This document shows positions 1 to 64,000 of a stretch of DNA of 64,000 nt, piece after piece. A model generated the notes under the pieces. It was given only the letters and a program-made list of their open reading frames with translations, searched no databases and had not been told where the DNA came from. Positions within the stretch are counted from its first letter, which is position 1. The number at the start of each line of letters is the position of its first letter. The position numbers and the translations under genes are program-made. The stretch comes from Microbacterium sp. BH-3-3-3. GTDB lineage: Bacteria; Actinomycetota; Actinomycetes; Actinomycetales; Microbacteriaceae. The stretch is taken from NCBI RefSeq assembly GCF_001792815.1, contig NZ_CP017674.1:2852001-2916000 (forward strand), in the 5' to 3' direction.

Positions 1-324
1 GAGGAAGAAGGCGAGCAGTCCCTCGAACGCGAGGGGGGCGCCGAACACGTCGCCGACGAAGCGCGAGTACGCCGACCAGTTCATGCCGAACTGGAACTCC
101 TGCACGATCCCCGTCACGACGCCCATGGCGAAGTTGATGAGGAAGATCTTGCCGAAGAAGCGCGTGATGTGCAGCCAACGCACGTCTCCGGTGCGGTACC
201 AGACCGTCTGGAAGATGGCCACGACCAACGACATCCCGAGCGTGAGCGGCACGAAGAGGAAGTGGTACAGGGTCGTCAACCCGAACTGCCAGCGGGCGAG
301 AGCCAGGGGGTCGAGCCACTCCAT
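1..324 (-). CDS. cydA: Cytochrome bd quinol oxidase subunit I, N-terminal part (runs off the left edge)
   Basis: The reverse strand encodes an N-terminus starting [20 protein letters not shown], followed by hydrophobic segments with a [19 protein letters not shown] stretch. This is the hallmark start of CydA, the haem-bearing subunit of the cytochrome bd oxidase, which oxidises quinol and reduces oxygen at the membrane. His near residue 20 (LYHF) matches the conserved haem b595 ligand. The ATG is preceded by GGAGG six bases upstream. Only about 108 residues are in the window. It is divergent from a PadR-type regulator, with a short perfect inverted repeat between them. Confidence 0.93.
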
Positions 325-350
325 CAGGAGCCTCCGATCGAACCGGATTG

Positions 351-365
351 TGTGGTCAGACCACA
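351..365. promoter_or_regulatory. 15-bp inverted repeat between cydA and the PadR gene
   Basis: TGTGGTC-A-GACCACA is a perfect 7-1-7 inverted repeat 27 bases upstream of the cydA start and about 90 bases upstream of the PadR gene. Its place in a divergent promoter region suggests an operator for cyd expression. The protein that binds it is unknown. A TATACT hexamer at 417-422 could be the -10 of the regulator gene. Confidence 0.45.
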
Positions 366-457
366 TGCTACGCCGGGCTCCGGAGCGCCGTTCGGGGTTG
401 CCTCGGCGTCGAACCATATACTGAGCAAGTCATTTTCGAGCCCGCCGGGAGGCCGCC

Positions 458-1009
458 GTGTCGGTACGTCAGAGCCTGCTCGCGATCCTCGATCGCGGCG
501 CCTGCTACGGCTCTCAGCTGCGCGCGGAGTACCACCGGCGCACCGGCGCCACGGTCAACGTCGGGCAGGTCTACACGACCCTCGAACGCCTCGAACGCGA
601 CGGTCTCGTGGTCGGCCGCGGCCTCGACGACGAGGGGCGCATGCTGTGGGAGCCCACCGAGGCCGGACGCCTCGAAGCGCGCACCTGGCTGTCCACCGCG
701 TCGCAGATCGAGAAGCGCGACGAGGTCGCCCTCAAGATCGCGCTGGCCGTCACCCTTCCCGGCGCCGACGTCGACGGCATCCTCTCGGCTCAGCGCGCGG
801 CTGTGCGGCAGGCGCTCGCCGACCCCGAAGCGCCGAGCGAGACGACGGATGCCGTGTCGGCGGCCATCGTGCGCGCCGCACGACGCGCCCGGCTCGACGC
901 CGACCTGCGCTGGCTGGACGACGTCGAAGAGCTCACGCGCGGGAGCGCTCCGTTCGCGCTATCGGCCGATCGGCCGCGACGCGGTCGGCCCGCGCGCTCC
1001 GCGCTCTGA
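458..1009 (+). CDS. PadR family transcriptional regulator
   Basis: A 183-residue protein with an N-terminal winged helix (SLLAILDRGACYGSQLRAEY, then a GQVYTTLERLERDGLV recognition-helix region) and a C-terminal helical dimerisation part, typical of PadR repressors. GTG start with GGGAGG five bases upstream. It faces away from cydA and may regulate it or itself, but the sequence does not show the ligand. The C-terminus is basic and low-complexity (RPRRGRPARSAL). Confidence 0.85.
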   Translation: MSVRQSLLAILDRGACYGSQLRAEYHRRTGATVNVGQVYTTLERLERDGLVVGRGLDDEGRMLWEPTEAGRLEARTWLSTASQIEKRDEVALKIALAVTLPGADVDGILSAQRAAVRQALADPEAPSETTDAVSAAIVRAARRARLDADLRWLDDVEELTRGSAPFALSADRPRRGRPARSAL

Positions 1010-1108
1010 CCCGCGAGTATCCCCGTCCGGGCCTTTCGTCAAGCCCGCGGTGCGTCACCGGGTCGCGTCGCAGTCTGGAGGGACGCGGGCGACCCAAGGA
1101 GCACTCGC

Positions 1109-1390
1109 ATGGTCATGGAAGCACCTCTCACCAGCCGAGGGTCGACGAAGAAGGCCGCCGCGAACGCCTCTTCGCCCGTCACGCCCCCCGCCCTCACAGA
1201 GATCCCGTGGACGCGCATCGACCTCGACCTGTACGAGGTCGCCCGCGACGGGTACATCGTCGGCTACGTCGAGGTCGTCGGAGCGGTCTTCGTGGCCCTG
1301 GGCGGCTCGCGCTACGACCGCGCGGTCGAGGTGTCGCAGAACGTCACGTTCCACGCCGCCGTCGACGCGCTGCTGCGGCGCGTGCTCTGA
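1109..1390 (+). CDS. Hypothetical protein, 93 aa
   Basis: A small protein with a disordered Ala/Ser/Pro N-terminus (about 30 residues) and a folded part containing VARDGYIVGYVEVVGAVFVAL and a C-terminal helix. No family recognised. AAGGAG lies seven bases before the ATG. A GTCAAG motif about 70 bases upstream (1038-1043) resembles one found before several other small genes in this window. It ends 22 bases from the convergent copZ-like gene. Confidence 0.7.
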   Translation: MVMEAPLTSRGSTKKAAANASSPVTPPALTEIPWTRIDLDLYEVARDGYIVGYVEVVGAVFVALGGSRYDRAVEVSQNVTFHAAVDALLRRVL

Positions 1391-1412
1391 CCTCGCCCTC
1401 GAGAGAGCGGTC

Positions 1413-1748
1413 TCAGCGGGCGAGCGTGTAACCCGCCTCGTCGATCGCGGCGGCGAGTTGAGCTTCGTCGACGGCGCCCGTCGAGGCGATGCGCACGAGC
1501 GATTCCCCTCCGACGTGCAGCTCGACGTCGACCACCTCGACGCCGTCGAGGGCGGAGAGCTCTTCGGTGACCGCGCGCACGCAGTGGTCGCACGTCATCC
1601 CCTCGACGCGCAGGGTGTCGGCGGCCGCCACGGAAGCAGCGGAGACGGCGGAGGCGGCGGGCGCCGACGCGTGTCCGCAGCCGCAGCCCGAGCCGCAGCC
1701 GCCCGCGTTCGTCGAGGACAGGCCGAGGTCGAGGCGTCGTTCGGTCAT
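1413..1748 (-). CDS. copZ: CopZ-like heavy-metal-associated protein with Cys-rich N-terminal extension
   Basis: A 111-residue protein. The C-terminal 70 residues form an HMA (ferredoxin-like) metal-binding domain with the copper-binding motif GMTCDHC and a typical LDGVEVVDVEL strand pattern. The first 45 residues carry an unusual Gly/Cys cluster (GGCGSGCGCGH), which may add a second metal site; an Ala/Ser linker joins the two. HMA proteins of this size are cytosolic Cu(I) chaperones. The gene lies 11 bases downstream of csoR in one operon, and an AAGGAG site precedes the ATG. No CopA-type ATPase gene is adjacent in this window. Confidence 0.85.
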   Translation of the reverse strand: MTERRLDLGLSSTNAGGCGSGCGCGHASAPAASAVSAASVAAADTLRVEGMTCDHCVRAVTEELSALDGVEVVDVELHVGGESLVRIASTGAVDEAQLAAAIDEAGYTLAR

Positions 1749-1759
1749 GGGGGTCTCCT

Positions 1760-2041
1760 TCACGAGCGGACCAGACGCGCGATGGCCTGATTCGCCTCTT
1801 TGAGCTTCTCTTCGGCGACGGGGCCGCCCTGTTGGGCCGCCTCGGCGACGCAGTGCGACAGGTGGTCGTCGAGCAGGGACAGGGCGACGTTCTCGAGGGC
1901 CTTGGTGACCGCCGACACCTGCGTGAGGATGTCGATGCAGTACTGGTCGTCGTCGACCATGCGGGCGATGCCGCGCACCTGTCCCTCCGCGCGGCGCAGG
2001 CGCTTCAGGAGGTCGTCTTTGTGCCCCTCGTATCCGTGCAT
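1760..2041 (-). CDS. csoR: CsoR family copper-sensing transcriptional repressor
   Basis: A 93-residue all-helical DUF156 protein. It has the Cu(I)-binding Cys-His-Cys set (C35, H60, C64 in my numbering), matching the CsoR subfamily, plus the RAEGQVRGIARMVDDD helix. CsoR represses copper-handling genes and is released by Cu(I). The chosen ATG has no good ribosome site and lies only 10 bases from a CsoR-type operator, so the transcript may be leaderless or nearly so. It is co-transcribed with the copZ-like gene 11 bases downstream. Confidence 0.92.
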   Translation of the reverse strand: MHGYEGHKDDLLKRLRRAEGQVRGIARMVDDDQYCIDILTQVSAVTKALENVALSLLDDHLSHCVAEAAQQGGPVAEEKLKEANQAIARLVRS

Positions 2042-2051
2042 GTGCCCATGG

Positions 2052-2066
2052 TACCCCCACGGGGTA
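2052..2066. promoter_or_regulatory. CsoR operator
   Basis: TACCCC-CAC-GGGGTA is a near-perfect palindrome of the type bound by CsoR repressors (established for the family). It sits immediately upstream of csoR, in the likely core promoter, which implies autoregulation of csoR-copZ by copper. Confidence 0.75.
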
Positions 2067-2271
2067 TGCCTAGCACGGCGTCCCCCGGTGTCAACCCCCT
2101 CGGCAGCGAGGCGCGCGTGACGGATCGTCGGTACTCCAGGAGGTCGACATGTTCTCTCGTCGCACCGGTGGTGGTCAGCGATGACCGCCGATCCCTTCCC
2201 CACCGGCCCCCACCGTCCCGTGCGCATCCCGCACCTGCCCCCGTTGCGCTCGCAGCGGCGAGAATCGGAAG

Positions 2272-2631
2272 ATGACGAGAACCCTGGCGGCGCTCCCCGG
2301 CGCGGCACGGAAGCTGTGTCTCAGCCGAAGAAACGGCGAGATCTGCACCCGTGAGGCCGGCCACCGAGGCCTCCACCACCGCCGTGGTGGGCGCCTGCTG
2401 TGGAGCGACCTGCAGGCCGATCCGCCCGAGTGCGCGGGCGCGGGAACCCCGGCCGAGGCCGCCCCTCCGTTGCCCGACGGCTACCCCGGCGGTCGGGCGC
2501 TCTGCCCGGTGTGCTGGGCGTTCGTCGATCTCGAGGACGGGCGCCTCGCCCCGCACGATTCCTGGCGCGGAGACGAGAGCCGCGGCGAGGCCGACCGGCG
2601 GCGGGAGTGGTTCAACACCGTCGGGTGGTGA
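2272..2631 (+). CDS. Hypothetical protein with zinc-ribbon-like Cys motif
   Basis: A 119-residue protein with Cys residues in CLSRRNGEIC and in RALCPVCWAFVDLEDGRLAPH, a CPxC pair that could be half of a zinc ribbon. No named family recognised. The start is uncertain because the ribosome-binding site is weak (GGAAG). It stands alone between the copper operon and the ABC transporter. An out-of-frame reading frame beginning at 2181 overlaps it and is considered less likely. Confidence 0.6.
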   Translation: MTRTLAALPGAARKLCLSRRNGEICTREAGHRGLHHRRGGRLLWSDLQADPPECAGAGTPAEAAPPLPDGYPGGRALCPVCWAFVDLEDGRLAPHDSWRGDESRGEADRRREWFNTVGW

Positions 2632-2670
2632 CCCCCGTGCCTCCTCATCCCCGGCGTCGTGCGCCCACGC

Positions 2671-3363
2671 TCACACCGGCGACGCCACGAGCGACGCGCG
2701 CCCGTCGACCACCTCGACCGTCGCATCCAGCGCACCCGCGTGCACGAGGTCGTGCGTGACGAGCAGCGTGGCCGTGTCGCGTTCGCGGGTGAGACGCGAG
2801 AGGAGCGCCATGATCTCGGCGCCTCGAGCGCTGTCGAGGGCGCTCGTCGGCTCGTCGACGAGCAGCACCCGCGGCTCGTGCACGAGGGCACGCGCGATCG
2901 CGACGCGCTGACGCTGGCCACCCGAGAGCTGCGCGGGGCGGCGATCGGCGTGGTCGCCGAGGCCGACGGCATCGAGCAGCTCATCGACGCGGCCGCGCAC
3001 GGCGGCCCGCCGCGCGCGCCGCCCTCGCCCGCCGAGCTCGGCCATCACGCAGAGCTGCTCGCGCGCGGTGAGGGCGGGGAGCAGTTGCGGCTGCTGGAAC
3101 ACGATGCCGATGCGCTCGCGTCGCAGCGCCGTGCGGCCCGCGGCGCTGAGCCCGGTGGCATCCACCCCGTCGACGACCACGCGTCCGGTGTCGGGGCGCG
3201 CGAGGGTCGCGGCGAGGGCGAGCAGGCTCGATTTGCCCGACCCCGACGGGCCGGTGATCCCGGTCACGAGCCCGGGGCGCCCCTCGAGCGAGACGTGGTC
3301 GACCGCGGTGACGCGGGAGTCGCCGTCGGGGTAGGTGAGGGTGACGTCGTCGAGAAGGATCAT
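2671..3363 (-). CDS. ABC transporter ATP-binding protein (LolD/MacB type)
   Basis: A 230-residue ATPase with Walker A GPSGSGKSS, Q-loop FQQPQLLP, signature LSGGQRQRVAIARAL, Walker B VLLVDEPTSALD and the switch His in VTHD. It is the nucleotide-binding partner of the FtsX-like permease upstream. Its ATG overlaps the permease stop by four bases (ATGA), so the two are translationally coupled. Such pairs export lipopeptides or lipids or act in antimicrobial-peptide resistance; the substrate is not evident. Confidence 0.93.
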   Translation of the reverse strand: MILLDDVTLTYPDGDSRVTAVDHVSLEGRPGLVTGITGPSGSGKSSLLALAATLARPDTGRVVVDGVDATGLSAAGRTALRRERIGIVFQQPQLLPALTAREQLCVMAELGGRGRRARRAAVRGRVDELLDAVGLGDHADRRPAQLSGGQRQRVAIARALVHEPRVLLVDEPTSALDSARGAEIMALLSRLTRERDTATLLVTHDLVHAGALDATVEVVDGRASLVASPV

Positions 3364-4415
3364 CGAGTGCTCCCGAGAGCGGTGAGGGGGTCGGATGCCG
3401 TGACGATGCGCAGCGAGACGGCTGCGCCGAGCACGCCGAGCGCGATCATGACGAGCGCGGGGGCGAGGGTGGTCAGCGGACTGAGGACGAAGGGCAGCGC
3501 ACCGCCCGCGAGCGCACCGAGTGCCGCGGTGAGGCCGATGCCGACTCCGACGCCCGCGACCAGCACGATCAGCGCCTGTCCGAGCGCATCGCGGAGCAGC
3601 ATCGGGGTGCTCGCCCCCAGCGCCTTCAGCACGGCGACGTCGGCGGCCCGCTGCATCGTCCAGACGGTGAAGAACGCGCCGACCACCAGCGCCGAGACCG
3701 CGAACAGCATGGCGATCATGAGGGCGAGCGAGCCGATCTCGGAGCGGAACGTCGGCAGCGCGGTGAGGCTGGCGAGGGGAGTGGATGCCGTTGTGCCGGT
3801 GGCGGCCGAGGCGGCCGCCCAGTCGGGCGTCCCCGACACCGCGAGCACGGTCGCGTCGCCCTGCCCGCCCAGCCGGCGGTCGATGTCGGCCCACGCGGCG
3901 GGGGTCATCGCGACGACGGGGGAGTGGCTGTACCAGGAATCGCCGGTGACCTCGTCGACGCGGTACGCGGAGCCCGAGATCGTCACGTCGTCGCCCGCGG
4001 TGGCGCCGAGCGCTTTCGCCGCCCCCGCCGACAGCACGACGTCGCCGTCGGCGGTCGGCGAGATCCCGGCCGCGTCGAGCCCGAACAGGGCGACGCCGCC
4101 GCTGCCGCCCGGCCCCGCGGCGCGGGTCTGCGCGATGCCGACGGGCGTGACCGCCCGCACGCCCGGCGTCGCGGTCCACGCGGCGACGGTGGCGTCGCCG
4201 AGGCTCGAATCGGCGAAGGTCGCCGCGGCGCCTCCGGCCGGCTGCAGCACGAGCCGGTCGCCCGGCAGGGCCAGCACCGCCGAGACATTCTGCGCGGCGA
4301 GCCCGCCCGTGAGCCCCGAGAGGAAGCCGACGAGCAGGGTGATGAGGGCGACGACCGCCCCGATGAGGGCGAATCGCCCGCGGGCGAACCGAAGATCGCG
4401 CCATGCGACGTACAC
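3360..4415 (-). CDS. ABC transporter permease, FtsX-like
   Basis: A 351-residue protein with one N-terminal membrane segment (FALIGAVVALITLLVGFLSG), a large extracytoplasmic MacB-PCD-like domain of about 200 residues, and three C-terminal membrane segments in FtsX arrangement. The GTG start is preceded by AAGGAGG. It is coupled to the ATPase gene downstream and divergent from a NarL-type two-component system at 4561, which may control it. Confidence 0.88.
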   Translation of the reverse strand: MYVAWRDLRFARGRFALIGAVVALITLLVGFLSGLTGGLAAQNVSAVLALPGDRLVLQPAGGAAATFADSSLGDATVAAWTATPGVRAVTPVGIAQTRAAGPGGSGGVALFGLDAAGISPTADGDVVLSAGAAKALGATAGDDVTISGSAYRVDEVTGDSWYSHSPVVAMTPAAWADIDRRLGGQGDATVLAVSGTPDWAAASAATGTTASTPLASLTALPTFRSEIGSLALMIAMLFAVSALVVGAFFTVWTMQRAADVAVLKALGASTPMLLRDALGQALIVLVAGVGVGIGLTAALGALAGGALPFVLSPLTTLAPALVMIALGVLGAAVSLRIVTASDPLTALGSTR

Positions 4416-4560
4416 GTCGCCTCCTTCCGCCGGCGGATCTCCCCGGCTCCTTCCACTGTCGCCGCGGCGCGACGGCGGGTCATCGGCGGCCTGGACGAAC
4501 TCCCTCTCCACCTTTCGGATGATCCGCCCGTGGCGCGGCATCCGTAGCCTGGAGATCGAC

Positions 4561-5724
4561 ATGCCCCACCGCACCCTCGCTCCCGTCTTCGCGGGCCTGC
4601 GCGCCGGACTCCACGCCCTCTTCGGCGGCCTGCTGGCGCTGGTCGTCGTGCGCGTGCTGCTAACGAACGGGCCGGTGCTCGCCCTGGTCCTGGCCGGGCT
4701 GCTCGGCGCGGTGTACCTCTCGGGGCTCTGGCTCGCACGGGGTGGGCGCTCCCGCGCCGCCGTCGTGTGGCTGGCGGCCCTCACCGTCGTCTGGGCGGCG
4801 CTGGTCTGGCTCGTCCCCGAGGCGGCCTACCTCGTCTTCCCGCTGTTCTTCCTCTACCTGCACCTTCTGCCGGGCGTCGCGGGACCCCTCGCCGTCATCG
4901 GCACTACGGCGCTGACGATCGCGGCCTTCGCCGTGCACGGCGGCCTCACCGTCGGCGGCGTGGTCGGACCCGTCGTCGGAGCCGGAGTCGCTCTGCTGAT
5001 CGGCCTCGGCTACTCGGCACTCGAGCGGCGCGCGGCCGAACGCGAGGCCCTCATGGCCGAGCTGCTGGCGACCCGCGACCGGCTGGCCGCCGCCGAGCGC
5101 GAGCAGGGCACTCTCGCCGAGCGCGCCCGCCTGGCGCGCGAACTGCACGACACGGTCGCCCAGGGGCTCTCGAGCATCCAGATGCTGCTGCACGCCGCCG
5201 AGCGAGCCGATGCCGAGGGTCCGGGCATCGCGCACGTGCGCCTCGCGCGCCAGACCGCGGCCGACGGCCTGGCCGAGACGCGGCGTTTCATCCGCGAGCT
5301 CGCGCCGCCGAGCCTCGACCGGGGACTCGGCTCCGCCCTCGAGCGTCTCGCCGCCGGCTGGGGCGCCCGCGAGCACATCCCCGTCGACGTCGATGTGGAT
5401 GCCGCGGTGTCCCTGCCGATGGACGCGCAGACGGCGCTCCTGCGCATCGCCCAGGGCGCTCTCGCCAACGTCGCCCAGCACGCCCGCGCCCACCGGGTCG
5501 GCATCCGACTGAGCGGCGACCGGGGGACCGCGCGTCTGACGATCACCGACGACGGGGAGGGGTTTGATCCGCGCGGCGCCGAGGACGCGGCATCCAGAAC
5601 CGACTCGTTCGGCCTGCGCGCCATGGGCGAGCGGGTCGACCAGCTCGACGGGCGACTCGACGTCGACAGCATCGCGGGCTCCGGAACGACGATCACCGTG
5701 ACGCTGCCGGGGGCGACGCCGTGA
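4561..5724 (+). CDS. Sensor histidine kinase, NarL/DesK class (HisKA_3)
   Basis: A 387-residue membrane kinase. About five membrane segments occupy residues 10-150, followed by a short coiled coil, a HisKA_3 dimerisation domain with phospho-acceptor His196 in RARLARELHDTVAQG, and a HATPase_c domain (ITDDGEGFD, GSGTTITVTLP). There is no large extracytoplasmic sensor, so it probably senses membrane state. CTGGAG precedes the ATG. It overlaps the response-regulator gene by four bases and is divergent from the ABC transporter. Confidence 0.92.
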   Translation: MPHRTLAPVFAGLRAGLHALFGGLLALVVVRVLLTNGPVLALVLAGLLGAVYLSGLWLARGGRSRAAVVWLAALTVVWAALVWLVPEAAYLVFPLFFLYLHLLPGVAGPLAVIGTTALTIAAFAVHGGLTVGGVVGPVVGAGVALLIGLGYSALERRAAEREALMAELLATRDRLAAAEREQGTLAERARLARELHDTVAQGLSSIQMLLHAAERADAEGPGIAHVRLARQTAADGLAETRRFIRELAPPSLDRGLGSALERLAAGWGAREHIPVDVDVDAAVSLPMDAQTALLRIAQGALANVAQHARAHRVGIRLSGDRGTARLTITDDGEGFDPRGAEDAASRTDSFGLRAMGERVDQLDGRLDVDSIAGSGTTITVTLPGATP

Positions 5725-6341
5725 TCCGCGTGCTCATCGCCGACGACCACCCCGTGGTGCGCGCGGGCGTGCGGGCGCTGCTCGATGCCGAGAGCGACAT
5801 CGACGTGGTGGGCGAGGCCGCCACGGCCGACGAGTCCGTCGCCCTGGCCGACACCCTCGCTCCCGAACTCGTGCTGATGGACCTGCAGTTCGGCGACCGC
5901 GCGGCCGGTGCCGACGCGACACGGCGGATCCGCGCGCTCGCCGCACCCCCGTACGTGCTCGTGCTGACCAACTACGACACCGACGGCGACATCCTCGGCG
6001 CCGTCGAAGCGGGGGCCAGCGGCTACCTGCTCAAAGACGCCCCTCCCCACGAACTGCTCGCCGGTGTGCGAGCCGCGGCCGCCGGCCAGAGCGCCGTGGC
6101 CCCCGCGATCGCCGGGCGCCTGCTGGCGCGACTGCGCGAACCCCGCGTGACGCTGTCGGTGCGTGAGATCGAGGTGCTCCGACTCGTCGCGCGCGGGGCC
6201 TCCAACGCCGACGTGGCCGCGCACCTGCACATCACCGACGCCACGGTGAAGTCCCATCTCGCGCACGTGTTCTCGAAGCTGGGCGTCTCGTCGCGCACCG
6301 CCGCGGTCTCGAGGGCGCGAGCCCTCGGCATCGTGCGCTGA
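5721..6341 (+). CDS. Response regulator, NarL/LuxR family
   Basis: A 206-residue protein with a receiver domain (acidic pocket ADDH, phospho-acceptor Asp54 in LVLMDLQFG, Lys in LLKDAPP) and a C-terminal LuxR helix-turn-helix (SVREIEVLRLVARGASNADV, then TVKSHLAHVFSKLGV). Its GTG start overlaps the kinase stop (GTGA). The pair probably controls the divergent ABC exporter. Confidence 0.94.
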   Translation: MIRVLIADDHPVVRAGVRALLDAESDIDVVGEAATADESVALADTLAPELVLMDLQFGDRAAGADATRRIRALAAPPYVLVLTNYDTDGDILGAVEAGASGYLLKDAPPHELLAGVRAAAAGQSAVAPAIAGRLLARLREPRVTLSVREIEVLRLVARGASNADVAAHLHITDATVKSHLAHVFSKLGVSSRTAAVSRARALGIVR

Positions 6342-6369
6342 CCGGGTTCGCCGCGTCGCGGCACGTACG

Positions 6370-6879
6370 ATGGGCGACATGATCCGGGTGCGTGTGGTCG
6401 GTGTGGCCCTCGACCCGGCCCAGCAGCACGTCATCCTGTTGAAGCCGGTCGACACCGCCACCGACGGCGACCTGGTGCTGCCGGTGTGGATCGGCGCCCA
6501 AGAGGCGATGTCGATCCTCGTCGCGATCGAGGGCACCGGGAGTCCCCGTCCCCTCGCGCACGACCTGACCACGGCCATGCTCGGCGAGCTGTCGGCCTCG
6601 GTCGAGCGCGTCGAGGTCACGCACCTCGACGCGGGCACGTTCCACGCCCGCGTGCTGCTCGCGACGCCCGCGGGACCGCGCACCTTCGACGCCCGCCCGT
6701 CGGATGCCATCGCGCTCGCCGCCCGTTCCGGCGGGTCGATCTGGGTGGCCGCCGATGTGCTCGCCGAGGCCGGCGTGCCCGACGACGCGGTCGAGATCGA
6801 GCCGTCCGCCGAGGACGACCGGGTCGAGGAGTTCCGCCGATTCCTCGACGACGTCGACCCCGACGATTTCCAGGGCTGA
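6370..6879 (+). CDS. Bifunctional nuclease family protein (DUF151)
   Basis: A 169-residue protein with the DUF151/BFN fold: VILLKPVDTATDGDLVLPVW and IGAQEAMSI near the N-terminus, RPSDAIALAARSG in the middle, and an acidic C-terminal tail (FLDDVDPDDFQG). In actinobacteria this family is usually a single short protein of this size. The precise role is not settled; nuclease activity is known for plant homologues. Translation could also start at the second Met (residue 4). Confidence 0.9.
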   Translation: MGDMIRVRVVGVALDPAQQHVILLKPVDTATDGDLVLPVWIGAQEAMSILVAIEGTGSPRPLAHDLTTAMLGELSASVERVEVTHLDAGTFHARVLLATPAGPRTFDARPSDAIALAARSGGSIWVAADVLAEAGVPDDAVEIEPSAEDDRVEEFRRFLDDVDPDDFQG

Positions 6880-6963
6880 CACATCGACCGAGCGGCGCCG
6901 GGCGCTCCTAGACTCGCGGAGGGGCCGCCCGCGCGGCCGTGATCCACGAGGAACGGGGAACCA

Positions 6964-8025
6964 ATGCAACTCGCCATGGTCGGGCTCGGACGAATGGGCG
7001 CCAACATCGTCCGCAGGCTCATGAAAGACGGTCACGACTGCGTCGTGTTCGACGTGAATCAGGATGCCGTGGCCGCCCTCGTGGCCGAGGGGGCGACCGG
7101 CGCCACCAGCATCGCCGACCTCGCCTCGAAGCTGACCAAGCCCCGTGCCGTCTGGCTGATGATCCCCGCCGGCCTCACCGGCTCGGTCGTCGACCAGGTC
7201 GCCGAGGTCTTCGAGCCCGGCGACATCATCATCGACGGCGGCAACTCGAACTACCGCGACGACGTGCGTCGCGCCGCCAAGCTGAACGACTCCGGCATCC
7301 ACTACGTCGACGTCGGCACCAGCGGCGGCGTCTTCGGGCTCGAGCGCGGCTATTGCCTCATGGTCGGCGGCCACGACGAGGCCGTCGCGCACCTCGAGCC
7401 GGTGCTGCGCACCATCGCCCCGGGACCGGGCGAGGTCGAGCGCACGCCCGGCCGCACCGGCGACTTCTCGACCGAGGAGCGCGGCTACCTCCACTGCGGG
7501 CCCTCGGGCGCCGGGCACTTCGTCAAGATGGTCCACAACGGCATCGAGTACGGCATCATGGCCGCGCTCGCCGAGGGCCTGAACGTGCTGAACAACGCCG
7601 ACGCCGGGTTGCACCAGGGGGAGCACTCCGCCGAGGTGGCGCCGCTGGAGGAGCCCGAGTTCTACCAGTTCGACATCGACACCGCCCGCGTCACCGAGCT
7701 GTGGCGTCGAGGCTCGGTCATCTCGTCGTGGTTGCTCGACCTCACCTCGGCCGCTCTCACGCAGAACCCCACGCTCGACGGCCTGGCCGGCCGCGTCTCG
7801 GATTCGGGTGAGGGCCGCTGGACGGTCAAGGCGGCCGTCGACACCGGCGTTCCCGTGCCGGTGCTCGCCGCGTCGCTGTTCGAGCGTTTCGCCTCGCGGG
7901 GCGAGGACCACTTCGCCAACCAGGTGCTCTCGGCGATGCGTCTGCAGTTCGGCGGGCACCAGGAGCTCCCCGCCGGCGACGTGCTCGAGGCGGGCCAGAA
8001 GAAGGCCGAGAGCGGAACGAACTGA
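6964..8025 (+). CDS. gnd: 6-phosphogluconate dehydrogenase, decarboxylating (short NAD-type)
   Basis: A 353-residue enzyme with an N-terminal Rossmann fold ([19 protein letters not shown]), the substrate-binding [21 protein letters not shown] loop and the C-terminal helical domain ([20 protein letters not shown]). It converts 6-phosphogluconate to ribulose-5-phosphate. The length of about 350 residues and the loop match the short, often NAD-dependent class rather than the 470-residue E. coli type. A GAACGGGG site precedes the ATG. It appears monocistronic. Confidence 0.94.
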
Positions 8026-8052
8026 CCCGCTTCGCCTGGTCAGCGGGCCGGG

Positions 8053-8583
8053 TCAGCGGGTCAGCGTGATCTGACAGATGTGCAGGCCCTCGCCGTCGGT
8101 CCAGACCTCGACGGCGGGGGCGACGCACGGCCCGCTCTCGGCGGTGAGCAACTGCACCGCGCCCTCTTCGTACTGCGCGTACGGACCCACGGTTCCGCGG
8201 ACCGGGGTGGAGATCCCCGAGGGGAGCGTCCCGGTCGTCGCGAGGGCCTCCATGAGCGGCACGCTCGCGGTCTCGGTGTAGTGCGACGCCGCGTCGTAGT
8301 CGCGGCAGTTGGCCGTGTCGTCGGCGCCGACGGGGAACCCCGTGCCGAGGCAGTAGCCGCCGACCGGCATGTTGGGGAGGGAGCCGTTCTCGGTGCGGTA
8401 CTTCTCGAAGACCTCCTGCCACTGCACGAGGCGCCCCGTGGCCTCGGCGTTCGGATCGGACTGCTGCGCCGACAGGAACCACGCCAGAAAGGCGAGTGCG
8501 CCGACGACGAGGACTCCTCCGACGGCCAGCGCGGTGACGGCGGCGGGGTGAAGGCGGGCGGAGGACTTCGTGGGCGTCGACAT
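8053..8583 (-). CDS. Membrane-anchored hypothetical protein with pilin-like ectodomain
   Basis: A 176-residue protein with one N-terminal membrane segment (VTALAVGGVLVVGALAFLAWF) followed by LVQWQEVFEKYRTENGSLP, a pattern common in type II/IV pseudopilins, and a C-terminal exported part with four Cys (CLGTG, CRDY, CVAP, ICQI) that could form disulfides. No family name is certain. The start is uncertain: the frame remains open upstream to 8724 through a Pro-rich stretch, and no start has a strong ribosome site. Confidence 0.75.
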   Translation of the reverse strand: MSTPTKSSARLHPAAVTALAVGGVLVVGALAFLAWFLSAQQSDPNAEATGRLVQWQEVFEKYRTENGSLPNMPVGGYCLGTGFPVGADDTANCRDYDAASHYTETASVPLMEALATTGTLPSGISTPVRGTVGPYAQYEEGAVQLLTAESGPCVAPAVEVWTDGEGLHICQITLTR

Positions 8584-8777
8584 GGAGCGGACTTTCTCGA
8601 GGGACGCCGCAGCGCCGAGCGGGGGAGGAACGACCGGTGTAGGTTGCCACGCGGGCACGATCGACCCTCGCGACGGATGCGCCATCGCGCGCGGTATCGC
8701 CCGCGGGTTCACCTGCCGGTTCATCCGTTCGCCGTGCGGGGGACAGACGCGTCGCCGGCGCGGGGGAGACTAGAGGG

Positions 8778-9344
8778 ATGAGCAGTTCCGCGTCGTCCTC
8801 GTCCTCCGACCGTTACGTCGTCGCCACCGACGGCGCGTGCAAGGGCAATCCCGGCCCGGCCGGCTGGGCGTGGGTCGGCGAAGACGGCCACTGGGCGGCC
8901 GGATCCATCCCCGAGGGGACCAACAACATCGGCGAGCTGCTGGGCCTGCTGCACGCGATCACCGACCACACCGACGTGCGGGAGCTCGTCGTGCAGGCCG
9001 ACTCGAAGTATGCGATCGACACGTACTCGTCGTGGATGGACGGCCACCGGCGACGCGGCTGGGTCACGAGCGCGAAGAAGCCGGTGGCCAACCGCTCGAT
9101 CCTCGAGGCCCTCATCGTCGCGCGTGACGCCCGACGCGAGGCGGGCATGCCCGACGTCGTCCTCGAACACGTCCGCGGTCACAGCGGGCACGTGCTCAAC
9201 TCCTGGGCCGACGAGCGCGCGGTGCGCGCGTCGCAGCACGCCGCGAAGGGTGAGGAACTCGTCTGGACGTCGCTGCGCGGCCTCGACCGCCTCGAAGTCT
9301 CATCGGCGCCGCCCCGCTCGGCGGCCGATCGCAACGGGCGCTGA
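8778..9344 (+). CDS. rnhA: Ribonuclease HI-type protein
   Basis: A 188-residue RNase H fold. Catalytic acidic residues are visible as Asp18 (ATDGACKGNPGPAGWAW), Glu53 (NNIGELLGLLHAI), Asp75 (VQADSKYAID) and Asp145 (NSWADERA), with the conserved His in VRGHSGH. It removes RNA from RNA:DNA hybrids. The Ser-rich N-terminus (about 10 residues) and the C-terminal 35 residues extend beyond the fold. GGGGGAG lies upstream of the ATG. Confidence 0.94.
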   Translation: MSSSASSSSSDRYVVATDGACKGNPGPAGWAWVGEDGHWAAGSIPEGTNNIGELLGLLHAITDHTDVRELVVQADSKYAIDTYSSWMDGHRRRGWVTSAKKPVANRSILEALIVARDARREAGMPDVVLEHVRGHSGHVLNSWADERAVRASQHAAKGEELVWTSLRGLDRLEVSSAPPRSAADRNGR

Positions 9345-9465
9345 CGCCCCACTCTCCCGATCCGGCCACAGAACCGTTCCGGCCGCGAGGGGTCTTCGGC
9401 GTTCACCCGCCAGGCGCGGCGCCGGGGCGCGGGTCAGGGCACGGGCGTGTCCGGGCGGGCCGCCG

Positions 9466-10875
9466 TCAGAACGACTTCGCGGCCAGCGACGGAACCTTCG
9501 CGATCTGGGTCTTGAGCACCTTCTCGCCCGCGAAGAGGGTGTCGCCGGACAGGTCGCCGAAGGCGAAGGGCGCGCGCATGTGCCAGATCGAGGCACCCGT
9601 GCACCACCGTGATCGCAGCGGTGCCCGCAGCACCGAGGCGTACAGCAGAGCTTGGACGTCGTGGTTCGCCGCCCCCGTGGGAGGGGTGCTGCCCTCTTGC
9701 TGCGCGAGCCCGTCGACCCTCGGCTGCGCCCCGACCTCGGTGATGAGGAAGGGCATGCGCAGCTGGTCGCAGACGGCTTCGAGCTTGCCGAGGTGGTCGT
9801 CGGTTCGTCCGCCCGCTCCGCGCCACCCGGCGACGAGTTCGTCGACGGTGATGTTGGGGGCGTCGGGGGTGTAGACCTTGTCGGTCAGGCGGATCCACGA
9901 GTTGATGCCGAACACGTCGAGAAGCTGCGCCATGTGCGGGGTCTTCTGGGGCAGCCAGTAGGTGTACAGAAGGAACAGCTCGAGGGTCGTGAACGCCGCG
10001 GTGAGCTTGATGGCGGGGTGAGCGGCGCGCACCTTCGCCAGCATCGGCACCCACCGCCCGTACTCTTCGGCGGTGGTCTGCGACGGCTGTTCGCACGCCA
10101 CCGACAGGTACTCCACGTCGTTGTCGGTGCACAGCTGCGCGAAGTGCGACAGCTGGTCGGCCCAGCTGTCGAAGAAGGCGTCGACCGAGGCCGGGGTGTA
10201 GTTCGCGCGGTAGAAGCTGTCGCCGTCCTTCACCGTGGCGATGTGCGGCTTGACGAGGGTGATGCGCACACCGCGGTCCTTCGCCAGCGCGAAGACGGCG
10301 TCGATGCGTTCGTCGGAGACGCGGGTGAAGGTCGTCGAGTCGGGGTCGGGGATGTAGCAGAGGATGACGAGCGTCGCGTTGGCGCCGAGCGCGGCGATGC
10401 GGTCGAGTTCGCGCGCGGTGACCTTGAGCGGCGTCGTCGCATCGAGGCTGAGCGAGATGCTCAGATCGCGCTTGATCTCGCCGACCGCGCCCGCGAAGGC
10501 CTGTCGGCGGCGGTTGTCGCCGTGGCGCACCTCGACCTCGAAGGCGTACGGTCCGGTGTCGGTGAGCCTGCCCGCCAGGGTCGATCCCGCGATGGCGAGA
10601 CCGGCCGGCAGAACGCCGCGGGTCACCGCGATCGTCGCGTCGTCGGCGGGCGACAGCGAGCGTCGCACCGTATCCCAGACGTGCAGGTCGAGATCCTTCG
10701 TCGACGGGGTCGTCGCGTTCGCCGTCGGGTTCGGGGAGTGCGTGGCGCCCGAGGCGGAGGGCGTCGGGGCATCGGGTGCCCCGTGCGTCATCACCTTCGC
10801 CGCGGCGACCGATCCGGCGCCGAGTCCGATGATGCCGAGCGCCCCGAAGAGCACGCTGCGTCGTGTCAGCTCCAC
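9466..10875 (-). CDS. Tat-exported TIM-barrel hydrolase, GH113-like
   Basis: A 469-residue protein with a twin-arginine signal (LTRRSVLFGALGIIGLGAG), a Ser/Thr/Pro linker, a small beta-rich region and a C-terminal TIM barrel of about 300 residues. Candidate catalytic glutamates are in LSVACEQPS and FLITEVGAQPR, the same relative places as acid/base and nucleophile in GH113/GH5-clan glycosidases. Substrate unknown. GTG start with GGGGAG five bases upstream. It is convergent with rnhA. Confidence 0.8.
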   Translation of the reverse strand: MELTRRSVLFGALGIIGLGAGSVAAAKVMTHGAPDAPTPSASGATHSPNPTANATTPSTKDLDLHVWDTVRRSLSPADDATIAVTRGVLPAGLAIAGSTLAGRLTDTGPYAFEVEVRHGDNRRRQAFAGAVGEIKRDLSISLSLDATTPLKVTARELDRIAALGANATLVILCYIPDPDSTTFTRVSDERIDAVFALAKDRGVRITLVKPHIATVKDGDSFYRANYTPASVDAFFDSWADQLSHFAQLCTDNDVEYLSVACEQPSQTTAEEYGRWVPMLAKVRAAHPAIKLTAAFTTLELFLLYTYWLPQKTPHMAQLLDVFGINSWIRLTDKVYTPDAPNITVDELVAGWRGAGGRTDDHLGKLEAVCDQLRMPFLITEVGAQPRVDGLAQQEGSTPPTGAANHDVQALLYASVLRAPLRSRWCTGASIWHMRAPFAFGDLSGDTLFAGEKVLKTQIAKVPSLAAKSF

Positions 10876-11075
10876 GCGGGCTCCCCTCTCGATGCGATGG
10901 CGTCGTCGACCGATGAAGGGGTGGTGCGTGCGCGCGGTTCGGCTCGCGCGACTCCCCGGCTTCCAGGGTACGGGGCAGGGCGGTCCCAACCCCCGTCCCT
11001 CGACGAGTTCCGGGCCGACTCACGTGGATTCTGCGGGGAGGACTCCGCGTCGAAGACGCACCCACCCCCGCCGCG

Positions 11076-11177
11076 GCGGGCCGAACTCCTGAGAAATGGG
11101 AGGCCGAGGCCGACTCCGCCGCGAATCGACGCGCCGCGCGCTGCGCCGCCGTCGCGATTCTCAGGAGTTCGGCCCGC
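11076..11177. repeat. Inverted repeat, 20-bp perfect arms, 62-bp spacer
   Basis: GCGGGCCGAACTCCTGAGAA at 11076-11095 is repeated exactly in inverse orientation at 11158-11177. The spacer is GC-rich and non-coding. The arms are too far apart for a simple terminator, and the neighbouring genes diverge from here. It may be a small palindromic repeat element or a cruciform-forming site. Confidence 0.7.
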
Positions 11178-11184
11178 ACCGGCA

Positions 11185-11220
11185 CGGCAACCCGGCCCGG
11201 CAACCCGGCCCGGCAACCCG
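11185..11220 (+). repeat. 13-bp tandem repeat, 2.8 copies
   Basis: CGGCAACCCGGCC is repeated in tandem at 11185-11197 and 11198-11210, with a third partial copy to 11220, about 60 bases upstream of the membrane-protein gene at 11279. Function unknown. Confidence 0.7.
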
Positions 11221-11278
11221 TGGTTACGCTGGAACGACCCGCCGGCGCACCGACACCGGCGTGGCAGAAAGAGCTCCG

Positions 11279-11638
11279 ATGTCTTCCCGCACCACGACCG
11301 TCCGTTCCCTCCGCACCGCGTCGCTGGCCATCGCCGGCATCGGGGCGTCGATCTCGATGGGATCGCTCGGATCGTGGTGGACACCGGTGATCCTGCTCAT
11401 CGCCACCGCCGGGGCGCTGCTGGTGATCTGGCGCACCGACGGCGCCCTGGTGGGATCGCGAGCCGTCGTGCCCGTGCTCATCGTCGTCGTCGCCCTGACC
11501 GCGGCGGGCCTGCTCGCGCTCACCGGTGCGCTGCCGTCGGCGTGGATGTGGGCGGCGCTCGGCGCCTACGCCGTCGCCTGGGGCGAGTACCTCGTGTCGC
11601 AGACCATCGCGCGCTCCCGCGGCGTGACCGCGCGCTGA
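11279..11638 (+). CDS. Small integral membrane protein, 119 aa
   Basis: A protein with four predicted membrane segments (around residues 15-33, 36-50, 62-82 and 88-106) and a short basic C-terminus (ARSRGVTAR). No named family recognised. A weak purine stretch (GAAAGAG) precedes the ATG. The gene ends before a strong bidirectional terminator. Confidence 0.75.
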   Translation: MSSRTTTVRSLRTASLAIAGIGASISMGSLGSWWTPVILLIATAGALLVIWRTDGALVGSRAVVPVLIVVVALTAAGLLALTGALPSAWMWAALGAYAVAWGEYLVSQTIARSRGVTAR

Positions 11639-11666
11639 GCGGCCCGTCCCGCGCGCGCAGAAACGT

Positions 11667-11708
11667 CGAAGGGCCCGGATGCCGTGATCGTGGCATCCGG
11701 GCCCTTCG
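11667..11708. terminator. Bidirectional hairpin terminator
   Basis: A 17-bp perfect stem (CGAAGGGCCCGGATGCC and its complement) with an 8-base loop lies between the convergent genes ending at 11638 and 11721. Confidence 0.85.
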
Positions 11709-11720
11709 GCGTCGCTGAGG

Positions 11721-12761
11721 TCAGACGCGGGCTGCGGCCGTGGTCGGCTGCCAGCCCAGGGCCGGAGCGACGTGACGAGCGAAGTTCTCGACCAGCCGCA
11801 GGTTGAACTCGACGCCCATCTGCGACGGGATCGTCAGCATGAGCGTGTCGGCGCTCATGACGGCGGCGTCGTTCTGAAGCTGCTCGATGAGCTTCTCAGG
11901 GGGCGCGGCGTAGGTCTTGCCGAAGGTCGAGCGCATGCCATCGATGACGCCGATCTGGTCGGAGCCCGCCGAGCCGCCGAAGTACATCTCGTCTTCGGCG
12001 GTGACGATCGGGAAGATGCTGCGGCTGACCGAGGTGCGGGGCTCACCGGCGTGGCCGGCCTCGCGCCAGGCGGCGCGGAACGCGTCGAGCTGCTGAGCCT
12101 GCAGGATGTCGAAGGGCGTGCCGTCGGCCTCGGTGAGCAGGGTCGACGACATCAGGTTCACACCGATGCGCCCAGCCCACTCGGCCGTGGCCGTCGTGCC
12201 GGCACCCCACCAGATGCGCTTGCGCAGCCCGGGGGAGTGCGGCTCGATGCGCTGCAGACCCGTGCCGCCACCGAAGGGGCTGTGCGGGTCGCGCTCGGCG
12301 AGACCCTCGCCGTCGATCGCGCGCAGGAACAGGTCGAAGTGCTCGCGGGCGATGTCGCCGCCACGGGGGTCGTCCGACCCCGTGTAGCCGAAGGCCTCGT
12401 AGCCGCGCACGACCGTCTCGGGTGAGCCGCGGCTCACACCCAGCGCGAGCCGGTTCGCGCTGATCAGGTCGACGGATGCCGCCTCCTCGGCGAGCATGAG
12501 CGGGTTCTCGTAGCGCATGTCGATGACGCCGGTACCCACCTCGATCCGAGAGGTGCGGGCGGCGATCGCGGCGAGCAGCGGCATGGGGGCCGCCTGCTGA
12601 CGGGCGAAATGGTGCACGCGGAACGAGATGCCGTTGACGCCGAGGTCGTCCATACCCTGGGCGAGGTCGATCGCCTGGAGCATCGAGTCACCGGCGGTCA
12701 GGTGGTGCCCGCCGCCGAGGGGACCGTAATGGCCGAAGGAGAGGGTGCCGAAAGAACGCAT
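11721..12761 (-). CDS. LLM-class flavin-dependent oxidoreductase (luciferase-like)
   Basis: A 346-residue protein of the bacterial luciferase-like TIM-barrel family: MRSFGTLSFGHYGP start, GVNGISFRVHHFARQQ, TSRIEVGTGVIDMRYENPL and a Gly-rich flavin phosphate region (GVSRGSPETVVRGYEAFGY). Such enzymes use FMNH2 or F420; the substrate cannot be told. It is convergent with the small membrane protein. Confidence 0.9.
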   Translation of the reverse strand: MRSFGTLSFGHYGPLGGGHHLTAGDSMLQAIDLAQGMDDLGVNGISFRVHHFARQQAAPMPLLAAIAARTSRIEVGTGVIDMRYENPLMLAEEAASVDLISANRLALGVSRGSPETVVRGYEAFGYTGSDDPRGGDIAREHFDLFLRAIDGEGLAERDPHSPFGGGTGLQRIEPHSPGLRKRIWWGAGTTATAEWAGRIGVNLMSSTLLTEADGTPFDILQAQQLDAFRAAWREAGHAGEPRTSVSRSIFPIVTAEDEMYFGGSAGSDQIGVIDGMRSTFGKTYAAPPEKLIEQLQNDAAVMSADTLMLTIPSQMGVEFNLRLVENFARHVAPALGWQPTTAAARV

Positions 12762-12850
12762 GCGTGAGAGAACGCACCGGCGCCTGATCTATTCCCTCGC
12801 ATGTATCAAGGGGTGGCCTCGGTGCGCTGCGGGTGTGGAAGCATTCAGGC

Positions 12851-13618
12851 ATGGACGACGAGGTGCAGGACGAGCTGCGACGTCTGCGGGCGCGGGCGTA
12901 CGGTCCGGGGGCCGACATCGCCGACGATCCCGTGGCCGTCGCGCGTCTGCGCGAACTCGAGGAGCTCGACCGGACGCGACAGCACACGACGCTTCCGTCC
13001 GACGCCGTCGTCGAGGGCGGTGCCGAGGCGGAACGGACGGGTGTCGCGGCATCCGCAGGGCTCGACGACCTCGACTCGCCCGACATCGACCAGACACCGC
13101 GGCCCCCGCTCCTTCGTACGCGGCGGCGTGTGTGGGTGGCCGCCGTCGGCGTCGCGGCCGTCGTGGTGGCGGCTAGCGCGCTCACCGCCGTCGGCATGTC
13201 GTTCACGACCGTCGAGCGCACGCCGGGCATCGCGCAGACCGACGCGCTGACGCCCGCCCCCGACCTCGATCCCGCGGCGGTCGGCTACCTCGGGTTCGAT
13301 CCCGAGCAGTCGCGGGGCTTCGAGGACTACTACGGGCTGACGGCGTTCGCGGGGCCGACGCAGATCGACTCCGAGGGCAATCGGGCCGACTGTCTGCTCA
13401 TCTCCGACACCGCCGATGTGGCAGACTCCGGCGGCGCTCTCCGCTCGAACGCGGGCGTGCGGTTCGGGGGCTGTGCGGCGGGGCTCTTCCCGGCGACGGC
13501 GGAGTTCATCGTGAACTCCACGTTCCCCGAGCAGTTCCGCGCCCGTTATCCGGTGGGCACGGCGGTGCAGTTCGTGCTCGACGGCGACGACGTCGGAGTC
13601 TTCTCCGACGCGGGCTGA
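12851..13618 (+). CDS. Hypothetical membrane-anchored protein
   Basis: A 255-residue protein. The first 95 residues are charged and cytosolic (MDDEVQDELRRLRARAYGPG), followed by one membrane segment (VWVAAVGVAAVVVAASALTAVG) and an exported domain of about 130 residues with two Cys. It may be an anti-sigma-like or wall-associated protein, but no family is evident. I chose the ATG at 12851; a GTG 18 bases earlier is in frame. Confidence 0.75.
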   Translation: MDDEVQDELRRLRARAYGPGADIADDPVAVARLRELEELDRTRQHTTLPSDAVVEGGAEAERTGVAASAGLDDLDSPDIDQTPRPPLLRTRRRVWVAAVGVAAVVVAASALTAVGMSFTTVERTPGIAQTDALTPAPDLDPAAVGYLGFDPEQSRGFEDYYGLTAFAGPTQIDSEGNRADCLLISDTADVADSGGALRSNAGVRFGGCAAGLFPATAEFIVNSTFPEQFRARYPVGTAVQFVLDGDDVGVFSDAG

Positions 13619-13644
13619 CGCCCCACGGATGAGAGGGTGGGGGA

Positions 13645-16293
13645 GTGACCCCCCTCCTCGAACTCGTGCCCGTCGGTGCCGACCCGGATGCCGTCTACCT
13701 GGGCTTCGTCGACTGGGCGGTCGCGCGCGGCCTGACGCTGTACCCCGCGCAAGACGAAGCGGTCATGGAGATCGTGTCGGGTGCGAACGTGATCCTGTCG
13801 ACCCCGACCGGCACGGGCAAATCCCTGGTCGCGGTCGCCGCCCACGCGGCATCCCTCGCCCGGGGCGGCCGCACCTATTACACGGCGCCGATCAAGGCGC
13901 TCGTGAGCGAGAAGTTCTTCGCGCTGGTCGACATCTTCGGGGCCGAGAACGTCGGCATGGTCACGGGCGACTCGTCGGTCAATGCCGATGCGCCGATCAT
14001 CTGCTGCACGGCCGAGATCCTCGCGAACCTGGCGCTGCGCCAGGGCGCCGACGCGATCCCCACGGCCTCTCCAGACGGCGCTGGCGCGCCGTCTGGAGCC
14101 TCGGGCCGCGTGGGCCCAGTCGACCAGGTCGTGATGGACGAGTTCCACTACTACGGCGAGGCCGATCGCGGCTGGGCCTGGCAGGTGCCGCTGCTGCTGC
14201 TTCCGCGGGCGCAGTTCATCCTCATGTCGGCGACCCTCGGCGACGTCACCGAGATCGCCGAAGACCTCTCGCGACGTACCGGCCGGCCCACCGCCCGGGT
14301 GACCGGCGCCGAGCGTCCGGTGCCGCTGCACTTCGAGTACGCGCGCACACCCGTGCACGAGACGGTGCAAGAGCTGCTCGACACGAAGCAGGCGCCCATC
14401 TATATCGTGCACTTCTCGCAGGCGGCGGCGATGGAGCGGGCGCAGGCGCTGTCGTCGATCCGCATCATCGGGCGCGAGCAGCGCGACGAGATCGCCGAGG
14501 CGATCGGCGGGTTCCGCTTCACCACCGGCTTCGGCAAGACCCTGTCGCGTTACGTCCGCGCCGGCATCGGCGTGCACCACGCCGGCATGCTGCCGCGTTA
14601 CCGCCGCCTGGTCGAGACGCTCGCGCAGCGGGGGCTGCTGCGCGTCATCTGCGGCACCGACACCCTCGGCGTCGGCATCAACGTGCCGATCCGCACCGTC
14701 ATGATGACGGCGCTCACCAAGTACGACGGTCAGCGCATGCGCCAGCTGACCGCTCGAGAGTTCCACCAGATCTCGGGCCGCGCGGGCCGCGCCGGGTACG
14801 ACACCGCGGGCACGGTCGTGATCATGGCGCCCGACCACGAGATCGAGAACGCCGCGCAGATCCTCAAGGCCGGCGACGACCTGAAGAAGCAGAAGAAGAT
14901 CGTGCGCAAGAAGGCGCCGCAGGGCTTCGTGAACTGGACCGAGCAGAGCTACGACCGCCTGGTGGTCGCCGAGCCCGAGCCGCTGCAGCCGCAGATGAAG
15001 CTCAGCGCCGCGATGCTCATCAACGTCATCGCGCGCGGCGGCGACGTGTTCGCCAACGTGCGCTCGCTGGTGTTCGACAACCACGAGCCCCGCGCCCGCC
15101 AGTACGAGCTCGCCCGCCGGGCCCTGGCGATCTTCCGCACGCTGGTGCAGGCGGGTGTGGCCGAGGTCATCCCGCGCGAGTCGCCGGATTTCGTCGCTTC
15201 AGACGGCTCCGAAGCGACGATTTCCGGCGACTCGCGCATCCGGCTCACGGTCGAGCTGCAGGCGAACTTCGCGCTCAACCAGCCTCTGTCTCCCTTCGCG
15301 CTCGCCGCGATCGAGATGCTCGACCCCGAGGTCGAGCTCGGACGGGGACCGGATGCCACGGCTGCCAGTGACAGCGTGGGCACCGGCCACTACGCGCTCG
15401 ACGTCGTCAGTGTCATCGAGGCGACCCTCGACGACCCGCGTCCGATCCTGTCGCAGCAGCAGTTCCGCGCGCGCGGCGAAGCGGTGGCCGCGATGAAGCG
15501 CGAGGGCATCGAGTACGACGAGCGCATGGAGCTGCTCGAGGAGATCACCTGGCCCAAGCCGCTCGACGAGCTGCTCGCGCAGGCGTACGAGGTGTTCGCG
15601 TCGAGCCAGCCCTGGATCCGTGACTTCGAGCTGTCGCCGAAGTCGGTCGTGCGCGACATGTTCGAGCGGGCGTGCTCGTTCGGCGAGTACGTCTCGCTGT
15701 ACCAGCTGGCCCGCAGCGAGGGGCTGGTGCTGCGCTACCTCAGCGACGCCTATCGAGCGATCCGTCAGACCGTGCCGGTCGACGCGCAGACGCCCGACCT
15801 GCTCGATCTCATCGCCTGGCTCGGCGAGCTCGTCCGTCAGGTCGACTCGAGCCTGGTCGACGAGTGGGAGCAGCTCATCAACCCCGCCGCCGACCCCGAT
15901 GCGCCGGTCGTGCCGCCGGCGCCGCCGTCGATCCTCACCAACCGGCGGGCGTTCGTCGTGCTGGTGCGCAACGAGATGTTCCGTCGCGTGCAGCTCGCCG
16001 CGCTCCAACGCGACGACGAGCTCGTCGAACTCGACCCCGACATCGACTGGCCCACCGTGCTCGACCGCTACTTCGACGAGCACGACTCGATCGGCACCGG
16101 GGGAGCGGCGCGCTCCTCGGCGCTCGTCGAGATCGACGAGTCGGGGGCCTCCGACGGCGTGTGGCGCGTCGAGCAGACGATCGACGACCCCGCGGGCGAC
16201 CACGACTGGCGCATCCGCGCCGAGGTCGACCTCGCGGCCTCCGAGGAAGAGGGCACGGCGATCGTGCGGGTCACCGAGGTTCTCAGGCTGTAG
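13645..16293 (+). CDS. Ski2-like DEAD/DEAH-box helicase with C-terminal DUF3516-type region
   Basis: An 882-residue superfamily 2 helicase. Visible motifs are Q-motif-like LYPAQDEAVMEI, Walker A TPTGTGKS, DEFH box (VVMDEFHYYG), SAT (LMSATLGD), motif V (GTDTLGVGINVPI) and motif VI (HQISGRAGRAGYD). The C-terminal 400 residues match the DUF3516 type, giving a probable RNA helicase. Two palindromic DNA repeats are embedded in frame, at residues 142-151 and about 510-531, adding Ser/Gly/Asp-rich inserts that interrupt otherwise conserved sequence. GTG start right after GGGGGAG. The stop overlaps the convergent gene by 11 bases. Confidence 0.93.
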   Translation: MTPLLELVPVGADPDAVYLGFVDWAVARGLTLYPAQDEAVMEIVSGANVILSTPTGTGKSLVAVAAHAASLARGGRTYYTAPIKALVSEKFFALVDIFGAENVGMVTGDSSVNADAPIICCTAEILANLALRQGADAIPTASPDGAGAPSGASGRVGPVDQVVMDEFHYYGEADRGWAWQVPLLLLPRAQFILMSATLGDVTEIAEDLSRRTGRPTARVTGAERPVPLHFEYARTPVHETVQELLDTKQAPIYIVHFSQAAAMERAQALSSIRIIGREQRDEIAEAIGGFRFTTGFGKTLSRYVRAGIGVHHAGMLPRYRRLVETLAQRGLLRVICGTDTLGVGINVPIRTVMMTALTKYDGQRMRQLTAREFHQISGRAGRAGYDTAGTVVIMAPDHEIENAAQILKAGDDLKKQKKIVRKKAPQGFVNWTEQSYDRLVVAEPEPLQPQMKLSAAMLINVIARGGDVFANVRSLVFDNHEPRARQYELARRALAIFRTLVQAGVAEVIPRESPDFVASDGSEATISGDSRIRLTVELQANFALNQPLSPFALAAIEMLDPEVELGRGPDATAASDSVGTGHYALDVVSVIEATLDDPRPILSQQQFRARGEAVAAMKREGIEYDERMELLEEITWPKPLDELLAQAYEVFASSQPWIRDFELSPKSVVRDMFERACSFGEYVSLYQLARSEGLVLRYLSDAYRAIRQTVPVDAQTPDLLDLIAWLGELVRQVDSSLVDEWEQLINPAADPDAPVVPPAPPSILTNRRAFVVLVRNEMFRRVQLAALQRDDELVELDPDIDWPTVLDRYFDEHDSIGTGGAARSSALVEIDESGASDGVWRVEQTIDDPAGDHDWRIRAEVDLAASEEEGTAIVRVTEVLRL
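14069..14098. repeat. Palindrome embedded in frame in the helicase gene (I)
   Basis: CTCCAGACGGCG and its exact complement flank a 6-base loop, giving a 30-bp (10-codon) palindrome. It encodes a Ser/Pro/Gly/Ala insert between the TAEILANLALRQGAD segment and the DEFH box, a place where an insert would loop out of the fold. Confidence 0.8.
15174..15237. repeat. Palindrome embedded in frame in the helicase gene (II)
   Basis: 27-bp arms (15174-15200 and 15211-15237) are complementary at 25 of 27 positions around a 10-base loop. They encode the insert SPDFVASDGSEATISGDS within the DUF3516-type region. The two mismatches lie in the TTT/AAT part of the arms. Confidence 0.85.
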
Positions 16294-17200
16294 CGGCGGT
16301 GCGTCGGCGCGCCATCATCCGACGCAGGACGAGGCCGACGACCGCGACGGCGATCGTCACCCCGATCGAGCGCAGGCCCAGTTCGGGTTGGGTGAGGGCC
16401 GAGACGAAGACGTTCACGCCGTAATCGGCCATTTCGGGGAGGTCGGAGGCGAGCACCCGGGTGCCGGCGGCGGAGGCGAGAGCCGTCGCGAGGGGTGGGA
16501 CCACCCAGACGAGCGCGAGCCCGACCACCCCGGCCACCACCCGCCCCACCGTGTCGACGCCCGTCCACGCGATCGCCGCCCCCACGAGCACCGGGCCGAG
16601 GAAGAAGGTCAGGGGCAGGACGGCCGCGAAGGGCGCCTCGGCGCCGAAGGGCAACGTCATCCACGCGCCGACCCACATGCCCGTCGCCAGCGCGCCGATC
16701 GAGAGGGCGACCCCCGCACCCGCGCGGGGAGCCGTCGACGCCAATGACGCCACGAACAGCGAGACCACGAACGCGAGCACGGCCACCGCGGTGAGCAGCA
16801 CCAGGTACACGATCGATTCGAAGCGCTCCTGGAGCACGTTCCACGTCGCGAGCGCGGTCTGGACGATCGCGACGAGCTGGACGACCGCGAGCCCGCCGAC
16901 CGTCGCGAGCCCGCGTAGAACCCCCGGACGCGAGCGTTGCGCGCGAGCGATGATGCCGGCAGCGGCCCCACCGACCACCAGCAGCACGATGATCGTCGTG
17001 ATCTCGTACTGGCTGTACGGCAGCAGCACGAACGGCCCCAGCCGCGACACATCGTCGGTGTCCTCCAGGTTCTGCAGCGGGAGGAACGGTCCGCTCGTCA
17101 GCCAGGGGAGCAGCCCCACGACCGCGCCGAGCGCCCCGAAGAGCAGGAACCACGCGACCCTCCGTCGCGGGGGAACGTCGAGCGTCGGATCGGTCGTCAT
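16283..17200 (-). CDS. Integral membrane protein, 305 aa
   Basis: About seven membrane segments, starting at VAWFLLFGALGAVVGLLPWL and ending with VTIAVAVVGLVLRRMMARRR. One extracytoplasmic loop follows the first segment (LPLQNLEDTDDVSRLGP). No known family recognised. ATG start at 17200. It overlaps the convergent helicase gene by 11 bases. Confidence 0.8.
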   Translation of the reverse strand: MTTDPTLDVPPRRRVAWFLLFGALGAVVGLLPWLTSGPFLPLQNLEDTDDVSRLGPFVLLPYSQYEITTIIVLLVVGGAAAGIIARAQRSRPGVLRGLATVGGLAVVQLVAIVQTALATWNVLQERFESIVYLVLLTAVAVLAFVVSLFVASLASTAPRAGAGVALSIGALATGMWVGAWMTLPFGAEAPFAAVLPLTFFLGPVLVGAAIAWTGVDTVGRVVAGVVGLALVWVVPPLATALASAAGTRVLASDLPEMADYGVNVFVSALTQPELGLRSIGVTIAVAVVGLVLRRMMARRRTAATA

Positions 17201-17417
17201 CAGGGTCCCCGTCCCCCGGCGATCCGCCGGACGCTCCGACGCTATCGGAGAGGGGGGGCGGGGACCTCTGTCGTGCGCGTCATCGAGTCGCTGCAGCTTC
17301 CACGGCTTCTCCCCCGGCCAGGGGCGGGTGAACTTCTCCGCCGATCACCGATCGAGGCTGTCGACGGCCGCGCGCACGCGGGTACCCTGTCGACACGCAC
17401 ACCCCGGAAGGACCACC

Positions 17418-17771
17418 GTGAACCTCGACGCGGCTCAAGCCCTCATCGCCGTCGGGGCCTTCTTCCTGACCTTCGCCGCCGCGATCCTCAGCGGGATGAA
17501 GTGGATGCTGGACCGCGTCGAGTGGCGCACCGAACAGAATTTCGCTCAGGTGGACCAGCGCTTGGGCCGCATCGAATCGCGCATGGAGCGCGCCGAGACA
17601 CGGATGGAGAGGGCTGACGCCCGCTTCGACGAACGCATGGTGCTGATCGACGCGCGAGAACACCGGGTCGACGCGCGTCTGCGCTCGATCGACGGCAACA
17701 TCGCCGAGATCAAGGCCTCCGTGTCGCGTCTCGAGGGACCGCACTCGCTGTTCCTGATCGCCCGCGGCTGA
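17418..17771 (+). CDS. Membrane-anchored coiled-coil protein, 117 aa
   Basis: One N-terminal membrane segment (ALIAVGAFFLTFAAAILSGM), then a highly charged amphipathic helix with repeats of the type RIESRMERAETRMERADARF, suggesting a coiled coil. Function unknown. GTG start preceded by GGAAGGA. It ends before a strong terminator shared with dps. Confidence 0.75.
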   Translation: MNLDAAQALIAVGAFFLTFAAAILSGMKWMLDRVEWRTEQNFAQVDQRLGRIESRMERAETRMERADARFDERMVLIDAREHRVDARLRSIDGNIAEIKASVSRLEGPHSLFLIARG

Positions 17772-17790
17772 ACGCCCGCACGCGAAAACG

Positions 17791-17827
17791 CCGGATGCCG
17801 AGGCCCCGACGAGGCCTCGGCATCCGG
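17791..17827. terminator. Bidirectional hairpin terminator
   Basis: A 15-bp perfect stem (CCGGATGCCGAGGCC and its complement) with a 7-base loop lies between the convergent genes ending at 17771 and 17843. Confidence 0.85.
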
Positions 17828-17842
17828 TGTGTACGTCGTCGT

Positions 17843-18394
17843 TCAGCTGCGGGCGACGCGGTTCTCCGCGCTGACCATCCACGACAGCTGCTCGAGGCGC
17901 TCGAGGATCGAGTGCAGGATGTCGGCGCTCGTGGGGTCTTCGTCGTCGACGTCGTCGTGCACCTCGCGGACGGTGCCGACGGTGGCGTCGAGGCGCTCCG
18001 TGATCAGGTCCACGACCTCCGAGGTGTCGACCTCGCCCTGGGGGAACTCGGGGAGGGTCGTGGTCTCGGCGATGGTGTCGCTGCGGCCGTCGGGAAGAGC
18101 GTGCAGGGCACGCATGCGCTCGGCGACGGTGTCGCTGAACTCGCGTGCCGCGTCGATGATCTCGTCGAGCTGCAGGTGGGTGTCGCGGAAGTTCTTGCCG
18201 ACGACGTTCCAGTGCGCCTGCTTGCCCTGGATCGACAGCTCGATCAGGTCGATGAGCACGCGCTGAAGGTTGTCGGTGAGCTCCTCCGAGGCCTGGAAGC
18301 CGCTCTCGGCGTTCTGCTCTTCGGTGGTTTCGGGGCCGTTGCCGCCGCGGGCGGGGCGACGGCGGTTCTTGGTGGTCTCCTGGGTGGCGGACAT
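17843..18394 (-). CDS. dps: Dps-type DNA-protecting ferritin
   Basis: A 183-residue protein with the Dps four-helix bundle: KQAHWNVVGKNFRDTHLQLDEI carries the ferroxidase His and Asp/Glu ligands, and the ERMRALHALPDG loop follows. A basic disordered N-tail of about 35 residues (TKNRRRPARGG) could bind DNA. It stores iron and protects DNA under starvation or oxidative stress. AAGGAAGG precedes the chosen ATG. A SigB/SigF-like promoter can be drawn upstream at 18508-18535. Confidence 0.93.
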   Translation of the reverse strand: MSATQETTKNRRRPARGGNGPETTEEQNAESGFQASEELTDNLQRVLIDLIELSIQGKQAHWNVVGKNFRDTHLQLDEIIDAAREFSDTVAERMRALHALPDGRSDTIAETTTLPEFPQGEVDTSEVVDLITERLDATVGTVREVHDDVDDEDPTSADILHSILERLEQLSWMVSAENRVARS

Positions 18395-18455
18395 GCGCCT
18401 TCCTTTCACTCGCGGTCGGTAGCGACGTTAGGCGCTTCGTCGGCGGGCGCGGCGG

Positions 18456-18484
18456 GGGTTGCGAGCCTTCGCACAGCGGGGTAG
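18456..18484 (+). promoter_or_regulatory. SigB/SigF-like promoter toward the GH15 gene
   Basis: GGGTTG-N17-GGGTAG resembles the actinobacterial stress-sigma consensus (GTTT, about 15-17 bases, GGGTAT). It is 90 bases upstream of the GH15 start. Inference from pattern only. Confidence 0.45.
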
Positions 18485-18507
18485 CTGCCGACGCGTGGGT
18501 CGGCGCC

Positions 18508-18535
18508 GTAGCCGCTCCCCTCGGAATGGACAACC
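18508..18535 (-). promoter_or_regulatory. SigB/SigF-like promoter toward dps
   Basis: On the reverse strand GGTTG-N17-GGCTAC can be read 114 bases upstream of the dps ATG, with the same spacing as the divergent site at 18456-18484. Weaker match to the stress-sigma consensus. Confidence 0.3.
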
Positions 18536-18573
18536 CCGGCCTCGCCTCACCGCGCCGTTCTTAGCGTGGAGAC

Positions 18574-20382
18574 GTGCCCCACACACCCCCTGCTCCGTCT
18601 CGCCCCCTCCGCGACTACGCCGCGATCGGTGACGGTCGGACGGTCGCTCTGATCGGTCTCGACGGATCGGTGGACTGGCTGCCGCTCCCGAACATCCACT
18701 CGCGCCCCGTGTTCGCGCGACTCGTCGACGAATCGGCCGGCGGGTGCATCGAACTCGCTCCGGTGGAGGAGTACGAGGTCACCCGGCGTTACCTGCCGCA
18801 CACGAACGTGCTCGAGACGACCTTCACGACCGCGTCGGGGGTGGCCACCGTGACCGACGCCATGGTCACGGGCATCGCCGGACGCCTCCCGTGGGCCGAG
18901 CTCGCGCGGCGCGTCGACGGGGTGAAGGGCGAGGTCGAGTTCGCCTGGTGCGTACAGCCCGGCACCATGCTGCGCTCCGCCGCCCCGTGGACCGAACGCA
19001 TCGACGGCTTCTCGATCATGCGCATCGGACACGTCTCGCTCGCCGTTGTCGGCCATGAGCACGGTCTGCATGGCGACCCGGATGCCGGCAACGAGAGCAT
19101 CGACGGCGCGTTCACGACGTCGAAGGGCTCGCGCCATCTGCTCGTGATCGCCGCGACCGAGGGGGAGCCGCTGCGCATCCCCGACGCGAAGAACGTCGAC
19201 CGCGGCATCGACCGCACCGTCGACGGGTGGACGACGTGGTCCGACGAGTTCTCGTACGAGGGACCCTGGGCCGAAGACGTGCAGCGCAGCGCCCTCGCGC
19301 TGAAGCTGCTGTTGTTCAGCCCCACCGGGGCGATCGCGGCGGCGGCGACGACGTCGCTCCCCGAGAACCCCCGCGGGGGCAAGAACTGGGACTACCGCTA
19401 CGCCTGGGTGCGCGATCTCGCCTACACGGCGCACGCCTGGGTGGGTTTCGGTCTGCGCGAGGAGACGCACGCGGCCATCTCGTGGCTGCTGCGCACGATC
19501 CGCAAGAACGGTCCCGAGGTGCAGGTGATGTACACCCTCGACGGCGAGGCCGAGATCGGGCTCGAGAAGCACGACGTGCCGGGCTGGAACGGCAACCAAC
19601 CGGTCGTGACCGGGAACCCCGCGCAGGGGCAGCTGCAGCTCGGCGTATACGGCGACCTGATCGCCCTGTGCCGCACCTACGTCGAGGCGGGGAACCGTCT
19701 CGACATCCAGACCGGACGCCTGCTCGCCGACGTCGCCGACCGCACGTGCGACCTGTGGCGCCGCGAGGACTCGGGCATGTGGGAGCTCCCGGAGCTGCGT
19801 CACTACACCTCGTCGAAGATGGGCTGCTGGAAGGCCCTCGACGACGCCCAGTGGCTCGCGGCCGGCGGACACATCCCCGACAACGCCGACCGGTGGCGCG
19901 CGGAGCGCGACCGCATCCACCGCTGGGTCGAAGAGCACTGCTGGTCGGAGGAGCTCGAGGCCTACACGCTCGCCCCCGGAAGCTCCGATCTCGACGCGTC
20001 GGTGCTGCTGCACGCCCCCACCGGCTTCGACCGGGGCGAGCGCATGTCGAAGACCCTGGATGCCATCACCGAACGTCTCACGACGGAGAACCACCTCGTC
20101 TACCGGTACACCGGCATGGACCAGGAGGAGCAGACGTTCGTCGCCTGCGCCTTCTGGCGGGCCACGGCGCTCGCCTGCGTCGGCCGCCACGACGAGGCGG
20201 TCGAGGCGATGGACGCTCTCGTCGCCCAGGGGAACGACGTCGGCATCTACTCCGAGATGATCGCCGAATCGGACGGGGCGTTCTGGGGCAACCTCCCGCA
20301 GGCGCTCAGTCACCTGGCCCTCATCAACGCCGCGCTCGTCATCCGCGAACTCGTGGATGCCGCCGAGCTCTCCGGCCGCTGA
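18574..20382 (+). CDS. Glycoside hydrolase family 15 protein (glucoamylase/trehalase-like)
   Basis: A 602-residue GH15 protein: N-terminal beta domain (LRDYAAIGDGRTVALIGLDG, SVDWLPLPN) and C-terminal alpha/alpha toroid with GGKNWDYRYAWVRDLAYTAHA, IGLEKHDVPGWNGNQPVVTG and SGMWELPELRHYTSSKMGCW. The length of about 600 residues and NWDYRY motif fit actinobacterial trehalase or glucoamylase homologues; substrate not certain. GTG start after a weak GGAGA. A stress-sigma-like promoter lies upstream, and the SDR gene follows by 53 bases, suggesting co-transcription. Confidence 0.92.
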   Translation: MPHTPPAPSRPLRDYAAIGDGRTVALIGLDGSVDWLPLPNIHSRPVFARLVDESAGGCIELAPVEEYEVTRRYLPHTNVLETTFTTASGVATVTDAMVTGIAGRLPWAELARRVDGVKGEVEFAWCVQPGTMLRSAAPWTERIDGFSIMRIGHVSLAVVGHEHGLHGDPDAGNESIDGAFTTSKGSRHLLVIAATEGEPLRIPDAKNVDRGIDRTVDGWTTWSDEFSYEGPWAEDVQRSALALKLLLFSPTGAIAAAATTSLPENPRGGKNWDYRYAWVRDLAYTAHAWVGFGLREETHAAISWLLRTIRKNGPEVQVMYTLDGEAEIGLEKHDVPGWNGNQPVVTGNPAQGQLQLGVYGDLIALCRTYVEAGNRLDIQTGRLLADVADRTCDLWRREDSGMWELPELRHYTSSKMGCWKALDDAQWLAAGGHIPDNADRWRAERDRIHRWVEEHCWSEELEAYTLAPGSSDLDASVLLHAPTGFDRGERMSKTLDAITERLTTENHLVYRYTGMDQEEQTFVACAFWRATALACVGRHDEAVEAMDALVAQGNDVGIYSEMIAESDGAFWGNLPQALSHLALINAALVIRELVDAAELSGR

Positions 20383-20435
20383 TCCTCTGCCGCGACGTCT
20401 CGTCTCGGCATCCATCCCCCATGAAAGGACTCGCC

Positions 20436-21329
20436 ATGAGCACGCAGTACACGTTCACCGATCCCACGAAGCTCTACGCCGACATCGAGCCCCAGGCGCA
20501 GGACCAGCCCGAGCCCGGCCTCGATGCCGAGCTGACCCCGAAGGCCGCGCTCGGCGAGGACACCTACGTCGGCAGCGAGCGGCTGAAGGGCCGCAAGGCG
20601 CTGATCACCGGAGCCGACTCGGGGATCGGCGCGGCCACCGCGATCGCGTTCGCCCGCGAGGGAGCCTCGGTGGCGATGTCGTACCTGCCGGAGGAGAAGG
20701 TGGATGCCGACCGCATCGCCGGAATCCTTCGTGAGGCCGGCGCGACCGTCGTGCAGATCCCCGGCGACCTGCGCGAGCGCGAGTACGCCCGCACGCTGGT
20801 CAAGGAAGCGGTCGAGGGCCTCGGCGGCCTCGACATCGTCGTCAACAACGGCGGCAAGCAGATCTTCAACGAAGACCTGACGACGCTGGACGACGAGCAG
20901 TTCGACGACACGTTCAAGACCAACGTCTACGCGATGTTCTGGATCTGCAAGGAGGCCATCCCGCACCTGCCCGCGGGTTCGGCCATCATCAACACCACGT
21001 CGATCCAGGCGTACTCGCCCGCGCCGATCCTCGTCGACTACGCCTCGACCAAGTCGACCATCAACACCTTCACCAAGGCCCTCGGTCAGCAGCTCGCGCC
21101 CAAGGGCATCCGCGTGAACGCCGTGGCACCCGGCCCGATCTGGACGCCGCTGCAGGTGACCGACGGTCAGCCGAACGAGAAGGTCGACGAGTTCGGCGAG
21201 GAGACCCCGCTCGGACGCATGGGCCAGCCCGCCGAGCTCGCCCCCGCGTACGTGTACCTCGCCTCGGCGGAGTCGAGCTACGTCATCGGCGAGACGCTCA
21301 ACGTCAACGGCGGCATGCCGACGCCGTAA
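20436..21329 (+). CDS. Short-chain dehydrogenase/reductase, stress-associated YhdF/YgdG-type
   Basis: A 297-residue SDR with an N-terminal extension of about 45 residues (YTFTDPTKLYADIEPQ) typical of general-stress SDRs. Then come the NAD(P) motif TGADSGIGAATAIAFAREG, NNGG, the catalytic Ser-Tyr-Lys (NTTSIQAYSP, YASTKSTINTF) and the C-terminal IGETLNVNGGMP. Substrate unknown. GAAAGGA precedes the ATG at 20436; an upstream in-frame ATG at 20421 is unlikely. Confidence 0.93.
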   Translation: MSTQYTFTDPTKLYADIEPQAQDQPEPGLDAELTPKAALGEDTYVGSERLKGRKALITGADSGIGAATAIAFAREGASVAMSYLPEEKVDADRIAGILREAGATVVQIPGDLREREYARTLVKEAVEGLGGLDIVVNNGGKQIFNEDLTTLDDEQFDDTFKTNVYAMFWICKEAIPHLPAGSAIINTTSIQAYSPAPILVDYASTKSTINTFTKALGQQLAPKGIRVNAVAPGPIWTPLQVTDGQPNEKVDEFGEETPLGRMGQPAELAPAYVYLASAESSYVIGETLNVNGGMPTP

Positions 21330-21341
21330 GCGTGACGCGCA

Positions 21342-21379
21342 GAAGGGGCCGTCGTCCGGGATCGGGCGGCGGCCCCTTC
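21342..21379. terminator. Hairpin terminator
   Basis: GAAGGGGCCG and CGGCCCCTTC form the base of a 16-bp stem with one mismatch, 13 bases after the SDR stop. Confidence 0.75.
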
Positions 21380-21390
21380 GTCTGCGGTGC

Positions 21391-21475
21391 GCCACCCCCC
21401 CTGTTGAGTGTCCGACACACGCCGCGTTCGCGGTCGGCACTGCGGCGTGTCGTGGACACTCAACAGGGGGGTGGC
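21391..21475. repeat. Palindromic repeat family A, copy 1
   Basis: An 85-bp palindrome between convergent genes. Outer arms begin GCCACC-poly(C) and continue GTTGAGTGTCC; a 3-base internal mismatch follows, then ACACGCCGC, a 16-base loop and the complementary half (GCGGCGTGT, CGT, GGACACTCAAC). The core matches copies at 25851-25916 and 34017-34078. Confidence 0.9.
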
Positions 21476-21482
21476 GTCCTGA

Positions 21483-21947
21483 TCAGGCGGTGAGCGGCTT
21501 GCGGTAGAAGATCTCGCCGTCGGCGGTGGTCTCGGTGCGGTGATACCCCTCGCGCTCGTACAGACGCTGGTTGGCTTCACTCAGGCCGCCGGTGAAGAGC
21601 TCCGCCTCGGTGGCGCCGGCTTCGCGTCCGCGCTGCTCGACCGCTGCCAGCAGCAACGTTCCGAGACCGGCGCCCTGCTGATCGGGGGCGATCGCGAGGC
21701 GCCCGATGAGCAGCAGTTCCCCGTCACGGCGTGCGCGGACGGCGCCGACGATCCGGTGTCCGTCGACGGCGACGCAGCCGAGGTTCTCGACCAGCTCGGC
21801 TTCGAGCTCGGGCAGGGTCTGCGTGAGCGGAGGCATGTCGGGATCGCCGTAGATGAGCGCTTCGCTCGCGAAGGCGGCGCGCTGGATCGTGAGCACCTCT
21901 CCGGCGTCGTCGGGATGGATGGGGCGCACAGCGGGCGAGTCGGCCAC
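21483..21947 (-). CDS. GNAT family N-acetyltransferase
   Basis: A 154-residue GNAT fold: VRPIHPDDAGEVLTIQRAAF start, IGRLAIAPDQQGAGLGTLLL acetyl-CoA-binding motif A (Q-x-x-G-x-G/A), and a C-terminal ANQRLYEREGYHRTET motif B. Substrate unknown. GTG start at 21947 with AGGAGA seven bases upstream. Its 3' end faces palindromic repeat A1. Confidence 0.88.
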   Translation of the reverse strand: MADSPAVRPIHPDDAGEVLTIQRAAFASEALIYGDPDMPPLTQTLPELEAELVENLGCVAVDGHRIVGAVRARRDGELLLIGRLAIAPDQQGAGLGTLLLAAVEQRGREAGATEAELFTGGLSEANQRLYEREGYHRTETTADGEIFYRKPLTA

Positions 21948-21990
21948 GGGTGTCTCTCCTGGTGAGTCGGGGTGAGGGGGGTTAACTATC

Positions 21991-22965
21991 ATGGGCATGA
22001 GCGGTCCGTTTTCCAGCGGTTCGCCGTCCTCGCCTATGAACGATTTCTTCGACTCGCGCGTCCGCACCGATGACGTGGCCGACACGCAGGCCTGGCTGCA
22101 AGAGCAGTACGGGCGGGTCGACGTGCTCGCCGAGAGGGCCTCGATCGCGGAGCACGCGGTCGGTGATGCGGCGTTCGCTCTGCGACACCTGACCTGGGAC
22201 TGCCGGGCCGAGATCGTCTACGAGGCGGATCGGTTCTACTTCGCCACCTCGAATCCCGGGTTCTCGTGGACCATCGGCTCCGAATCCGGCGACTACAGCG
22301 TGGAGCCCGGCATCGTGCAGCCCGGTCGCGAACTCATCGGGCGACCGATCGACACGACGGTGCAGCTCGTGGCCTTCGACGCCGAGTGGCTGAGCGAGAC
22401 GGCCCGCACGATCTACGGCGACGAGACGCTCGTGGCCCGGTTCGCCGGCACGGGACCGGTGTCGCGGCGCCTGGGCGAGTACTGGCTCGCGACGCTGCGG
22501 TGGTCGCTGACGCAGGTCCCCCTGCTGGCGGAGCCTCTCGTGCGGGCGCACGTGCGACGCGCCCTCGCCGCGGCGACGCTCGAGGCGTTCCCGCTCGTGG
22601 GCGACGCACGCGAGCGGCGGGCATCGGCCCTCGAGCAGGCGACGATCTACACCGCCGCGACGTCGTGGATCGACGATCACGCGTCGTTGCCGGTGACGGT
22701 CGACGACGCGGCGCGTGCCGTCGGCACGTCTGCCACCGGTCTGCGTCGCGCATTCGCGGCCAACGGGCAACTTGCGTCCTCTCCCGAGGAGTACCTGTCC
22801 GCGGCGCGTCTGAGCGCGGCTCACGCCGACCTCCTCGACGCCGACGCGGGATGTGCGTCGGTCGCGGAGGTCGCCGCCCGATGGGGTTTCGCCGACCCGG
22901 ACGCCTTCGTGCGGTCGTACGTCGAGGTGTATCGCGTCGCACCGCAGCGCACGCTCGAGCGGTGA
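21991..22965 (+). CDS. AraC family transcriptional regulator
   Basis: A 324-residue protein with an N-terminal sensor-like region of about 200 residues and a C-terminal AraC HTH pair. The first HTH reads LPVTVDDAARAVGTSATGLR; the second lies in VAARWGFADPDAFVRSYVEV followed by YRVAPQRTLE. The regulated gene is not evident. Starts at 21991, 21997 and 22036 are possible; a GAGGGGGG tract precedes the first two. Confidence 0.88.
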   Translation: MGMSGPFSSGSPSSPMNDFFDSRVRTDDVADTQAWLQEQYGRVDVLAERASIAEHAVGDAAFALRHLTWDCRAEIVYEADRFYFATSNPGFSWTIGSESGDYSVEPGIVQPGRELIGRPIDTTVQLVAFDAEWLSETARTIYGDETLVARFAGTGPVSRRLGEYWLATLRWSLTQVPLLAEPLVRAHVRRALAAATLEAFPLVGDARERRASALEQATIYTAATSWIDDHASLPVTVDDAARAVGTSATGLRRAFAANGQLASSPEEYLSAARLSAAHADLLDADAGCASVAEVAARWGFADPDAFVRSYVEVYRVAPQRTLER

Positions 22966-22997
22966 TCGCCGGGTGCTGACCGAGGGACTCTGATCGC

Positions 22998-23258
22998 TCA
23001 GCGGTCGCGGTCGGTGTACTCGCCGGGGTTGTCGAGGTCTTCGTGCGCCTCGTCGCCGCTCGGCAGCTCGACGTCGGTGTAGGCGCCGGCCTCGTCGGTG
23101 CGGGGGCGCGACTCGCTCCCGTCGGCGTTCTCGCGGTCGACGTACTCGCCGGGCGCGTCGGCGCTCCCGCGGTCGTCGTCTCCGCCGGGCAGCTGCACGT
23201 CGGTGTACTCGCCTTCTTCGGGTCCGGTGCCGTGTCCGTTGACGTCGCGCTCAGTCAT
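22998..23258 (-). CDS. Small acidic repetitive disordered protein
   Basis: An 86-residue, strongly acidic protein without Cys or Trp. Two kinds of short repeat alternate: EYTDVQLPGGD / AYTDVELPSGD and PGEYVDRE / PGEYTDRD. This looks like a hydrophilin-like stress protein, an inference from composition. AGGAGG precedes the ATG. A TGTCAAG motif (reverse strand, 23322-23328) is about 65 bases upstream. Divergent from a small hydrophobic protein gene. Confidence 0.8.
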   Translation of the reverse strand: MTERDVNGHGTGPEEGEYTDVQLPGGDDDRGSADAPGEYVDRENADGSESRPRTDEAGAYTDVELPSGDEAHEDLDNPGEYTDRDR

Positions 23259-23382
23259 GTCCGCCTCCTGGGGGTCGTGATGACAGCGACGCTAGTCCGC
23301 GGATGCCGGGGGCGCAGCGGTCTTGACACGGCTTCCGCCGCGCAGCCCGCACGGCGCCACCCGTGCGGTGCCGCCCGCACGG

Positions 23383-23409
23383 TGTCAAGGGCGCAGACGA
23401 GGGGGCGTC
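23383..23409 (+). promoter_or_regulatory. ECF-type promoter candidate
   Basis: TGTCAAG-N16-CGTC lies 20 bases before the ATG of the small hydrophobic protein. The pattern resembles ECF41-class sigma promoters (TGTCACA-N16-CGTC). The same arrangement is seen at 32930-32956. Not proven. Confidence 0.4.
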
Positions 23410-23428
23410 GACCCGGCAGAGTGGGACC

Positions 23429-23587
23429 ATGCCCGCTCTCGCCATCATCCTCGTCATCGTCGGTCTCGTGCTCCTCTTCCTCGGCATCTTCGTCGAGGCC
23501 GTGAAGTTCCTGCTCTGGATCGGCGTGATCATCCTGATCATCGGTGTGATCGCCGCGCTCATGCGGTTCATCCGTCGCCAGGTCTGA
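23429..23587 (+). CDS. Small hydrophobic membrane protein, 52 aa
   Basis: Two adjacent membrane segments (ALAIILVIVGLVLLFLGIFV and FLLWIGVIILIIGVIAALM) ending in FIRRQV, typical of very small actinobacterial stress or membrane proteins (DUF6131-like). A TGTCAAG-N16-CGTC promoter candidate precedes it, which with the short leader supports expression. The weak ribosome site leaves the start moderately sure. Confidence 0.75.
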   Translation: MPALAIILVIVGLVLLFLGIFVEAVKFLLWIGVIILIIGVIAALMRFIRRQV

Positions 23588-23700
23588 CCGTTCGTCCCCA
23601 CCCCCGGATCCGACCGAGGTCGGAGCGATCCGAAGCCGTCCCCCGTGTGCCGCACCGACGTGCGTCACGCGGCCGGGGCGGCCTTTCGCGTGAGGCCGGC

Positions 23701-24705
23701 TCAGGCCGAGAACAGGTCGCGACCGCGCGGGGGGCGCAGGGCCGCCACCGCCTCGAGCGCCGGGGCCAGCTCGGGATAGCGGAAGACGTAGCCCGCCTCG
23801 GTCAGCACGCGGGGCACCGCCCACCGGCTCTTCAGCACGAGTTCGGGCTCGTTGCGCAGCAGCGCCATCGCCGGATCGAGCATCCACCGGAAAGCGGGCA
23901 GGCCGATCGGCGCCCGCGCGATGCGCCGGAGCTCTCGCATGAGGGTGCGGTTGTCGCTCACGGCGGGCGCGGCCAGGTTGACCGGACCGACGATGTCGTC
24001 GCGGTCGCGCAGGAATCGCACGGATGCCACGACGTCATCGATGTGGATCCAGCTGAAGCGCTGGTGGCCCGAGGTGCGGTGCCAGCTCGACCACGGGCGC
24101 CCCGTGGGGCGCGCGCCGATTCCGCGGTATCGGCGGTGGGGGAACCACCAGCTGTCGATCTGCGGGCCGCTCAGCCCGAGTCGGGCGAGGGCGAACAGCA
24201 TGCGGGTCGCGGGACCGTCTCCGAGCACGATCGCCATGCGCAACGCCACCCGGCGCGTGCGGGGCAGTTCTCCCTCGAAGAACGCGCGTTCCCAGCTCGT
24301 GGCCACATCGACCGAGAACCCCTCGCCGATCTCGCCGTCGACCTCGTCGTGGCCGTGCTCGGTGGCGTGGCGGTAGATCGTCGCGGTCGAGGCGTTCATC
24401 CACACCGCGGGTGGATGGGCGGCGTGCGCGACGGCGGAGTGCAGGGCACGGGTGGTGTCGACGCGAGAGCGCAGGATCTCGTCACGGTTCGCGTCGGTGT
24501 ACCGGCACGACACGATCTTGCCCGCCAGGTTCACCAGGACGTCGGCGCCGTCGACGACCCGCGCCACGGCGGCCGGATCGGCCCAGGTCGCGGTGCCGGT
24601 GCGGCCGATCGTGTCGACGTCGTAGCCGTCGTCTCGGAACGCGGCGACCAGCGCTCCGCCGACGAATCCGCTCGCTCCGGCGATTACGGCGCGGGGTCGG
24701 GGCAC
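23701..24705 (-). CDS. TIGR01777 family epimerase-like protein (DUF1731 C-terminus)
   Basis: A 334-residue extended-SDR protein: IAGASGFVGGALVAAFRDDG nucleotide-binding motif, LVNLAGKIVSCRYTDANRDE, and a C-terminal DUF1731-type region ending near SRWAVPRVLTEAGYVFRYPE. Members are NAD(P)-dependent epimerase relatives of unknown substrate (SulA/YfcH type). AGGAGG lies upstream of the ATG. Confidence 0.92.
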   Translation of the reverse strand: MPRPRAVIAGASGFVGGALVAAFRDDGYDVDTIGRTGTATWADPAAVARVVDGADVLVNLAGKIVSCRYTDANRDEILRSRVDTTRALHSAVAHAAHPPAVWMNASTATIYRHATEHGHDEVDGEIGEGFSVDVATSWERAFFEGELPRTRRVALRMAIVLGDGPATRMLFALARLGLSGPQIDSWWFPHRRYRGIGARPTGRPWSSWHRTSGHQRFSWIHIDDVVASVRFLRDRDDIVGPVNLAAPAVSDNRTLMRELRRIARAPIGLPAFRWMLDPAMALLRNEPELVLKSRWAVPRVLTEAGYVFRYPELAPALEAVAALRPPRGRDLFSA

Positions 24706-24816
24706 GGCATCCTCCTGGGTCGGGTGGCCTCAGCCTAGGGGCGGGGGCGTGCTGATCGCCCTCCTGTTGCTCGACACCGATGGAGTGCGCGGAACGCGCG
24801 GGGAACCCCTGCCACA

Positions 24817-25428
24817 ATGGAGGCCATGCGACGACGGGCACGGGGCGCACGCGTCGCGCGCGGGGGCGTCGCTGCATCGATCGCCACCTTCGTCGCGTTG
24901 CTCTCGCACGTGACCGGCGGGGGAGCCGTGCCCGGCTGGATCGGTGTCGTCGTTCCGCTCGCGCTGTCGTTCGTCGCCTGCACGGTCCTGGCCGGCCGAC
25001 GGCTCTCGGCCTGGCGTCTGAGCGCGGCCGTCGTCGTCAGCCAGCTGCTGTTCCACGCGCTGTTCGTGCTCGGCAGCTACGACCTCGGCGCGGCCGGCCA
25101 CGTGCACGGGGCCGTCTTCCCGGCGGTCGCCGCGGATCCGGTGGGCGCCGCCCTGACGCCGGATGCCACGATGTGGCTCTGGCACGCGCTCGCCGCCGCC
25201 GTCACCTCGCTGGCGTTGCACCGCGCGGAACGCACCCTGGGGGTGCTGCGTGCGCTCGCGGGCCGCGCGGTCGAGGGACTGCGTGCGCGCGTGCGCGTGA
25301 TGGCGGCGACGTTCGGGCCCGTGTCGGCGCGCCATCGCGTTGCGGTCGTGGTCGCCGTCGTGCGCCCGACCTCGGTGCTGCTCGCCGCGAGCGCGAGGCG
25401 TCGCGGGCCGCCGGTCTCGGCATCCTGA
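24817..25428 (+). CDS. Integral membrane protein, copper/DUF1775-neighbourhood type
   Basis: A 203-residue protein with about five membrane segments (GVAASIATFVALLSHV, IGVVVPLALSFVACTVLAG, LSAAVVVSQLLFHALFVLG, MWLWHALAAAVTSLAL and a basic C-tail). His residues sit in FHALF, GHVHG and WLWHAL. In related actinobacteria similar proteins lie beside YcnI-type (DUF1775) and PepSY genes; here only the PepSY gene follows. The role is not established. Confidence 0.7.
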   Translation: MEAMRRRARGARVARGGVAASIATFVALLSHVTGGGAVPGWIGVVVPLALSFVACTVLAGRRLSAWRLSAAVVVSQLLFHALFVLGSYDLGAAGHVHGAVFPAVAADPVGAALTPDATMWLWHALAAAVTSLALHRAERTLGVLRALAGRAVEGLRARVRVMAATFGPVSARHRVAVVVAVVRPTSVLLAASARRRGPPVSAS

Positions 25429-25835
25429 CCCTGCTCCGCGTCACGTCGTGCCGTGAGCGGTGCGTCCCGGCCGTCTGACGGACCGGGCGGGCGGTCGCGC
25501 ACGCCGAGTGCTCTCGCGCCGGCGCGACTCCCTTCCACGTCCCCTCGGGACGCCCCCTTCCTCGGTCATCGTCGAGCGGCGATGTCGTCTCCCGTGGCGC
25601 ACCGCCACGCTGCGACGTCGACCGCGCGCGGGACCCCGGCCCGTCGTGCACGCGCGCGGCGCCGCCGACCGACGGGCGCCACCCGGTGCCCGGAGAAGAG
25701 ATCCTCCATGTTCCGTTCCCCTCCCCTCACCCTGCCGGCGTCGGTCGTCGCGGCATCCGCTCCCGACGAGTCCGCCCCGCCGTCCCCGCCGCCCGCGCCC
25801 GCCCCCGGCCGCCCCGTCCAGCCCGGGGCGCCGTC
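25429..25835. other. 407-bp region without a confident gene
   Basis: Between the membrane protein and the PepSY gene there is GC-rich sequence with no recognisable protein on either strand, apart from a possible 43-codon reading frame coupled to the PepSY start. A gene such as DUF1775/YcnI found here in relatives is not present or not recognisable. Confidence 0.5.
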
Positions 25836-25839
25836 ATGA
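25708..25839 (+). CDS. Possible 43-aa upstream reading frame coupled to the PepSY gene
   Basis: ATG after GAGAAGAG, a short hydrophobic start (PPLTLPASVVAASA) and a Pro-rich tail; its TGA overlaps the PepSY ATG (ATGA). The overlap suggests translational coupling, but the sequence resembles no known protein and could be chance. Confidence 0.25.
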   Translation: MFRSPPLTLPASVVAASAPDESAPPSPPPAPAPGRPVQPGAPS

Positions 25840-27317
25840 CGGCATCCACCCCGTCGAGTGTCCACAACACGCCGTCGGGAGACGACGCGGTGCGGCGTGT
25901 TCCGGACACTCGACGGTCGGGGAGCGGGCCGAGTGCTCCGCGACGAGGCTGGTTCACCGCGCTGCTGCGCCGACTGCACTTCTTCGCGGGGCTGCTCGTG
26001 GGGCCGTTCATCCTGGTCGCGGCGCTGAGCGGCGCGCTGTACGCCCTCACGCCGTCGCTCGAGAGGGTCATGTACGCGCACGAGGTGACCGCCACCTCCA
26101 CCCTGGTCGGGATGCCGCTGGCCCACCAGGTCGAGGCGGCCGAGGCCTACGTGGGCGGCGGGGCCTCACCGGTCGCCGTACGGCCCGCCCCCGCGCCCGG
26201 TGACACCACGCGCGTCCTGTTCGCCGACGAGGCGTTGCCCGAAAGCACCACGCGGGCGATCTTCGTCGACCCCGCGACGGCCGAGATCCGCGGCGACCTG
26301 CCCGCGTACGGCACGAGCGGCGCGCTGCCCCTGCGGCACTGGATCAGCGACCTGCACCGCTCGCTGCACCTGGGCGAGCCGGGCCGGCTGTACAGCGAGC
26401 TCGCGGCATCCTGGCTCGGGATCGTCTCGCTCGCGGGCCTCGGGCTGTGGATCGGCCGCTTCGTGCGCAGCCGCCGCGGGCGCCGCGACCTGCTGCGCCC
26501 GAACCGCGCGCACCGGGGGTACCGCAAGCTGTCGGGCTGGCACTCGGCCGTCGGGATCTGGGTCGTGCTGGGCGCGGTCTTCCTCGCGGCGACGGGCATC
26601 ACCTGGTCGGCCTCGGCGGGCGCGCACGTCTCCGACCTGCGTGCCGCGGTCGGTGAGGGGACACCCGCGTTGACGACCTCGCTCGGTGCGGAGGCGGAGG
26701 CCGGCGGCGAGCACGCCGGACACGGCGGCGGGGCGCACGCCGACACTCCGGGGGCGGCGGACCCGGCCACGTTCGACGCCGTCCTCGCCGTCGCGAAGCG
26801 CGTCAACGTCAACACCGGCGACGTCGAGATCCGCCCGCCGGCCGCCGTCGGCGACGCGTGGGTCGTGCAGGAGGTGCACCGCAGCTTCCCGACCGAAGTG
26901 GATGCCGTGGCCATCGACGCATCGACCCTGCACGTGACCGATCGGGTCGACTTCGCCGACTATCCGCTGCTCGCCAAGCTGTCTCGCTGGGGCGTCGACC
27001 TGCACATGGGCACCCTGTTCGGTCTCGTCAACCAGCTCGTGCTGTTCGCCCTGGCGATCGGCATCGCCGCGCTCGTCGTCTGGGGCTACGCGATGTGGTG
27101 GAACCGTCGCCCGACCCGCGGCCTCGCGTCGGCGCCGGCGCGCGGCGCACTGCACGGGGCGCCCTGGTGGGGGATCGGGGCGGTGCTCGTGGTCGCGGTG
27201 GCGATCGGGTTGTTCCTGCCGCTCGTCGGCTACACGCTCGCGGCGTTCGTGGTGCTCGACGTGCTGCTCGGTCTCCGGGCGCGACGGCGGACCGGGGCAA
27301 GGCGGCCCACGGTGTGA
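25836..27317 (+). CDS. PepSY-associated transmembrane protein
   Basis: A 493-residue membrane protein: first membrane helix at LHFFAGLLVGPFILVAALSG, extracytoplasmic PepSY-like region with DLHRSLHLGEPGRLYSELAA, second helix LGIVSLAGLGLWIG, RKLSGWHSAVGIWVVLGAVF third helix, a His-rich loop (GGEHAGHGGGAHAD), a PepSY domain with VQEVHRSFPTEVDAVAID, and two or more C-terminal helices. Proteins of this kind are linked with iron or copper uptake and reductase function. The first 35 residues are low-complexity, and residues 6-27 are encoded by palindromic repeat A2, so the true start might lie later, near RGWFTALLRRLHFFAG. Confidence 0.88.
   Translation: MTASTPSSVHNTPSGDDAVRRVPDTRRSGSGPSAPRRGWFTALLRRLHFFAGLLVGPFILVAALSGALYALTPSLERVMYAHEVTATSTLVGMPLAHQVEAAEAYVGGGASPVAVRPAPAPGDTTRVLFADEALPESTTRAIFVDPATAEIRGDLPAYGTSGALPLRHWISDLHRSLHLGEPGRLYSELAASWLGIVSLAGLGLWIGRFVRSRRGRRDLLRPNRAHRGYRKLSGWHSAVGIWVVLGAVFLAATGITWSASAGAHVSDLRAAVGEGTPALTTSLGAEAEAGGEHAGHGGGAHADTPGAADPATFDAVLAVAKRVNVNTGDVEIRPPAAVGDAWVVQEVHRSFPTEVDAVAIDASTLHVTDRVDFADYPLLAKLSRWGVDLHMGTLFGLVNQLVLFALAIGIAALVVWGYAMWWNRRPTRGLASAPARGALHGAPWWGIGAVLVVAVAIGLFLPLVGYTLAAFVVLDVLLGLRARRRTGARRPTV
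25851..25916. repeat. Palindromic repeat family A, copy 2, inside the PepSY gene
   Basis: CCGTCGAGTGTCC at 25851-25863 and its exact complement at 25904-25916 flank ACACGCCG / CGGCGTGT and an 18-base loop. Relative to copy 1 the arm bases changed T to C on one side and A to G on the other, keeping the pair. Confidence 0.9.
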
Positions 27318-27329
27318 CGGCGCGGCGAC

Positions 27330-27349
27330 GGGCCGCGGTGCGGCGGCCC
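27330..27349. terminator. Short GC hairpin between convergent genes
   Basis: GGGCCGC and GCGGCCC flank a 6-base loop between the PepSY gene and the GNAT gene. Weak candidate for a bidirectional terminator. Confidence 0.4.
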
Positions 27350-27351
27350 GC

Positions 27352-27768
27352 TCAGCCCTCGAGCAGCAGGTGCATCGTCACCGAACCCGTCGTCGGCTCG
27401 GTGAAGCCGAGGCTGCGGTACAGCGCCTGGCCCGGAGGGTCGGCCAGCAGGGTCACGTAGGCACCCTCGGGGGCCTTCGCGCGGATCTCCGCGAGAAGGT
27501 CCTCGAGGATGCGGCGGCCGAGACCGCGTCGCTGGTACTCGGGCAGCGTGGCCATGTCGGCGATGAGGAAGTACCACCCGCCGTCGCCGATGACCCGGCC
27601 CATCGCGATCGATCGACCCGTGGCATCCACGATCCGACGCCAGGCCCAGCTGTTCGCGAGCGCGGGCGCGCCCTGGTCGGGACGTTTGGGGGTGAGGCCC
27701 GAGGCGCGGCGCAGCTCGAGGTAGTCGTCGAGGGAGGGGGCGAGGGATTCGAGGCGGAGGTCGGGCAT
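27352..27768 (-). CDS. GNAT family N-acetyltransferase
   Basis: A 138-residue GNAT protein. ADMATLPEYQRRGLGRRILEDL is the acetyl-CoA pyrophosphate motif, and GQALYRSLGFTEP is motif B. The N-terminus LDDYLELRRASGLTPK fits the small YitI/YgjM-like acetyltransferases. Substrate unknown. GGTGGAGG precedes the ATG. Confidence 0.88.
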   Translation of the reverse strand: MPDLRLESLAPSLDDYLELRRASGLTPKRPDQGAPALANSWAWRRIVDATGRSIAMGRVIGDGGWYFLIADMATLPEYQRRGLGRRILEDLLAEIRAKAPEGAYVTLLADPPGQALYRSLGFTEPTTGSVTMHLLLEG

Positions 27769-27855
27769 GCCTCCACCTTCGCGTATCTCCGTCTCGCGAG
27801 GGAGGCGTCGTGAGGTGCGGGTCCGTAGCGTGGAAAGCCCCCCGGAAGGACTCCC

Positions 27856-29184
27856 GTGACTCTCGCCCGTCGCCTCGCCGCCGCCCTCTCGATCGCCACG
27901 ATCGCCGCCCTCACCGCGTGCACCAGCTCCGCGCCCGACACTCCCGCAACCCCCGCGGCCTCGGTCGAGGTGCCGGCCACCCCCGTGGGGGAGCGGCTGA
28001 CCTGGGTGATCGACGTGCTCGAGGCCGAGGCCGACACGACGGCCGGCGACTGGTCGCGCGTGCTGCACGAGGACTTCCAGCAGCAGGTGTCGGCCGACGA
28101 CATCGCCGAGCTGCTCAATCGGCAGATCCGCCCGGCGGCGCCCTTCACCGTGACCGCGTACCAGGGCACCGAGACCCAGGCGGTCGCGACCCTCGCCGGG
28201 ACGCTCGGCGACCCGTTCGATCTCTCGCTCGCGATCGACGGCAACGACCGCATCACCGGCATGGTGTTCGCCCCGGTCGCCGAGCCGTGGGTGCCCTCCG
28301 CCTCGCTCGACGAGGTGGAGCAGCGCCTGGGCGATCTTCCCGGCGAGGTCAGCGCGCTGATCCGGCGAGGAGACGACGACGTCGTGGCGGTGGACACCGA
28401 ACGGGCAGCTCCCCTCGCCTCGATCTTCAAGCTGTATGTGCTGCTCGCGGCGGCCGATGCCGTGGCATCCGGGGATCTCGCCTGGGACGAGACGCTCGTG
28501 CTCGACGACGCCGACCGCAGCCTGCCCTCGGGCGAGCTGCAGAACGCCCCCACCGGTACCGAGGTGTCGGTGCGCGAGGCCGCCTCGGCCATGATCCGCA
28601 TCAGCGACAACACCGCCACCGACCTGCTCATCGAGCGGCTCGGGCGTGAGCGCGTCGAAGCGGCGGTCGCACGCAGCGGCCACGCCGACCCCGCGGCGTT
28701 GACGCCCTTCCTCTCGACCAAGGAGCTGTTCACCCTGGGCTGGGGCGAGCCGGCTCTGCGCGAGGAGTGGGCGCGTGCCGACGACGCCGCGAAGCGCGCG
28801 CTGCTCGACCGCATCGACGCCGCCCCGCTGGCCGTCGGCGTCACCGACGTGACGACCCCGGTGTGGCAGGACGGGTTCGACTGGTTCGCCTCGGCCACCG
28901 ACATCGCCGCCGTGCATCGGGCGCTGCAGCAGACCCAGGATGCCGAGGTGCTCGCCATCGTGAGCGAGAACCCCGGTGCGGGACTCGACGTCGGCACGTG
29001 GCCCTACGTCGGCTTCAAGGGCGGTTCGAGCCTGGGCGTGCTGACCGGCAGCTGGTTCGTGCGCGACGACGAGGGGGAGGCGACGGTGGTGCTGCTTCTC
29101 TCGGCCGACGACGCGCAGGCCGTGACCGCGGCGACGGGCGACTTCTTCCACCTCGCCGAAGACGCCCTGCGCCTCGCACGCTGA
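27856..29184 (+). CDS. LpqF-like lipoprotein with class A beta-lactamase fold
   Basis: A 442-residue protein with a lipoprotein signal (AALTAC, Cys22), an N-terminal Cpe/LpqF-type domain (about 45-145) and a C-terminal serine-hydrolase domain. Active-site motifs are SxxK (SIFK, Ser189-Lys192), SDN (Ser250-Asn252) and a late KGG (GFKGGSS). This matches secreted class A beta-lactamase or penicillin-binding-like esterases. Whether it hydrolyses beta-lactams cannot be told. GTG start with AAGGA upstream. Confidence 0.88.
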   Translation: MTLARRLAAALSIATIAALTACTSSAPDTPATPAASVEVPATPVGERLTWVIDVLEAEADTTAGDWSRVLHEDFQQQVSADDIAELLNRQIRPAAPFTVTAYQGTETQAVATLAGTLGDPFDLSLAIDGNDRITGMVFAPVAEPWVPSASLDEVEQRLGDLPGEVSALIRRGDDDVVAVDTERAAPLASIFKLYVLLAAADAVASGDLAWDETLVLDDADRSLPSGELQNAPTGTEVSVREAASAMIRISDNTATDLLIERLGRERVEAAVARSGHADPAALTPFLSTKELFTLGWGEPALREEWARADDAAKRALLDRIDAAPLAVGVTDVTTPVWQDGFDWFASATDIAAVHRALQQTQDAEVLAIVSENPGAGLDVGTWPYVGFKGGSSLGVLTGSWFVRDDEGEATVVLLLSADDAQAVTAATGDFFHLAEDALRLAR

Positions 29185-29214
29185 GCGTCGCCGCGGCGGC
29201 AGGTCTGGTGCCGG

Positions 29215-29256
29215 ACCCTGCGCGGGGGCGACCGGAGGGCCGCCCCCGCCGGGGTC
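29215..29256. terminator. Hairpin terminator between convergent genes
   Basis: GCGGGGGCG and CGCCCCCGC form a perfect 9-bp stem over a 10-base loop, extended by outer GACCC/GGGTC. It overlaps the stop of the gene at 29255. Confidence 0.75.
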
Positions 29257-29701
29257 ACGCGTCGTCGGGATCGGGCAGGCTCTGGGCGATCTTGCTGGAT
29301 GCCGCGGAATCACGGCCGACGCCGGGCTGGAACTTCGCGATGGGGTCGTCGGCGTCGACGTGCGGTTCGCCCTCGGTCGGGGTGTCCGAGGCCGCGTGCG
29401 CGGTGGCCGAGCCGCCGCCGGTGTCCTCGGTGTGCTGCGAGGTCGAGCCGCCCTCGCCGCGGGCGTCATCGGTGCCCCGCTCGGTGAGGCCGTCGGCGGC
29501 GCGGGTGCCGACTCCGGGCAGGTCGTTCTGGCTCGAGATGCCCTGGATGCGGGCTTCGTCGTCGGCGTCGATCTGCGCCGCTCCGACGGCACCGGTGTCG
29601 GCGCCGGCGGCGCCGGCGGGCACATCGGCGGCCAGGCCCTCGGACTCGGGGACGATGTTCTCTTCGTCGGCTCCGGGGAGCCGGTCGGCGGGAGTGTTCA
29701 T
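29255..29701 (-). CDS. Acidic disordered hypothetical protein, 148 aa
   Basis: Low-complexity protein rich in Asp, Glu, Ala, Gly and Thr without Cys or Trp (PGADEENIVPESEGLAADVP; GEPHVDADDPIAKFQPGVG). It resembles the other small acidic proteins at 22998 and 33026 in composition. AAGGAA precedes the ATG, and a CGTCAAG motif lies about 66 bases upstream. Divergent from the aldo/keto reductase gene. No function known. Confidence 0.78.
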   Translation of the reverse strand: MNTPADRLPGADEENIVPESEGLAADVPAGAAGADTGAVGAAQIDADDEARIQGISSQNDLPGVGTRAADGLTERGTDDARGEGGSTSQHTEDTGGGSATAHAASDTPTEGEPHVDADDPIAKFQPGVGRDSAASSKIAQSLPDPDDA

Positions 29702-29862
29702 GGCGTTCCTTCCGTGGGGTGTGCCGCCACGCTATGGGCGACCACCGACCGGGCGAACGGGCTTGACGACCGCCACGGGGTGCGCAGGGGGCGTCCGGTG
29801 AGGCGCGGCCCCGGTGCCGGACACGCTGGATAGGCTCGGAACCAGCTTCGAAAGGAACCGCA

Positions 29863-30855
29863 ATGCAGCAGCGTCCCCTCTCCCGCGCCGGCCGTGACGT
29901 CTCGGTGATCGGCCTCGGTACTTGGCAGCTCGGCCCCGACTGGGGCGGTGTCAGCGAAGACGAGGCCCTCGCCGTGCTGGCCGCCTCGGCCGACGCCGGC
30001 GTCACGCTCTTCGACACCGCCGACGTGTACGGCGACGGCCGGTCCGAAGAGATCATCGGGAAGTTCTTGAACGACACCGCTGCCGCGGGGATCACCGTGG
30101 CGACCAAGATGGGCCGTCGCGAAGACCAGGTGCCCGAGAACTACACGATCGAGAACTTCCGTGGGTGGATCGACCGCTCGCGGCGGCTGCTCGGCACCGA
30201 CACCCTCGACCTCGTGCAGTTGCACTGCCCGCCGTCGGCCGTGATCGACGACGACGCCACCTACGACGCGCTCGACCAGCTCGTCGCCGAGGGGGTCATC
30301 GCCGCCTACGGCGCGTCGGTCGAGACGATGGAACAGGCTCTCTCGGCGCTCCGCCGGCCGAACCTCAGCAACCTGCAGATCATCTTCAACCCGTTCCGGC
30401 TCAAGCCCCTCGACGAGGTGCTGCCGATGGCGGCCGAGAAGAACGTCGCCGTGTTTGCCCGCGTGCCGTTGGCGAGCGGTCTGCTCTCGGGCAAATACAC
30501 CGCCGACACGACGTTCGACAAGGACGATCACCGCACGTACAACCGCAACGGCGAGGCGTTCGACAAGGGTGAGACGTTCTCGGGCGTCCCGTTCGCCGAG
30601 GGCGTGGCCGCGGCCGACGAGCTCAAGGCCTCGCTTCCCGAGGGCGTCACCCTGCCCGCGGCCACGTTGGCGTGGATCGCCTCGCGCGAGGGCATCACCT
30701 CGGTGATCCCGGGCGCACGTTCGGTGGCGCAGGCCACATCGAACGCCGGGGCCGCACAGCTCCTCGACGAGGGCTTCGACCTCGACGCCTTCGACGCGCT
30801 GGTGCGTGACGTCTACGACCGCCGTCTGCGGGCGGAGATCCACCCGCAGTGGTGA
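29863..30855 (+). CDS. Aldo/keto reductase
   Basis: A 330-residue TIM-barrel oxidoreductase. The start is VIGLGTWQLGPDWGGVSEDE, with catalytic Asp and Tyr in LFDTADVYGDGRSEE, the conserved His in DLVQLHCPPS, and the NADP-binding C-terminal part with SVIPGARSVAQATSNAGAA. Substrate unknown. GAAAGGA precedes the ATG. A terminator follows. Confidence 0.92.
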   Translation: MQQRPLSRAGRDVSVIGLGTWQLGPDWGGVSEDEALAVLAASADAGVTLFDTADVYGDGRSEEIIGKFLNDTAAAGITVATKMGRREDQVPENYTIENFRGWIDRSRRLLGTDTLDLVQLHCPPSAVIDDDATYDALDQLVAEGVIAAYGASVETMEQALSALRRPNLSNLQIIFNPFRLKPLDEVLPMAAEKNVAVFARVPLASGLLSGKYTADTTFDKDDHRTYNRNGEAFDKGETFSGVPFAEGVAAADELKASLPEGVTLPAATLAWIASREGITSVIPGARSVAQATSNAGAAQLLDEGFDLDAFDALVRDVYDRRLRAEIHPQW

Positions 30856-30868
30856 GCGTCTGACACGC

Positions 30869-30906
30869 GAAAGCCGGGTCCGCCCCGAAGGGTGGACCCG
30901 GCTTTC
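30869..30906. terminator. Bidirectional hairpin terminator
   Basis: GAAAGCCGGGTCC and its complement form the core of a 16-bp stem with one mismatch around a 6-base loop, between the convergent genes ending at 30855 and 30919. Confidence 0.85.
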
Positions 30907-30918
30907 CTGTCGGTGACG

Positions 30919-31371
30919 TCAGCTGACGTCGCCGCGCCAGGCGCCGGACTCGGCACCGCGCGACTCGATGTACTTCTTGAAGTTGTCGAGGTCCTTCTTC
31001 ACCGAGTGGTCGTCGGCGCCGAAGACGGCACCGAGCTTCTCGAGGACTCCGGTGGGCTCCCAGTCGATCTGCACGGTGACGCGCGTCTCGTCATCGGAGA
31101 GACGGTGGAACGTCACGACACCCGCGTGGTTCTCGTCGCCGCCGACGCTGTTCCAGGCGACGCGCTCGTCGGGGTGCTGCTCGGTGATCTCGGCGTCGAA
31201 CTCGCGCTCGGCGCCGGCGATCTTCACCTTCCAGTGCGTGAGGGTGTCGCTCTTCTGCGTGATCGACTCGACGAAGCTCATGAAGTGCGGGAACTCCTCG
31301 AACTGCGTCCACTGGTTGTAGGCGACGCGGACGGGAACGTTGACGTCGATGGTTTCGATGACCTGTGCCAT
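30919..31371 (-). CDS. SRPBCC (polyketide cyclase/START-like) protein
   Basis: A 150-residue helix-grip protein: VIETIDVNVPVRVAYNQWTQ, EEFPHFMSFVESITQ, and a long C-terminal helix (HSVKKDLDNFKKYIESRG). Members of this cyclase2 group bind small hydrophobic ligands; its role here is unknown. An AGAGGA site is near the ATG. It stands in the stress-type neighbourhood next to the flavoprotein. Confidence 0.87.
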   Translation of the reverse strand: MAQVIETIDVNVPVRVAYNQWTQFEEFPHFMSFVESITQKSDTLTHWKVKIAGAEREFDAEITEQHPDERVAWNSVGGDENHAGVVTFHRLSDDETRVTVQIDWEPTGVLEKLGAVFGADDHSVKKDLDNFKKYIESRGAESGAWRGDVS

Positions 31372-31514
31372 GGTGTCCTCTTTCGTGTGGTTTCCGGGGC
31401 TGGTCCCAGTCTTCGCTCGTCACGGGCGAGCTGCCCCCGGGGTTGAGGGATCGGCTCGCGTGCCCTATGCGCGTGCGCGGCGCGCCGGGGTCGTTCGGGG
31501 ATTCGCCCCGCGGC

Positions 31515-32735
31515 TCAGGCGCGACCGCGCAGGATCAGGTGCCAGTAGACCCAGGGCAGCACCCGACGGTCGGCGATCCACGACAGGGCGCGCTCTCGAT
31601 ACAGCGAACGCCAGAAGGGGATCGTGGGCTGCAGGCGCCCCTGACGATCGAACTCGGCGAAGACGACGGTGCCGCGCGACACCGTGAACGGCACGACGCT
31701 GTAGCCGTCGTACTTCGCGGAGGGGGAGCGCCCGGCCCTCACCCCCGTCATGTTCTTCACGAGGGCTTTCGCCTGCTGACGGATCGCGCCCCCGGAACGG
31801 CGGGTCGCCACCGCGGCGGCATCGCCGACCGACCAGATCTCGGGATACCGCGTGTGCTGCAGCGTCTCGGGATCGACGTCGACGAACCCGTGCGGATCGT
31901 CGGATGCCGCCAGCCCGCTGCCGGCGATCCACTCCGGCGCCCGCTGCGGAGGGACCGCGTGCAGCACGTCGTACGCCAGGGTCTCCTCGGCCTCGCCGTG
32001 ACCGATCGTGATCGTCTGCGCCTCGGCATCCACCGACCGCATCTCGCGGCTGTAGTGCACCTCGATGCCGTACTCGTCGAGTTTGCGCTGCAGCTCGCGG
32101 TCGATGGCCGGGATGCCGAAGGGCACGGGGTCGGGGGCGACGAAGACCACGCGCAGGTCGTCGCGCACGCCGATCGCGCGCCACCAGTCGCACGCGAGGT
32201 ACATCGGCTTCTGCGCGGCCGCGCCGCAGGACGCGGGCTCGGGCGGCTGGGTGAACACGACCGTGCCGGAGCGCAGGTCGCGCAGCACCGGCGAGGCTTT
32301 CGCGGCGAGGTCGTAGTCGTAGTTCGAGATGCCGTTCGGTGCCGCCATGGCCTCGGGCAGGCCCGGGATCTGCTCCCATGCCATGCGCAGGCCGGCGCAC
32401 ACCACGAGCTGGTCGTAGTCGAGATGACCGCCCGACACGAGATGCACGCGGCGGGCAGCGGCATCCACCGTGAAGACCTCGTCGCGCAGCCAGCGCGTGC
32501 CCGCGGGGATCACGTCGGCCTGCGCGCGGACGGCCTCGCTGGCCCGTGCCGCGCCTCCGGCGATGTGCGACTGGAGGGGCGCGAAGACGTGCTGCGTCCG
32601 CGGCTCGATCACGGTGATGTCTCCGGCGCGGGCCCGGTGGAGGCGTCCGGCCACCGACAGTCCGGCGTTGCCCCCGCCGATGATCACGATGCGGGGGGTG
32701 TCGGCGCGAGCGACGGTGCGGCTCGAGTCGTTCAT
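31515..32735 (-). CDS. FAD-dependent oxidoreductase, sulfide:quinone reductase-like
   Basis: A 406-residue two-dinucleotide-binding flavoprotein. The N-terminal motif is IVIIGGGNAGLSVAGRLHRA, the ATP-like IEPRTQHVFAPLQSHIAGG is characteristic of the SQR group, Cys lies in EPASCGAAAQKPMYLACD, and the C-terminal FAD site is YPEIWSVGDAAAVATRRSGG. Homologues oxidise sulfide or persulfide and pass electrons to quinone at the membrane; only part of the usual Cys pattern is seen. AGAGGA precedes the ATG; a TGTCAAC motif lies about 60 bases upstream. Confidence 0.85.
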   Translation of the reverse strand: MNDSSRTVARADTPRIVIIGGGNAGLSVAGRLHRARAGDITVIEPRTQHVFAPLQSHIAGGAARASEAVRAQADVIPAGTRWLRDEVFTVDAAARRVHLVSGGHLDYDQLVVCAGLRMAWEQIPGLPEAMAAPNGISNYDYDLAAKASPVLRDLRSGTVVFTQPPEPASCGAAAQKPMYLACDWWRAIGVRDDLRVVFVAPDPVPFGIPAIDRELQRKLDEYGIEVHYSREMRSVDAEAQTITIGHGEAEETLAYDVLHAVPPQRAPEWIAGSGLAASDDPHGFVDVDPETLQHTRYPEIWSVGDAAAVATRRSGGAIRQQAKALVKNMTGVRAGRSPSAKYDGYSVVPFTVSRGTVVFAEFDRQGRLQPTIPFWRSLYRERALSWIADRRVLPWVYWHLILRGRA

Positions 32736-32929
32736 GGGGGATCCTCTCGTCTCCCTCACCGTGTCGTCATCGGCAGCGGGATGCCACCCGGTTGACAGCG
32801 TCGGTCGGGCGGACGACCCGGGCGCTGGGGAACGACGAAGAGGGCTCGCCGTCGGCAGGAGCGCTTCTCCCGTGCCGCTGGAGCGGGAGCCCACCCGTTG
32901 AAGCGCGTGGTCCGTGCGCGGGTCGGGCC

Positions 32930-32956
32930 TGTCAAGGGGCGGGGCGCGGCCCCGTC
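32930..32956 (+). promoter_or_regulatory. ECF-type promoter candidate
   Basis: TGTCAAG-N16-CGTC, with the same spacing as at 23383-23409, lies 70 bases before the acidic protein gene at 33026. Resembles ECF41-class promoters; inference only. Confidence 0.4.
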
Positions 32957-33025
32957 GGCGTCGTTGGATGGAGACACCGCCGATCAGCGGTGACGCACCC
33001 CGGTGCGTTCGACGAAAGGATCCCC

Positions 33026-33388
33026 ATGAGCGACGCCTCGATCGACCCGTCCCCCGCCGACTCGTCGACCCCCGCCGCCGACGTCGGCATCGCGGGTGTG
33101 CAGCCCCTGCGCGACGGCGACACCTCGATCGAGCCCGACCCCGCGCTCGACCCCGCCCAGGCGGAGTGGGATGCCACGACGGCCCTCGACGAGGGCGTCG
33201 ACCCGCAGGACATCGCCCCCGCGACCGCGACGGGCGCCGACCCGGCCGAGATCGCCGCCGACGACACCGACATCCCGTTCGAGGACATCCACCCCGGGTC
33301 CACCGGCACCGACTCGCAGGGTCAGGACCCGGGCGTCGTCGAGCTCGGCGAAGAGGGCCAGGGAGACCTGGCGCCCGAAGACCTCTGA
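33026..33388 (+). CDS. Acidic disordered hypothetical protein, 120 aa
   Basis: A strongly acidic protein (about a quarter Asp plus Glu) with short patterns such as LDPAQAEWDATTALDEGVDP and IAADDTDIPFEDIHPGSTG. It has no Cys or predicted membrane segment. GAAAGGA precedes the ATG. Along with 22998 and 29255 it forms a group of small acidic proteins that share an upstream GTCAAG motif. Function unknown. Confidence 0.78.
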   Translation: MSDASIDPSPADSSTPAADVGIAGVQPLRDGDTSIEPDPALDPAQAEWDATTALDEGVDPQDIAPATATGADPAEIAADDTDIPFEDIHPGSTGTDSQGQDPGVVELGEEGQGDLAPEDL

Positions 33389-33400
33389 GCGACGCGCGAG

Positions 33401-33432
33401 AGAGGGGTCGGTCCGTTCGGGCCGGCCCCTCT
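33401..33432. terminator. Bidirectional hairpin terminator
   Basis: AGAGGGGTCGG pairs with CCGGCCCCTCT (one G-U) around a 10-base loop, between convergent genes ending at 33388 and 33445. Confidence 0.75.
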
Positions 33433-33444
33433 GTTCGCGGTGGA

Positions 33445-33900
33445 TTACTGCTCGATGAGCTGCGGTTCGCTCTCGTGCGCCCGGATGACGCCGTCGTGGT
33501 CGTCGGTGGCCACCGCGATGCGGCGCGGCTTCGCCTTCTCGCTCACCGGGATCGTGACCGACAGCACCCCGTTGCGGTAGGCGGCGCTGATGCCGTCGGT
33601 GTCGATGCCCTGGCCGAGGTTGAGCTGGCGGACGAACGTGGCCGTCTCGCGCTCGCGGGTGATCCACTTGACGTCGTCGCCGGTGGCGAGGGTGCGTTCG
33701 GCGCGGATGGTCAGCAGCTGACCGTCGACGTCGATGTCGACCGAGCCCGGGTCGACCCCGGGAAGATCGGCCGAGAGCACGTAGTGGTCACCGTCGCGGT
33801 AGAGGTCCATCGGCATCCGGCGCGGTCCGCCCCCGCGACGGGCGTCGAGAAGGGTCGACGCGAGGCGGTCGAGGTCGCGGAAGGGGTCGTAAGTGGCCAT
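33445..33900 (-). CDS. hsp20: Hsp20/alpha-crystallin small heat-shock protein
   Basis: A 151-residue chaperone with an N-terminal YDPFRDLDRLASTLLDARRG arm, an alpha-crystallin domain of about 90 residues (MDLYRDGDHYVLSADLPGVD; RSFVRQLN-like strand TFVRQLNLGQGIDTDGISA; YRNGVLSVTIP) and a C-terminal tail. It holds unfolded proteins during heat stress. AAGGAG precedes the ATG. Its promoter region carries a HAIR-like and a CIRCE element, so both HspR and HrcA may repress it. Confidence 0.93.
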   Translation of the reverse strand: MATYDPFRDLDRLASTLLDARRGGGPRRMPMDLYRDGDHYVLSADLPGVDPGSVDIDVDGQLLTIRAERTLATGDDVKWITRERETATFVRQLNLGQGIDTDGISAAYRNGVLSVTIPVSEKAKPRRIAVATDDHDGVIRAHESEPQLIEQ

Positions 33901-33953
33901 GGTCGGTTCTCCTTTTCGGTCGGTCCGGATATCGGCATCCGGAGTTCGATGAA

Positions 33954-33974
33954 GTTGAGCCTTGTGCGCTCAAC
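33954..33974. promoter_or_regulatory. HAIR-like operator (HspR) upstream of hsp20
   Basis: GTTGAGC-N7-GCTCAAC matches the HAIR consensus (CTTGAGT-N7-ACTCAAG) in the TTGAG/CTCAA core and spacing. It lies 54 bases before the hsp20 ATG. Confidence 0.65.
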
Positions 33975-33985
33975 GTGGCAGCAGA

Positions 33986-34012
33986 TTAGCACTCTCGACA
34001 GGAGAGTGCCAA
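33986..34012. promoter_or_regulatory. CIRCE operator (HrcA) upstream of hsp20
   Basis: TTAGCACTC-N9-GAGTGCCAA matches the CIRCE consensus TTAGCACTC-N9-GAGTGCTAA at 17 of 18 arm positions. It lies 86 bases before the hsp20 ATG, beside the HAIR-like site. Confidence 0.88.
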
Positions 34013-34016
34013 GACT

Positions 34017-34078
34017 GTCGAGTGTCCAAGACGCGCCGTGCCGGGGCCGGTCTCCGCGGCGTGTCCTGGACACTCAAC
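34017..34078. repeat. Palindromic repeat family A, copy 3
   Basis: GTCGAGTGTCC at 34017-34027 pairs with GGACACTCAAC at 34068-34078 (one mismatch). ACGCGCCG / CGGCGTGT form the inner arms around an 18-base loop. It begins five bases after the CIRCE element and lies between hsp20 and the divergent prenyltransferase gene. Confidence 0.9.
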
Positions 34079-34146
34079 GTGGTGGTGGCGCGGCGCCCGG
34101 GCGGGTCGGCCGCCCGAGTGCGCAGCCGCGGTAGCGTCATCGGGTG

Positions 34147-34971
34147 ATGGATGCCGCGGCGAAGCCGCCCCTCGTGCGGGCGCTGTGGGGCGCGACCCAC
34201 CCGGGGCCGACCCTGGTCGTGACCGTTCTGGCACTGGCCCTCGGCCTCGCCGCGGGGGTCGAGCCCGCGCGACTCGCGCTGCTGGTGGTCGCCGTGTTCG
34301 CGGGACAGGTGTCGGTGGGGCTGTCGAACGACGCGATCGACGGCGCGCGCGACGCCGCGGTCGGCCGCTCGGACAAGCCCATCGCCGGGGGAGCGATCAC
34401 TCCGGAACGTGCGCTCGGGGTGGCCGTGGCGTCCGCGCTCCTCGCCGTGCTCCTGTCGGTGCCGCTCGGCCCCGGACTCGTCGCCGCGCACGCGGTGGCC
34501 TTGGCCTCGGCGTGGGCCTACAACGCCGGGCTGAAGTCGACGCCGGTGTCGATCGTGCCGTTCGTGCTGAGTTTCGGGCTCTTCCCGTCGTTCGCGACGC
34601 TGTCCCTCGCCTCTCCCGCGCTGGCTGCCCCGTGGGCGTCGCTCGCGGGAGCCGCCCTCGGCGCGGCCGTGCATCTGACCAATGTCGTACGAGACCTCGA
34701 CGACGATCGGCGCACGGGCGTGCGGGGCCTTCCGCACCGCCTCGGTGCGCGGGTCTCGGTGGTGCTCGCGGCGGTCGGCGTCGTCGCCGGAGCGGTGGCG
34801 GTGCTGATCGGCACGGATGCCACGGTGCTCGGCGCGATCTTCTTCACCGCCGTCGTCGCGGTGGCGGCCACGGCCGTGGTGCTCGTGCTCGTGCGCGCGC
34901 CCGGACGCGCGGTGTTCCAGCTCACGATGCTGGCGGCTCTGTTGCTCGCCGCTCAACTCGTCGTGACCTGA
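34147..34971 (+). CDS. UbiA family prenyltransferase
   Basis: A 274-residue membrane enzyme with about eight helices. The first Asp-rich motif is LSNDAIDGARDAAVGRSDKP (NDxxD variant) and the second is TNVVRDLDDDRRTGVRGLP, both expected for Mg-diphosphate binding. It likely attaches a prenyl chain to an aromatic acceptor. It is tail-to-tail (22 bases) with the type III PKS operon and may act on the same product. The start lacks a ribosome site; TAGCGT 11 bases upstream could be the -10 of a leaderless transcript. Confidence 0.9.
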   Translation: MDAAAKPPLVRALWGATHPGPTLVVTVLALALGLAAGVEPARLALLVVAVFAGQVSVGLSNDAIDGARDAAVGRSDKPIAGGAITPERALGVAVASALLAVLLSVPLGPGLVAAHAVALASAWAYNAGLKSTPVSIVPFVLSFGLFPSFATLSLASPALAAPWASLAGAALGAAVHLTNVVRDLDDDRRTGVRGLPHRLGARVSVVLAAVGVVAGAVAVLIGTDATVLGAIFFTAVVAVAATAVVLVLVRAPGRAVFQLTMLAALLLAAQLVVT

Positions 34972-34993
34972 CTCCTCCCGCCCGGGCGGCTCG

Positions 34994-36112
34994 TCAGTCG
35001 CGGGCGGCGCGATCCAGTCGCATGGCGTACGCGCGCGTGAACAGCGCGCCCCCCGCCCCCCGCAGCATGGTGCGCAGCGCCCCGGTGCGCAGGGGGTGGG
35101 CGAGCGGGCCCGTGGCTCGCCCGAGCATCGTGTTGAGCCAGGCCAGGCGCGCCGCGTGCCGCGCCGAGGCCAGACGGTCGGTCTCCCATCGTCCGAGGCC
35201 GAGCGCCTCGCCCGTCCGCACCCACCCGGGCAGCAGCGGGGCCAGCGTGAGGGCGTCGAGCAGTCCGAGGTTCATCCCCTGACCGCCGATGGGGCTCACC
35301 TCGTGGGCGGCGTCGCCGACCACCACGACGCGGCCGCGCCGCAGCGCCGGAGCGACGGCGCGCCGCACGCGGAACGTCGTCGCCTCGGCGATGTCGACCT
35401 CGAGCCCCGCGCGCTCGGCGACGGCCCTCTCGAGGGTGCCGACGGCATCCGCCACCTCGTCGGTGCCCGCCCACGCCACCAGCCGGCGGCGTCCGCCGGG
35501 CAGCGGGAACGATTCCAGCACGCCCTGGCGTTCCAGGTGCACCCGGGCGACGGGACCGCCGGGAGCGACGACGTCGGCCATGACGTAGCGGTCGGGGTAG
35601 TGATGCGTCCGAACGGCGCCGGGGCGGTACACGAGGTCGCGGCCCGCCCATCCCGAGGCCACGACGACGACGCGGGCGCGGATCTCCTCGTCACCGCGCG
35701 GACCGGTGGCGCGCACGCGTACGCCTTGACCATCGTCGTGCACGGCGGTGATCGCGACCCCCCGACGCACGCGTGGCGCGAGGCCGGTCAGCACCTCCAT
35801 CGTGTCGGCCTGGGGGAGTGCGGCGACGTACGGATGACGCGCACGCAGGCGGTCGAAGCGAATCGCCGCGAGCAGTCGGCCGTCGGCCCGCGCCTCGCCG
35901 CGGACGATCGTATCCGCGCGCGCCAGCAGGGCCTCGGTCGCGCCCGACGCCTCGAGGAGGGCGAGCGCGGGGGAGTGGATGCCGATGGCCCGCGACCCGG
36001 ATCCGGTGCCGGCGCGCTTCTCGACGATCTCGACGTCGACCCCGCGCACACGCAGGTCGGCAGCCAGGGCGAGACCGACGGGTCCGGCTCCGACCACCAG
36101 TACCTCAGGCAC
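34994..36112 (-). CDS. FAD-dependent monooxygenase (SrsC-like)
   Basis: A 372-residue PHBH-type flavoprotein: VLVVGAGPVGLALAADLRVR, a central Asp-Gly pair, and VVVGDAAHEVSPIGGQGMNL near the C-terminus. It probably hydroxylates the aromatic product of the adjacent type III PKS after or before methylation. GTG start inside the 3' end of the methyltransferase gene (8-base overlap, GGCGGAG upstream), so it is coupled to it. Last gene of the operon. Confidence 0.9.
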   Translation of the reverse strand: MPEVLVVGAGPVGLALAADLRVRGVDVEIVEKRAGTGSGSRAIGIHSPALALLEASGATEALLARADTIVRGEARADGRLLAAIRFDRLRARHPYVAALPQADTMEVLTGLAPRVRRGVAITAVHDDGQGVRVRATGPRGDEEIRARVVVVASGWAGRDLVYRPGAVRTHHYPDRYVMADVVAPGGPVARVHLERQGVLESFPLPGGRRRLVAWAGTDEVADAVGTLERAVAERAGLEVDIAEATTFRVRRAVAPALRRGRVVVVGDAAHEVSPIGGQGMNLGLLDALTLAPLLPGWVRTGEALGLGRWETDRLASARHAARLAWLNTMLGRATGPLAHPLRTGALRTMLRGAGGALFTRAYAMRLDRAARD

Positions 36113-36857
36113 GCTCCGCCCGCCCCTCGGCCACGGCGAGAACCCGGAAGGGCGCCGGCGTCTCGACCCGCCAGGGCGTTCCGAGTGCCGCGGCAAGCTC
36201 GGGGGCGCGGTAGCTGCGGCGGATCGAGCGCAGTCCGTCGACGCGCAGGAACGTGCCGGCCGACAGCGGGGCGATCCCCGCGGCGTACAGGGCGTAGGCC
36301 AGTCGGCCGCGGGCGATGTCGGCGTGCAGCACCCGACCACTCGAGAGGGCGAGCGAGTCCTCGGCGAACGTCGCCAGGGCGGTGGCGTCGAGGTGGTGCA
36401 GCACGTGGTTCGACACGACCAGGTCGTAGCGTTCGCCCGCGGCGCGCAGGGCGCCCGAGTCCTGGGCCACGAACCGCACGCCCGGTCGTTCGCGCGCGCG
36501 GGCCGAGGCGATGGCGCGGGGGTCGGGATCGGCGCCGGTCCACTCGACGTCGAACCCGTCGCGCGCGGCCAGGCCCGCCAGACGGACGGCGACATCGCCG
36601 CCGCCGCACCCCAGGTCGAGAGCGCGGGCGGGGCGGCCGAGCGCCCGCAACTGCGGGCGGACGCGCGTGCGGTACACGTGCCCCCAGGCCGAGACCAGGC
36701 GGTTCACGACGTCGAACCGCCGATACGTCGCCGCCAGGGCGCGCGGGTCGCAGTCGGGGTCGTCCATCAGCTCGGTGAGCGCCACATCGCGTCGGGCGAG
36801 GCCGCGCCAGAGGCCGGTCGCTCCGTCGCTGGTGGCGGGGCCTCGCGCGGCGCTCAC
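36105..36857 (-). CDS. Class I SAM methyltransferase (SrsB-like)
   Basis: A 250-residue SAM-dependent methyltransferase with motif I ALDLGCGGGDVAVRLAGLA, motif II-like DVEWTGADPDP, and YDLVVSNHVLHHLDATALA. A nearby Cys-poor C-terminus (LAYALYAAGIAPLSAG) fits small-molecule O-/C-methyltransferases. Its GTG overlaps the stop of the type III PKS gene (GTGA) and its own 3' end overlaps the monooxygenase gene, giving a tightly coupled three-gene operon. Confidence 0.9.
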   Translation of the reverse strand: MSAARGPATSDGATGLWRGLARRDVALTELMDDPDCDPRALAATYRRFDVVNRLVSAWGHVYRTRVRPQLRALGRPARALDLGCGGGDVAVRLAGLAARDGFDVEWTGADPDPRAIASARARERPGVRFVAQDSGALRAAGERYDLVVSNHVLHHLDATALATFAEDSLALSSGRVLHADIARGRLAYALYAAGIAPLSAGTFLRVDGLRSIRRSYRAPELAAALGTPWRVETPAPFRVLAVAEGRAERA

Positions 36858-37942
36858 GGGCGGCGCAGCGTCAGACGCGCCGCCTCGACCGTCAGGCCGG
36901 GGCCGAAGGCCAGCGCGGCGATCCGCTCCCCGTCGGGGTGCGTGACGTCGGCCAGCAGGTCGCGCAGGATGAACAGCAGGGTCGCACTCGACATGTTGCC
37001 GTGGGCGCGCAGCACCTCCCGCGAGGGCGCCAGGGCGGCGGCATCCAGGGCGAGAGCGCTCTCGACGCGGTCGAGGATGCTGCGGCCGCCGGGATGCACG
37101 GCCCACGCGTCGACGTCGCTCAGGTCGCCCAGCACGTCGGCGGCGATGCCGGCGATCTCGCGCCCGATGATGCGCGGCACCTCGGGGGTGAGGGTCATCT
37201 CGAACCCGGAGTCGCCCACCGTCCAGGCCATGTCCTTCTCGCCCTCGTCGGTGACGTGGGTGGCGAAGTCGTCGAGGTCGAGACCGGGGTGCGATGAGTC
37301 TCCGGATGCCACGACCGCGGCCGCCGCGCCGTCGGCGAACACCGAGGCGGCGACGATCTGGTCGGGGTGCGACGAGGTCTGCCAGTGCAGCGAGCACAGC
37401 TCGGCGCACGCCACGAGCACGACGGCGTCGGGGTCGGCGGTCACGATCCGCGCCGCGAGCCGCAGCGCGGGGATCGCGGCCGCGCATCCGATGAAACCGA
37501 GGTGGTACCGCTCGGCCGAGGTCGGCAGGCCGAGGTCGCGCACGAGGTGGTAGTCGGGACCCGGCGCGAACATGCCGGTGCACGAGACGGTCACGACGTG
37601 CGTGATGGCATCCGGCGTCCGCCCCGAACCCTCGATCGCGGCGCGCGACGCCTCGGCGAACAGGGCGGGTGCGGTGCGGCGGTACTCCGCGTTGCGGGCT
37701 CCCGTGGACGGCATGAGCAGCGTGTCGCCGTCGCGGACGCCGAGCCCGCCCCCGGTGCCGCCGGCGAGCTGCGGCAGCACGACGTGGCGGGTGTCGATGG
37801 CGGCGGCATCGAAGGCCGCACCCACCAGGCGTTGGGCCTTGCGGTCGAACCCGGGCTGCGCGGCGAAGAGGCCGCGCAGGGTCGATTGCTCGACGCGGGT
37901 CTCGGGCAGGGCCGTGCCGATCGAGAGGATGCGCGCGGTCAT
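36854..37942 (-). CDS. Type III polyketide synthase
   Basis: A 362-residue chalcone-synthase-fold enzyme. The catalytic triad is visible as Cys121 (VSCTGMFAPGPD), His283 (DAWAVHPGGRSIL) and Asn316 (RAHGNMSSATLLF); HLGFIGCAAAIPAL follows the active-site strand. In context (methyltransferase and flavin hydroxylase coupled downstream) it most resembles phenolic-lipid synthases such as SrsA, which make alkylresorcinols. The starter chain is not deducible. ATG start; first gene of the operon. Confidence 0.93.
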   Translation of the reverse strand: MTARILSIGTALPETRVEQSTLRGLFAAQPGFDRKAQRLVGAAFDAAAIDTRHVVLPQLAGGTGGGLGVRDGDTLLMPSTGARNAEYRRTAPALFAEASRAAIEGSGRTPDAITHVVTVSCTGMFAPGPDYHLVRDLGLPTSAERYHLGFIGCAAAIPALRLAARIVTADPDAVVLVACAELCSLHWQTSSHPDQIVAASVFADGAAAAVVASGDSSHPGLDLDDFATHVTDEGEKDMAWTVGDSGFEMTLTPEVPRIIGREIAGIAADVLGDLSDVDAWAVHPGGRSILDRVESALALDAAALAPSREVLRAHGNMSSATLLFILRDLLADVTHPDGERIAALAFGPGLTVEAARLTLRRP

Positions 37943-38126
37943 GCCTCACTGTAGACACGGTTCGGGGCGCCGACGGCGGGGATAGCGCGGTGTCGGCGCG
38001 CCGTCTATGGTGCCGCGCGGCGGCGTCGGTCCGTGCCGCCCGGACGCGCGGCGGCGTCCGGCCGCGAGGGTTCCGGCCCTCGCCCGGTACGCGGTCGTCA
38101 CGGCCAGACGACGCCGGTCGGTGGAC

Positions 38127-38170
38127 GCACATCGTGCCGAACGGTCGCGCGTTCGGTCGGCACGATGTGC
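38127..38170. terminator. Strong hairpin downstream of the split peptidase gene
   Basis: GCACATCGTGCCGA and its exact complement form the base of a 44-bp palindrome with a partly paired centre, 9 bases beyond the peptidase-fragment stop at 38179 and before the type III PKS promoter. A likely terminator for the former peptidase gene. Confidence 0.65.
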
Positions 38171-38178
38171 GAGGCGCG

Positions 38179-38400
38179 CTACGTGACGACGGTTTTCGTC
38201 GCGCTCGACCCGCGCGACCGCGTTGCATAGCCCGACTTCTTGCCGGTCACGGTGACGGTGAGGGTCTTCCCGACGTCGCGAGAAGCGACCCGGTACGTGT
38301 TCGCCGTCGCCCCCGCGATGACCGTGCCGTTGGCTTTCCATTGGTATGTCAGGGCGACCGTTCCCGGTCCCCATGCTCCGGGAGCGGCGGTGAGCGTGAA
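38179..38400 (-). pseudogene. 3' fragment of the split S15 peptidase gene (Ig-like C-terminal repeat)
   Basis: Reverse-strand frame FTLTAAPGAWGPGTVALTYQ, then WKANGTVIAGATANTYRVAS, then VGKTLTVTVTGKKSGYATRS, ending in KTVVT and a stop. This is one Ig-like cell-surface repeat without its first strand. The homologous repeat in the gene fragment at 47.1 kb (VGSPLTATVGAWGPGQVALS) shows that the missing first part is exactly what ends at 47121 (ISGTAKVG). So the two pieces are one gene split by inserted DNA. Confidence 0.85.
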
Positions 38401-38600
38401 TACCACATGCGATCTTTGACCCCATTGACCGGGTGCTAGAGATTTGGCCTGCGGAACATGACCGGCGAGAGCCATCGGACTCTCTGTCACTCGGACGAGC
38501 TGCGTCGTGAGCCAGTGCGATCACGGTTTGTCATGACCAGGACGACCCTACGTAGGCTCGTCAAGAAGCGGGTCTCTGTGAGGGGAGAGATTTCCCGACG

Positions 38601-38822
38601 TCAGAGCTGCAGCAGGCTTCGTAGCGCCTCAACCGCCGATTCCGGTGTTGCAAATTCGCCCAACGCAAGTCCTCGAACTGTCTCGCGGCTGTCGTCCGCA
38701 TGGCTCAGGCGGTAACTACCCGCCTCGCGCTCAACCCGCCACGGCGTCTCGACGAGGGCACCATCAAGTTCTTGAACCACCCAGTAATGGTCATCCTCGA
38801 TGCCACGGGCAATGTAGAGCAC
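38601..38822 (-). CDS. Hypothetical protein, 73 aa
   Basis: A small soluble protein (LYIARGIEDDHYWVVQELDG; a C-terminal LALGEFATPESAVEALRSLL helix). Reads like a real folded small domain, but no family is recognised. GTG start with only a weak GGAG. Base composition is lower in GC than the chromosomal genes, in keeping with the island. Confidence 0.5.
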   Translation of the reverse strand: MLYIARGIEDDHYWVVQELDGALVETPWRVEREAGSYRLSHADDSRETVRGLALGEFATPESAVEALRSLLQL

Positions 38823-39003
38823 ACTCCGAGAGTACGGCGGAGAATCGCAGACTCTTCAAAACCGGTGACCAGAAGCGTTCGGAGGGTGCGCATTCGAATG
38901 CGTAGCGGTGTGCGGGTTTACCGGCGCGAGCCGGAATGTACCCGATACCGATGCGACGAGTCGGACTGAGCTGGACAGTCGCGGCGCGGTGCGGCGCGGG
39001 ATG

Positions 39004-39047
39004 CATGTGGCTCAGGGTGGAGGGACATGTGACTCAGGGTGGAGGGA
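39004..39047 (+). repeat. 22-bp tandem repeat, two copies
   Basis: Two adjacent copies (39004-39025, 39026-39047) starting CATGTGGCTCAGGGTGG and differing by one base. They overlap the last five codons of the sensor-kinase gene. Tandem end repeats of this kind occur in IS21-type elements, so this might be the remnant of an insertion-sequence end; inference only. Confidence 0.6.
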
Positions 39048-40434
39048 GGTGACCGCGAGTCGGTGTCGCATCGGAGTCGAGGACGGGCAGGGCGATTGTG
39101 ATCACCAGCCCCTGTGGGGCTGTGTTGGAGAGTCGGGCCGTTCCGCCGGCAGCTGCTGCTGCGGCGGCTACGATCGCAAGGCCCAGCCCGCTGCCCTGCC
39201 CGGTCGTTCGCGAGTGGTCTTCCTGGGAGAAGCGGTCGAATGCCTGGGGTAAGAACTCCGGTGACATCCCGGGTCCGGTGTCGATGACGGTCGTCACGAA
39301 GTGGTCGGCCTCGACGGACAGGGTGACGGCGATCCGTCCTTCGCCGTCCAGGGCGCTGAGCGAGTTGGTCAGCAGATTGTCGAGTACTCGGCCGTAGAGA
39401 AGTGGTGCCATCGCTACCCGGCCGCGCGGCTGGGCTGCCACTGGCAGGGTGAGGTCGATCTCGACCTGTCCCCCCGACGCTGCCAGCCGCGCACGGTCGA
39501 GGGCCTCTCCGGCCTCCTCTACGAGTTCGCCGACCGTGGCGCGTGCTGGAGCCCGTCCGCTGTCGAGGCGGGAGAGTGCGAGGAGACTGTCGACGAGTTG
39601 GTTGAGACGCACGGTGGCGCGCTCGGCTTCGAGGAGGTCGGTGTCGAGACGGGTACGGTCGCCGGTGCGGAGGAGCTCGAGTTGCGCTTGCAGAACCGCC
39701 AGCGGTGTGCGGAGCTCGTGGCTCGCATCGGAGACCATCTGGCGTTCACGGGCGGCGGATGCGCGCAGCTTCGTGATCAGCGCGTTGAGGGTCGCGGCCA
39801 GGTCGGCGATCTCGTCGGTCGCCGGGCCGACCGGGAGCAGCGTGTCGCAGTCGTTGGCCACGATGATGTCGGCGCTGCGGCGGAGCTGGATGACGGGGCG
39901 GAGGGCCGCACCGGTGAGAACCCAGGAGACGATCCCGAAAAGGAGTGTCAGGGCTCCCAGGCCGATGACGAGGCCGGTGGTGAGGTCGGTGAGCACCTGC
40001 TGGGATGCGTTTTCGTTACGGGCGGAGATGATGGTCCAGTCGCCGGTCGAGGAGGTGACTTTCTCGACGGCGACCAGGTAGGTGGCGCTGTCGACGGTGA
40101 GGTGCTGAGGCCCGGACCGCCCGCTGTCGATTGAGTCAAGTTGGGCGACGATCGTGGCGGGCAGGGTGGAGGTGCGGGTGGCTCCGGCGGGGTCGATGAC
40201 GGCGATGAGCTGCCCCTCGCCGGGGTTGTCGACGGGGTCGTCGGGCTCTTGCTGGAGGGCGGTCTCGAACGGAGTGGCGTCGCTGGTGAGCACGTCGTAG
40301 GTGGCGTTCTGGAGAATGGTGTCGACCTGCTGGCGCACGATGATGGCGACGCCGGTGAAGAACAGGGCTGCGATCAGCAAGGTACCGATCGTGATCCGCG
40401 CGCGGATCGACAACCGGCCGAGGGCTCGCATCAC
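39034..40434 (-). CDS. Sensor histidine kinase (HisKA class)
   Basis: A 466-residue kinase: membrane segment at residues 16-34, an extracytoplasmic region of about 120 residues, a second segment near 152-176, a HAMP-like linker, HisKA with His239 (SDASHELRTPLAVLQ), and HATPase_c (NLLTNSLSALDG, DTGPGMS, GSGLGLAIVA). The C-terminus ends in the unusual tail ATPTRGHLPPP, part of which comes from a 22-bp repeat. It overlaps the response-regulator stop (GTGA), or it starts at the adjacent ATG (40431). Confidence 0.9.
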   Translation of the reverse strand: MMRALGRLSIRARITIGTLLIAALFFTGVAIIVRQQVDTILQNATYDVLTSDATPFETALQQEPDDPVDNPGEGQLIAVIDPAGATRTSTLPATIVAQLDSIDSGRSGPQHLTVDSATYLVAVEKVTSSTGDWTIISARNENASQQVLTDLTTGLVIGLGALTLLFGIVSWVLTGAALRPVIQLRRSADIIVANDCDTLLPVGPATDEIADLAATLNALITKLRASAARERQMVSDASHELRTPLAVLQAQLELLRTGDRTRLDTDLLEAERATVRLNQLVDSLLALSRLDSGRAPARATVGELVEEAGEALDRARLAASGGQVEIDLTLPVAAQPRGRVAMAPLLYGRVLDNLLTNSLSALDGEGRIAVTLSVEADHFVTTVIDTGPGMSPEFLPQAFDRFSQEDHSRTTGQGSGLGLAIVAAAAAAAGGTARLSNTAPQGLVITIALPVLDSDATPTRGHLPPP

Positions 40435-41126
40435 GGCCGCTCCAACCGGAACCCGACTCCGCGGACGGTGCGCACAGTGACTCCGGAGTCGACCGGGTCG
40501 AGCTTGCGGCGGAGGTAGCTGATGTACTGGTCGACAATGTTCGGGTCGGTGTGCTGCACGGTGCCCCAGATCTCGAGCAGGATCTGCTCCCGCGGGAGAG
40601 TCTGGTCGAGGTTCTGGGCCAGCAGCCGAAGCAGCGCGAATTCCTTGGGACTGAGCGGCACCGGGACACCGCTTGCCGTGACGGTGTGGTCATGGCTGTC
40701 GATGAGCAGTCCGGCGATCTCGAGTCGCGGGCTGGTGGTGAGGTTCTCGCGTCGGCGGAGGGCCCGGAGTCGTGCCGCCAACTCGGTGAAGGCGAATGGT
40801 TTGACGAGGTAGTCGTCGGCTCCGGAGTCCAGACCCTTGACCCGGTCGTCGACTTCGTCGCGGGCGGTGAGCATCAGGATGACCAGGGCGGGGTGGGCAT
40901 CTCTGAGCCGGCGGCAGAGTTCGAACCCCGACATGCCAGGCAGCATCACGTCGAGCACGGCCACCGAGAATCCGCCTCCTTGCGACTGGATGAGAGCAGA
41001 GGTGCCGTCTTCGAGCCAGGTCGCGTCGTAGCCCTCCTCGGTCAGGCCCCGCACCAGGAGCGGGCCCAGCTGGGTGTCGTCCTCGACGACCAGCACGCGC
41101 ACGGGTCGATCCGAGACAGCGGTCAT
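40431..41126 (-). CDS. Response regulator, OmpR/PhoB family
   Basis: A 231-residue protein with receiver domain (VVEDD, phospho-acceptor Asp59 in VAVLDVMLPGMSG, Lys in YLVKPFAFTE) and winged-helix DNA-binding domain (LSPKEFALLRLLAQN; YISYLRRKLDP; TVRGVGFRL). Partner of the kinase just downstream. Divergent from a second, different OmpR pair at 41263. ATGs at 41135 and 41126 are possible; AGGAAG suits the latter. Confidence 0.92.
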   Translation of the reverse strand: MTAVSDRPVRVLVVEDDTQLGPLLVRGLTEEGYDATWLEDGTSALIQSQGGGFSVAVLDVMLPGMSGFELCRRLRDAHPALVILMLTARDEVDDRVKGLDSGADDYLVKPFAFTELAARLRALRRRENLTTSPRLEIAGLLIDSHDHTVTASGVPVPLSPKEFALLRLLAQNLDQTLPREQILLEIWGTVQHTDPNIVDQYISYLRRKLDPVDSGVTVRTVRGVGFRLERP

Positions 41127-41262
41127 GGTGGCCATTCTTCCTGCTCGACCGTGCAGAGCGGGGTGTCTGAACGTTTTCTCATGGTCGACGCCCTCGGATC
41201 GCAGGAGTCGCCTGGCCCCGCTCCCTAGGTTCGGAGCCTGGTGGTTTCCTGGAGGGAATGGC

Positions 41263-41949
41263 ATGCGCATTCTGGTGGTCGAGGACGATCGGCGGATCGC
41301 GGACATCATGCGCCGCGCCCTGACGGAATCGGGGTACCCGGTCGATCTGAGGGCGGATGCCGCGGAGGCGCTGTTCGCGTTCGAGACCGATGTCTACGAC
41401 CTCGTGCTTCTGGACCTCATGCTGCCGGGCATGGTGGGTGGGGGTGTGGAACTGTGCCGGCGCATCCGGAGCGCCGACACCGATGTGCCCGTGCTCATGG
41501 TCACCGCGATGGACTCGACCCGGTCCCGGGTGCGAGGACTGGATGCCGGGGCGGACGACTACCTGGTGAAGCCGTTCCACCTCGACGAGCTCCTCGCCCG
41601 GGTGCGTGCGCTGCTGCGGCGCGCACCGAAAGCGATCGCGCCCGTGTTCGCTGTACGGGACGTCACACTCGATACCGGTCTGAGGCGGGCCTACCGCTCG
41701 GGTCGGGAGATCCCTCTCACCGCGAAGGAGTTCACCGTGCTGGAGTATCTGATGCGCAACGCCGGAACTGTGGTCTCCACCTCTGATTTGCTCGACCACG
41801 CGTGGGACACCAACAGCGATCGAGGCAGCAACGTGGTGCAGACCTATATCCGCTACCTCCGCCAGAAACTCACCGCGAAAGGCACGGCCGAGACCGAGTT
41901 CATCGAGACCCGTCGAGGCGCCGGCTATCTCGTGCGGACACACCTGTGA
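41263..41949 (+). CDS. Response regulator, OmpR family
   Basis: A 228-residue protein with receiver domain (LVVEDDRRIADIM, phospho-acceptor Asp51 in LVLLDLMLPGM, YLVKPFHLDELL) and winged helix (LTAKEFTVLEYLMRNAG; NVVQTYIRYLRQKL; ETRRGAGYLVRTHL). It shares 1 base with the kinase start downstream (TGATG). GGAGGG precedes the ATG. TCTCATGGTC lies in the divergent promoter region; a similar TCTCACGGTC occurs before the secreted-protein gene at 42904, which may mark a shared operator. Confidence 0.92.
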   Translation: MRILVVEDDRRIADIMRRALTESGYPVDLRADAAEALFAFETDVYDLVLLDLMLPGMVGGGVELCRRIRSADTDVPVLMVTAMDSTRSRVRGLDAGADDYLVKPFHLDELLARVRALLRRAPKAIAPVFAVRDVTLDTGLRRAYRSGREIPLTAKEFTVLEYLMRNAGTVVSTSDLLDHAWDTNSDRGSNVVQTYIRYLRQKLTAKGTAETEFIETRRGAGYLVRTHL

Positions 41950-42899
41950 TGTTCCGCCGGGCCGTCCTCCGGCTCACCGTGTTCTTCTCCCTCGTGCAGC
42001 TGACGGTCTTCGGGGCGTTCGCGGTCGCCATCTATCTCTTCGTCACCACGGTGTTCGACTACGACCCGCCCGAGGGCGACACCGCCATTGCCGTCGATGC
42101 GGCCGAGGTCGCGTTCTCGGGGCTGCGCACTGGGCTGCTGATTAGCTTCGCGATCCTCGTGGTGCTCGTGCCCGCCGTCAGCTATGTCATGGCCCGCCGC
42201 ACGCTCGCGCCGGTGCGGCTGGCGTACGAAGCGCAGGAGAGGTTCGTCGATGACGCCTCGCACGAGTTCCGCACCCCACTCAGCGTGATCTCGGGTGAGT
42301 TGGAGCTGGCGCTGCTCGCACCCCGCTCCAGCACCGAGTACGTCACCGCCATCCGGCGGAGCATCGACGCTGTCGAGCAGATGGAACGCCTCACCAGCGA
42401 CCTGCTGCTGCTCGGGCAGGCGGGCGATCGGCGCATCGAAGACATCTTCAGTCCCGTCAGGGTGAAGGAGATCGTTCTCGGAGCTATCCCCGGCCGCGAC
42501 CGGGATCGGTCCTGGCCGACACTGACGCTTGATTTCGACGGCGACCCGATCGTTCGAGGTTCGCGCGAGCTGCTGACCCGCGCGGTCGGGAACCTCGTCG
42601 AGAACGCCTCCAAGTTCACCCCGGCTTCCGGTGTCGTCCGGGTGCGGGTGAGCGAGCGTGCGGGCCTGGCGATCATCGCGGTCGCGGACGACGGTCCCGG
42701 ATTCCCGCCCGGCACCCAGTCCCGCGCGTTCGACCGGTTCTGGCGAGCGGACTCCGTGCAGTCCATCCCCGGCCACGGACTGGGCCTGCCGCTGGTGAGA
42801 CAGATCGTCACCGCTCATGGTGGCCGTGTGGCGATCGACTCGGAGACTCGACAGGGCACGGTCGCCACGATCGAACTTCCTAAGCTGAACGCGCGCTGA
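41949..42899 (+). CDS. Sensor histidine kinase, compact
   Basis: A 316-residue kinase with two membrane segments (residues 8-34 and 60-80) and only a short extracytoplasmic loop of about 25 residues, then HisKA with His105 (DDASHEFRTPLSVIS) and HATPase_c (NLVENASKFTPASG, DDGPGFPPG, HGLGLPLVRQI). No HAMP domain is obvious. Coupled to the response regulator upstream. The small sensor suggests detection in the membrane, or through a partner such as the secreted protein downstream. Confidence 0.9.
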   Translation: MFRRAVLRLTVFFSLVQLTVFGAFAVAIYLFVTTVFDYDPPEGDTAIAVDAAEVAFSGLRTGLLISFAILVVLVPAVSYVMARRTLAPVRLAYEAQERFVDDASHEFRTPLSVISGELELALLAPRSSTEYVTAIRRSIDAVEQMERLTSDLLLLGQAGDRRIEDIFSPVRVKEIVLGAIPGRDRDRSWPTLTLDFDGDPIVRGSRELLTRAVGNLVENASKFTPASGVVRVRVSERAGLAIIAVADDGPGFPPGTQSRAFDRFWRADSVQSIPGHGLGLPLVRQIVTAHGGRVAIDSETRQGTVATIELPKLNAR

Positions 42900-42981
42900 T
42901 GCCTCTCACGGTCATCTCATCGGCACGTTCGTACCGTCAGACCACGCACGCATTTCGTGTGCTCGACGAAGGAGAGAAGTC

Positions 42982-43332
42982 ATGAACAAGCGAACCACAT
43001 GGACGCTCGGGTCGATCGGAGCCGCCGTCCTCCTCATCGGTGGCGGCCTGGCCGTCTCCATCCCCGCCCAGGCCTCCAACACCACGCCCGCCCCGGCGAC
43101 CAGCCAGACCAGTGTCGAGGACGGAACCAACGATGGCGAGACCGCCGACGACACGGGCACGGACACCGGCATCGAGGACGGCAGCAACGACGGCGAGACC
43201 GCCGATGACGCCACTGAGACCGAAGACCCCACCGAGGTGAACGACCCCAACGAGGTCGAGGACAGCGCCGGTGTGGAGGATGGCAGCAACGACGGCGAGA
43301 CCGCCGATGACCCCACCAGCACCACGAAGTAG
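42982..43332 (+). CDS. Secreted acidic repeat protein
   Basis: A 116-residue exported protein: signal peptide (WTLGSIGAAVLLIGGGLAVS, likely cut after AQA) followed by an acidic tail with three near-identical repeats of VEDGTNDGETADD type (residues about 45-58, 65-78, 96-109), without Cys. It may bind cations through its Asp/Glu repeats. AAGGAG precedes the ATG. It directly follows the second two-component system, so it is a probable target. Confidence 0.8.
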   Translation: MNKRTTWTLGSIGAAVLLIGGGLAVSIPAQASNTTPAPATSQTSVEDGTNDGETADDTGTDTGIEDGSNDGETADDATETEDPTEVNDPNEVEDSAGVEDGSNDGETADDPTSTTK

Positions 43333-43340
43333 ACCCTGAG

Positions 43341-43377
43341 GACGGGCGGGAGCCGGTATCAGCGACACCCGTCCGTC
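43341..43377 (+). terminator. Weak hairpin after the secreted-protein gene
   Basis: GACGGGCGG pairs with CCGTCCGTC (one mismatch) around a 19-base loop, nine bases after the stop. Confidence 0.35.
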
Positions 43378-43476
43378 TGAGAGTTCTTTCAGGAACGCAG
43401 GCCCCGCATCCGGCCTGTTCTCGCACCCGCGGTGCTTAGTCTGCGAGCACCAGCCATCCACATCGAAAGGGCGCGC

Positions 43477-44130
43477 GTGCTGATCCAATCCGGGGGTCTC
43501 CTCGATCCGACCGCACTGCTGGAGGGCTCCGGGCCCTGGGTGCTGCCCGTGATCATGGGCATCATCTTCATCGAGACGGGCCTGCTGTTCCCCTTCCTCC
43601 CGGGAGATTCGCTGATCTTCACCGCAGCGCTGCTCACCGGGTCGCTGGGGCTTCCGCTCCCCGCGCTCGTCGCGGGCGTGGCCGTGGCCGCGATCGTGGG
43701 CGACACGGTCGGGTACGCGATCGGCCGCCGCTTCGGCCGGCGCCTGTTCAAGCCGGATGCGCGCATCCTGAAAGCCCGTTACCTCGAGAAAGCGGATGCG
43801 TTCTTCGCGAGGTACGGGGCCCACTCGCTGGTACTCGCCCGGTTCGTGCCGGTCGTCCGCACGTTCGTGCCGCCGGTGGTGGGCATGTCGAGCATGCCTT
43901 ACCGAAGCTTCCTGCTCTGGAACGGCATCGGCGGACTGGCCTGGGCGCTGCTGCTGGCCGTGGCCGGCTTCTTTCTCGGGAAGATTCCGGTCGTCGCCGA
44001 CAACGTCGAGCTGATCGCTGTCGGGATCGTCGTGGTGTCGGTCATCCCGATCGCCATCGCCGTCGTGCGGGAGCGGCGCGCCGACAAGCGCGAACGAGAA
44101 CGTGCCGCGGTCGAGGCCGACCGTGGGTGA
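43477..44130 (+). CDS. DedA family membrane protein
   Basis: A 217-residue protein with the SNARE-associated/DedA fold: LPVIMGIIFIETGLLFPFLP, GDSLIFTAALL, GDTVGYAIGRRFGRRLF, and the conserved FFARYGAHSLVLARFVPVVR with the FVPPVVGMSSMPYRSFLLWN motif. DedA proteins act as lipid (undecaprenyl or phospholipid) scramblase-like transporters in the membrane. GTG start with GAAAGG upstream. Its 3' end overlaps the next gene. Confidence 0.9.
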   Translation: MLIQSGGLLDPTALLEGSGPWVLPVIMGIIFIETGLLFPFLPGDSLIFTAALLTGSLGLPLPALVAGVAVAAIVGDTVGYAIGRRFGRRLFKPDARILKARYLEKADAFFARYGAHSLVLARFVPVVRTFVPPVVGMSSMPYRSFLLWNGIGGLAWALLLAVAGFFLGKIPVVADNVELIAVGIVVVSVIPIAIAVVRERRADKRERERAAVEADRG

Positions 44131-44899
44131 GCGCGTGAAGCGCGTGGACCTGAGCCGCAGCAAGGTGCCTGAGATCACCGTGCTGTTCTGGGTGACGAAG
44201 GTGCTCACCACCGGGATGGGGGAGACGACGTCCGATTTCGTCGTGACGAGCATCGAACCCGTCATCGGGGTCGCTGTCGCGTTCGTGCTGCTCGTCGGGG
44301 CGCTGGTGCTGCAGTTCCGTACCCGGCGGTATGTGCCGTGGGTCTACTGGCTCGCCGTGGTGCTGGTGAGCGTGTTCGGCACGATGGCTGCCGATGTCGT
44401 GCACGTGCAGTTCGGCGTGCCGTACGAGGTCTCGACCGCTGGCTTCGCGATCGTCCTAGTCGCGGTGTTCATTCTCTGGTTCCGCACCGAGCGCACCCTT
44501 TCGATCCACGCGATCGACACACCGCGCCGTGAAGCGTTCTACTGGGCCGCCGTGCTCACGACGTTCGCACTCGGCACCGCGGCCGGGGACTGGACCGCCC
44601 ACGTGCTCGGCCTGGGTTATCTCGGATCGGGGCTGCTGTTCCTCGTGGCGATCTGCATCCCCGCTGTCGCTTACGCGTTCTTCCGTGTCGACGCGATTGC
44701 CGCTTTCTGGGTGGCGTACATCGTCACGCGGCCGCTCGGTGCGTCCTTCGCCGACTGGCTCGGAGTCGGCCACGACCGTGGCGGCATCGGCGTCGGCACC
44801 GGCACCGTGAGTCTTGTTCTCTCCGCCGCGATCGCCGTCTGCGTCGCCGTGCTCAGCCGCCAGCGATCCCGGACCACCGCGGCGAGCCCGATCGTGTGA
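44123..44899 (+). CDS. COG4705-like integral membrane protein (first copy)
   Basis: A 258-residue protein with eight predicted membrane helices. The family pattern is clear: SKVPEITVLFWVTKVLTT, GETTSDFVVTS, RTLSIHAIDTPRREAFYW, TFALGTAAGDW and IVTRPLGASFADWLGVG. COG4705 proteins have no established function; they occur near metal- and stress-response genes. GTG start overlapping the DedA gene by eight bases, so translation is probably coupled. A second copy follows. Confidence 0.82.
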   Translation: MGERVKRVDLSRSKVPEITVLFWVTKVLTTGMGETTSDFVVTSIEPVIGVAVAFVLLVGALVLQFRTRRYVPWVYWLAVVLVSVFGTMAADVVHVQFGVPYEVSTAGFAIVLVAVFILWFRTERTLSIHAIDTPRREAFYWAAVLTTFALGTAAGDWTAHVLGLGYLGSGLLFLVAICIPAVAYAFFRVDAIAAFWVAYIVTRPLGASFADWLGVGHDRGGIGVGTGTVSLVLSAAIAVCVAVLSRQRSRTTAASPIV

Positions 44900-44964
44900 G
44901 AAGTCTCAGAGGCCGAGGGCGCCGTTCGCAGGATGCCCGAAACCCCGGTTGGGAACGTCAGAGC

Positions 44965-46224
44965 ATGAGCGCACACGCCACCCCACTCACGACTCGGCAG
45001 CTGCTGAGCAAAGTCCCCGAGATCACCATCTGGTTCTGGATCATCAAGATCCTCTGCACCACCGTCGGGGAGAGCTTCGCCGACTACATCAACATGGCCC
45101 TCGGCGTGGGACTGGTGGCCACCGCGATCATCTTCACCGTCGTCACCGTCGTCGTTCTCGCCGTGCAGCTGCGTCTCACTCGCTACCGGCCGGCGGCGTA
45201 CTGGTTCACCGTCGTGGTGTTGAGCATCACGGGAACCCTCTACACCGACATCCTCACCGACCAGGCCGGCGTGCCACTCTCCGCCAGCTCGGCCGTCTTC
45301 GCCATCGCTCTCGCGGTGGTGTTCGGAATCTGGTTCGCCCGCGAACGCACCCTCTCGATCCACAGCATCGTCACCCGCCCGCGCGAAGCCTTCTACTGGG
45401 TCGCCGTGCTCGTCACCTTCGCCCTCGGCACGGCCCTCGGCGACTGGACCCTCGAGCTCACCGGCTGGGGACCTGGACTGTCGATCCTGCTGCCCCTGGT
45501 GATGATTGGCATCGTCACTGCCCTCTGGCGGTACGGCGCCAACCCCGTGCTCATCTTCTGGATCGCCTACATCCTCACCCGTCCCCTCGGCGCCAACATC
45601 GGCGACTGGCTCGGGCTCACTCCCGCCGAAGGCGGCATCGGCCTCGGTACCTTCACGACCAGCCTGATCTTCCTCGCCGCCATCCTCGCCACCGTGATCT
45701 ACCTGACGGTCAGCAAGACCGACGTCGTAGAACGCGACCGAACCGTACCGGAACCCGCGACGTCACCACGACGCCGACGGGCGAGTCTCGGCATCCTTGC
45801 CGTCGTCGCGATTGCCACGGTCGCGCTCTTGATTTACACGAACAGCCAGCCCCATGCGAGCGTCCTGGCAGACGAAGGCTCGGGCCCGAGCTGCGACACC
45901 AGTACCTCCCTCACCCAGGACCAGGCGAAGGCCGCGGCCCGATCGAACTTCCCGACCGTGACCATGAACGAATTCCGAACCATCACCGCCGACATCCTGA
46001 CCGCCGTGCAGAACGGCGACGCAGCAGGCGCCGCGAAGAGCGCAACCGACCTCGAAACCGCGTGGGACGACAACCAGGACACCCTGAACGCCGCCGACTG
46101 CGGAGCCTGGACCTACATCGACCAGCAGATCGACCCGGTTCTCTCATCGGTGCGCTCAAGCACCCCCGACGCCGGCAACGAGCAGAAGACGCTGCAAACC
46201 CTTCTCACCACGCTCGGAGCCTGA
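44965..46224 (+). CDS. COG4705-like membrane protein with extra C-terminal exported domain
   Basis: A 419-residue protein. The first 265 residues match the preceding gene (SKVPEITIWFWIIKILCTTV; RTLSIHSIVTRPREAFYWVA; TFALGTALGDW; ILTRPLGANIGDWLGL). An added membrane helix (SLGILAVVAIATVALLIYT) leads to an extracytoplasmic helical region of about 130 residues with two Cys (GPSCDTSTS, NAADCGAW) that could form a disulfide. The extension is absent from the first copy. Gene is 65 bases downstream. Confidence 0.82.
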   Translation: MSAHATPLTTRQLLSKVPEITIWFWIIKILCTTVGESFADYINMALGVGLVATAIIFTVVTVVVLAVQLRLTRYRPAAYWFTVVVLSITGTLYTDILTDQAGVPLSASSAVFAIALAVVFGIWFARERTLSIHSIVTRPREAFYWVAVLVTFALGTALGDWTLELTGWGPGLSILLPLVMIGIVTALWRYGANPVLIFWIAYILTRPLGANIGDWLGLTPAEGGIGLGTFTTSLIFLAAILATVIYLTVSKTDVVERDRTVPEPATSPRRRRASLGILAVVAIATVALLIYTNSQPHASVLADEGSGPSCDTSTSLTQDQAKAAARSNFPTVTMNEFRTITADILTAVQNGDAAGAAKSATDLETAWDDNQDTLNAADCGAWTYIDQQIDPVLSSVRSSTPDAGNEQKTLQTLLTTLGA

Positions 46225-46300
46225 TCGCGATTGAATGGTCGCGAGACGGTCGGCCGGGCGCCTTTGGATCGGCATTCGCGGGCGTCTACGTCGGGTGTGA

Positions 46301-46675
46301 TCACTGTGGCAGTGACGCAACCCGGATTTCCTGCAGTGCCCAGGTGTTGCCGTCGGGGTCGGCGAAGAAGGCGTAGAGCACGCCGCCCATGTCCTGCACC
46401 TCGCTGACGGCGAGGCCGCGGCCGACGAGAGCGGCACGCTCCGCCTCGACGTCGTCGACCACGAGGTGCAGATTCGAGACCGGTCCACCGCTGCCCATGC
46501 CGACGCCGAACGCGATCGAGCAGGCCGAGCCCGGCGGGGTGAGCTGCACGACGCGCATCCCGCCCCCGGGCGAGACGTCGTGGTCAAGCGTGAACCCGAC
46601 CACGTCGCGGTAGAAGGCGACAGTGGCGTCGACGTCGCTCACGGCGATGGGCACGAGTTCCAGGCGCATGGTCAT
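46301..46675 (-). CDS. VOC family protein (glyoxalase/bleomycin-resistance fold)
   Basis: A 124-residue protein: LELVPIAVSDVDATVAFYRD, VVGFTLDHDVSPGGGMRVV, NLHLVVDDVEAERAALVGRG, and FADPDGNTWALQEI. This matches small VOC proteins that bind metal or act as dioxygenase/lyase-like enzymes; substrate unknown. The ribosome site is weak. It is convergent with the COG4705 gene pair. Confidence 0.88.
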   Translation of the reverse strand: MTMRLELVPIAVSDVDATVAFYRDVVGFTLDHDVSPGGGMRVVQLTPPGSACSIAFGVGMGSGGPVSNLHLVVDDVEAERAALVGRGLAVSEVQDMGGVLYAFFADPDGNTWALQEIRVASLPQ

Positions 46676-46715
46676 TGCCGAACGATAGCGCGTCGACAAT
46701 CACCACCAAGATCCG

Positions 46716-46901
46716 CTAGTTCGACGGCGGCGCTTCGAGGAGTTGCGCTGCCCAGCTGCGGAGCAGGTTGAGAGCAACGGTGGAGGGTGTGCCCGGCTCG
46801 GTGAGATAGGTGGCGATGACTTTGCCGCTGGTTGAGGGGAGGGCGAGGGTTCCGCAGGAGAGGGGCATTTCGCCGACGACCGAATGGTTGGTCTCCCTGT
46901 C
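46716..46901 (-). pseudogene. C-terminal remnant of a MmyB-type HTH regulator
   Basis: Reverse-strand frame NHSVVGEMPLSCGTLALPST, SGKVIATYLTEPGTPSTVAL, NLLRSWAAQLLEA and a stop. This matches the end of the MmyB-like ligand-binding domain of XRE/MmyB regulators (the pattern of a VVGEL strand, a TAEPGTPS-like strand and a final ALxLLxSW helix). A stop codon lies at its 5' edge and no HTH is found upstream, so the gene is a fragment. Confidence 0.6.
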
Positions 46902-47120
46902 CTAATAGGGGATCGTTCACCGGACGCATAAATGAAAGGGACGACACGCCTAAACGGCGCGTCTCGTCTAACTGGTCCGAAGTAGGTTCCGGTGACCGGG
47001 GGCCATGTGAGTCTGCCCGCGTGTACCTTCGGGTCGACGAGGGCCGATCGTCGGCAAGAACGCTTCCTAACATCTCGTCGGTGTTGCGCGTCACAACTGC
47101 GAGTCGTGGCAAGTTGTCAA

Positions 47121-49384
47121 CCCCACCTTCGCGGTTCCGCTGATCGCTGGTGCCACGCTCGTCAGCGTTCCTGACACGGTCTTGGCGGTGGGGTTCGACG
47201 GGCGACTGGTGGAGGTGTATCCGACCTTCCTGCCCGTGACGGTGACGGTGATGGTCTTCCCCCGCGCTGAGGGCGAGGGTGTCCACGTGCTCTTCGTGGC
47301 TCCCGCGATGGCGACGCCGTCGGCGGCCCACTGATACGACAGTGCGACCTGCCCCGGCCCCCAGGCGCCGACCGTGGCGGTGAGGGGCGAACCGACGCGA
47401 GCAGTGCCCACGATGGTCGGCGTCTGCGGGACGAGGACTCCCGCGATCACGGTGTCTCCGCCGACGATCGGGACGGACAGCGAGGTGCCCGCGAGGTCGA
47501 TGGTGGAGCCTGCCGTGCCGACGTAATCGCCGACGGTACCGGGATCCAACTGAATGCTGTTGTTGTAGAGCACGAGGCCGAGGCGGTGTCCCGCGGGGAC
47601 GGTGTGATCGGCGGGGAACAGCGTCCAGGTGAGGTCGACGTAGGTGCCCTGCGGGACCGGTGTGTACCGCTCGAGCGACTCGTGGTGCGCGATGCTCGCC
47701 GTCCCTCGGGTGATCACGGAGCTGCCGGTCGTCGCGGTGAGGGCAACGGTGTCGGCATAGGTGGCCCCCTCCTCGGCGCGTGAACCGCCCCATTCCCGTG
47801 TCGAGTCGAGTGCGCGGATGCCATTCCCTCGTGACCAGTCGACGATCTCGGCGGGGCCGTAGTCGACGAGCGCGACCGAGATGTTCGCATCCGCCGCCTC
47901 CGGGCGAACCCGAACGGTGACCGATGGAGTCCCCGAGATGCGGGCGTCGGCGGACAGAGGCGCGGACGCGTATACGAGCCGGTCGCGTCCGCCCCGCGGT
48001 TCGGCCGCGCCGCCGGTGAGGGCGAAGGGGGCCGCGTCGTCGAGCTGCGCACCGGCGAACGAGGCTGTTCCCGTTCCGGACGCTCCGATCCGGAGGGTGC
48101 CGACGCCGTTCTTCGCGCCGACGCCCAGGGTGACGGCGGTACTGCCCGGCACGGGCCAGGTCGGTGCGTCTTCCCACACGTCGGGCTGCGTCTCGACGCG
48201 GACGGCGGGCTCGTCCGTGATCCCGTTGTCGATGCCGAGGAGCTCGTGGTCGTACCACCGGTGCAGAGTGTCGCTCCATCCGTCGCGATCGACGTCGAAG
48301 GGATCCACGTGCGCCCGACGATGCAGCCACAGCTTCGATTCGACACCCGCCTGCTGCAGGGCCGCCCAGTGCTCGCCGAACTCGTTCGTGCGCACGATCA
48401 TGTCGCCCTGCCCGGTGGCGATGAAGACGCTCACGCCGTTCGCGGCGATGGTGTCGACCTTGCGCGTGTAGTTGCGGGCGTCCCAGAAGGCGTTGTAAGA
48501 GCGCTCGGCGGGGTCGGAGTCAGCGCGCATCCGGCGAATTGCGGCTGGCAGACGCGTCGCTTCTCGGCCTGGTGCTCGCGCAGCCGCGCCGGATTCGAGG
48601 GGTTCTCGACCCCCGCGGGCTCGGGCTCGGTGAGCCATTCCGAGAAGTTCGCCGTGCCACCCCCGACGAACACTCCATGCGGGCGGGTGTTGTAGGCGCT
48701 GCTCCCGCCGGCGATCGGGACCACCGTCTGCAGGCCCGGCACGGCCGTCGCCGTGGCCACCGCGTTGGCGATGCCGCCGTCGTACGAGATGCCCGTCACG
48801 GCGCTCTTGCCCGAGCTCCACCGGGCGTCCACGGTGAGCTCGCGATCGAGGTTGCGGTACGCGACGGAGTCGGGTTCTCCGTGCAACCACCGGATGACGG
48901 CGGCGACCGATTCGACGTCGTTCGGCCCCACGTTGTCGACGCACCCTTCCGACCAGTTGGTGCCGGCGACGTCGACCGAGATGTAGGCGTATCCGCGGGG
49001 GACGAAGTAGTTGTCTTCCCACCCCGGCATGAACGCGAGGTCGCTGACGTCGCGGTTCGCGTTGTCGACGTACGGCTTGCCTCCCGGCGTGCCGTTGTAT
49101 CCGGTGGCGGTGATGATCGCGGGAACCTGCACCGCGGCGGGAGTACGGGGTCTCACGATGTCGGCGCGGATGAGGTCGCCGCGGCCGTCGCCGTCCGAGT
49201 CCATCGCCGCTTCGACGTAGACGTGCTCGATGAACGCTTCGGCCATGTCGTACACCGCCGCGGATCGACCCTCGCCATCCACCACCGGTCCCCGTGCGGA
49301 CGCAGCGGGAACGGGGGCGAGGAACGAGGTACCGAGCACCGCCGCGCAAGCGAGCGCGGCAACGATGGAGCGTGATCGAGGCAT
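47121..49384 (-). pseudogene. Secreted S15-type X-Pro dipeptidyl-peptidase, frameshifted and interrupted
   Basis: Signal peptide (SIVAALACAAVLGTSFLAPV), peptidase S15 domain with nucleophile Ser in TGISYDGG, later TLHRWYDHELLGIDNGI and a C-terminal jelly-roll domain (XPP C-terminal, VVYASAPLSADARISGTPSV-like), then one Ig-like repeat. Two lesions: a one-base shift near 48525-48540 moves the reading frame between QAEKRRVCQPQFAG and RADSDPAERSYNAFWD, and the gene is cut at ISGTAKVG by the island. The remaining tail is at 38179-38400. Start chosen at the signal-peptide ATG; an ATG at 49450 is in frame. Confidence 0.85.
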
Positions 49385-49599
49385 GTGCAACCATTCGGGG
49401 GGACGGGGAGGCACTGTGATCACAGGCGCTTTCCGGCCATCATTGCGCATATCGTCCGCGCGTGTGGCTCAGGCGTCACAGTGTGCGCCGACTGCCCGTC
49501 CCGTAGACGACCACGTTGACTCTGCCGCCACCCGCGCGTGGTGCGGAATCCGTCGGTACCGTGCCACAGGGCGACGGTGTTCTCACCTCGCGCCGAGGG

Positions 49600-50796
49600 T
49601 CAGGCGGCCAGGACGCTCGGCAGCAGCAGGCTCGAGATCGCACCGCGGTAATCGTCGACCATGCGCTTGCGGTCGATGCGCGTGCGCGCGGCGAGGGCGG
49701 CGCGGCGCAGCTCGCCGCGGCGGTGCAGCGCGTCGTCCCAGGCGGCGGCGATCGCGGCGGCGTCGCGGGGCGTGACGAGGCCGAAGCCCGCGACCATCCG
49801 GGCGGCGTCGCCGACGTCGGTGGTCACGGGGACGGCTCCGGATGCCGCTCCCTCGGCCAGGCAGAGGGGTGAGGCTTCGCCGAAGGCGCTGGTGAGGGCC
49901 ACGATGTCGGCCGCGCGATACAGCTGCGGCATGTCTTCGCGCAGTCCCAGGGCGTGCAGCGCCACCGTGCCGTCGATGCCGTTCTCGGCGAGCAGGGCGG
50001 TGAACAGGGGATTGTCGCGGGTCATGCCCGAACCGCACATGACGTAGTGGGCGCCGGGGGAGAGCGCCGCATGGCGCGCCACCGCCGCGAGGAACAGCCC
50101 CGGGTCTTTCATGGCGTCGAAGCGTGCCGCCAGCAGCACGACGGGGGCGGACTCCGGGATGCCGAGACCCTCGCGGATGCGGTGACGCTCGGCCCGGGTG
50201 CCCGGGCGGAAACGACGGGTGTCGATGCCGTTGTCGATGACCCACGCCTGCTCGGTGACGACGCCGGCGCGGGCGTAGGCGGTCGACGTCGACGAGGCGC
50301 AGGCGATCGTGGCCGACACGGCGCCGGAGGCCCCGGCATCGCGCAACCACCCCAGCGCCGGCCCCGAATGCGTGGGATCGGAGCGGTGCAGGCACGCCGC
50401 CACCGGCCGTGCGGGCAGGAGCCCGGCGCGATCGAGGGCCACCACGAGGCTGAGCGGCTGCTCTTTCAGTGAGAGCACGACGTCGGCGTCGGCGAAGAGA
50501 TGGGCCGCCCGCTCGAGTTCGGGCCGGGTGAAGTCTTCGGGGTGCACCGGGTGATCGCCCGCGATGCGGTCGAGGGCGTCGATGCGCACCCCGGCGCGGC
50601 GCAGACGGCGATAGCGCGTGTCGTCGCGGGCGAGCTGCAGCGACGCGTCGCGACGGGCGGCGGAGGTGAGCGAGAGCACCCGGTGGTGCTGCGCACCGCC
50701 GGCGGCGAGACCCGCGATGACGTCGGAATGCAGAATCCGTGCGCCCCCGGCGAAGAAGCCCTCGTACAACGACAGCACGCGCAGGGGTCGAATCAT
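49600..50796 (-). CDS. GT4-type glycosyltransferase
   Basis: A 398-residue glycosyltransferase, GT-B fold: N-terminal VLSLYEGFFAGGARILHSDV, central VIDNGIDTRRFRPGTRAE and FDAMKDPGLFLAAVARHAAL, and C-terminal SAFGEASPLCLAEGAASG with the EX7E pattern. It probably transfers a sugar from a nucleotide donor to a cell-envelope acceptor; acceptor unknown. GGAAGG precedes the ATG. Confidence 0.9.
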   Translation of the reverse strand: MIRPLRVLSLYEGFFAGGARILHSDVIAGLAAGGAQHHRVLSLTSAARRDASLQLARDDTRYRRLRRAGVRIDALDRIAGDHPVHPEDFTRPELERAAHLFADADVVLSLKEQPLSLVVALDRAGLLPARPVAACLHRSDPTHSGPALGWLRDAGASGAVSATIACASSTSTAYARAGVVTEQAWVIDNGIDTRRFRPGTRAERHRIREGLGIPESAPVVLLAARFDAMKDPGLFLAAVARHAALSPGAHYVMCGSGMTRDNPLFTALLAENGIDGTVALHALGLREDMPQLYRAADIVALTSAFGEASPLCLAEGAASGAVPVTTDVGDAARMVAGFGLVTPRDAAAIAAAWDDALHRRGELRRAALAARTRIDRKRMVDDYRGAISSLLLPSVLAA

Positions 50797-50993
50797 CGAG
50801 GGGCCTTCCGGGGGAGGAGCACCGCTCGTGGCGGTGCTGTCGCCGATCACCGCGGATGCGGTCGTCCCATGCTGAAGGGTGGGCCCGGTGCGGCGGGTTA
50901 CGCCGTGGAAACCATCGTATGAACGCCCGGACACAGGCCGACGCGCCGGCTCCCGGGGGCGGGAGCCGACGCGTCGGTAGCAAGAGCGGTGGT

Positions 50994-51194
50994 TCAGGCG
51001 CGGGGCGCGACCACCATCGGCTCGACGATCGTGCGGGTGCGCGACCAGGGCCAGCGCCAGGCCGGACGCGTCCCCCGTCGGTCCTCGGCCGCCCTCGGCA
51101 CGATGCCGTTGCCCATCGCGGTCGACATCGCGATGCTCCACACCGAGCCCGCGTGCTGGGCGTCGTCCTGTGCGCCGTGTTGTCCGTAGATCAT
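50994..51194 (-). CDS. Small hypothetical protein, 66 aa
   Basis: MIYGQHGAQDDAQHAGSVWS then a basic tail (WRWPWSRTRTIVEP). Strong AGGAGAAG before the ATG supports translation. No family known. A TGTCAAG motif lies about 84 bases upstream (51273-51279, reverse strand). Confidence 0.65.
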   Translation of the reverse strand: MIYGQHGAQDDAQHAGSVWSIAMSTAMGNGIVPRAAEDRRGTRPAWRWPWSRTRTIVEPMVVAPRA

Positions 51195-51422
51195 GGTCTT
51201 CTCCTCGCTCCCGTCTCCCGACGGAACTGTCCTTGTTCCGTCATAGACCGGCGGCGAGCGGCGGAACCCGCCCTTGACAGCACCGCCCTGCTGCGCATGC
51301 GGGGCAACGCCGCGGGTCCAGACGACGGGCTCGGCTCGAGGCGGAGGAGACGAGGGCATCATCCGGCTCCTCCGCCTCGTGACGAGACGGCCTCTGGGAT
51401 GGAGTCGCTACGATCGGGGGTC

Positions 51423-51887
51423 GTGCAGACGTCTTCCGATTCTTCGTCGTCCCCCTCGCCGGGGTCCGACCTGGGGCGCGCCCTGCTCGCATACGGCGAG
51501 GCTCGGCGCGTCGCCGCCGCCGCCGCCCGCCGCGAACTCGCGCTCAACGAGCTCGACGCCCGCGCGCTCGTGTTCGTCGCCGACAACCCCGGCGCGCGTC
51601 CCTCCCACGTGCGCGATCACCTGGGGATCACCTCGGCCGGTGTGACCACCCTCATCGACCGTCTCGTCCAGCGTGGTGCCGTTCGCCGCGATCTCGACGA
51701 GGACGATCGGCGGGTCAACCACATCACGGCGACGGTCGATCTCGACAGCCCCCCGTGGAACGCGCTGCGCGCTTTCGACGACGGCATCGAGGCGGCGATC
51801 GCCGGCCTCGATGCGGAGCGCGCGGCTGCGGCGGCGTCGCTGCTGCAGCACCTCATCGCGACGGTGGCGAGCGCGGCCGAGCACTGA
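51423..51887 (+). CDS. MarR family transcriptional regulator
   Basis: A 154-residue winged-helix protein with ALNELDARALVFVADNPGAR, PSHVRDHLGITSAGVTTLID (HTH), RLVQRGAVRRDLDEDDRRVN (wing) and a C-terminal dimer helix. Ligand and target unknown. GTG start with a TACGAT -10-like hexamer immediately upstream, so a leaderless transcript is possible; an ATG at 51402 is also in frame. Confidence 0.85.
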   Translation: MQTSSDSSSSPSPGSDLGRALLAYGEARRVAAAAARRELALNELDARALVFVADNPGARPSHVRDHLGITSAGVTTLIDRLVQRGAVRRDLDEDDRRVNHITATVDLDSPPWNALRAFDDGIEAAIAGLDAERAAAAASLLQHLIATVASAAEH

Positions 51888-51943
51888 GTCGCCACGCTGA
51901 GGCGTGACCGCCCGACCTCCACACCGCGGTGGAGCCGAGGGCG

Positions 51944-52285
51944 TCAGGCTCGCGCGAGGAACGCCTCGGACCGGGCCTGCAGGAACGAGCACAGTGCCGC
52001 CAGGGTGGCCAGCTCGCCCGACAACGCCATGACCCGACCGGCGGGCAGCGGAGCCGCGTCTTCTCGAGGTTCGAAGGTGACGGCCCAGTCGGTCGAGCCG
52101 ACCTCGCTGCTCGGCGCCACGTAGAAGGTCGTCGAGACGCTGCGCAGCTGCGCGGCGACGAGGCCGGCGTCGGCGCCGTCTTCGCCATCCTGCGGGATGA
52201 CGCGCAGGATCTCGGCGTCGTCGAACCCGAGCGCCCGGAAGTCGTCGACCCACTCCTGGAGCGTGCTCATCGTGCGAAAAGGCAT
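51944..52285 (-). CDS. Hypothetical protein, 113 aa
   Basis: STLQEWVDDFRALGFDDAEI, LRVIPQDGEDGADAGLVAAQ and a C-terminal SGELATLAALCSFLQARSEA helix. A compact soluble protein; no known family. The ATG at 52285 is preceded by GAGGGG at the right spacing; 52270 and 52291 are alternatives. Confidence 0.65.
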   Translation of the reverse strand: MPFRTMSTLQEWVDDFRALGFDDAEILRVIPQDGEDGADAGLVAAQLRSVSTTFYVAPSSEVGSTDWAVTFEPREDAAPLPAGRVMALSGELATLAALCSFLQARSEAFLARA

Positions 52286-52724
52286 CGGCATCCCCTCGGG
52301 TATCGGCACACCCGGCGGCGGCTGCCTCCATTATGTCCGTGCCGGGGCTCCCGCGCGGGGTGGGCCGTCTCGGTGCGGGGTCACGAGCCCCGCACCGAGA
52401 CGATCCGACCGTCGCGCCGGGGAACGGAGGACGCCGGATGCCGCACCCCGAAGGAGCTGCTCTCGGAATCCTCGCGAGCACGGCGGTGGCGGTCAATGCG
52501 GCGCGAGGCGGGTTGCGCTCCCCGGCCGGAGGCGCGCGCGCGGCGGCCGACGGCGCGGTGGCCGCTCGCTATGAATTGCCCCAGTACGCTGGGAGACGGA
52601 TGGGGGGCATCCACGTTCGTGCACGGACGCCCGCTCACTGCGCCGTGAGAGCGGTCCCATATCGATCCTTGCCATGGAGCGCAATGGTCTTGCCGCACGA
52701 ATTGGGACGATTTAGGAAGACCTC
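52286..52724. other. 439-bp region without a confident gene
   Basis: Divergent region upstream of the AraC regulator. Open frames exist on the + strand (for example from the ATG at 52438) but give no recognisable protein. It should hold the promoters of the flanking genes; I cannot place them precisely. Confidence 0.5.
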
Positions 52725-53660
52725 GTGGAGCATACGAACATCGAGACCCGCGACGCCGAGACGGTGGAGCAGCTGTGGCAGTCGGTCGTCCCGGGGGCGC
52801 GTATTTCGCGCGCCGAGGTGATCCAGCCCGGTCTGTCCTGGCACGCCGCGACGGAGCCGGGGTTCGGTTTCTTCGACTACACGATCGGGTCGACCATGCT
52901 GGTCGAGTCCGACCCGCTCGATCACGTGGTCGTCGGCCGCATCGCCGGCCCCCGGGTCGCGGGAACGTATCGCCGGGAGCGCATCGACACCGCGGTGCCG
53001 TTCATGGTCGTCGACCGCCCGCTCGAGATCGCCTTCACCGGGCGCATCGCCGGGGCAGGCGTGTCGTTCGCGCGGTCGGAGTTCGACGAGGCAGCCCGCC
53101 GCCTGTCGGGCGACGACACGCTGCGCGTGCGTCCGACCGGCTACGCCCCCGTCAGCGAGCAGCGTCTGCGCTACTGGTCGCGCACCTGGGAGTACGCGCG
53201 CGACGTGCTGCTGCGCTCGCAGGAACGGTCGCCGCTCGTCGAGCAGCAGGCGCGCCTGCTCATGCTCGAGGCGTCGCTGCTGACCTTCCCGACCACGTTG
53301 ACCGAGGTCCTCGCCGCCGGGCGTCCGGCCCGCCCGCTCCCCGCTCCCGTCCGCCGGGCGAAGGCCTACGTCGAAGCCCACGCCGCGGAGCCGGTGGTGC
53401 TGGCCGACATCGCCACGGCGGCGCGATTGTCTCCGCGGGGGCTGCAGTACGCCTTCCGTGCCGCGACCGGACGTACGCCCATGCAGTACCTGCGCCGCGT
53501 GCGGCTCGACGCCGCGCGCGCCGAGCTGCGCAGCGCCGATCCGTCGGTCGACACCGTCGCCGCGGTCGCCGCGCGATGGGGTTTTTCGAACCTCGGCCGT
53601 TTCGCGGCGATGTACCGCGGCGAGTTCGGCGAGACGCCGTCGACGACGCTGCGCAGCTGA
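52725..53660 (+). CDS. AraC family transcriptional regulator
   Basis: A 311-residue regulator: N-terminal AraC-binding-like region of about 190 residues, then C-terminal HTH pair with VVLADIATAARLSPRGLQYA, FRAATGRTPMQYLRRVRLDA and VAARWGFSNLGRFAAMYRGE followed by FGETPSTTLRS. Such proteins usually activate catabolic or stress genes; target unknown. GTG start after AGGAAG. Confidence 0.92.
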   Translation: MEHTNIETRDAETVEQLWQSVVPGARISRAEVIQPGLSWHAATEPGFGFFDYTIGSTMLVESDPLDHVVVGRIAGPRVAGTYRRERIDTAVPFMVVDRPLEIAFTGRIAGAGVSFARSEFDEAARRLSGDDTLRVRPTGYAPVSEQRLRYWSRTWEYARDVLLRSQERSPLVEQQARLLMLEASLLTFPTTLTEVLAAGRPARPLPAPVRRAKAYVEAHAAEPVVLADIATAARLSPRGLQYAFRAATGRTPMQYLRRVRLDAARAELRSADPSVDTVAAVAARWGFSNLGRFAAMYRGEFGETPSTTLRS

Positions 53661-53858
53661 CCCGCGCGCGCGTCGGCGCGTCGCGGTGCCCAGCGGAGGG
53701 CGTGGGACGAGGGGAGGACGTTTCTCGTCCTGGCATCCTCCCGTCGCTGCATCTCCTCCGCTCCGCACGCCGTCGGCGATCCGGGCTCCGGCGTCGTGTC
53801 ACGCTGTCGGCGGCCCGGGCCGCAGGCGGCGTAGCGTCGCCCCGGAGCGCGGACGGTG

Positions 53859-55352
53859 TCAGTGCCCGCCGCCGAGCCCACCGGTGAGGCGCCCGTGGAA
53901 TCGGGCGGCGGCGGTGTTCATGCCCTCGAGCTCGACGGTCGTGCCCAGGTGCGCGTACTTGGTCTGAACGGCGTCGAGGGCTGCCACCGTCGAGGCGTCC
54001 CACACGTGCGAGCGCGACAGGTCGATGACCACGTGCGCCGGGTCGTGGTGGTAGGCGAACTTCGTCGTCAGGTCGTTGCTCGAGGCGAAGAACAGCTCAC
54101 CCTCGACGGTGTAGCGCGCCACTTCGCCGTCGACCTCGCGGGTCACCGTCGTCAGGCTCGCGACCCGGCGGGCGAAGAGCACGGCCGCGGCGATCACGCC
54201 CACGCCCACACCGATGGCGAGATTGTGCGTCCACACCGTGATCGCGACGGTCGACACCATCACGACCGTTTCGCTCACCGGCATCCGGCGCAGGGTCGAG
54301 GGGCGGATGCTGTGCCAGTCGAACGTGGCGACCGAGACGACGATCATCACGGCCACGAGCACCGCCATCGGGATGATCGCGACGACGTCGCCGAACACGA
54401 GCACCAGCAGCAGCAGGAAGACGCCGGCCAGGAAGGTCGAGATGCGCGTGCGCGCGCCCGACGCCTTGACGTTGATCATCGTCTGGCCGATCATCGCGCA
54501 GCCGCCCATGCCCCCGAACAGGCCCGACAGCACGTTGGCCGCGCCCTGACCGAGTGACTCGCGCGTCTTCGACGAGGGGGTGTCGGTGATGTCGTCGACG
54601 AGGGCGGCGGTCATCAGCGATTCGAGCAGCCCGACGATCGCCATGGCCACGGCGAACGGCAGGATGATCGCGAGCGTCTCGCCGTTCAGCGGCACGTTCG
54701 GCAGCAGCAGCGACGGCAGGCTCTCGGGCAGCGCGCCCTGGTCGCCGACGGTCGGCACCGAGATGCCGAACACCACGGCAGCGCCGGTGAGCAGCACGAT
54801 GGCCACGAGCGGCGCGGGCACGGCCTTGGTCAGCCGCGGCAGCAGGTACATGATCAGCAGCCCCGCCACGGCGATCGGATACACCGCCCAGGGCACGCCG
54901 ATCAGCTGCGGCACCTGCGCCGTGAAGATGAGGATCGCGAGCGCGTTGACGAAGCCCACCATGACGCTGCGGGGGATGTAGCGCATGAGTTTGGCGACGC
55001 CGAGGAGGCCGAGGATCACCTGCAGGATGCCGCCGAGGATCACCGTGGCGAGCAGGTAGTCGACGCCGTGCTCGCGGGCGACGGGGGCGATGACGAGGGC
55101 GATCGCGCCGGTCGCGGCCGAGATCATGGCCGGGCGACCGCCGAGGAACGCGATGGCCACGGCTATCACGAACGACGAGAACAGTCCGAGGCGCGGGTCG
55201 ACCCCGGCGATGATCGAGAAGGCGATCGCCTCGGGGATGAGGGCGATCGCCACCACGAGGCCGGCCAGCACCTCGCGGGTGAGCAGGCGGGGCGAGCGGA
55301 GTGCCTGCAGCACGGTCGGCTCGGGGCGCGGGCGCGCGAAGACGTCGGTCAT
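53859..55352 (-). CDS. SulP family anion transporter with STAS domain
   Basis: A 497-residue membrane protein: LAGLVVAIALIPEAIAFSII (SulP signature), about twelve helices to residue 400, then a cytosolic STAS domain (RYTVEGELFFASSNDLTTKF; VVIDLSRSHVWDASTVAALD). SulP proteins carry sulfate, bicarbonate or other anions, often with Na+ or H+. Substrate not deducible. GGGAG precedes the ATG at 55352. Divergent from the MerR gene. Confidence 0.93.
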   Translation of the reverse strand: MTDVFARPRPEPTVLQALRSPRLLTREVLAGLVVAIALIPEAIAFSIIAGVDPRLGLFSSFVIAVAIAFLGGRPAMISAATGAIALVIAPVAREHGVDYLLATVILGGILQVILGLLGVAKLMRYIPRSVMVGFVNALAILIFTAQVPQLIGVPWAVYPIAVAGLLIMYLLPRLTKAVPAPLVAIVLLTGAAVVFGISVPTVGDQGALPESLPSLLLPNVPLNGETLAIILPFAVAMAIVGLLESLMTAALVDDITDTPSSKTRESLGQGAANVLSGLFGGMGGCAMIGQTMINVKASGARTRISTFLAGVFLLLLVLVFGDVVAIIPMAVLVAVMIVVSVATFDWHSIRPSTLRRMPVSETVVMVSTVAITVWTHNLAIGVGVGVIAAAVLFARRVASLTTVTREVDGEVARYTVEGELFFASSNDLTTKFAYHHDPAHVVIDLSRSHVWDASTVAALDAVQTKYAHLGTTVELEGMNTAAARFHGRLTGGLGGGH

Positions 55353-55472
55353 GGAGATGCTCCCGGGAGACGCGGCGGAGGGATCCCGCCGATGAGCGGG
55401 GAGAATGAGGGGGTCGCGATCGCGACCGAACACACTCTACCGTAACGAGAGGGTTGCGGGATCGGGGATGCC

Positions 55473-55844
55473 ATGAGCGACGCGCGACCGATGCAGATCG
55501 GCGAGCTCGCGGAGCGGACGGGCCTGTCGATCCGCACGCTGCGCCACTACGACGAGATCGGGCTCCTCGTGCCCTCCGCCCGCAGCGACGGCGGCTTCCG
55601 CCTCTACACGCCCGACGACGAGTCCCGCCTGCTGCTGATCCGCCGGATGAAGCCGCTGGGCTATTCGCTCGAACAGATGGGGGAGTTGCTCTCGGTGGTC
55701 GACGGGCTCGCCGACCGGCCCGACGACGCCGCCCTCGGCGAGCGTCTCGAGGCCATCCGGACCGAGGCCATGGAGCGGCGCGAGACGCTCCGCCGCCAAC
55801 TCGACGCGGCCGACGAGTTCGTCGCCCAACTGGCCGCGCGATGA
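55473..55844 (+). CDS. MerR family transcriptional regulator
   Basis: A 123-residue MerR-type regulator with QIGELAERTGLSIRTLRHYD HTH, RLYTPDDESRLLLIRRMKPL and a C-terminal coiled coil. It has no Cys cluster, so it is not a metal sensor of the MerR/CueR kind. It overlaps the acetyltransferase gene by four bases (ATGA), and the pair may belong to one operon. Confidence 0.9.
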   Translation: MSDARPMQIGELAERTGLSIRTLRHYDEIGLLVPSARSDGGFRLYTPDDESRLLLIRRMKPLGYSLEQMGELLSVVDGLADRPDDAALGERLEAIRTEAMERRETLRRQLDAADEFVAQLAAR

Positions 55845-56422
55845 CCGAGCACGACCTCGTCCTGCGCGGTCCCGACGTCGTGCTCACCCCCGCGCATCCC
55901 GACGACGCGACCGAGGCGTGGGCCCTCACCGACGCGGAACTGTGGGCGGGCATGACGACCCCCTGGCCCGAGAGCGTCGAGGCTCACGCCGCGCGCATCG
56001 ACCAGCAGCGGCAGACCCCGGGCCTGTTCGCGTTCACGGTCCGGGATGCCGTGACCTCCGGCATCCGGGGATCGACGACGTTCTACGACCACACGCCCGC
56101 GCAGGGCCGGGTCGAGATCGGGACGACCTGGTACGGCCGCGCATTCCAGGGCGGAAGGACCAACCCGGCGACGAAGCTGCTGCTGCTGACCCACGCTTTC
56201 GACGTGTGGGGGCTGAACCGAGTGGCGCTGCGGTGCGACAGCCGCAACACCCGCAGTGCCCGCGCGATCGAGCGGCTCGGCGCGACGCCGGAGGGGCGCC
56301 TGCGGCGGCACCGCATCAACGCCGACGGCACGGTGGGTGACACCCTGTACTTCTCGATCCTGCGCGACGAGTGGCCGGCCGTACGCGCGGGTCTCGAAGA
56401 ACGGCTGCACGGTGCGCGGTGA
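55841..56422 (+). CDS. GNAT family N-acetyltransferase
   Basis: A 193-residue GNAT protein: VLTPAHPDDATEAWALTDAE, WYGRAFQGGRTNPATKLLLL (acetyl-CoA-binding loop variant), RVALRCDSRNTRSARAIERL and GATPEGRLRRHRINADG. This resembles RimJ/YdaF-type acetyltransferases; substrate unknown. ATG overlaps the MerR stop, so the two are translationally coupled. Confidence 0.9.
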   Translation: MTEHDLVLRGPDVVLTPAHPDDATEAWALTDAELWAGMTTPWPESVEAHAARIDQQRQTPGLFAFTVRDAVTSGIRGSTTFYDHTPAQGRVEIGTTWYGRAFQGGRTNPATKLLLLTHAFDVWGLNRVALRCDSRNTRSARAIERLGATPEGRLRRHRINADGTVGDTLYFSILRDEWPAVRAGLEERLHGAR

Positions 56423-56483
56423 CCGACGTCGCCTCGGGGAGCGCGACTCGGACCGGCTCGAGTCCCGTGTAAGCTTTCCCGTT

Positions 56484-56572
56484 GGAAGTGTGTCCGAGCG
56501 GCCTAAGGAGCATGGCTGGAATCCATGTAGGCGGGGTAACTCGCCTCGCAGGTTCAAATCCTGTCACTTCCG
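56484..56572 (+). tRNA. serX: tRNA-Ser (anticodon GGA)
   Basis: Class II tRNA: acceptor GGAAGTG pairs with CACTTCC, anticodon stem CATGG/CCATG with loop CTGGAAT, so the anticodon is GGA (56518-56520), decoding UCC/UCU. A long variable arm and the GGTTCAAATC T-loop follow. Discriminator base is G; CCA is not encoded. A TAAGCT hexamer at 56470-56475 could be the -10. Confidence 0.92.
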
Positions 56573-56577
56573 CCGAA

Positions 56578-56614
56578 CGAAGAGCGTCGTCCCTCACCGG
56601 GGCGGCGCTCTTCG
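56578..56614. terminator. Hairpin terminator after tRNA-Ser
   Basis: CGAAGAGCG pairs with CGCTCTTCG, extended with wobble pairs, forming a stem of about 16 bp. It serves the tRNA and possibly the convergent operon ending at 56685. Confidence 0.75.
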
Positions 56615-56684
56615 CTTTCCCCCGGCGGACCGCGACGCCGACTCCGAGCAGAGCTCGGCCTCGACGTGCGACCGGTCCCGCCCC

Positions 56685-58991
56685 CTACCGTCCGACGGGT
56701 TCGCGCTCCGCGGACGCCGCACCCGGGCGCACGAGCAGCGAACGCGGCACGAGTCGCGCGCCGAGGCGCCGGGGACGAGAGGCCGCGGCGGCGAGCGTGA
56801 CGCGCGCCCGGTCGACGGCGTCGGAGAGGCCCGCTCCGGCGGAGGGGTCGACCGCCTCTCCGGCGTAGCTGACCTGCTCCAGCGCCGCGCGCAGCAGATC
56901 GAGGGCGTCGGCATCGGCGCCGTGGTCGGCGACCAGCCGCGCCGCGAACGCGCGGGGCGACTCGGCGGCGGGCGAGGGGATGCCGAGGTCGACGGCGTCT
57001 TCGCGCAGGGCGGTCCACGCGGCGACGGCATCGCCCGCGCGCGCGGCGTGCAGACGTCGGCGACGCACGACGAGGCGCACCACGGCGGGGGTGGCCGCGA
57101 GCAGCACGACCAGCAGACCGGCGAGCGCCGCCGGCACCCAGGCGGCACCCCGGCCCGCGGCGGCGCCGGTGCCGACGCCGTCCTGGTCGCCGACATCGAC
57201 GGGTCCGTCCTGCGAGGGCGCCGTCGACGGTTGGGCGCCGGGAGTGGCGGCATCCTGCTGCGGCGTGGCGGGGGCGTTGGACGCCCCGTTGGGCGACGAC
57301 GAGGCGAAGTTCGTCGGCACACCGAGGCTGTTCGTCGGTTCGAACGGCACCCATCCGATGCCCTCGAAGTACACCTCGGGCCACGCGTGCAGCTGGCTGG
57401 AGCTGACGACGAAGGTCGTCCGTCCGTCCGAGGGGGTCCCGGTCGCCGAACCCGGGAGGTAGCCCACCACGATGCGCGACGGCATGTCGAGAGTCCGCGC
57501 CATCACGGCGAACGCCGAGGCGTAGTGCACGCAGTACCCCGCGCGCACCTGCAGGAAATCGGCCACGGCGTCGAGCCCCGCTCCGTCGAAGCCCGAGTCG
57601 ACCGGGGCGTCGAGCGAATAGCGGAACTCGCTGCTGCGGAACCAGGTCTGCAGGGCGATCAGCGCGTCGTACGGGTTCTGCGTGCCCGCCGTGACCTCTC
57701 GCGCGGTGTCGCCGATGATGGCGGGCACGTTCGCCGGGAGCGTGCGCACCGCGTCGCCGAGGTTGCCGCCGCCGACCGGCCGCGCGCGGATCTGCTCGAG
57801 GGTGGGACGCGCGACGGTCGACTGCACCTCGTACACCTGATCGCGTGTGGAGCCGGAGCGTGAGACGACGGTGCGGTTCTGCGGCATCCCGAGCCAGTCG
57901 CCCTGCAGACCCGTCACCGTGGAGGCCGGGTAGGGCACGGGCAGCCAGGGGCTGTCGAGCTGATCGACGTCGATGTCGGTGGTCCAGTCGGCCACCGCGA
58001 TCTCGCCGTCGACGACGAGCGGGTCGAACACGGGTGCGTCGTCACGCACGGGCACGGTGTCGGAGCTGTCGGGCTGCCACACCGAGCCGTCGAAGCGCGA
58101 CAGGGTCACCGCGCGCAGGTAGGGCGCCGACGGCGCGGTCGTGCGCACGCTCAGCACGTCGACGTCGCGCGGCTGACGCAGGTCGTTGCCGAGTTCGAGG
58201 TTGGGATTGATGGTCGTCCCCACCCCGCCCGTGCCGCCCGAGGCGAAGCGCAGGCCGGGCTGGGGCAGCAGGGGGGTGGCGACGACGGCCACGATGACCG
58301 CGACGGCGGCGACGCCGAGGGCCGTCGCCGACGCGCCGACACGGCGCGGAGTCCTCGGGCGACGCGCGACGGGATCGGCCTGCACCCGCGCGCGGGTGTC
58401 GATGCGCAGCAGGAAGAGCAGAGCCGCGGCCAGCACGACGAAGCTCCAGACGTCGACGTCGGAGGGGATCGCGATCGTCGGGATGAGCGACACGGCGACC
58501 AGTCCCACGCCCGCGAGCAGGGGCATGCGCGCCGTGAGGACGACGTGATCGAGCACGATCGCCAGGGCCCCGAAGGCGGCGACCAAGAGGAAACTCAGCC
58601 CGGTGGCGGCCGACACCGGGGCCACGCCGACGCGGATCTCCTCCGCCGCGGCGTCGAGCAGTCCGGGAACGGATGCCACGGTGGCCGGCGTCGGGATCAG
58701 CCCGAGCAGCGCGGTCGGACGCCCGAACATCGCCGTCAGCAGCACCACCCAGACGACGACCTCGACGAGGCTGGCCGCGAGGGCCGGCAGACGCGCGAGC
58801 CGCACGCCGAGACCCGCCGCGAGGACCGCCGCCGAAAGGCCGGCGGCGCCCGCCACCCACGAGCCCGGCGCGATGACCGAGAACGCCGGCAGCATCGCCG
58901 CGGCGAGGGCGACGAACAATCCGATACTGAGCAGTGTCGCATCGCGTCGGCGCCGCGGGGAGCGCAGCACCGTCACATCACCGGTCGACAC
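56685..58991 (-). CDS. Transglutaminase-like membrane protein (TgpA/DUF3488 type)
   Basis: A 768-residue protein. About six N-terminal membrane helices (residues 20-200) precede an extracytoplasmic transglutaminase-like domain with Cys487 (VRAGYCVHYASAFAVMARTL), His535 (SSQLHAWPEVYFEGIGWVPF) and a final acidic FEPT. A further helix near residue 610 and a cytosolic tail follow. The family partners MoxR and DUF58 proteins. GTG start overlaps the DUF58 gene by 14 bases. Substrate unknown. Confidence 0.88.
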   Translation of the reverse strand: MSTGDVTVLRSPRRRRDATLLSIGLFVALAAAMLPAFSVIAPGSWVAGAAGLSAAVLAAGLGVRLARLPALAASLVEVVVWVVLLTAMFGRPTALLGLIPTPATVASVPGLLDAAAEEIRVGVAPVSAATGLSFLLVAAFGALAIVLDHVVLTARMPLLAGVGLVAVSLIPTIAIPSDVDVWSFVVLAAALLFLLRIDTRARVQADPVARRPRTPRRVGASATALGVAAVAVIVAVVATPLLPQPGLRFASGGTGGVGTTINPNLELGNDLRQPRDVDVLSVRTTAPSAPYLRAVTLSRFDGSVWQPDSSDTVPVRDDAPVFDPLVVDGEIAVADWTTDIDVDQLDSPWLPVPYPASTVTGLQGDWLGMPQNRTVVSRSGSTRDQVYEVQSTVARPTLEQIRARPVGGGNLGDAVRTLPANVPAIIGDTAREVTAGTQNPYDALIALQTWFRSSEFRYSLDAPVDSGFDGAGLDAVADFLQVRAGYCVHYASAFAVMARTLDMPSRIVVGYLPGSATGTPSDGRTTFVVSSSQLHAWPEVYFEGIGWVPFEPTNSLGVPTNFASSSPNGASNAPATPQQDAATPGAQPSTAPSQDGPVDVGDQDGVGTGAAAGRGAAWVPAALAGLLVVLLAATPAVVRLVVRRRRLHAARAGDAVAAWTALREDAVDLGIPSPAAESPRAFAARLVADHGADADALDLLRAALEQVSYAGEAVDPSAGAGLSDAVDRARVTLAAAASRPRRLGARLVPRSLLVRPGAASAEREPVGR

Positions 58992-60198
58992 GGGCGTACC
59001 CCTGTTCCATCGCTGCGTCCCAGCTCTCGGCGATGTCGCCGCGGGGTCGCAGGGTGCTCGCGCGCCAGCCGGCGTGCCGTAGGGCGTCGAGCTCGGTGTG
59101 CTCGGCCACCGCGAGCAGCACCGCGAGAGACGATCGCGGAGCGGTCGATCCGAGGCCCGCGCGGTCGTCGGGGGTCAACGAGCCCGTGACGACCACGAGC
59201 GGTCCGAGCAGGGCGGCGGCCGAGGCGGGCAGCACGCGCCGCGACTCGTCGTCGGGCCGCGCCGTGAGCGTGGCGAACATCGCCGCGGCGGCGCGCGCCT
59301 CGACGTCGTCGCCGCCCTCGACGGGGTCGACCAGCAGGGTGCCGTCGCTGTCGACGACGTCGACCGTGTACCCCTCGTGCACGAGGCGCGCGAGAACCGA
59401 GACGCAGGCGCTCACGGCCGTCTCGAACGCGGGGTCGCTCGCGGGGGCGAGCGCGGCGGCCGGCGACCAGCGCGAGACGGCGCGGTCGAGGACGACGGTC
59501 GCCGCGGGGCTGGACTCCTGCTCCTCCTGGCGCACCATGAGCATGTCGCGGTGCGCGGTGGCGCGCCAGTGGATGCGGCGCATCGAATCGCCGGGCGCGT
59601 AGGGACGGGCGACGAGGTTGTCGGCCCCTTGCCCCAGCTGCAGCGCGGCGGTCTGCCGTGTTCCCCCGGCCTCTCCCGACGCTGACGGCAGGGCCGCGAG
59701 GTCGATCACGGCCGGGGCGACGGTGACGGGGGTCGGTCGGCCCAGGCGCAGGCGTCGCCGGAGCACCCCGAACGGATCGGTCGTGGTCACCTCGAGCGGT
59801 CCGAGCGAATGGATGCCGCGCGCCGCGCCGACGACGTCGTAACGCAGCTCCACCGCGGCGGCGGCGGGGAAGCTGCCCCGGGCGCGCCCCGCGAGGCCGG
59901 CGGGAACGACGTCGCTCCATCGCCCGGCCGACGCGGGGAGGGCGCTGCGCAGACCCGCGCGCACGACCACCTCGGCCCGAGCGCCGACCTCGGGCACATC
60001 GGGTGAGACCGCGCGGGTCACCTCGCCCGCGCCGCGGGTCAGCAGCAGCACGACGGCCGAACCCGCGAGCAGCGCGACGAGCAGCGTGCCGAAGTACATC
60101 AGTTCGGGGATGCCGGCTTGCCGCGCCACCACGAACGACGTCACCGCCAGCACCAGCGCCCCCGTGCCGCGCAGGGTGAAGGGCCAGAGTCGACTCAC
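58978..60198 (-). CDS. DUF58 domain-containing membrane protein
   Basis: A 406-residue protein with two N-terminal membrane helices (GALVLAVTSFVVARQAG; LMYFGTLLVALLAGSAVVLL), a beta-rich region, and a C-terminal DUF58/vWA-like domain (DNLVARPYAPGDSMRRIHWR; ATVVLDRAVS). These proteins work with MoxR ATPases. GTG start 8 bases after the MoxR stop; the ribosome site is weak, so coupling is likely. Confidence 0.88.
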   Translation of the reverse strand: MSRLWPFTLRGTGALVLAVTSFVVARQAGIPELMYFGTLLVALLAGSAVVLLLTRGAGEVTRAVSPDVPEVGARAEVVVRAGLRSALPASAGRWSDVVPAGLAGRARGSFPAAAAVELRYDVVGAARGIHSLGPLEVTTTDPFGVLRRRLRLGRPTPVTVAPAVIDLAALPSASGEAGGTRQTAALQLGQGADNLVARPYAPGDSMRRIHWRATAHRDMLMVRQEEQESSPAATVVLDRAVSRWSPAAALAPASDPAFETAVSACVSVLARLVHEGYTVDVVDSDGTLLVDPVEGGDDVEARAAAAMFATLTARPDDESRRVLPASAAALLGPLVVVTGSLTPDDRAGLGSTAPRSSLAVLLAVAEHTELDALRHAGWRASTLRPRGDIAESWDAAMEQGYARVDR

Positions 60199-60205
60199 GC
60201 GGGGC

Positions 60206-61252
60206 TCACGGTCGCGGGGCGAGCGGCACGCGCACGCTGGCGGCGATCCGATCGAGCGCCTCGGCGACCACCGCGGCTCCGGCACGCCCACCGGCCGCCG
60301 AGCGATTGGCGATGAGGCGGTGGGCGAAGACGGGCGACAGCAGCGCGGTGAGGTCGTCGGGAATGACGTACGAGCGCCCGTCGAGGGCCGCGCGCACCTT
60401 CGCCGCGCGCACGAGCTGCAGGGTCGCGCGCGGGCTGGCGCCCAGACGGATGTCGGGGTGGCTGCGGGTGGCCTGCGCGAGCGCCACGACGTACTCCTCG
60501 AGCGCGGGGGCGAGGTGAACACCGCGGGCCCATGCGATCATCGCGGTCACCTGTTTGGCCGTGACGGCGGGCGTCAGGGCGTCGAGCGGATTGACCGTGT
60601 CGCGCTGGCGCAGCATGAGCGCCTCGGCCGCGGCATCGGGGTAGCCCATCGAGATGCGCAGCAGGAAGCGGTCGCGCTGCGCCTCGGGAAGGGCGTACGT
60701 GCCCTCCATCTCGAGGGGGTTCTGGGTCGCGACGACCAGGAACGGCGAGGGGAGCACGTGCGTGCGCCCGTCGACGGTCACCTGGCGCTCCTCCATCGCC
60801 TCGAGCAGCGACGACTGCGTCTTGGGGGAGGAGCGGTTGATCTCGTCGGCGATGACGATGTGCGCGAACACCGCGCCGGGGGTGAATTCGAACTGCCGCT
60901 GGACCGGGTTGAACACCGACACGCCCGTGATGTCGCCGGGCAGCAGGTCGGGGGTGAACTGGATGCGACGGACGTCGGCGTCGACGGTCGCGGCCAGCGC
61001 CCGCGCGAGCATGGTCTTACCCACGCCCGGCACGTCTTCGATGAGCAGGTGGCCCTCGGCCAGCAGCGCGATCAGGGCACTCCGCACGGCATCCGGCTTG
61101 CCGTCGATGACACGCGAGATGGATGCGACGATCTCCCCGGTCAGACGGGCGAACGTCGCCGCGGTGAGCGGCTCGTCGATCCCGGGGCGTGCGGGGGCGG
61201 TGTCGGAGCGGCGCATCCGTGAGGCCGCCTCGGGCATGACCGTCTCGTCCAT
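60206..61252 (-). CDS. MoxR-type AAA+ ATPase
   Basis: A 348-residue ATPase: Walker A EDVPGVGKTMLARAL (residues 72-86), Walker B VIADEINRSSPKTQSSLLEA, sensor 1 ATQNPLEMEGTYALPEAQRD, and a C-terminal lid with sensor 2 (RLGASPRATLQLVRAAKVRA). MoxR ATPases act as chaperones on vWA-type partners, here the DUF58 protein downstream. AAGGGA precedes the ATG. First gene of the operon. Confidence 0.94.
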   Translation of the reverse strand: MDETVMPEAASRMRRSDTAPARPGIDEPLTAATFARLTGEIVASISRVIDGKPDAVRSALIALLAEGHLLIEDVPGVGKTMLARALAATVDADVRRIQFTPDLLPGDITGVSVFNPVQRQFEFTPGAVFAHIVIADEINRSSPKTQSSLLEAMEERQVTVDGRTHVLPSPFLVVATQNPLEMEGTYALPEAQRDRFLLRISMGYPDAAAEALMLRQRDTVNPLDALTPAVTAKQVTAMIAWARGVHLAPALEEYVVALAQATRSHPDIRLGASPRATLQLVRAAKVRAALDGRSYVIPDDLTALLSPVFAHRLIANRSAAGGRAGAAVVAEALDRIAASVRVPLAPRP

Positions 61253-61416
61253 GGCATCCCTTGGGTCGCGGGCGGAGGCGCGTCGTGGCCACCGTGACCT
61301 GATCGTAACCCGGGCCGCGGACACCGGGGCCCGAAACCAGCGGGTGCCCAGGCGTCACTCGGCCGATGCACCGGCCCCTAGGATCGGGGAGCGTTGATCC
61401 ACCCGAGGAGCCGCGC

Positions 61417-62349
61417 ATGTCCGATGCCACCCCGTCCCTGCCCGCTTTCACCCACGTGCTCGCCGTCGACATCGGCGGTACCAAGGTCGATGCGGCCCTC
61501 GTGTCGGTCTCGGGCGAGGTGGTGCGCGAGAGCGTGACCCGCCGTCCGACCGGCCGCGAGAACGATCGCGCGACCATCGCGAGCAACGTGCGCGCGGCCG
61601 CCGAAGAAGCGCTCGCCGCGGTCCCCGGGGCCACCGTCGGGGCGATCGGGGTGGGCAGCGCCGGTCCCGTCGACCTTCCGTCGCGCTCGGTCTCGCCGCT
61701 GAATCTGCCGCTGGCGGCGGGCCTTCCGATCGACGACGTCCTGGCGGGCCTCGTCGACGGCCCCCTGCACCTCGCCCTCGACGGCACGTGCATCGCGCTC
61801 GCCGAGCACTGGCGCGGCGCCCTGGTCGGGTGCGACGACGCGATGGCCATCGTGGTGTCGACCGGGGTCGGCGGGGGCTTCGTGCTGGGAGGCCACCCCG
61901 TCACGGGTGCGAGCGGCAACGCGGGGCACCTCGGTCAGACCTTCGTGCGCACGATCGAGGGCGATGAGGTCGTGGCCTCCACGCTCGAGGCCGTCGCCGC
62001 CGGGCCCGGCACCGTCGCGTGGGCGCGCACCCAGGGCTGGACGGGCGAGACGGGACTCGACCTGGCGGCCTCGCACGCCGCGGGAGACGCGATCGCGATC
62101 GCGGCCGTGAGCCGTTCGGCGACCGCGGTCGGACAGGCGATCGCGGCGGCGGCGACGCTCTGCGACTTCGAGGCGGTGGCCATCGCCGGCGGGTTCTCCC
62201 AGGTCGCCCCCGACTACGTCGATCAGGTGCGCGCCGCAGCCCACGCGGCGTCGCTGCACGCCTACGCCCGCCGGTGCCGCGTGGTGGGTTCGGGTCTCGA
62301 CGGTGACGGTCCGTTGCTCGGTGCGGCGGCGCTGGCGCTGCAGTCCTGA
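61417..62349 (+). CDS. ROK family sugar kinase
   Basis: A 310-residue ROK kinase: VLAVDIGGTKVDAALVSVSG ATP-binding loop, GVGSAGPVDLPS, STGVGGGFVLGGHPVTGASG and NAGHLGQTFV. The usual CxCGxxGCxE zinc motif of many ROK proteins is not present in the usual form. It probably phosphorylates glucose or another hexose. Just before a ROK repressor gene and a sugar-binding lipoprotein gene. GAGGAG precedes the ATG. Confidence 0.88.
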   Translation: MSDATPSLPAFTHVLAVDIGGTKVDAALVSVSGEVVRESVTRRPTGRENDRATIASNVRAAAEEALAAVPGATVGAIGVGSAGPVDLPSRSVSPLNLPLAAGLPIDDVLAGLVDGPLHLALDGTCIALAEHWRGALVGCDDAMAIVVSTGVGGGFVLGGHPVTGASGNAGHLGQTFVRTIEGDEVVASTLEAVAAGPGTVAWARTQGWTGETGLDLAASHAAGDAIAIAAVSRSATAVGQAIAAAATLCDFEAVAIAGGFSQVAPDYVDQVRAAAHAASLHAYARRCRVVGSGLDGDGPLLGAAALALQS

Positions 62350-62449
62350 CCTCCCACGGTGTCGCTGCGCCGCGTGGGGTCGATCCCCGCTCGGGCGTAA
62401 TCTGAGGCGCAGGGCCCGCGCCGCGGACCGACGAGCGGAGGCGGGGGCC

Positions 62450-63655
62450 ATGCGTACGGGATCCAACCTGCCCGCCGTGGGCGAGTACAACCAGACGCTG
62501 GTGCTCGACCTCATCCGCCGCTCGCCCGAGGGGCTCAGTCGCGTGGAGCTCTCGGCACGCACGGGGCTGAGCGCCCAGACGCTGAGCAACGTGACGCGCC
62601 GTCTCGCCGACGAGGGACTCATCGTCGAGGCCGGCAAGGTCATCTCGGGACCGGGAAAGCCCCGCACCCTGCTCAAGCTGCAGCCGCGCTCGCGTTTCGC
62701 GGTCGGGGTGCACCTCGACCCCGTCGTCGACACGATCGTGGTCGTCGACATGGCCGGCGAGGTGATCGCGCACGACGAGATCCCGCGTCTGCCGCACGCC
62801 GATGCCGCTGAGCTCGTGGAGGCCGTGGGCGCCGCCGTCGACGCCATCGTCGAGCGCGCCGGCATCCCGCGGGAACGCGTGCTCGGCGTCGGCGTCGCGG
62901 CCCCGGGCCCCTTCGACGCGCGCGGGGGCCGGCTGCTCGACCCGCCCCTGCTGCCGCAGTGGCACAACGTCCACGTCCGCGAGGATCTCGGGGCGGTGAC
63001 CGGGCTTCCCGTCGTCGTCGAGAAGGACGTCACCGCGGCCATGATCGGCGAGATGTGGTTCGACCGCTCCGACGTGCTGAGCGACGCGATGTTCCTGTAC
63101 TACGGCGCCGGAGTCGGCCTGGGCGTCGCCATCTCGGGCGCTCCGGTACGCGGACGCACCGGCAACGCCGGCGGCATCGCGCACGTGGTCGTCGATCCCG
63201 ACGGACCGCCCTGCGCGTGCGGGTCGCGCGGGTGCCTCGGGGTCTCGATCGAGCCGCGCGTGCTGTTGGCCGAGGCGGGCTACGACGCGGTCTCCGCCGA
63301 CGACACGCGCCCCGATCTCGACCGTCTCGTGCGCGAGGCACGCGATGGGCACGCTCCCGCCGTCGAGGTGCTGCAGCGCACGGGGGAGCGGATCGCGCGC
63401 GCGCTGGTCGTGACGAACAATCTGCTCGACGTCGACGAGGTGGTGCTGGGGGGTCCCGTCTGGGAGCGTCTGGCCGAGGTGCTGCACGACACGGTCGCCA
63501 CCCGCGTGGCGACCGACCCGGTGTCGACGTCGACGCGGGCGATCGTCGTCCGCGCCTCGAGCGTGGGCCTCGACGTCGCGGCCGTCGGCGCCGCCTGCCT
63601 CATGCTCGACGGGGCCTTCGCGGCTCGCCCGGCGCGCATGATGATCGCGATCTGA
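62450..63655 (+). CDS. ROK family transcriptional repressor (NagC/XylR type)
   Basis: A 401-residue regulator with N-terminal winged helix (VLDLIRRSPEGLSRVELSAR, TGLSAQTLSNVTRRLADEGL) and ROK domain with VVDPDGPPCACGSRGCLGVS (the CxCGxxGCxx zinc motif) and YGAGVGLGVAISGAPVRGRT. Binds a sugar or sugar phosphate, and likely controls the ABC operon that starts at 63793. Weak GGAGG upstream of the ATG. Confidence 0.92.
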   Translation: MRTGSNLPAVGEYNQTLVLDLIRRSPEGLSRVELSARTGLSAQTLSNVTRRLADEGLIVEAGKVISGPGKPRTLLKLQPRSRFAVGVHLDPVVDTIVVVDMAGEVIAHDEIPRLPHADAAELVEAVGAAVDAIVERAGIPRERVLGVGVAAPGPFDARGGRLLDPPLLPQWHNVHVREDLGAVTGLPVVVEKDVTAAMIGEMWFDRSDVLSDAMFLYYGAGVGLGVAISGAPVRGRTGNAGGIAHVVVDPDGPPCACGSRGCLGVSIEPRVLLAEAGYDAVSADDTRPDLDRLVREARDGHAPAVEVLQRTGERIARALVVTNNLLDVDEVVLGGPVWERLAEVLHDTVATRVATDPVSTSTRAIVVRASSVGLDVAAVGAACLMLDGAFAARPARMMIAI

Positions 63656-63719
63656 CCCGGAATCCCGCGGGTCATAGCGCGCCGTGTCCTGATCGTTACG
63701 TCACGGGTGGCCGCGCGAC

Positions 63720-63748
63720 TTGCCGAGTTAGTCCATTTGATTTATAAA
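63720..63748 (+). promoter_or_regulatory. Promoter of the sugar ABC operon
   Basis: TTGCCG-N17-TATAAA is a good housekeeping-sigma promoter, rare in clarity for this GC-rich DNA. The AT-rich stretch GTTAGTCCATTTGATTTAT overlaps it and is the most likely binding site of the ROK repressor encoded upstream. Confidence 0.6.
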
Positions 63749-63792
63749 AGGTTCTGGCGACGCGGTGTCTCCACCCGAGCAAGGGAGCTTCC

Positions 63793-64000
63793 ATGAAGAA
63801 ACTGACGATGGCGGGCGGTCTTCTGACCGCGACCGCCCTGACCGTGGCCTTGGCCGGCTGCTCCGGCGGCAGCAGCGACGCGGGCGACGCGAACACCATC
63901 CGCGTGGCGTACCAGACCACGGCGACCTTCAACTCGATGCAGACGTTGATGGAGAACGCCAAGACGCAGTACGAGGCCGCGCACGAGGGCATGACGGTCG
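63793..64000 (+). CDS. Sugar ABC transporter substrate-binding lipoprotein, N-terminal part (runs off the right edge)
   Basis: MKKLTMAGGLLTATALTVAL then lipobox LAGC and GGSSDAGDANTIRVAYQTTA: a lipoprotein signal followed by the start of a periplasmic-type extracellular solute-binding protein (group 1). AAGGGA precedes the ATG. Its place after a ROK repressor indicates a sugar substrate. Only 69 residues are in the window. Confidence 0.88.
   Translation, partial: MKKLTMAGGLLTATALTVALAGCSGGSSDAGDANTIRVAYQTTATFNSMQTLMENAKTQYEAAHEGMTV

Follow-up and report, generated by a model that had tools for sequence, protein, structure and literature searches.

The window analysed here, a stretch of 64,000 nucleotides from Microbacterium sp. 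BH-3-3-3, carries a gene for a secreted S15 X-Pro dipeptidyl-peptidase, and comparison with related proteins strongly supports reading it as one gene split by an 8.7-kb insert (Table 1). For the origin of the insert we favour, with the odds about level, a one-off capture of plasmid-like DNA into the gene by non-homologous end joining, an already known kind of event that here looks unusually clean. Under this proposal, a double-strand break would have arisen inside the peptidase gene and Microbacteriaceae DNA, presumably donated by a plasmid, would have been captured once at the break by illegitimate joining, most likely through Ku and LigD. We read the locus in this way because uninterrupted alleles are known, because these carry other residues at the junction than the joined halves do, because neither a second copy of the insert edges nor, in the frames scanned, a recognisable recombinase was found, because the G+C of the insert lies below that of its flanks, and because the host has genes for both joining proteins.

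On the minus strand, the peptidase coding sequence breaks off after ...APAISGTAKVG at 47121 and restarts as FTLTAAPGAWGPG at 38400, running to a stop codon at 38179-38181. An uninterrupted allele exists as a database protein, P0001 (841 aa, PF02129 and PF08530; from a cluster of 23 member sequences), which reads ...APAISGTAKVG-R-TLTAAPGAWGPG... across the junction with no residue gained or lost; it is identical to the window at 453 of 465 residues before the junction (the stretch after a frameshift) and at 65 of 73 past it, the junction residue counting among the eight differences. Three further proteins, P0002 to P0004 (79-83% identical), are likewise continuous at this position. A preliminary description of the locus had placed both halves where they were found, had joined them, no residue being lost or gained, as parts of one S15 gene, and had proposed a search for an uninterrupted allele; at the protein level P0001 bears this out. 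The gene runs unbroken in each of the four closest relatives, and not as the two separate genes that had been considered as a counter-case, and the fragment at 38.2 kb, for which a better fit to some other gene had been envisaged, matches the end of this one. That the block merely lies between two independent genes whose Ig-like repeats resemble each other, with no insertion at all, deserves next to no credence: such repeats are indeed common among relatives, and 28 of 58 genomes, own included, did match a 464-aa C-terminal query, mostly in its repeat part, but P0001 joins exactly the two parts seen in the window and so rules this reading out, and a chimaeric P0001 is unlikely because P0002-P0004 are continuous at the same place.

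Table 1. Features of the window at and around the disrupted peptidase gene
Feature	Coordinates	Strand	Basis
Type III polyketide synthase gene, conserved neighbour	36854..37942	-	
3' S15 peptidase fragment: remainder of last Ig-like repeat and stop codon	38179..38400	-	65/73 residues identical to P0001 end
Insert, 8720 bases	38401..47120	.	window sequence and P0001 comparison
Short open frame, matching a hypothetical gene of two Herbiconiux plasmids at 79% identity over 132 bases (38691-38822)	38604..38855	-	
22-bp unit, two tandem copies	39004..39047	+	repeat search
Sensor histidine kinase HK1 (HAMP, HisKA, HATPase_c)	39034..40434	-	domain search
Response regulator RR1 (Response_reg and Trans_reg_C)	40431..41126	-	domain search
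Response regulator RR2 (Response_reg and Trans_reg_C)	41263..41949	+	domain search
Sensor histidine kinase HK2 (HisKA, HATPase_c)	41949..42899	+	domain search
Small protein: signal-like N-terminus (by eye), acidic unit xEDGxNDGETADD three times	42982..43332	+	
DedA/VTT-domain membrane protein	43477..44130	+	domain search
DUF347 (COG4705) membrane protein	44126..44899	+	domain search
DUF347 protein with additional C-terminal stretch	44965..46224	+	
Glyoxalase-fold (VOC) protein	46301..46699	-	domain search
MmyB-like regulator (PF17765), C-terminal fragment without front part	46719..46901	-	profile match
Left edge, low G+C (0.59)	46902..47120	.	
5' S15 peptidase part: PF02129, PF08530, Ig-like repeat 1, beginning of repeat 2	47121..49450	-	domain search and P0001 comparison
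Glycosyltransferase-like gene, 398 aa (named by eye), conserved neighbour	49600..50796	-	

The gene is disrupted twice, by the insert and by a frameshift near 48.5 kb that the preliminary description had not recorded and because of which PF02129 and PF08530, both present, are split across two frames. A sequencing error might account for the frameshift, which would lend something to the view that the whole arrangement is an assembly artefact; against this, the genome is a single contig, 99.93% complete, and the insert genes are of Microbacteriaceae type, so that such an artefact appears very improbable. Whether the orphaned 3' fragment has decayed faster was also considered. With the junction residue excluded it differs from P0001 at 7 of 72 residues, while the peptidase part differs at 8 of 365 (p 0.005) but the stretch directly before the junction at 4 of 100 (p 0.20); as the C-terminal part is the more variable one also between P0001 and P0002-P0004, no conclusion was drawn.

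At the junction, P0001 and P0004 have Arg and P0002 and P0003 have Ser, whereas the halves in the window, when fused, yield Phe. The two junctions have only TT in common, a dinucleotide at odds with the Arg or Ser of the uninterrupted alleles; it therefore belongs to the ends as they stand today and is unlikely to have been the target dinucleotide in the ancestor. The continuity claimed earlier thus stands, whereas the residue obtained by joining the halves does not, and the shared TT holds for the present ends but not for the known uninterrupted alleles. The simplest reading, judged from this one residue in protein alleles, is that about two target bases would have been lost and none duplicated. 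The empty-site comparison was made at the protein level, where the ancestor could have had another codon at the junction residue, and the dependence of the two-base loss on a single residue weighs against the capture reading, as 1 of the 222 distinct repeats does carry Phe at the corresponding place. On the same comparison the target breakpoints are placed within about 3 nt of each other; the base-level definition of the ends proposed earlier is accordingly good to about 3 nt and not to the single base, because the uninterrupted allele was reached as protein.

Genomic islands that are moved by serine integrases are foreign blocks with sharp ends and two shared bases. The present block resembles such islands in being a foreign group of genes with sharp ends and two shared bases, and differs from them in that no integrase was recognised, no core is supported and a second copy was not found. 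An integrase could have acted in trans, site-specifically at a TT core, on an element without a recombinase of its own, and three PF07508 domain matches over cut-off do lie elsewhere in the genome, outside the insert; the reconstructed circle junction is moreover symmetric at 7 of the 10 core-nearest positions (counted after the fact) and at 10 of 20 overall, as is the empty site when taken with TT. We nevertheless hold this to be unlikely. None of the four uninterrupted alleles has Phe at the junction, its rarity among the repeats tells the same way, at least two shared bases are expected in 16% of random insertions (simulation), and 5% of window positions are at least as symmetric as 10 of 20. 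Compared with the circle junction, the 20-kb stretches around the PF07508 matches gave at best 23 of 42, against 22 of 42 for a control covering one strand of a 30-kb stretch. No second copy of the insert ends was found in genus genomes or by contig patterns: among the matches listed from 366 genus genomes, with the one or two best candidates per genome scored, edge queries were matched over their length in the own genome only. Other edge matches listed at E <=0.01, in 15 other genomes for one edge and 31 for the other, were short (up to about 50 bases) with E 9e-5 or worse, and at chance level. A left-end 24-mer had no exact match in genome_contigs or viral_contigs, nor a right-end pattern in viral_contigs. 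The suggestion that the TT would suit a serine integrase core therefore finds no support. That the block might be a mobile cassette with defined ends, lacking a recombinase and mobilised in trans by one from the same cell that recognises a TT core, is improbable. Were this true, a stress-response module would travel without its own enzyme, as a new sort of passenger element. Separately, the stretches surrounding the PF07508 matches contain a 28-base match to the insert (E 6e-4) that lies in its middle and not at its ends.

The intact genes of the insert have a G+C of 0.67-0.69, against 0.72-0.73 in the flanks. Domain searches agree with the earlier assignment of its cargo as sensory and membrane genes: two two-component systems, a DedA protein, two DUF347 proteins, a glyoxalase-fold protein and a regulator fragment. 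The small acidic protein matched no family in Pfam (E 0.001) or NCBIfam (E 0.1). From family annotation and one paper's proposal, the role of the module is likely an envelope or metal stress response; in the collection of papers searched, none dealt with both DedA and DUF347. Relatives of the module were found at other sites in the genus, and in one genome, G093, RR1-HK1 stands divergent from DedA-DUF347-DUF347 with gene order kept and 72-88% identity. That order is common to the window, whereas the second regulator pair and the acidic gene in between are the window's, and the neighbouring genes tested are absent from G093. Module relatives also lie partly on Cnuibacter (NZ_CP020716.1) and Frigoribacterium plasmids, which, with the Herbiconiux plasmid matches of an edge gene, is why a plasmid-like origin is proposed. 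The best plasmid covers 32% of a 6-kb insert query and the left edge had no match on plasmids. The plasmid search found none that carries the whole insert, which, together with a mosaic look, counts against a single capture.

This mosaic look bears on the chief rival to end-joining capture, transposition with an erased footprint. In that case an insertion sequence or composite transposon would have entered the S15 gene stepwise, and later rearrangements would have removed the transposase and ends while the cargo stayed; we regard this as possible, if rather doubtful. The regulator fragment matches PF17765 at profile positions 124-168 of 168 (E 1e-5, 26.1 bits against a cut-off of 26.3), and the absence of its front part suggests an earlier break within the insert. 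With this regulator cut off at 46901, the insert looks like a mosaic and probably arose in more than one event, some of which may have been transpositions with ends since lost. In further favour of transposition, the low-G+C insert edges are without recognised genes (the left one gave nothing above chance level in genus genomes, plasmids or a profile scan), and on the Cnuibacter plasmid the module relatives have an IS3 transposase gene about 7.5 kb away. Against it, scanning of edge frames revealed no recognisable transposase fragment, and no terminal repeat was evident when the two ends were read by eye (the repeat search ran within each edge separately), as the preliminary description had likewise found; the rearrangements must also have spared the target to about 3 nt on both sides. 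Profile searches recognised no recombinase among the insert frames scanned, short frames in its interior being partly covered, in line with the earlier statement that none is intact. The 22-bp tandem unit was considered as an insertion-sequence end and rejected: a 20-base pattern from it occurred in 1 of 295 genomes, the own one, and in 0 of 294 others in the genus.

For capture by end joining, the host has the machinery, with Ku (E 6e-52) and LigD (E 2e-33) as divergent neighbours, but their presence is a capability and not a trace of the event. Illegitimate DNA integration in actinobacteria has been described in Rhodococcus jostii RHA1 (PMC12169178), in outline an insertion without site or sequence specificity and without a recombinase of its own, as here; there, a laboratory plasmid under selection was involved, whereas here the block of genes is a natural one. 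The locus offers a naturally occurring insertion, some 9 kb long, whose two borders are located to a few bases, for which an uninterrupted allele is known and whose host has a Ku/LigD pair. Such cases allow one to ask how often actinobacteria capture foreign blocks without a mobile-element enzyme.

An orthologous peptidase locus was also sought in the genus. Among the matches listed, with the five best candidates per genome scored, the N-terminal S15 part was found at E 1e-40 in 3 of 366 genomes, own included. The other two were rejected as carriers of an orthologous locus, being 43-47% identical there and having neither the polyketide synthase nor the glycosyltransferase gene in the stretches (17.0 and 7.6 kb) around the match. 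A pattern search for peptidase relatives in genome_contigs gave 32 fitting stretches, with 0 confirmed by tblastn, and plasmids at E 1e-50 gave two distant matches, 36% identical. The glycosyltransferase-like gene beside the window's peptidase is 78-83% identical in seven relatives.

The insertion is real and well defined, and is confirmed by an uninterrupted allele of the S15 peptidase gene (PF02129 and PF08530 in a Pfam search) that it splits in the 3.5-Mb, single-contig genome of Microbacterium sp. BH-3-3-3. The window spans positions 2852001-2916000 of that contig. With the in-frame C-terminal part of the peptidase as query and the 8000 candidates with most common words scored, the best candidate was P0001, a database protein of 841 aa (23 member sequences) that is 97% identical at full coverage; three further relatives among the candidates scored, P0002-P0004, are 79-83% identical to the C-terminal query, and all four cross the junction without interruption. 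In a gapless alignment to P0001, the window is identical at 453 of 465 residues up to the junction and at 65 of 73 beyond it, which bears out the expectation of the preliminary description that the halves would join without a residue gained or lost. Upstream of the insertion, near 48.5 kb, the gene also changes frame where P0001 and the intact relatives are continuous; undisrupted copies thus occur, and the copy in the window carries two breaks, although this frameshift may be a true mutation or a sequencing error. Just 3' of the peptidase stop codon lie two 23-nt arms, back to back and 87% complementary, possibly a terminator.

Coordinates of features in the window
Feature	Start	End	Strand
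Insert (8720 bases)	38401	47120	
S15 peptidase, 5' part	49450	47121	minus
S15 peptidase, resumed part	38400	38179	minus
S15 peptidase, frame change	48500	48560	
Complementary arms	38126	38171	
Small protein with acidic units	42982	43332	
DUF347 protein with C-terminal extra stretch	44965	46224	
Gap between polyketide synthase and glycosyltransferase matches	37942	49600	

Fused, the window halves would read Gly-Phe-Thr at the junction, where P0001 and P0004 have Gly-Arg-Thr, P0002 Gly-Ser-Thr and P0003 Gly-Ser-Met; phenylalanine occupies this position in one (locus L009) of 222 distinct motif-fitting repeats, 23 from loci and 199 from proteins with duplicates removed. If the arginine codon was CGC, two bases were lost and TT is part of the insert, and hence neither a target duplication nor a common core; in simulation, at least two bases are expected to be shared by chance at 16% of random insertions. 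Insertion by a serine integrase acting in trans is an unlikely alternative: TT is common to both junctions and PF07508 serine recombinase domain matches occur at three other places in the genome (L115, L116, L117), but the symmetry of the arms is close to background, and no related ends above control were found around those matches. Capture of the insert via end joining would, by inference, be the likeliest route, because Ku and LigD genes are divergent neighbours elsewhere in the genome, the target is clean, no duplication that would fit the known alleles is seen, no genome searched shares the insert ends and no recombinase was recognised among the insert frames scanned (some short core frames lay outside the scan); the sequence itself names no enzyme, and we give this route roughly an even chance. 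Rhodococcus offers a documented case of illegitimate integration (PMC12169178), for mycobacteria a high rate of it compared with homologous exchange is described (PMC3102665), and the part of a bacterial NHEJ survey drawn on here does not address foreign-DNA capture (PMC7719229). The insertion belongs to a known class of events and left an interestingly clean footprint.

The genes on either side of the peptidase, for a polyketide synthase and a glycosyltransferase, are neighbours in relatives too. A polyketide synthase match was obtained in 33 of 58 genomes (own included), and the seven relatives with the best matches were fetched. All seven have the glycosyltransferase at 78-83% and the polyketide synthase at 83-88% identity, and none showed an S15 part (E 0.001). 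The two matches lie 11.7 kb apart in the own genome, 0.1-0.25 kb apart in G020, G009 and G016, and 1.5-3.1 kb apart in G007, G006, G024 and G027, where the gap holds other genes (by eye, a short-chain dehydrogenase in three and others in G006). These differing sizes and contents mark the interval as a short stretch of variable content, in which the peptidase gene itself probably arrived earlier (or it was lost elsewhere).

G+C is 0.67-0.69 in the intact insert genes, 0.66 in a regulator fragment and 0.59-0.61 at the edges; the peptidase gene stands at 0.70 and the DNA flanking it at 0.72-0.73. The insert encodes two sensor kinase/response regulator pairs (HK1-RR1 and RR2-HK2), an acidic repeat protein, a DedA/VTT protein, two DUF347 proteins and a glyoxalase-fold protein, together with the C-terminal end of an MmyB-like regulator (scoring just under the Pfam cut-off), whose absent front suggests an older break within the insert. 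The acidic protein carries the unit xEDGxNDGETADD in three copies, found no family match and possibly binds cations. The extended DUF347 protein has many relatives of similar length, the named ones mostly from Microbacteriaceae and Arthrobacter. As a reasonable guess, the cargo may serve a regulated response to envelope or metal stress. Heavy-metal sensor kinase is the top NCBIfam model for both kinases, with scores of 148 and 155 bits, far under the cut-off of 293. A Frankia study, in the part consulted, proposes DUF347 as a metal transporter and names operons with DUF347 and UppP among the genes whose expression rises under lead stress (PMC4531530).

Relatives of the cargo occur elsewhere. 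Among matches over 60 bits, G093, of the same genus, has RR1-HK1 adjoining DedA-DUF347-DUF347 as in the insert (72-88% identical), RR2-HK2 not being found at that module; in G194, both regulator pairs (45-62%) and the DUF347 pair (67%) have counterparts, arranged in a different order. None of the five module stretches (L090-L094, 18-20 kb) showed the polyketide synthase, the glycosyltransferase or the S15 parts, so the module occupies other sites there. The closest DUF347 protein outside the own genome, among matches listed, is 90% identical. Parts of a 6-kb module query match 104 plasmid records; the top match, on a 215-kb Cnuibacter physcomitrellae plasmid, covers 32% of the query. The right-edge small gene has matches on two Herbiconiux plasmids, and VTT, regulator and kinase genes are consecutive on a Frigoribacterium plasmid. 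On the Cnuibacter physcomitrellae plasmid (L100, NZ_CP020716.1 75525-95180), DUF347 and VTT matches lie near iron uptake, cation-efflux and ArsR-type genes.
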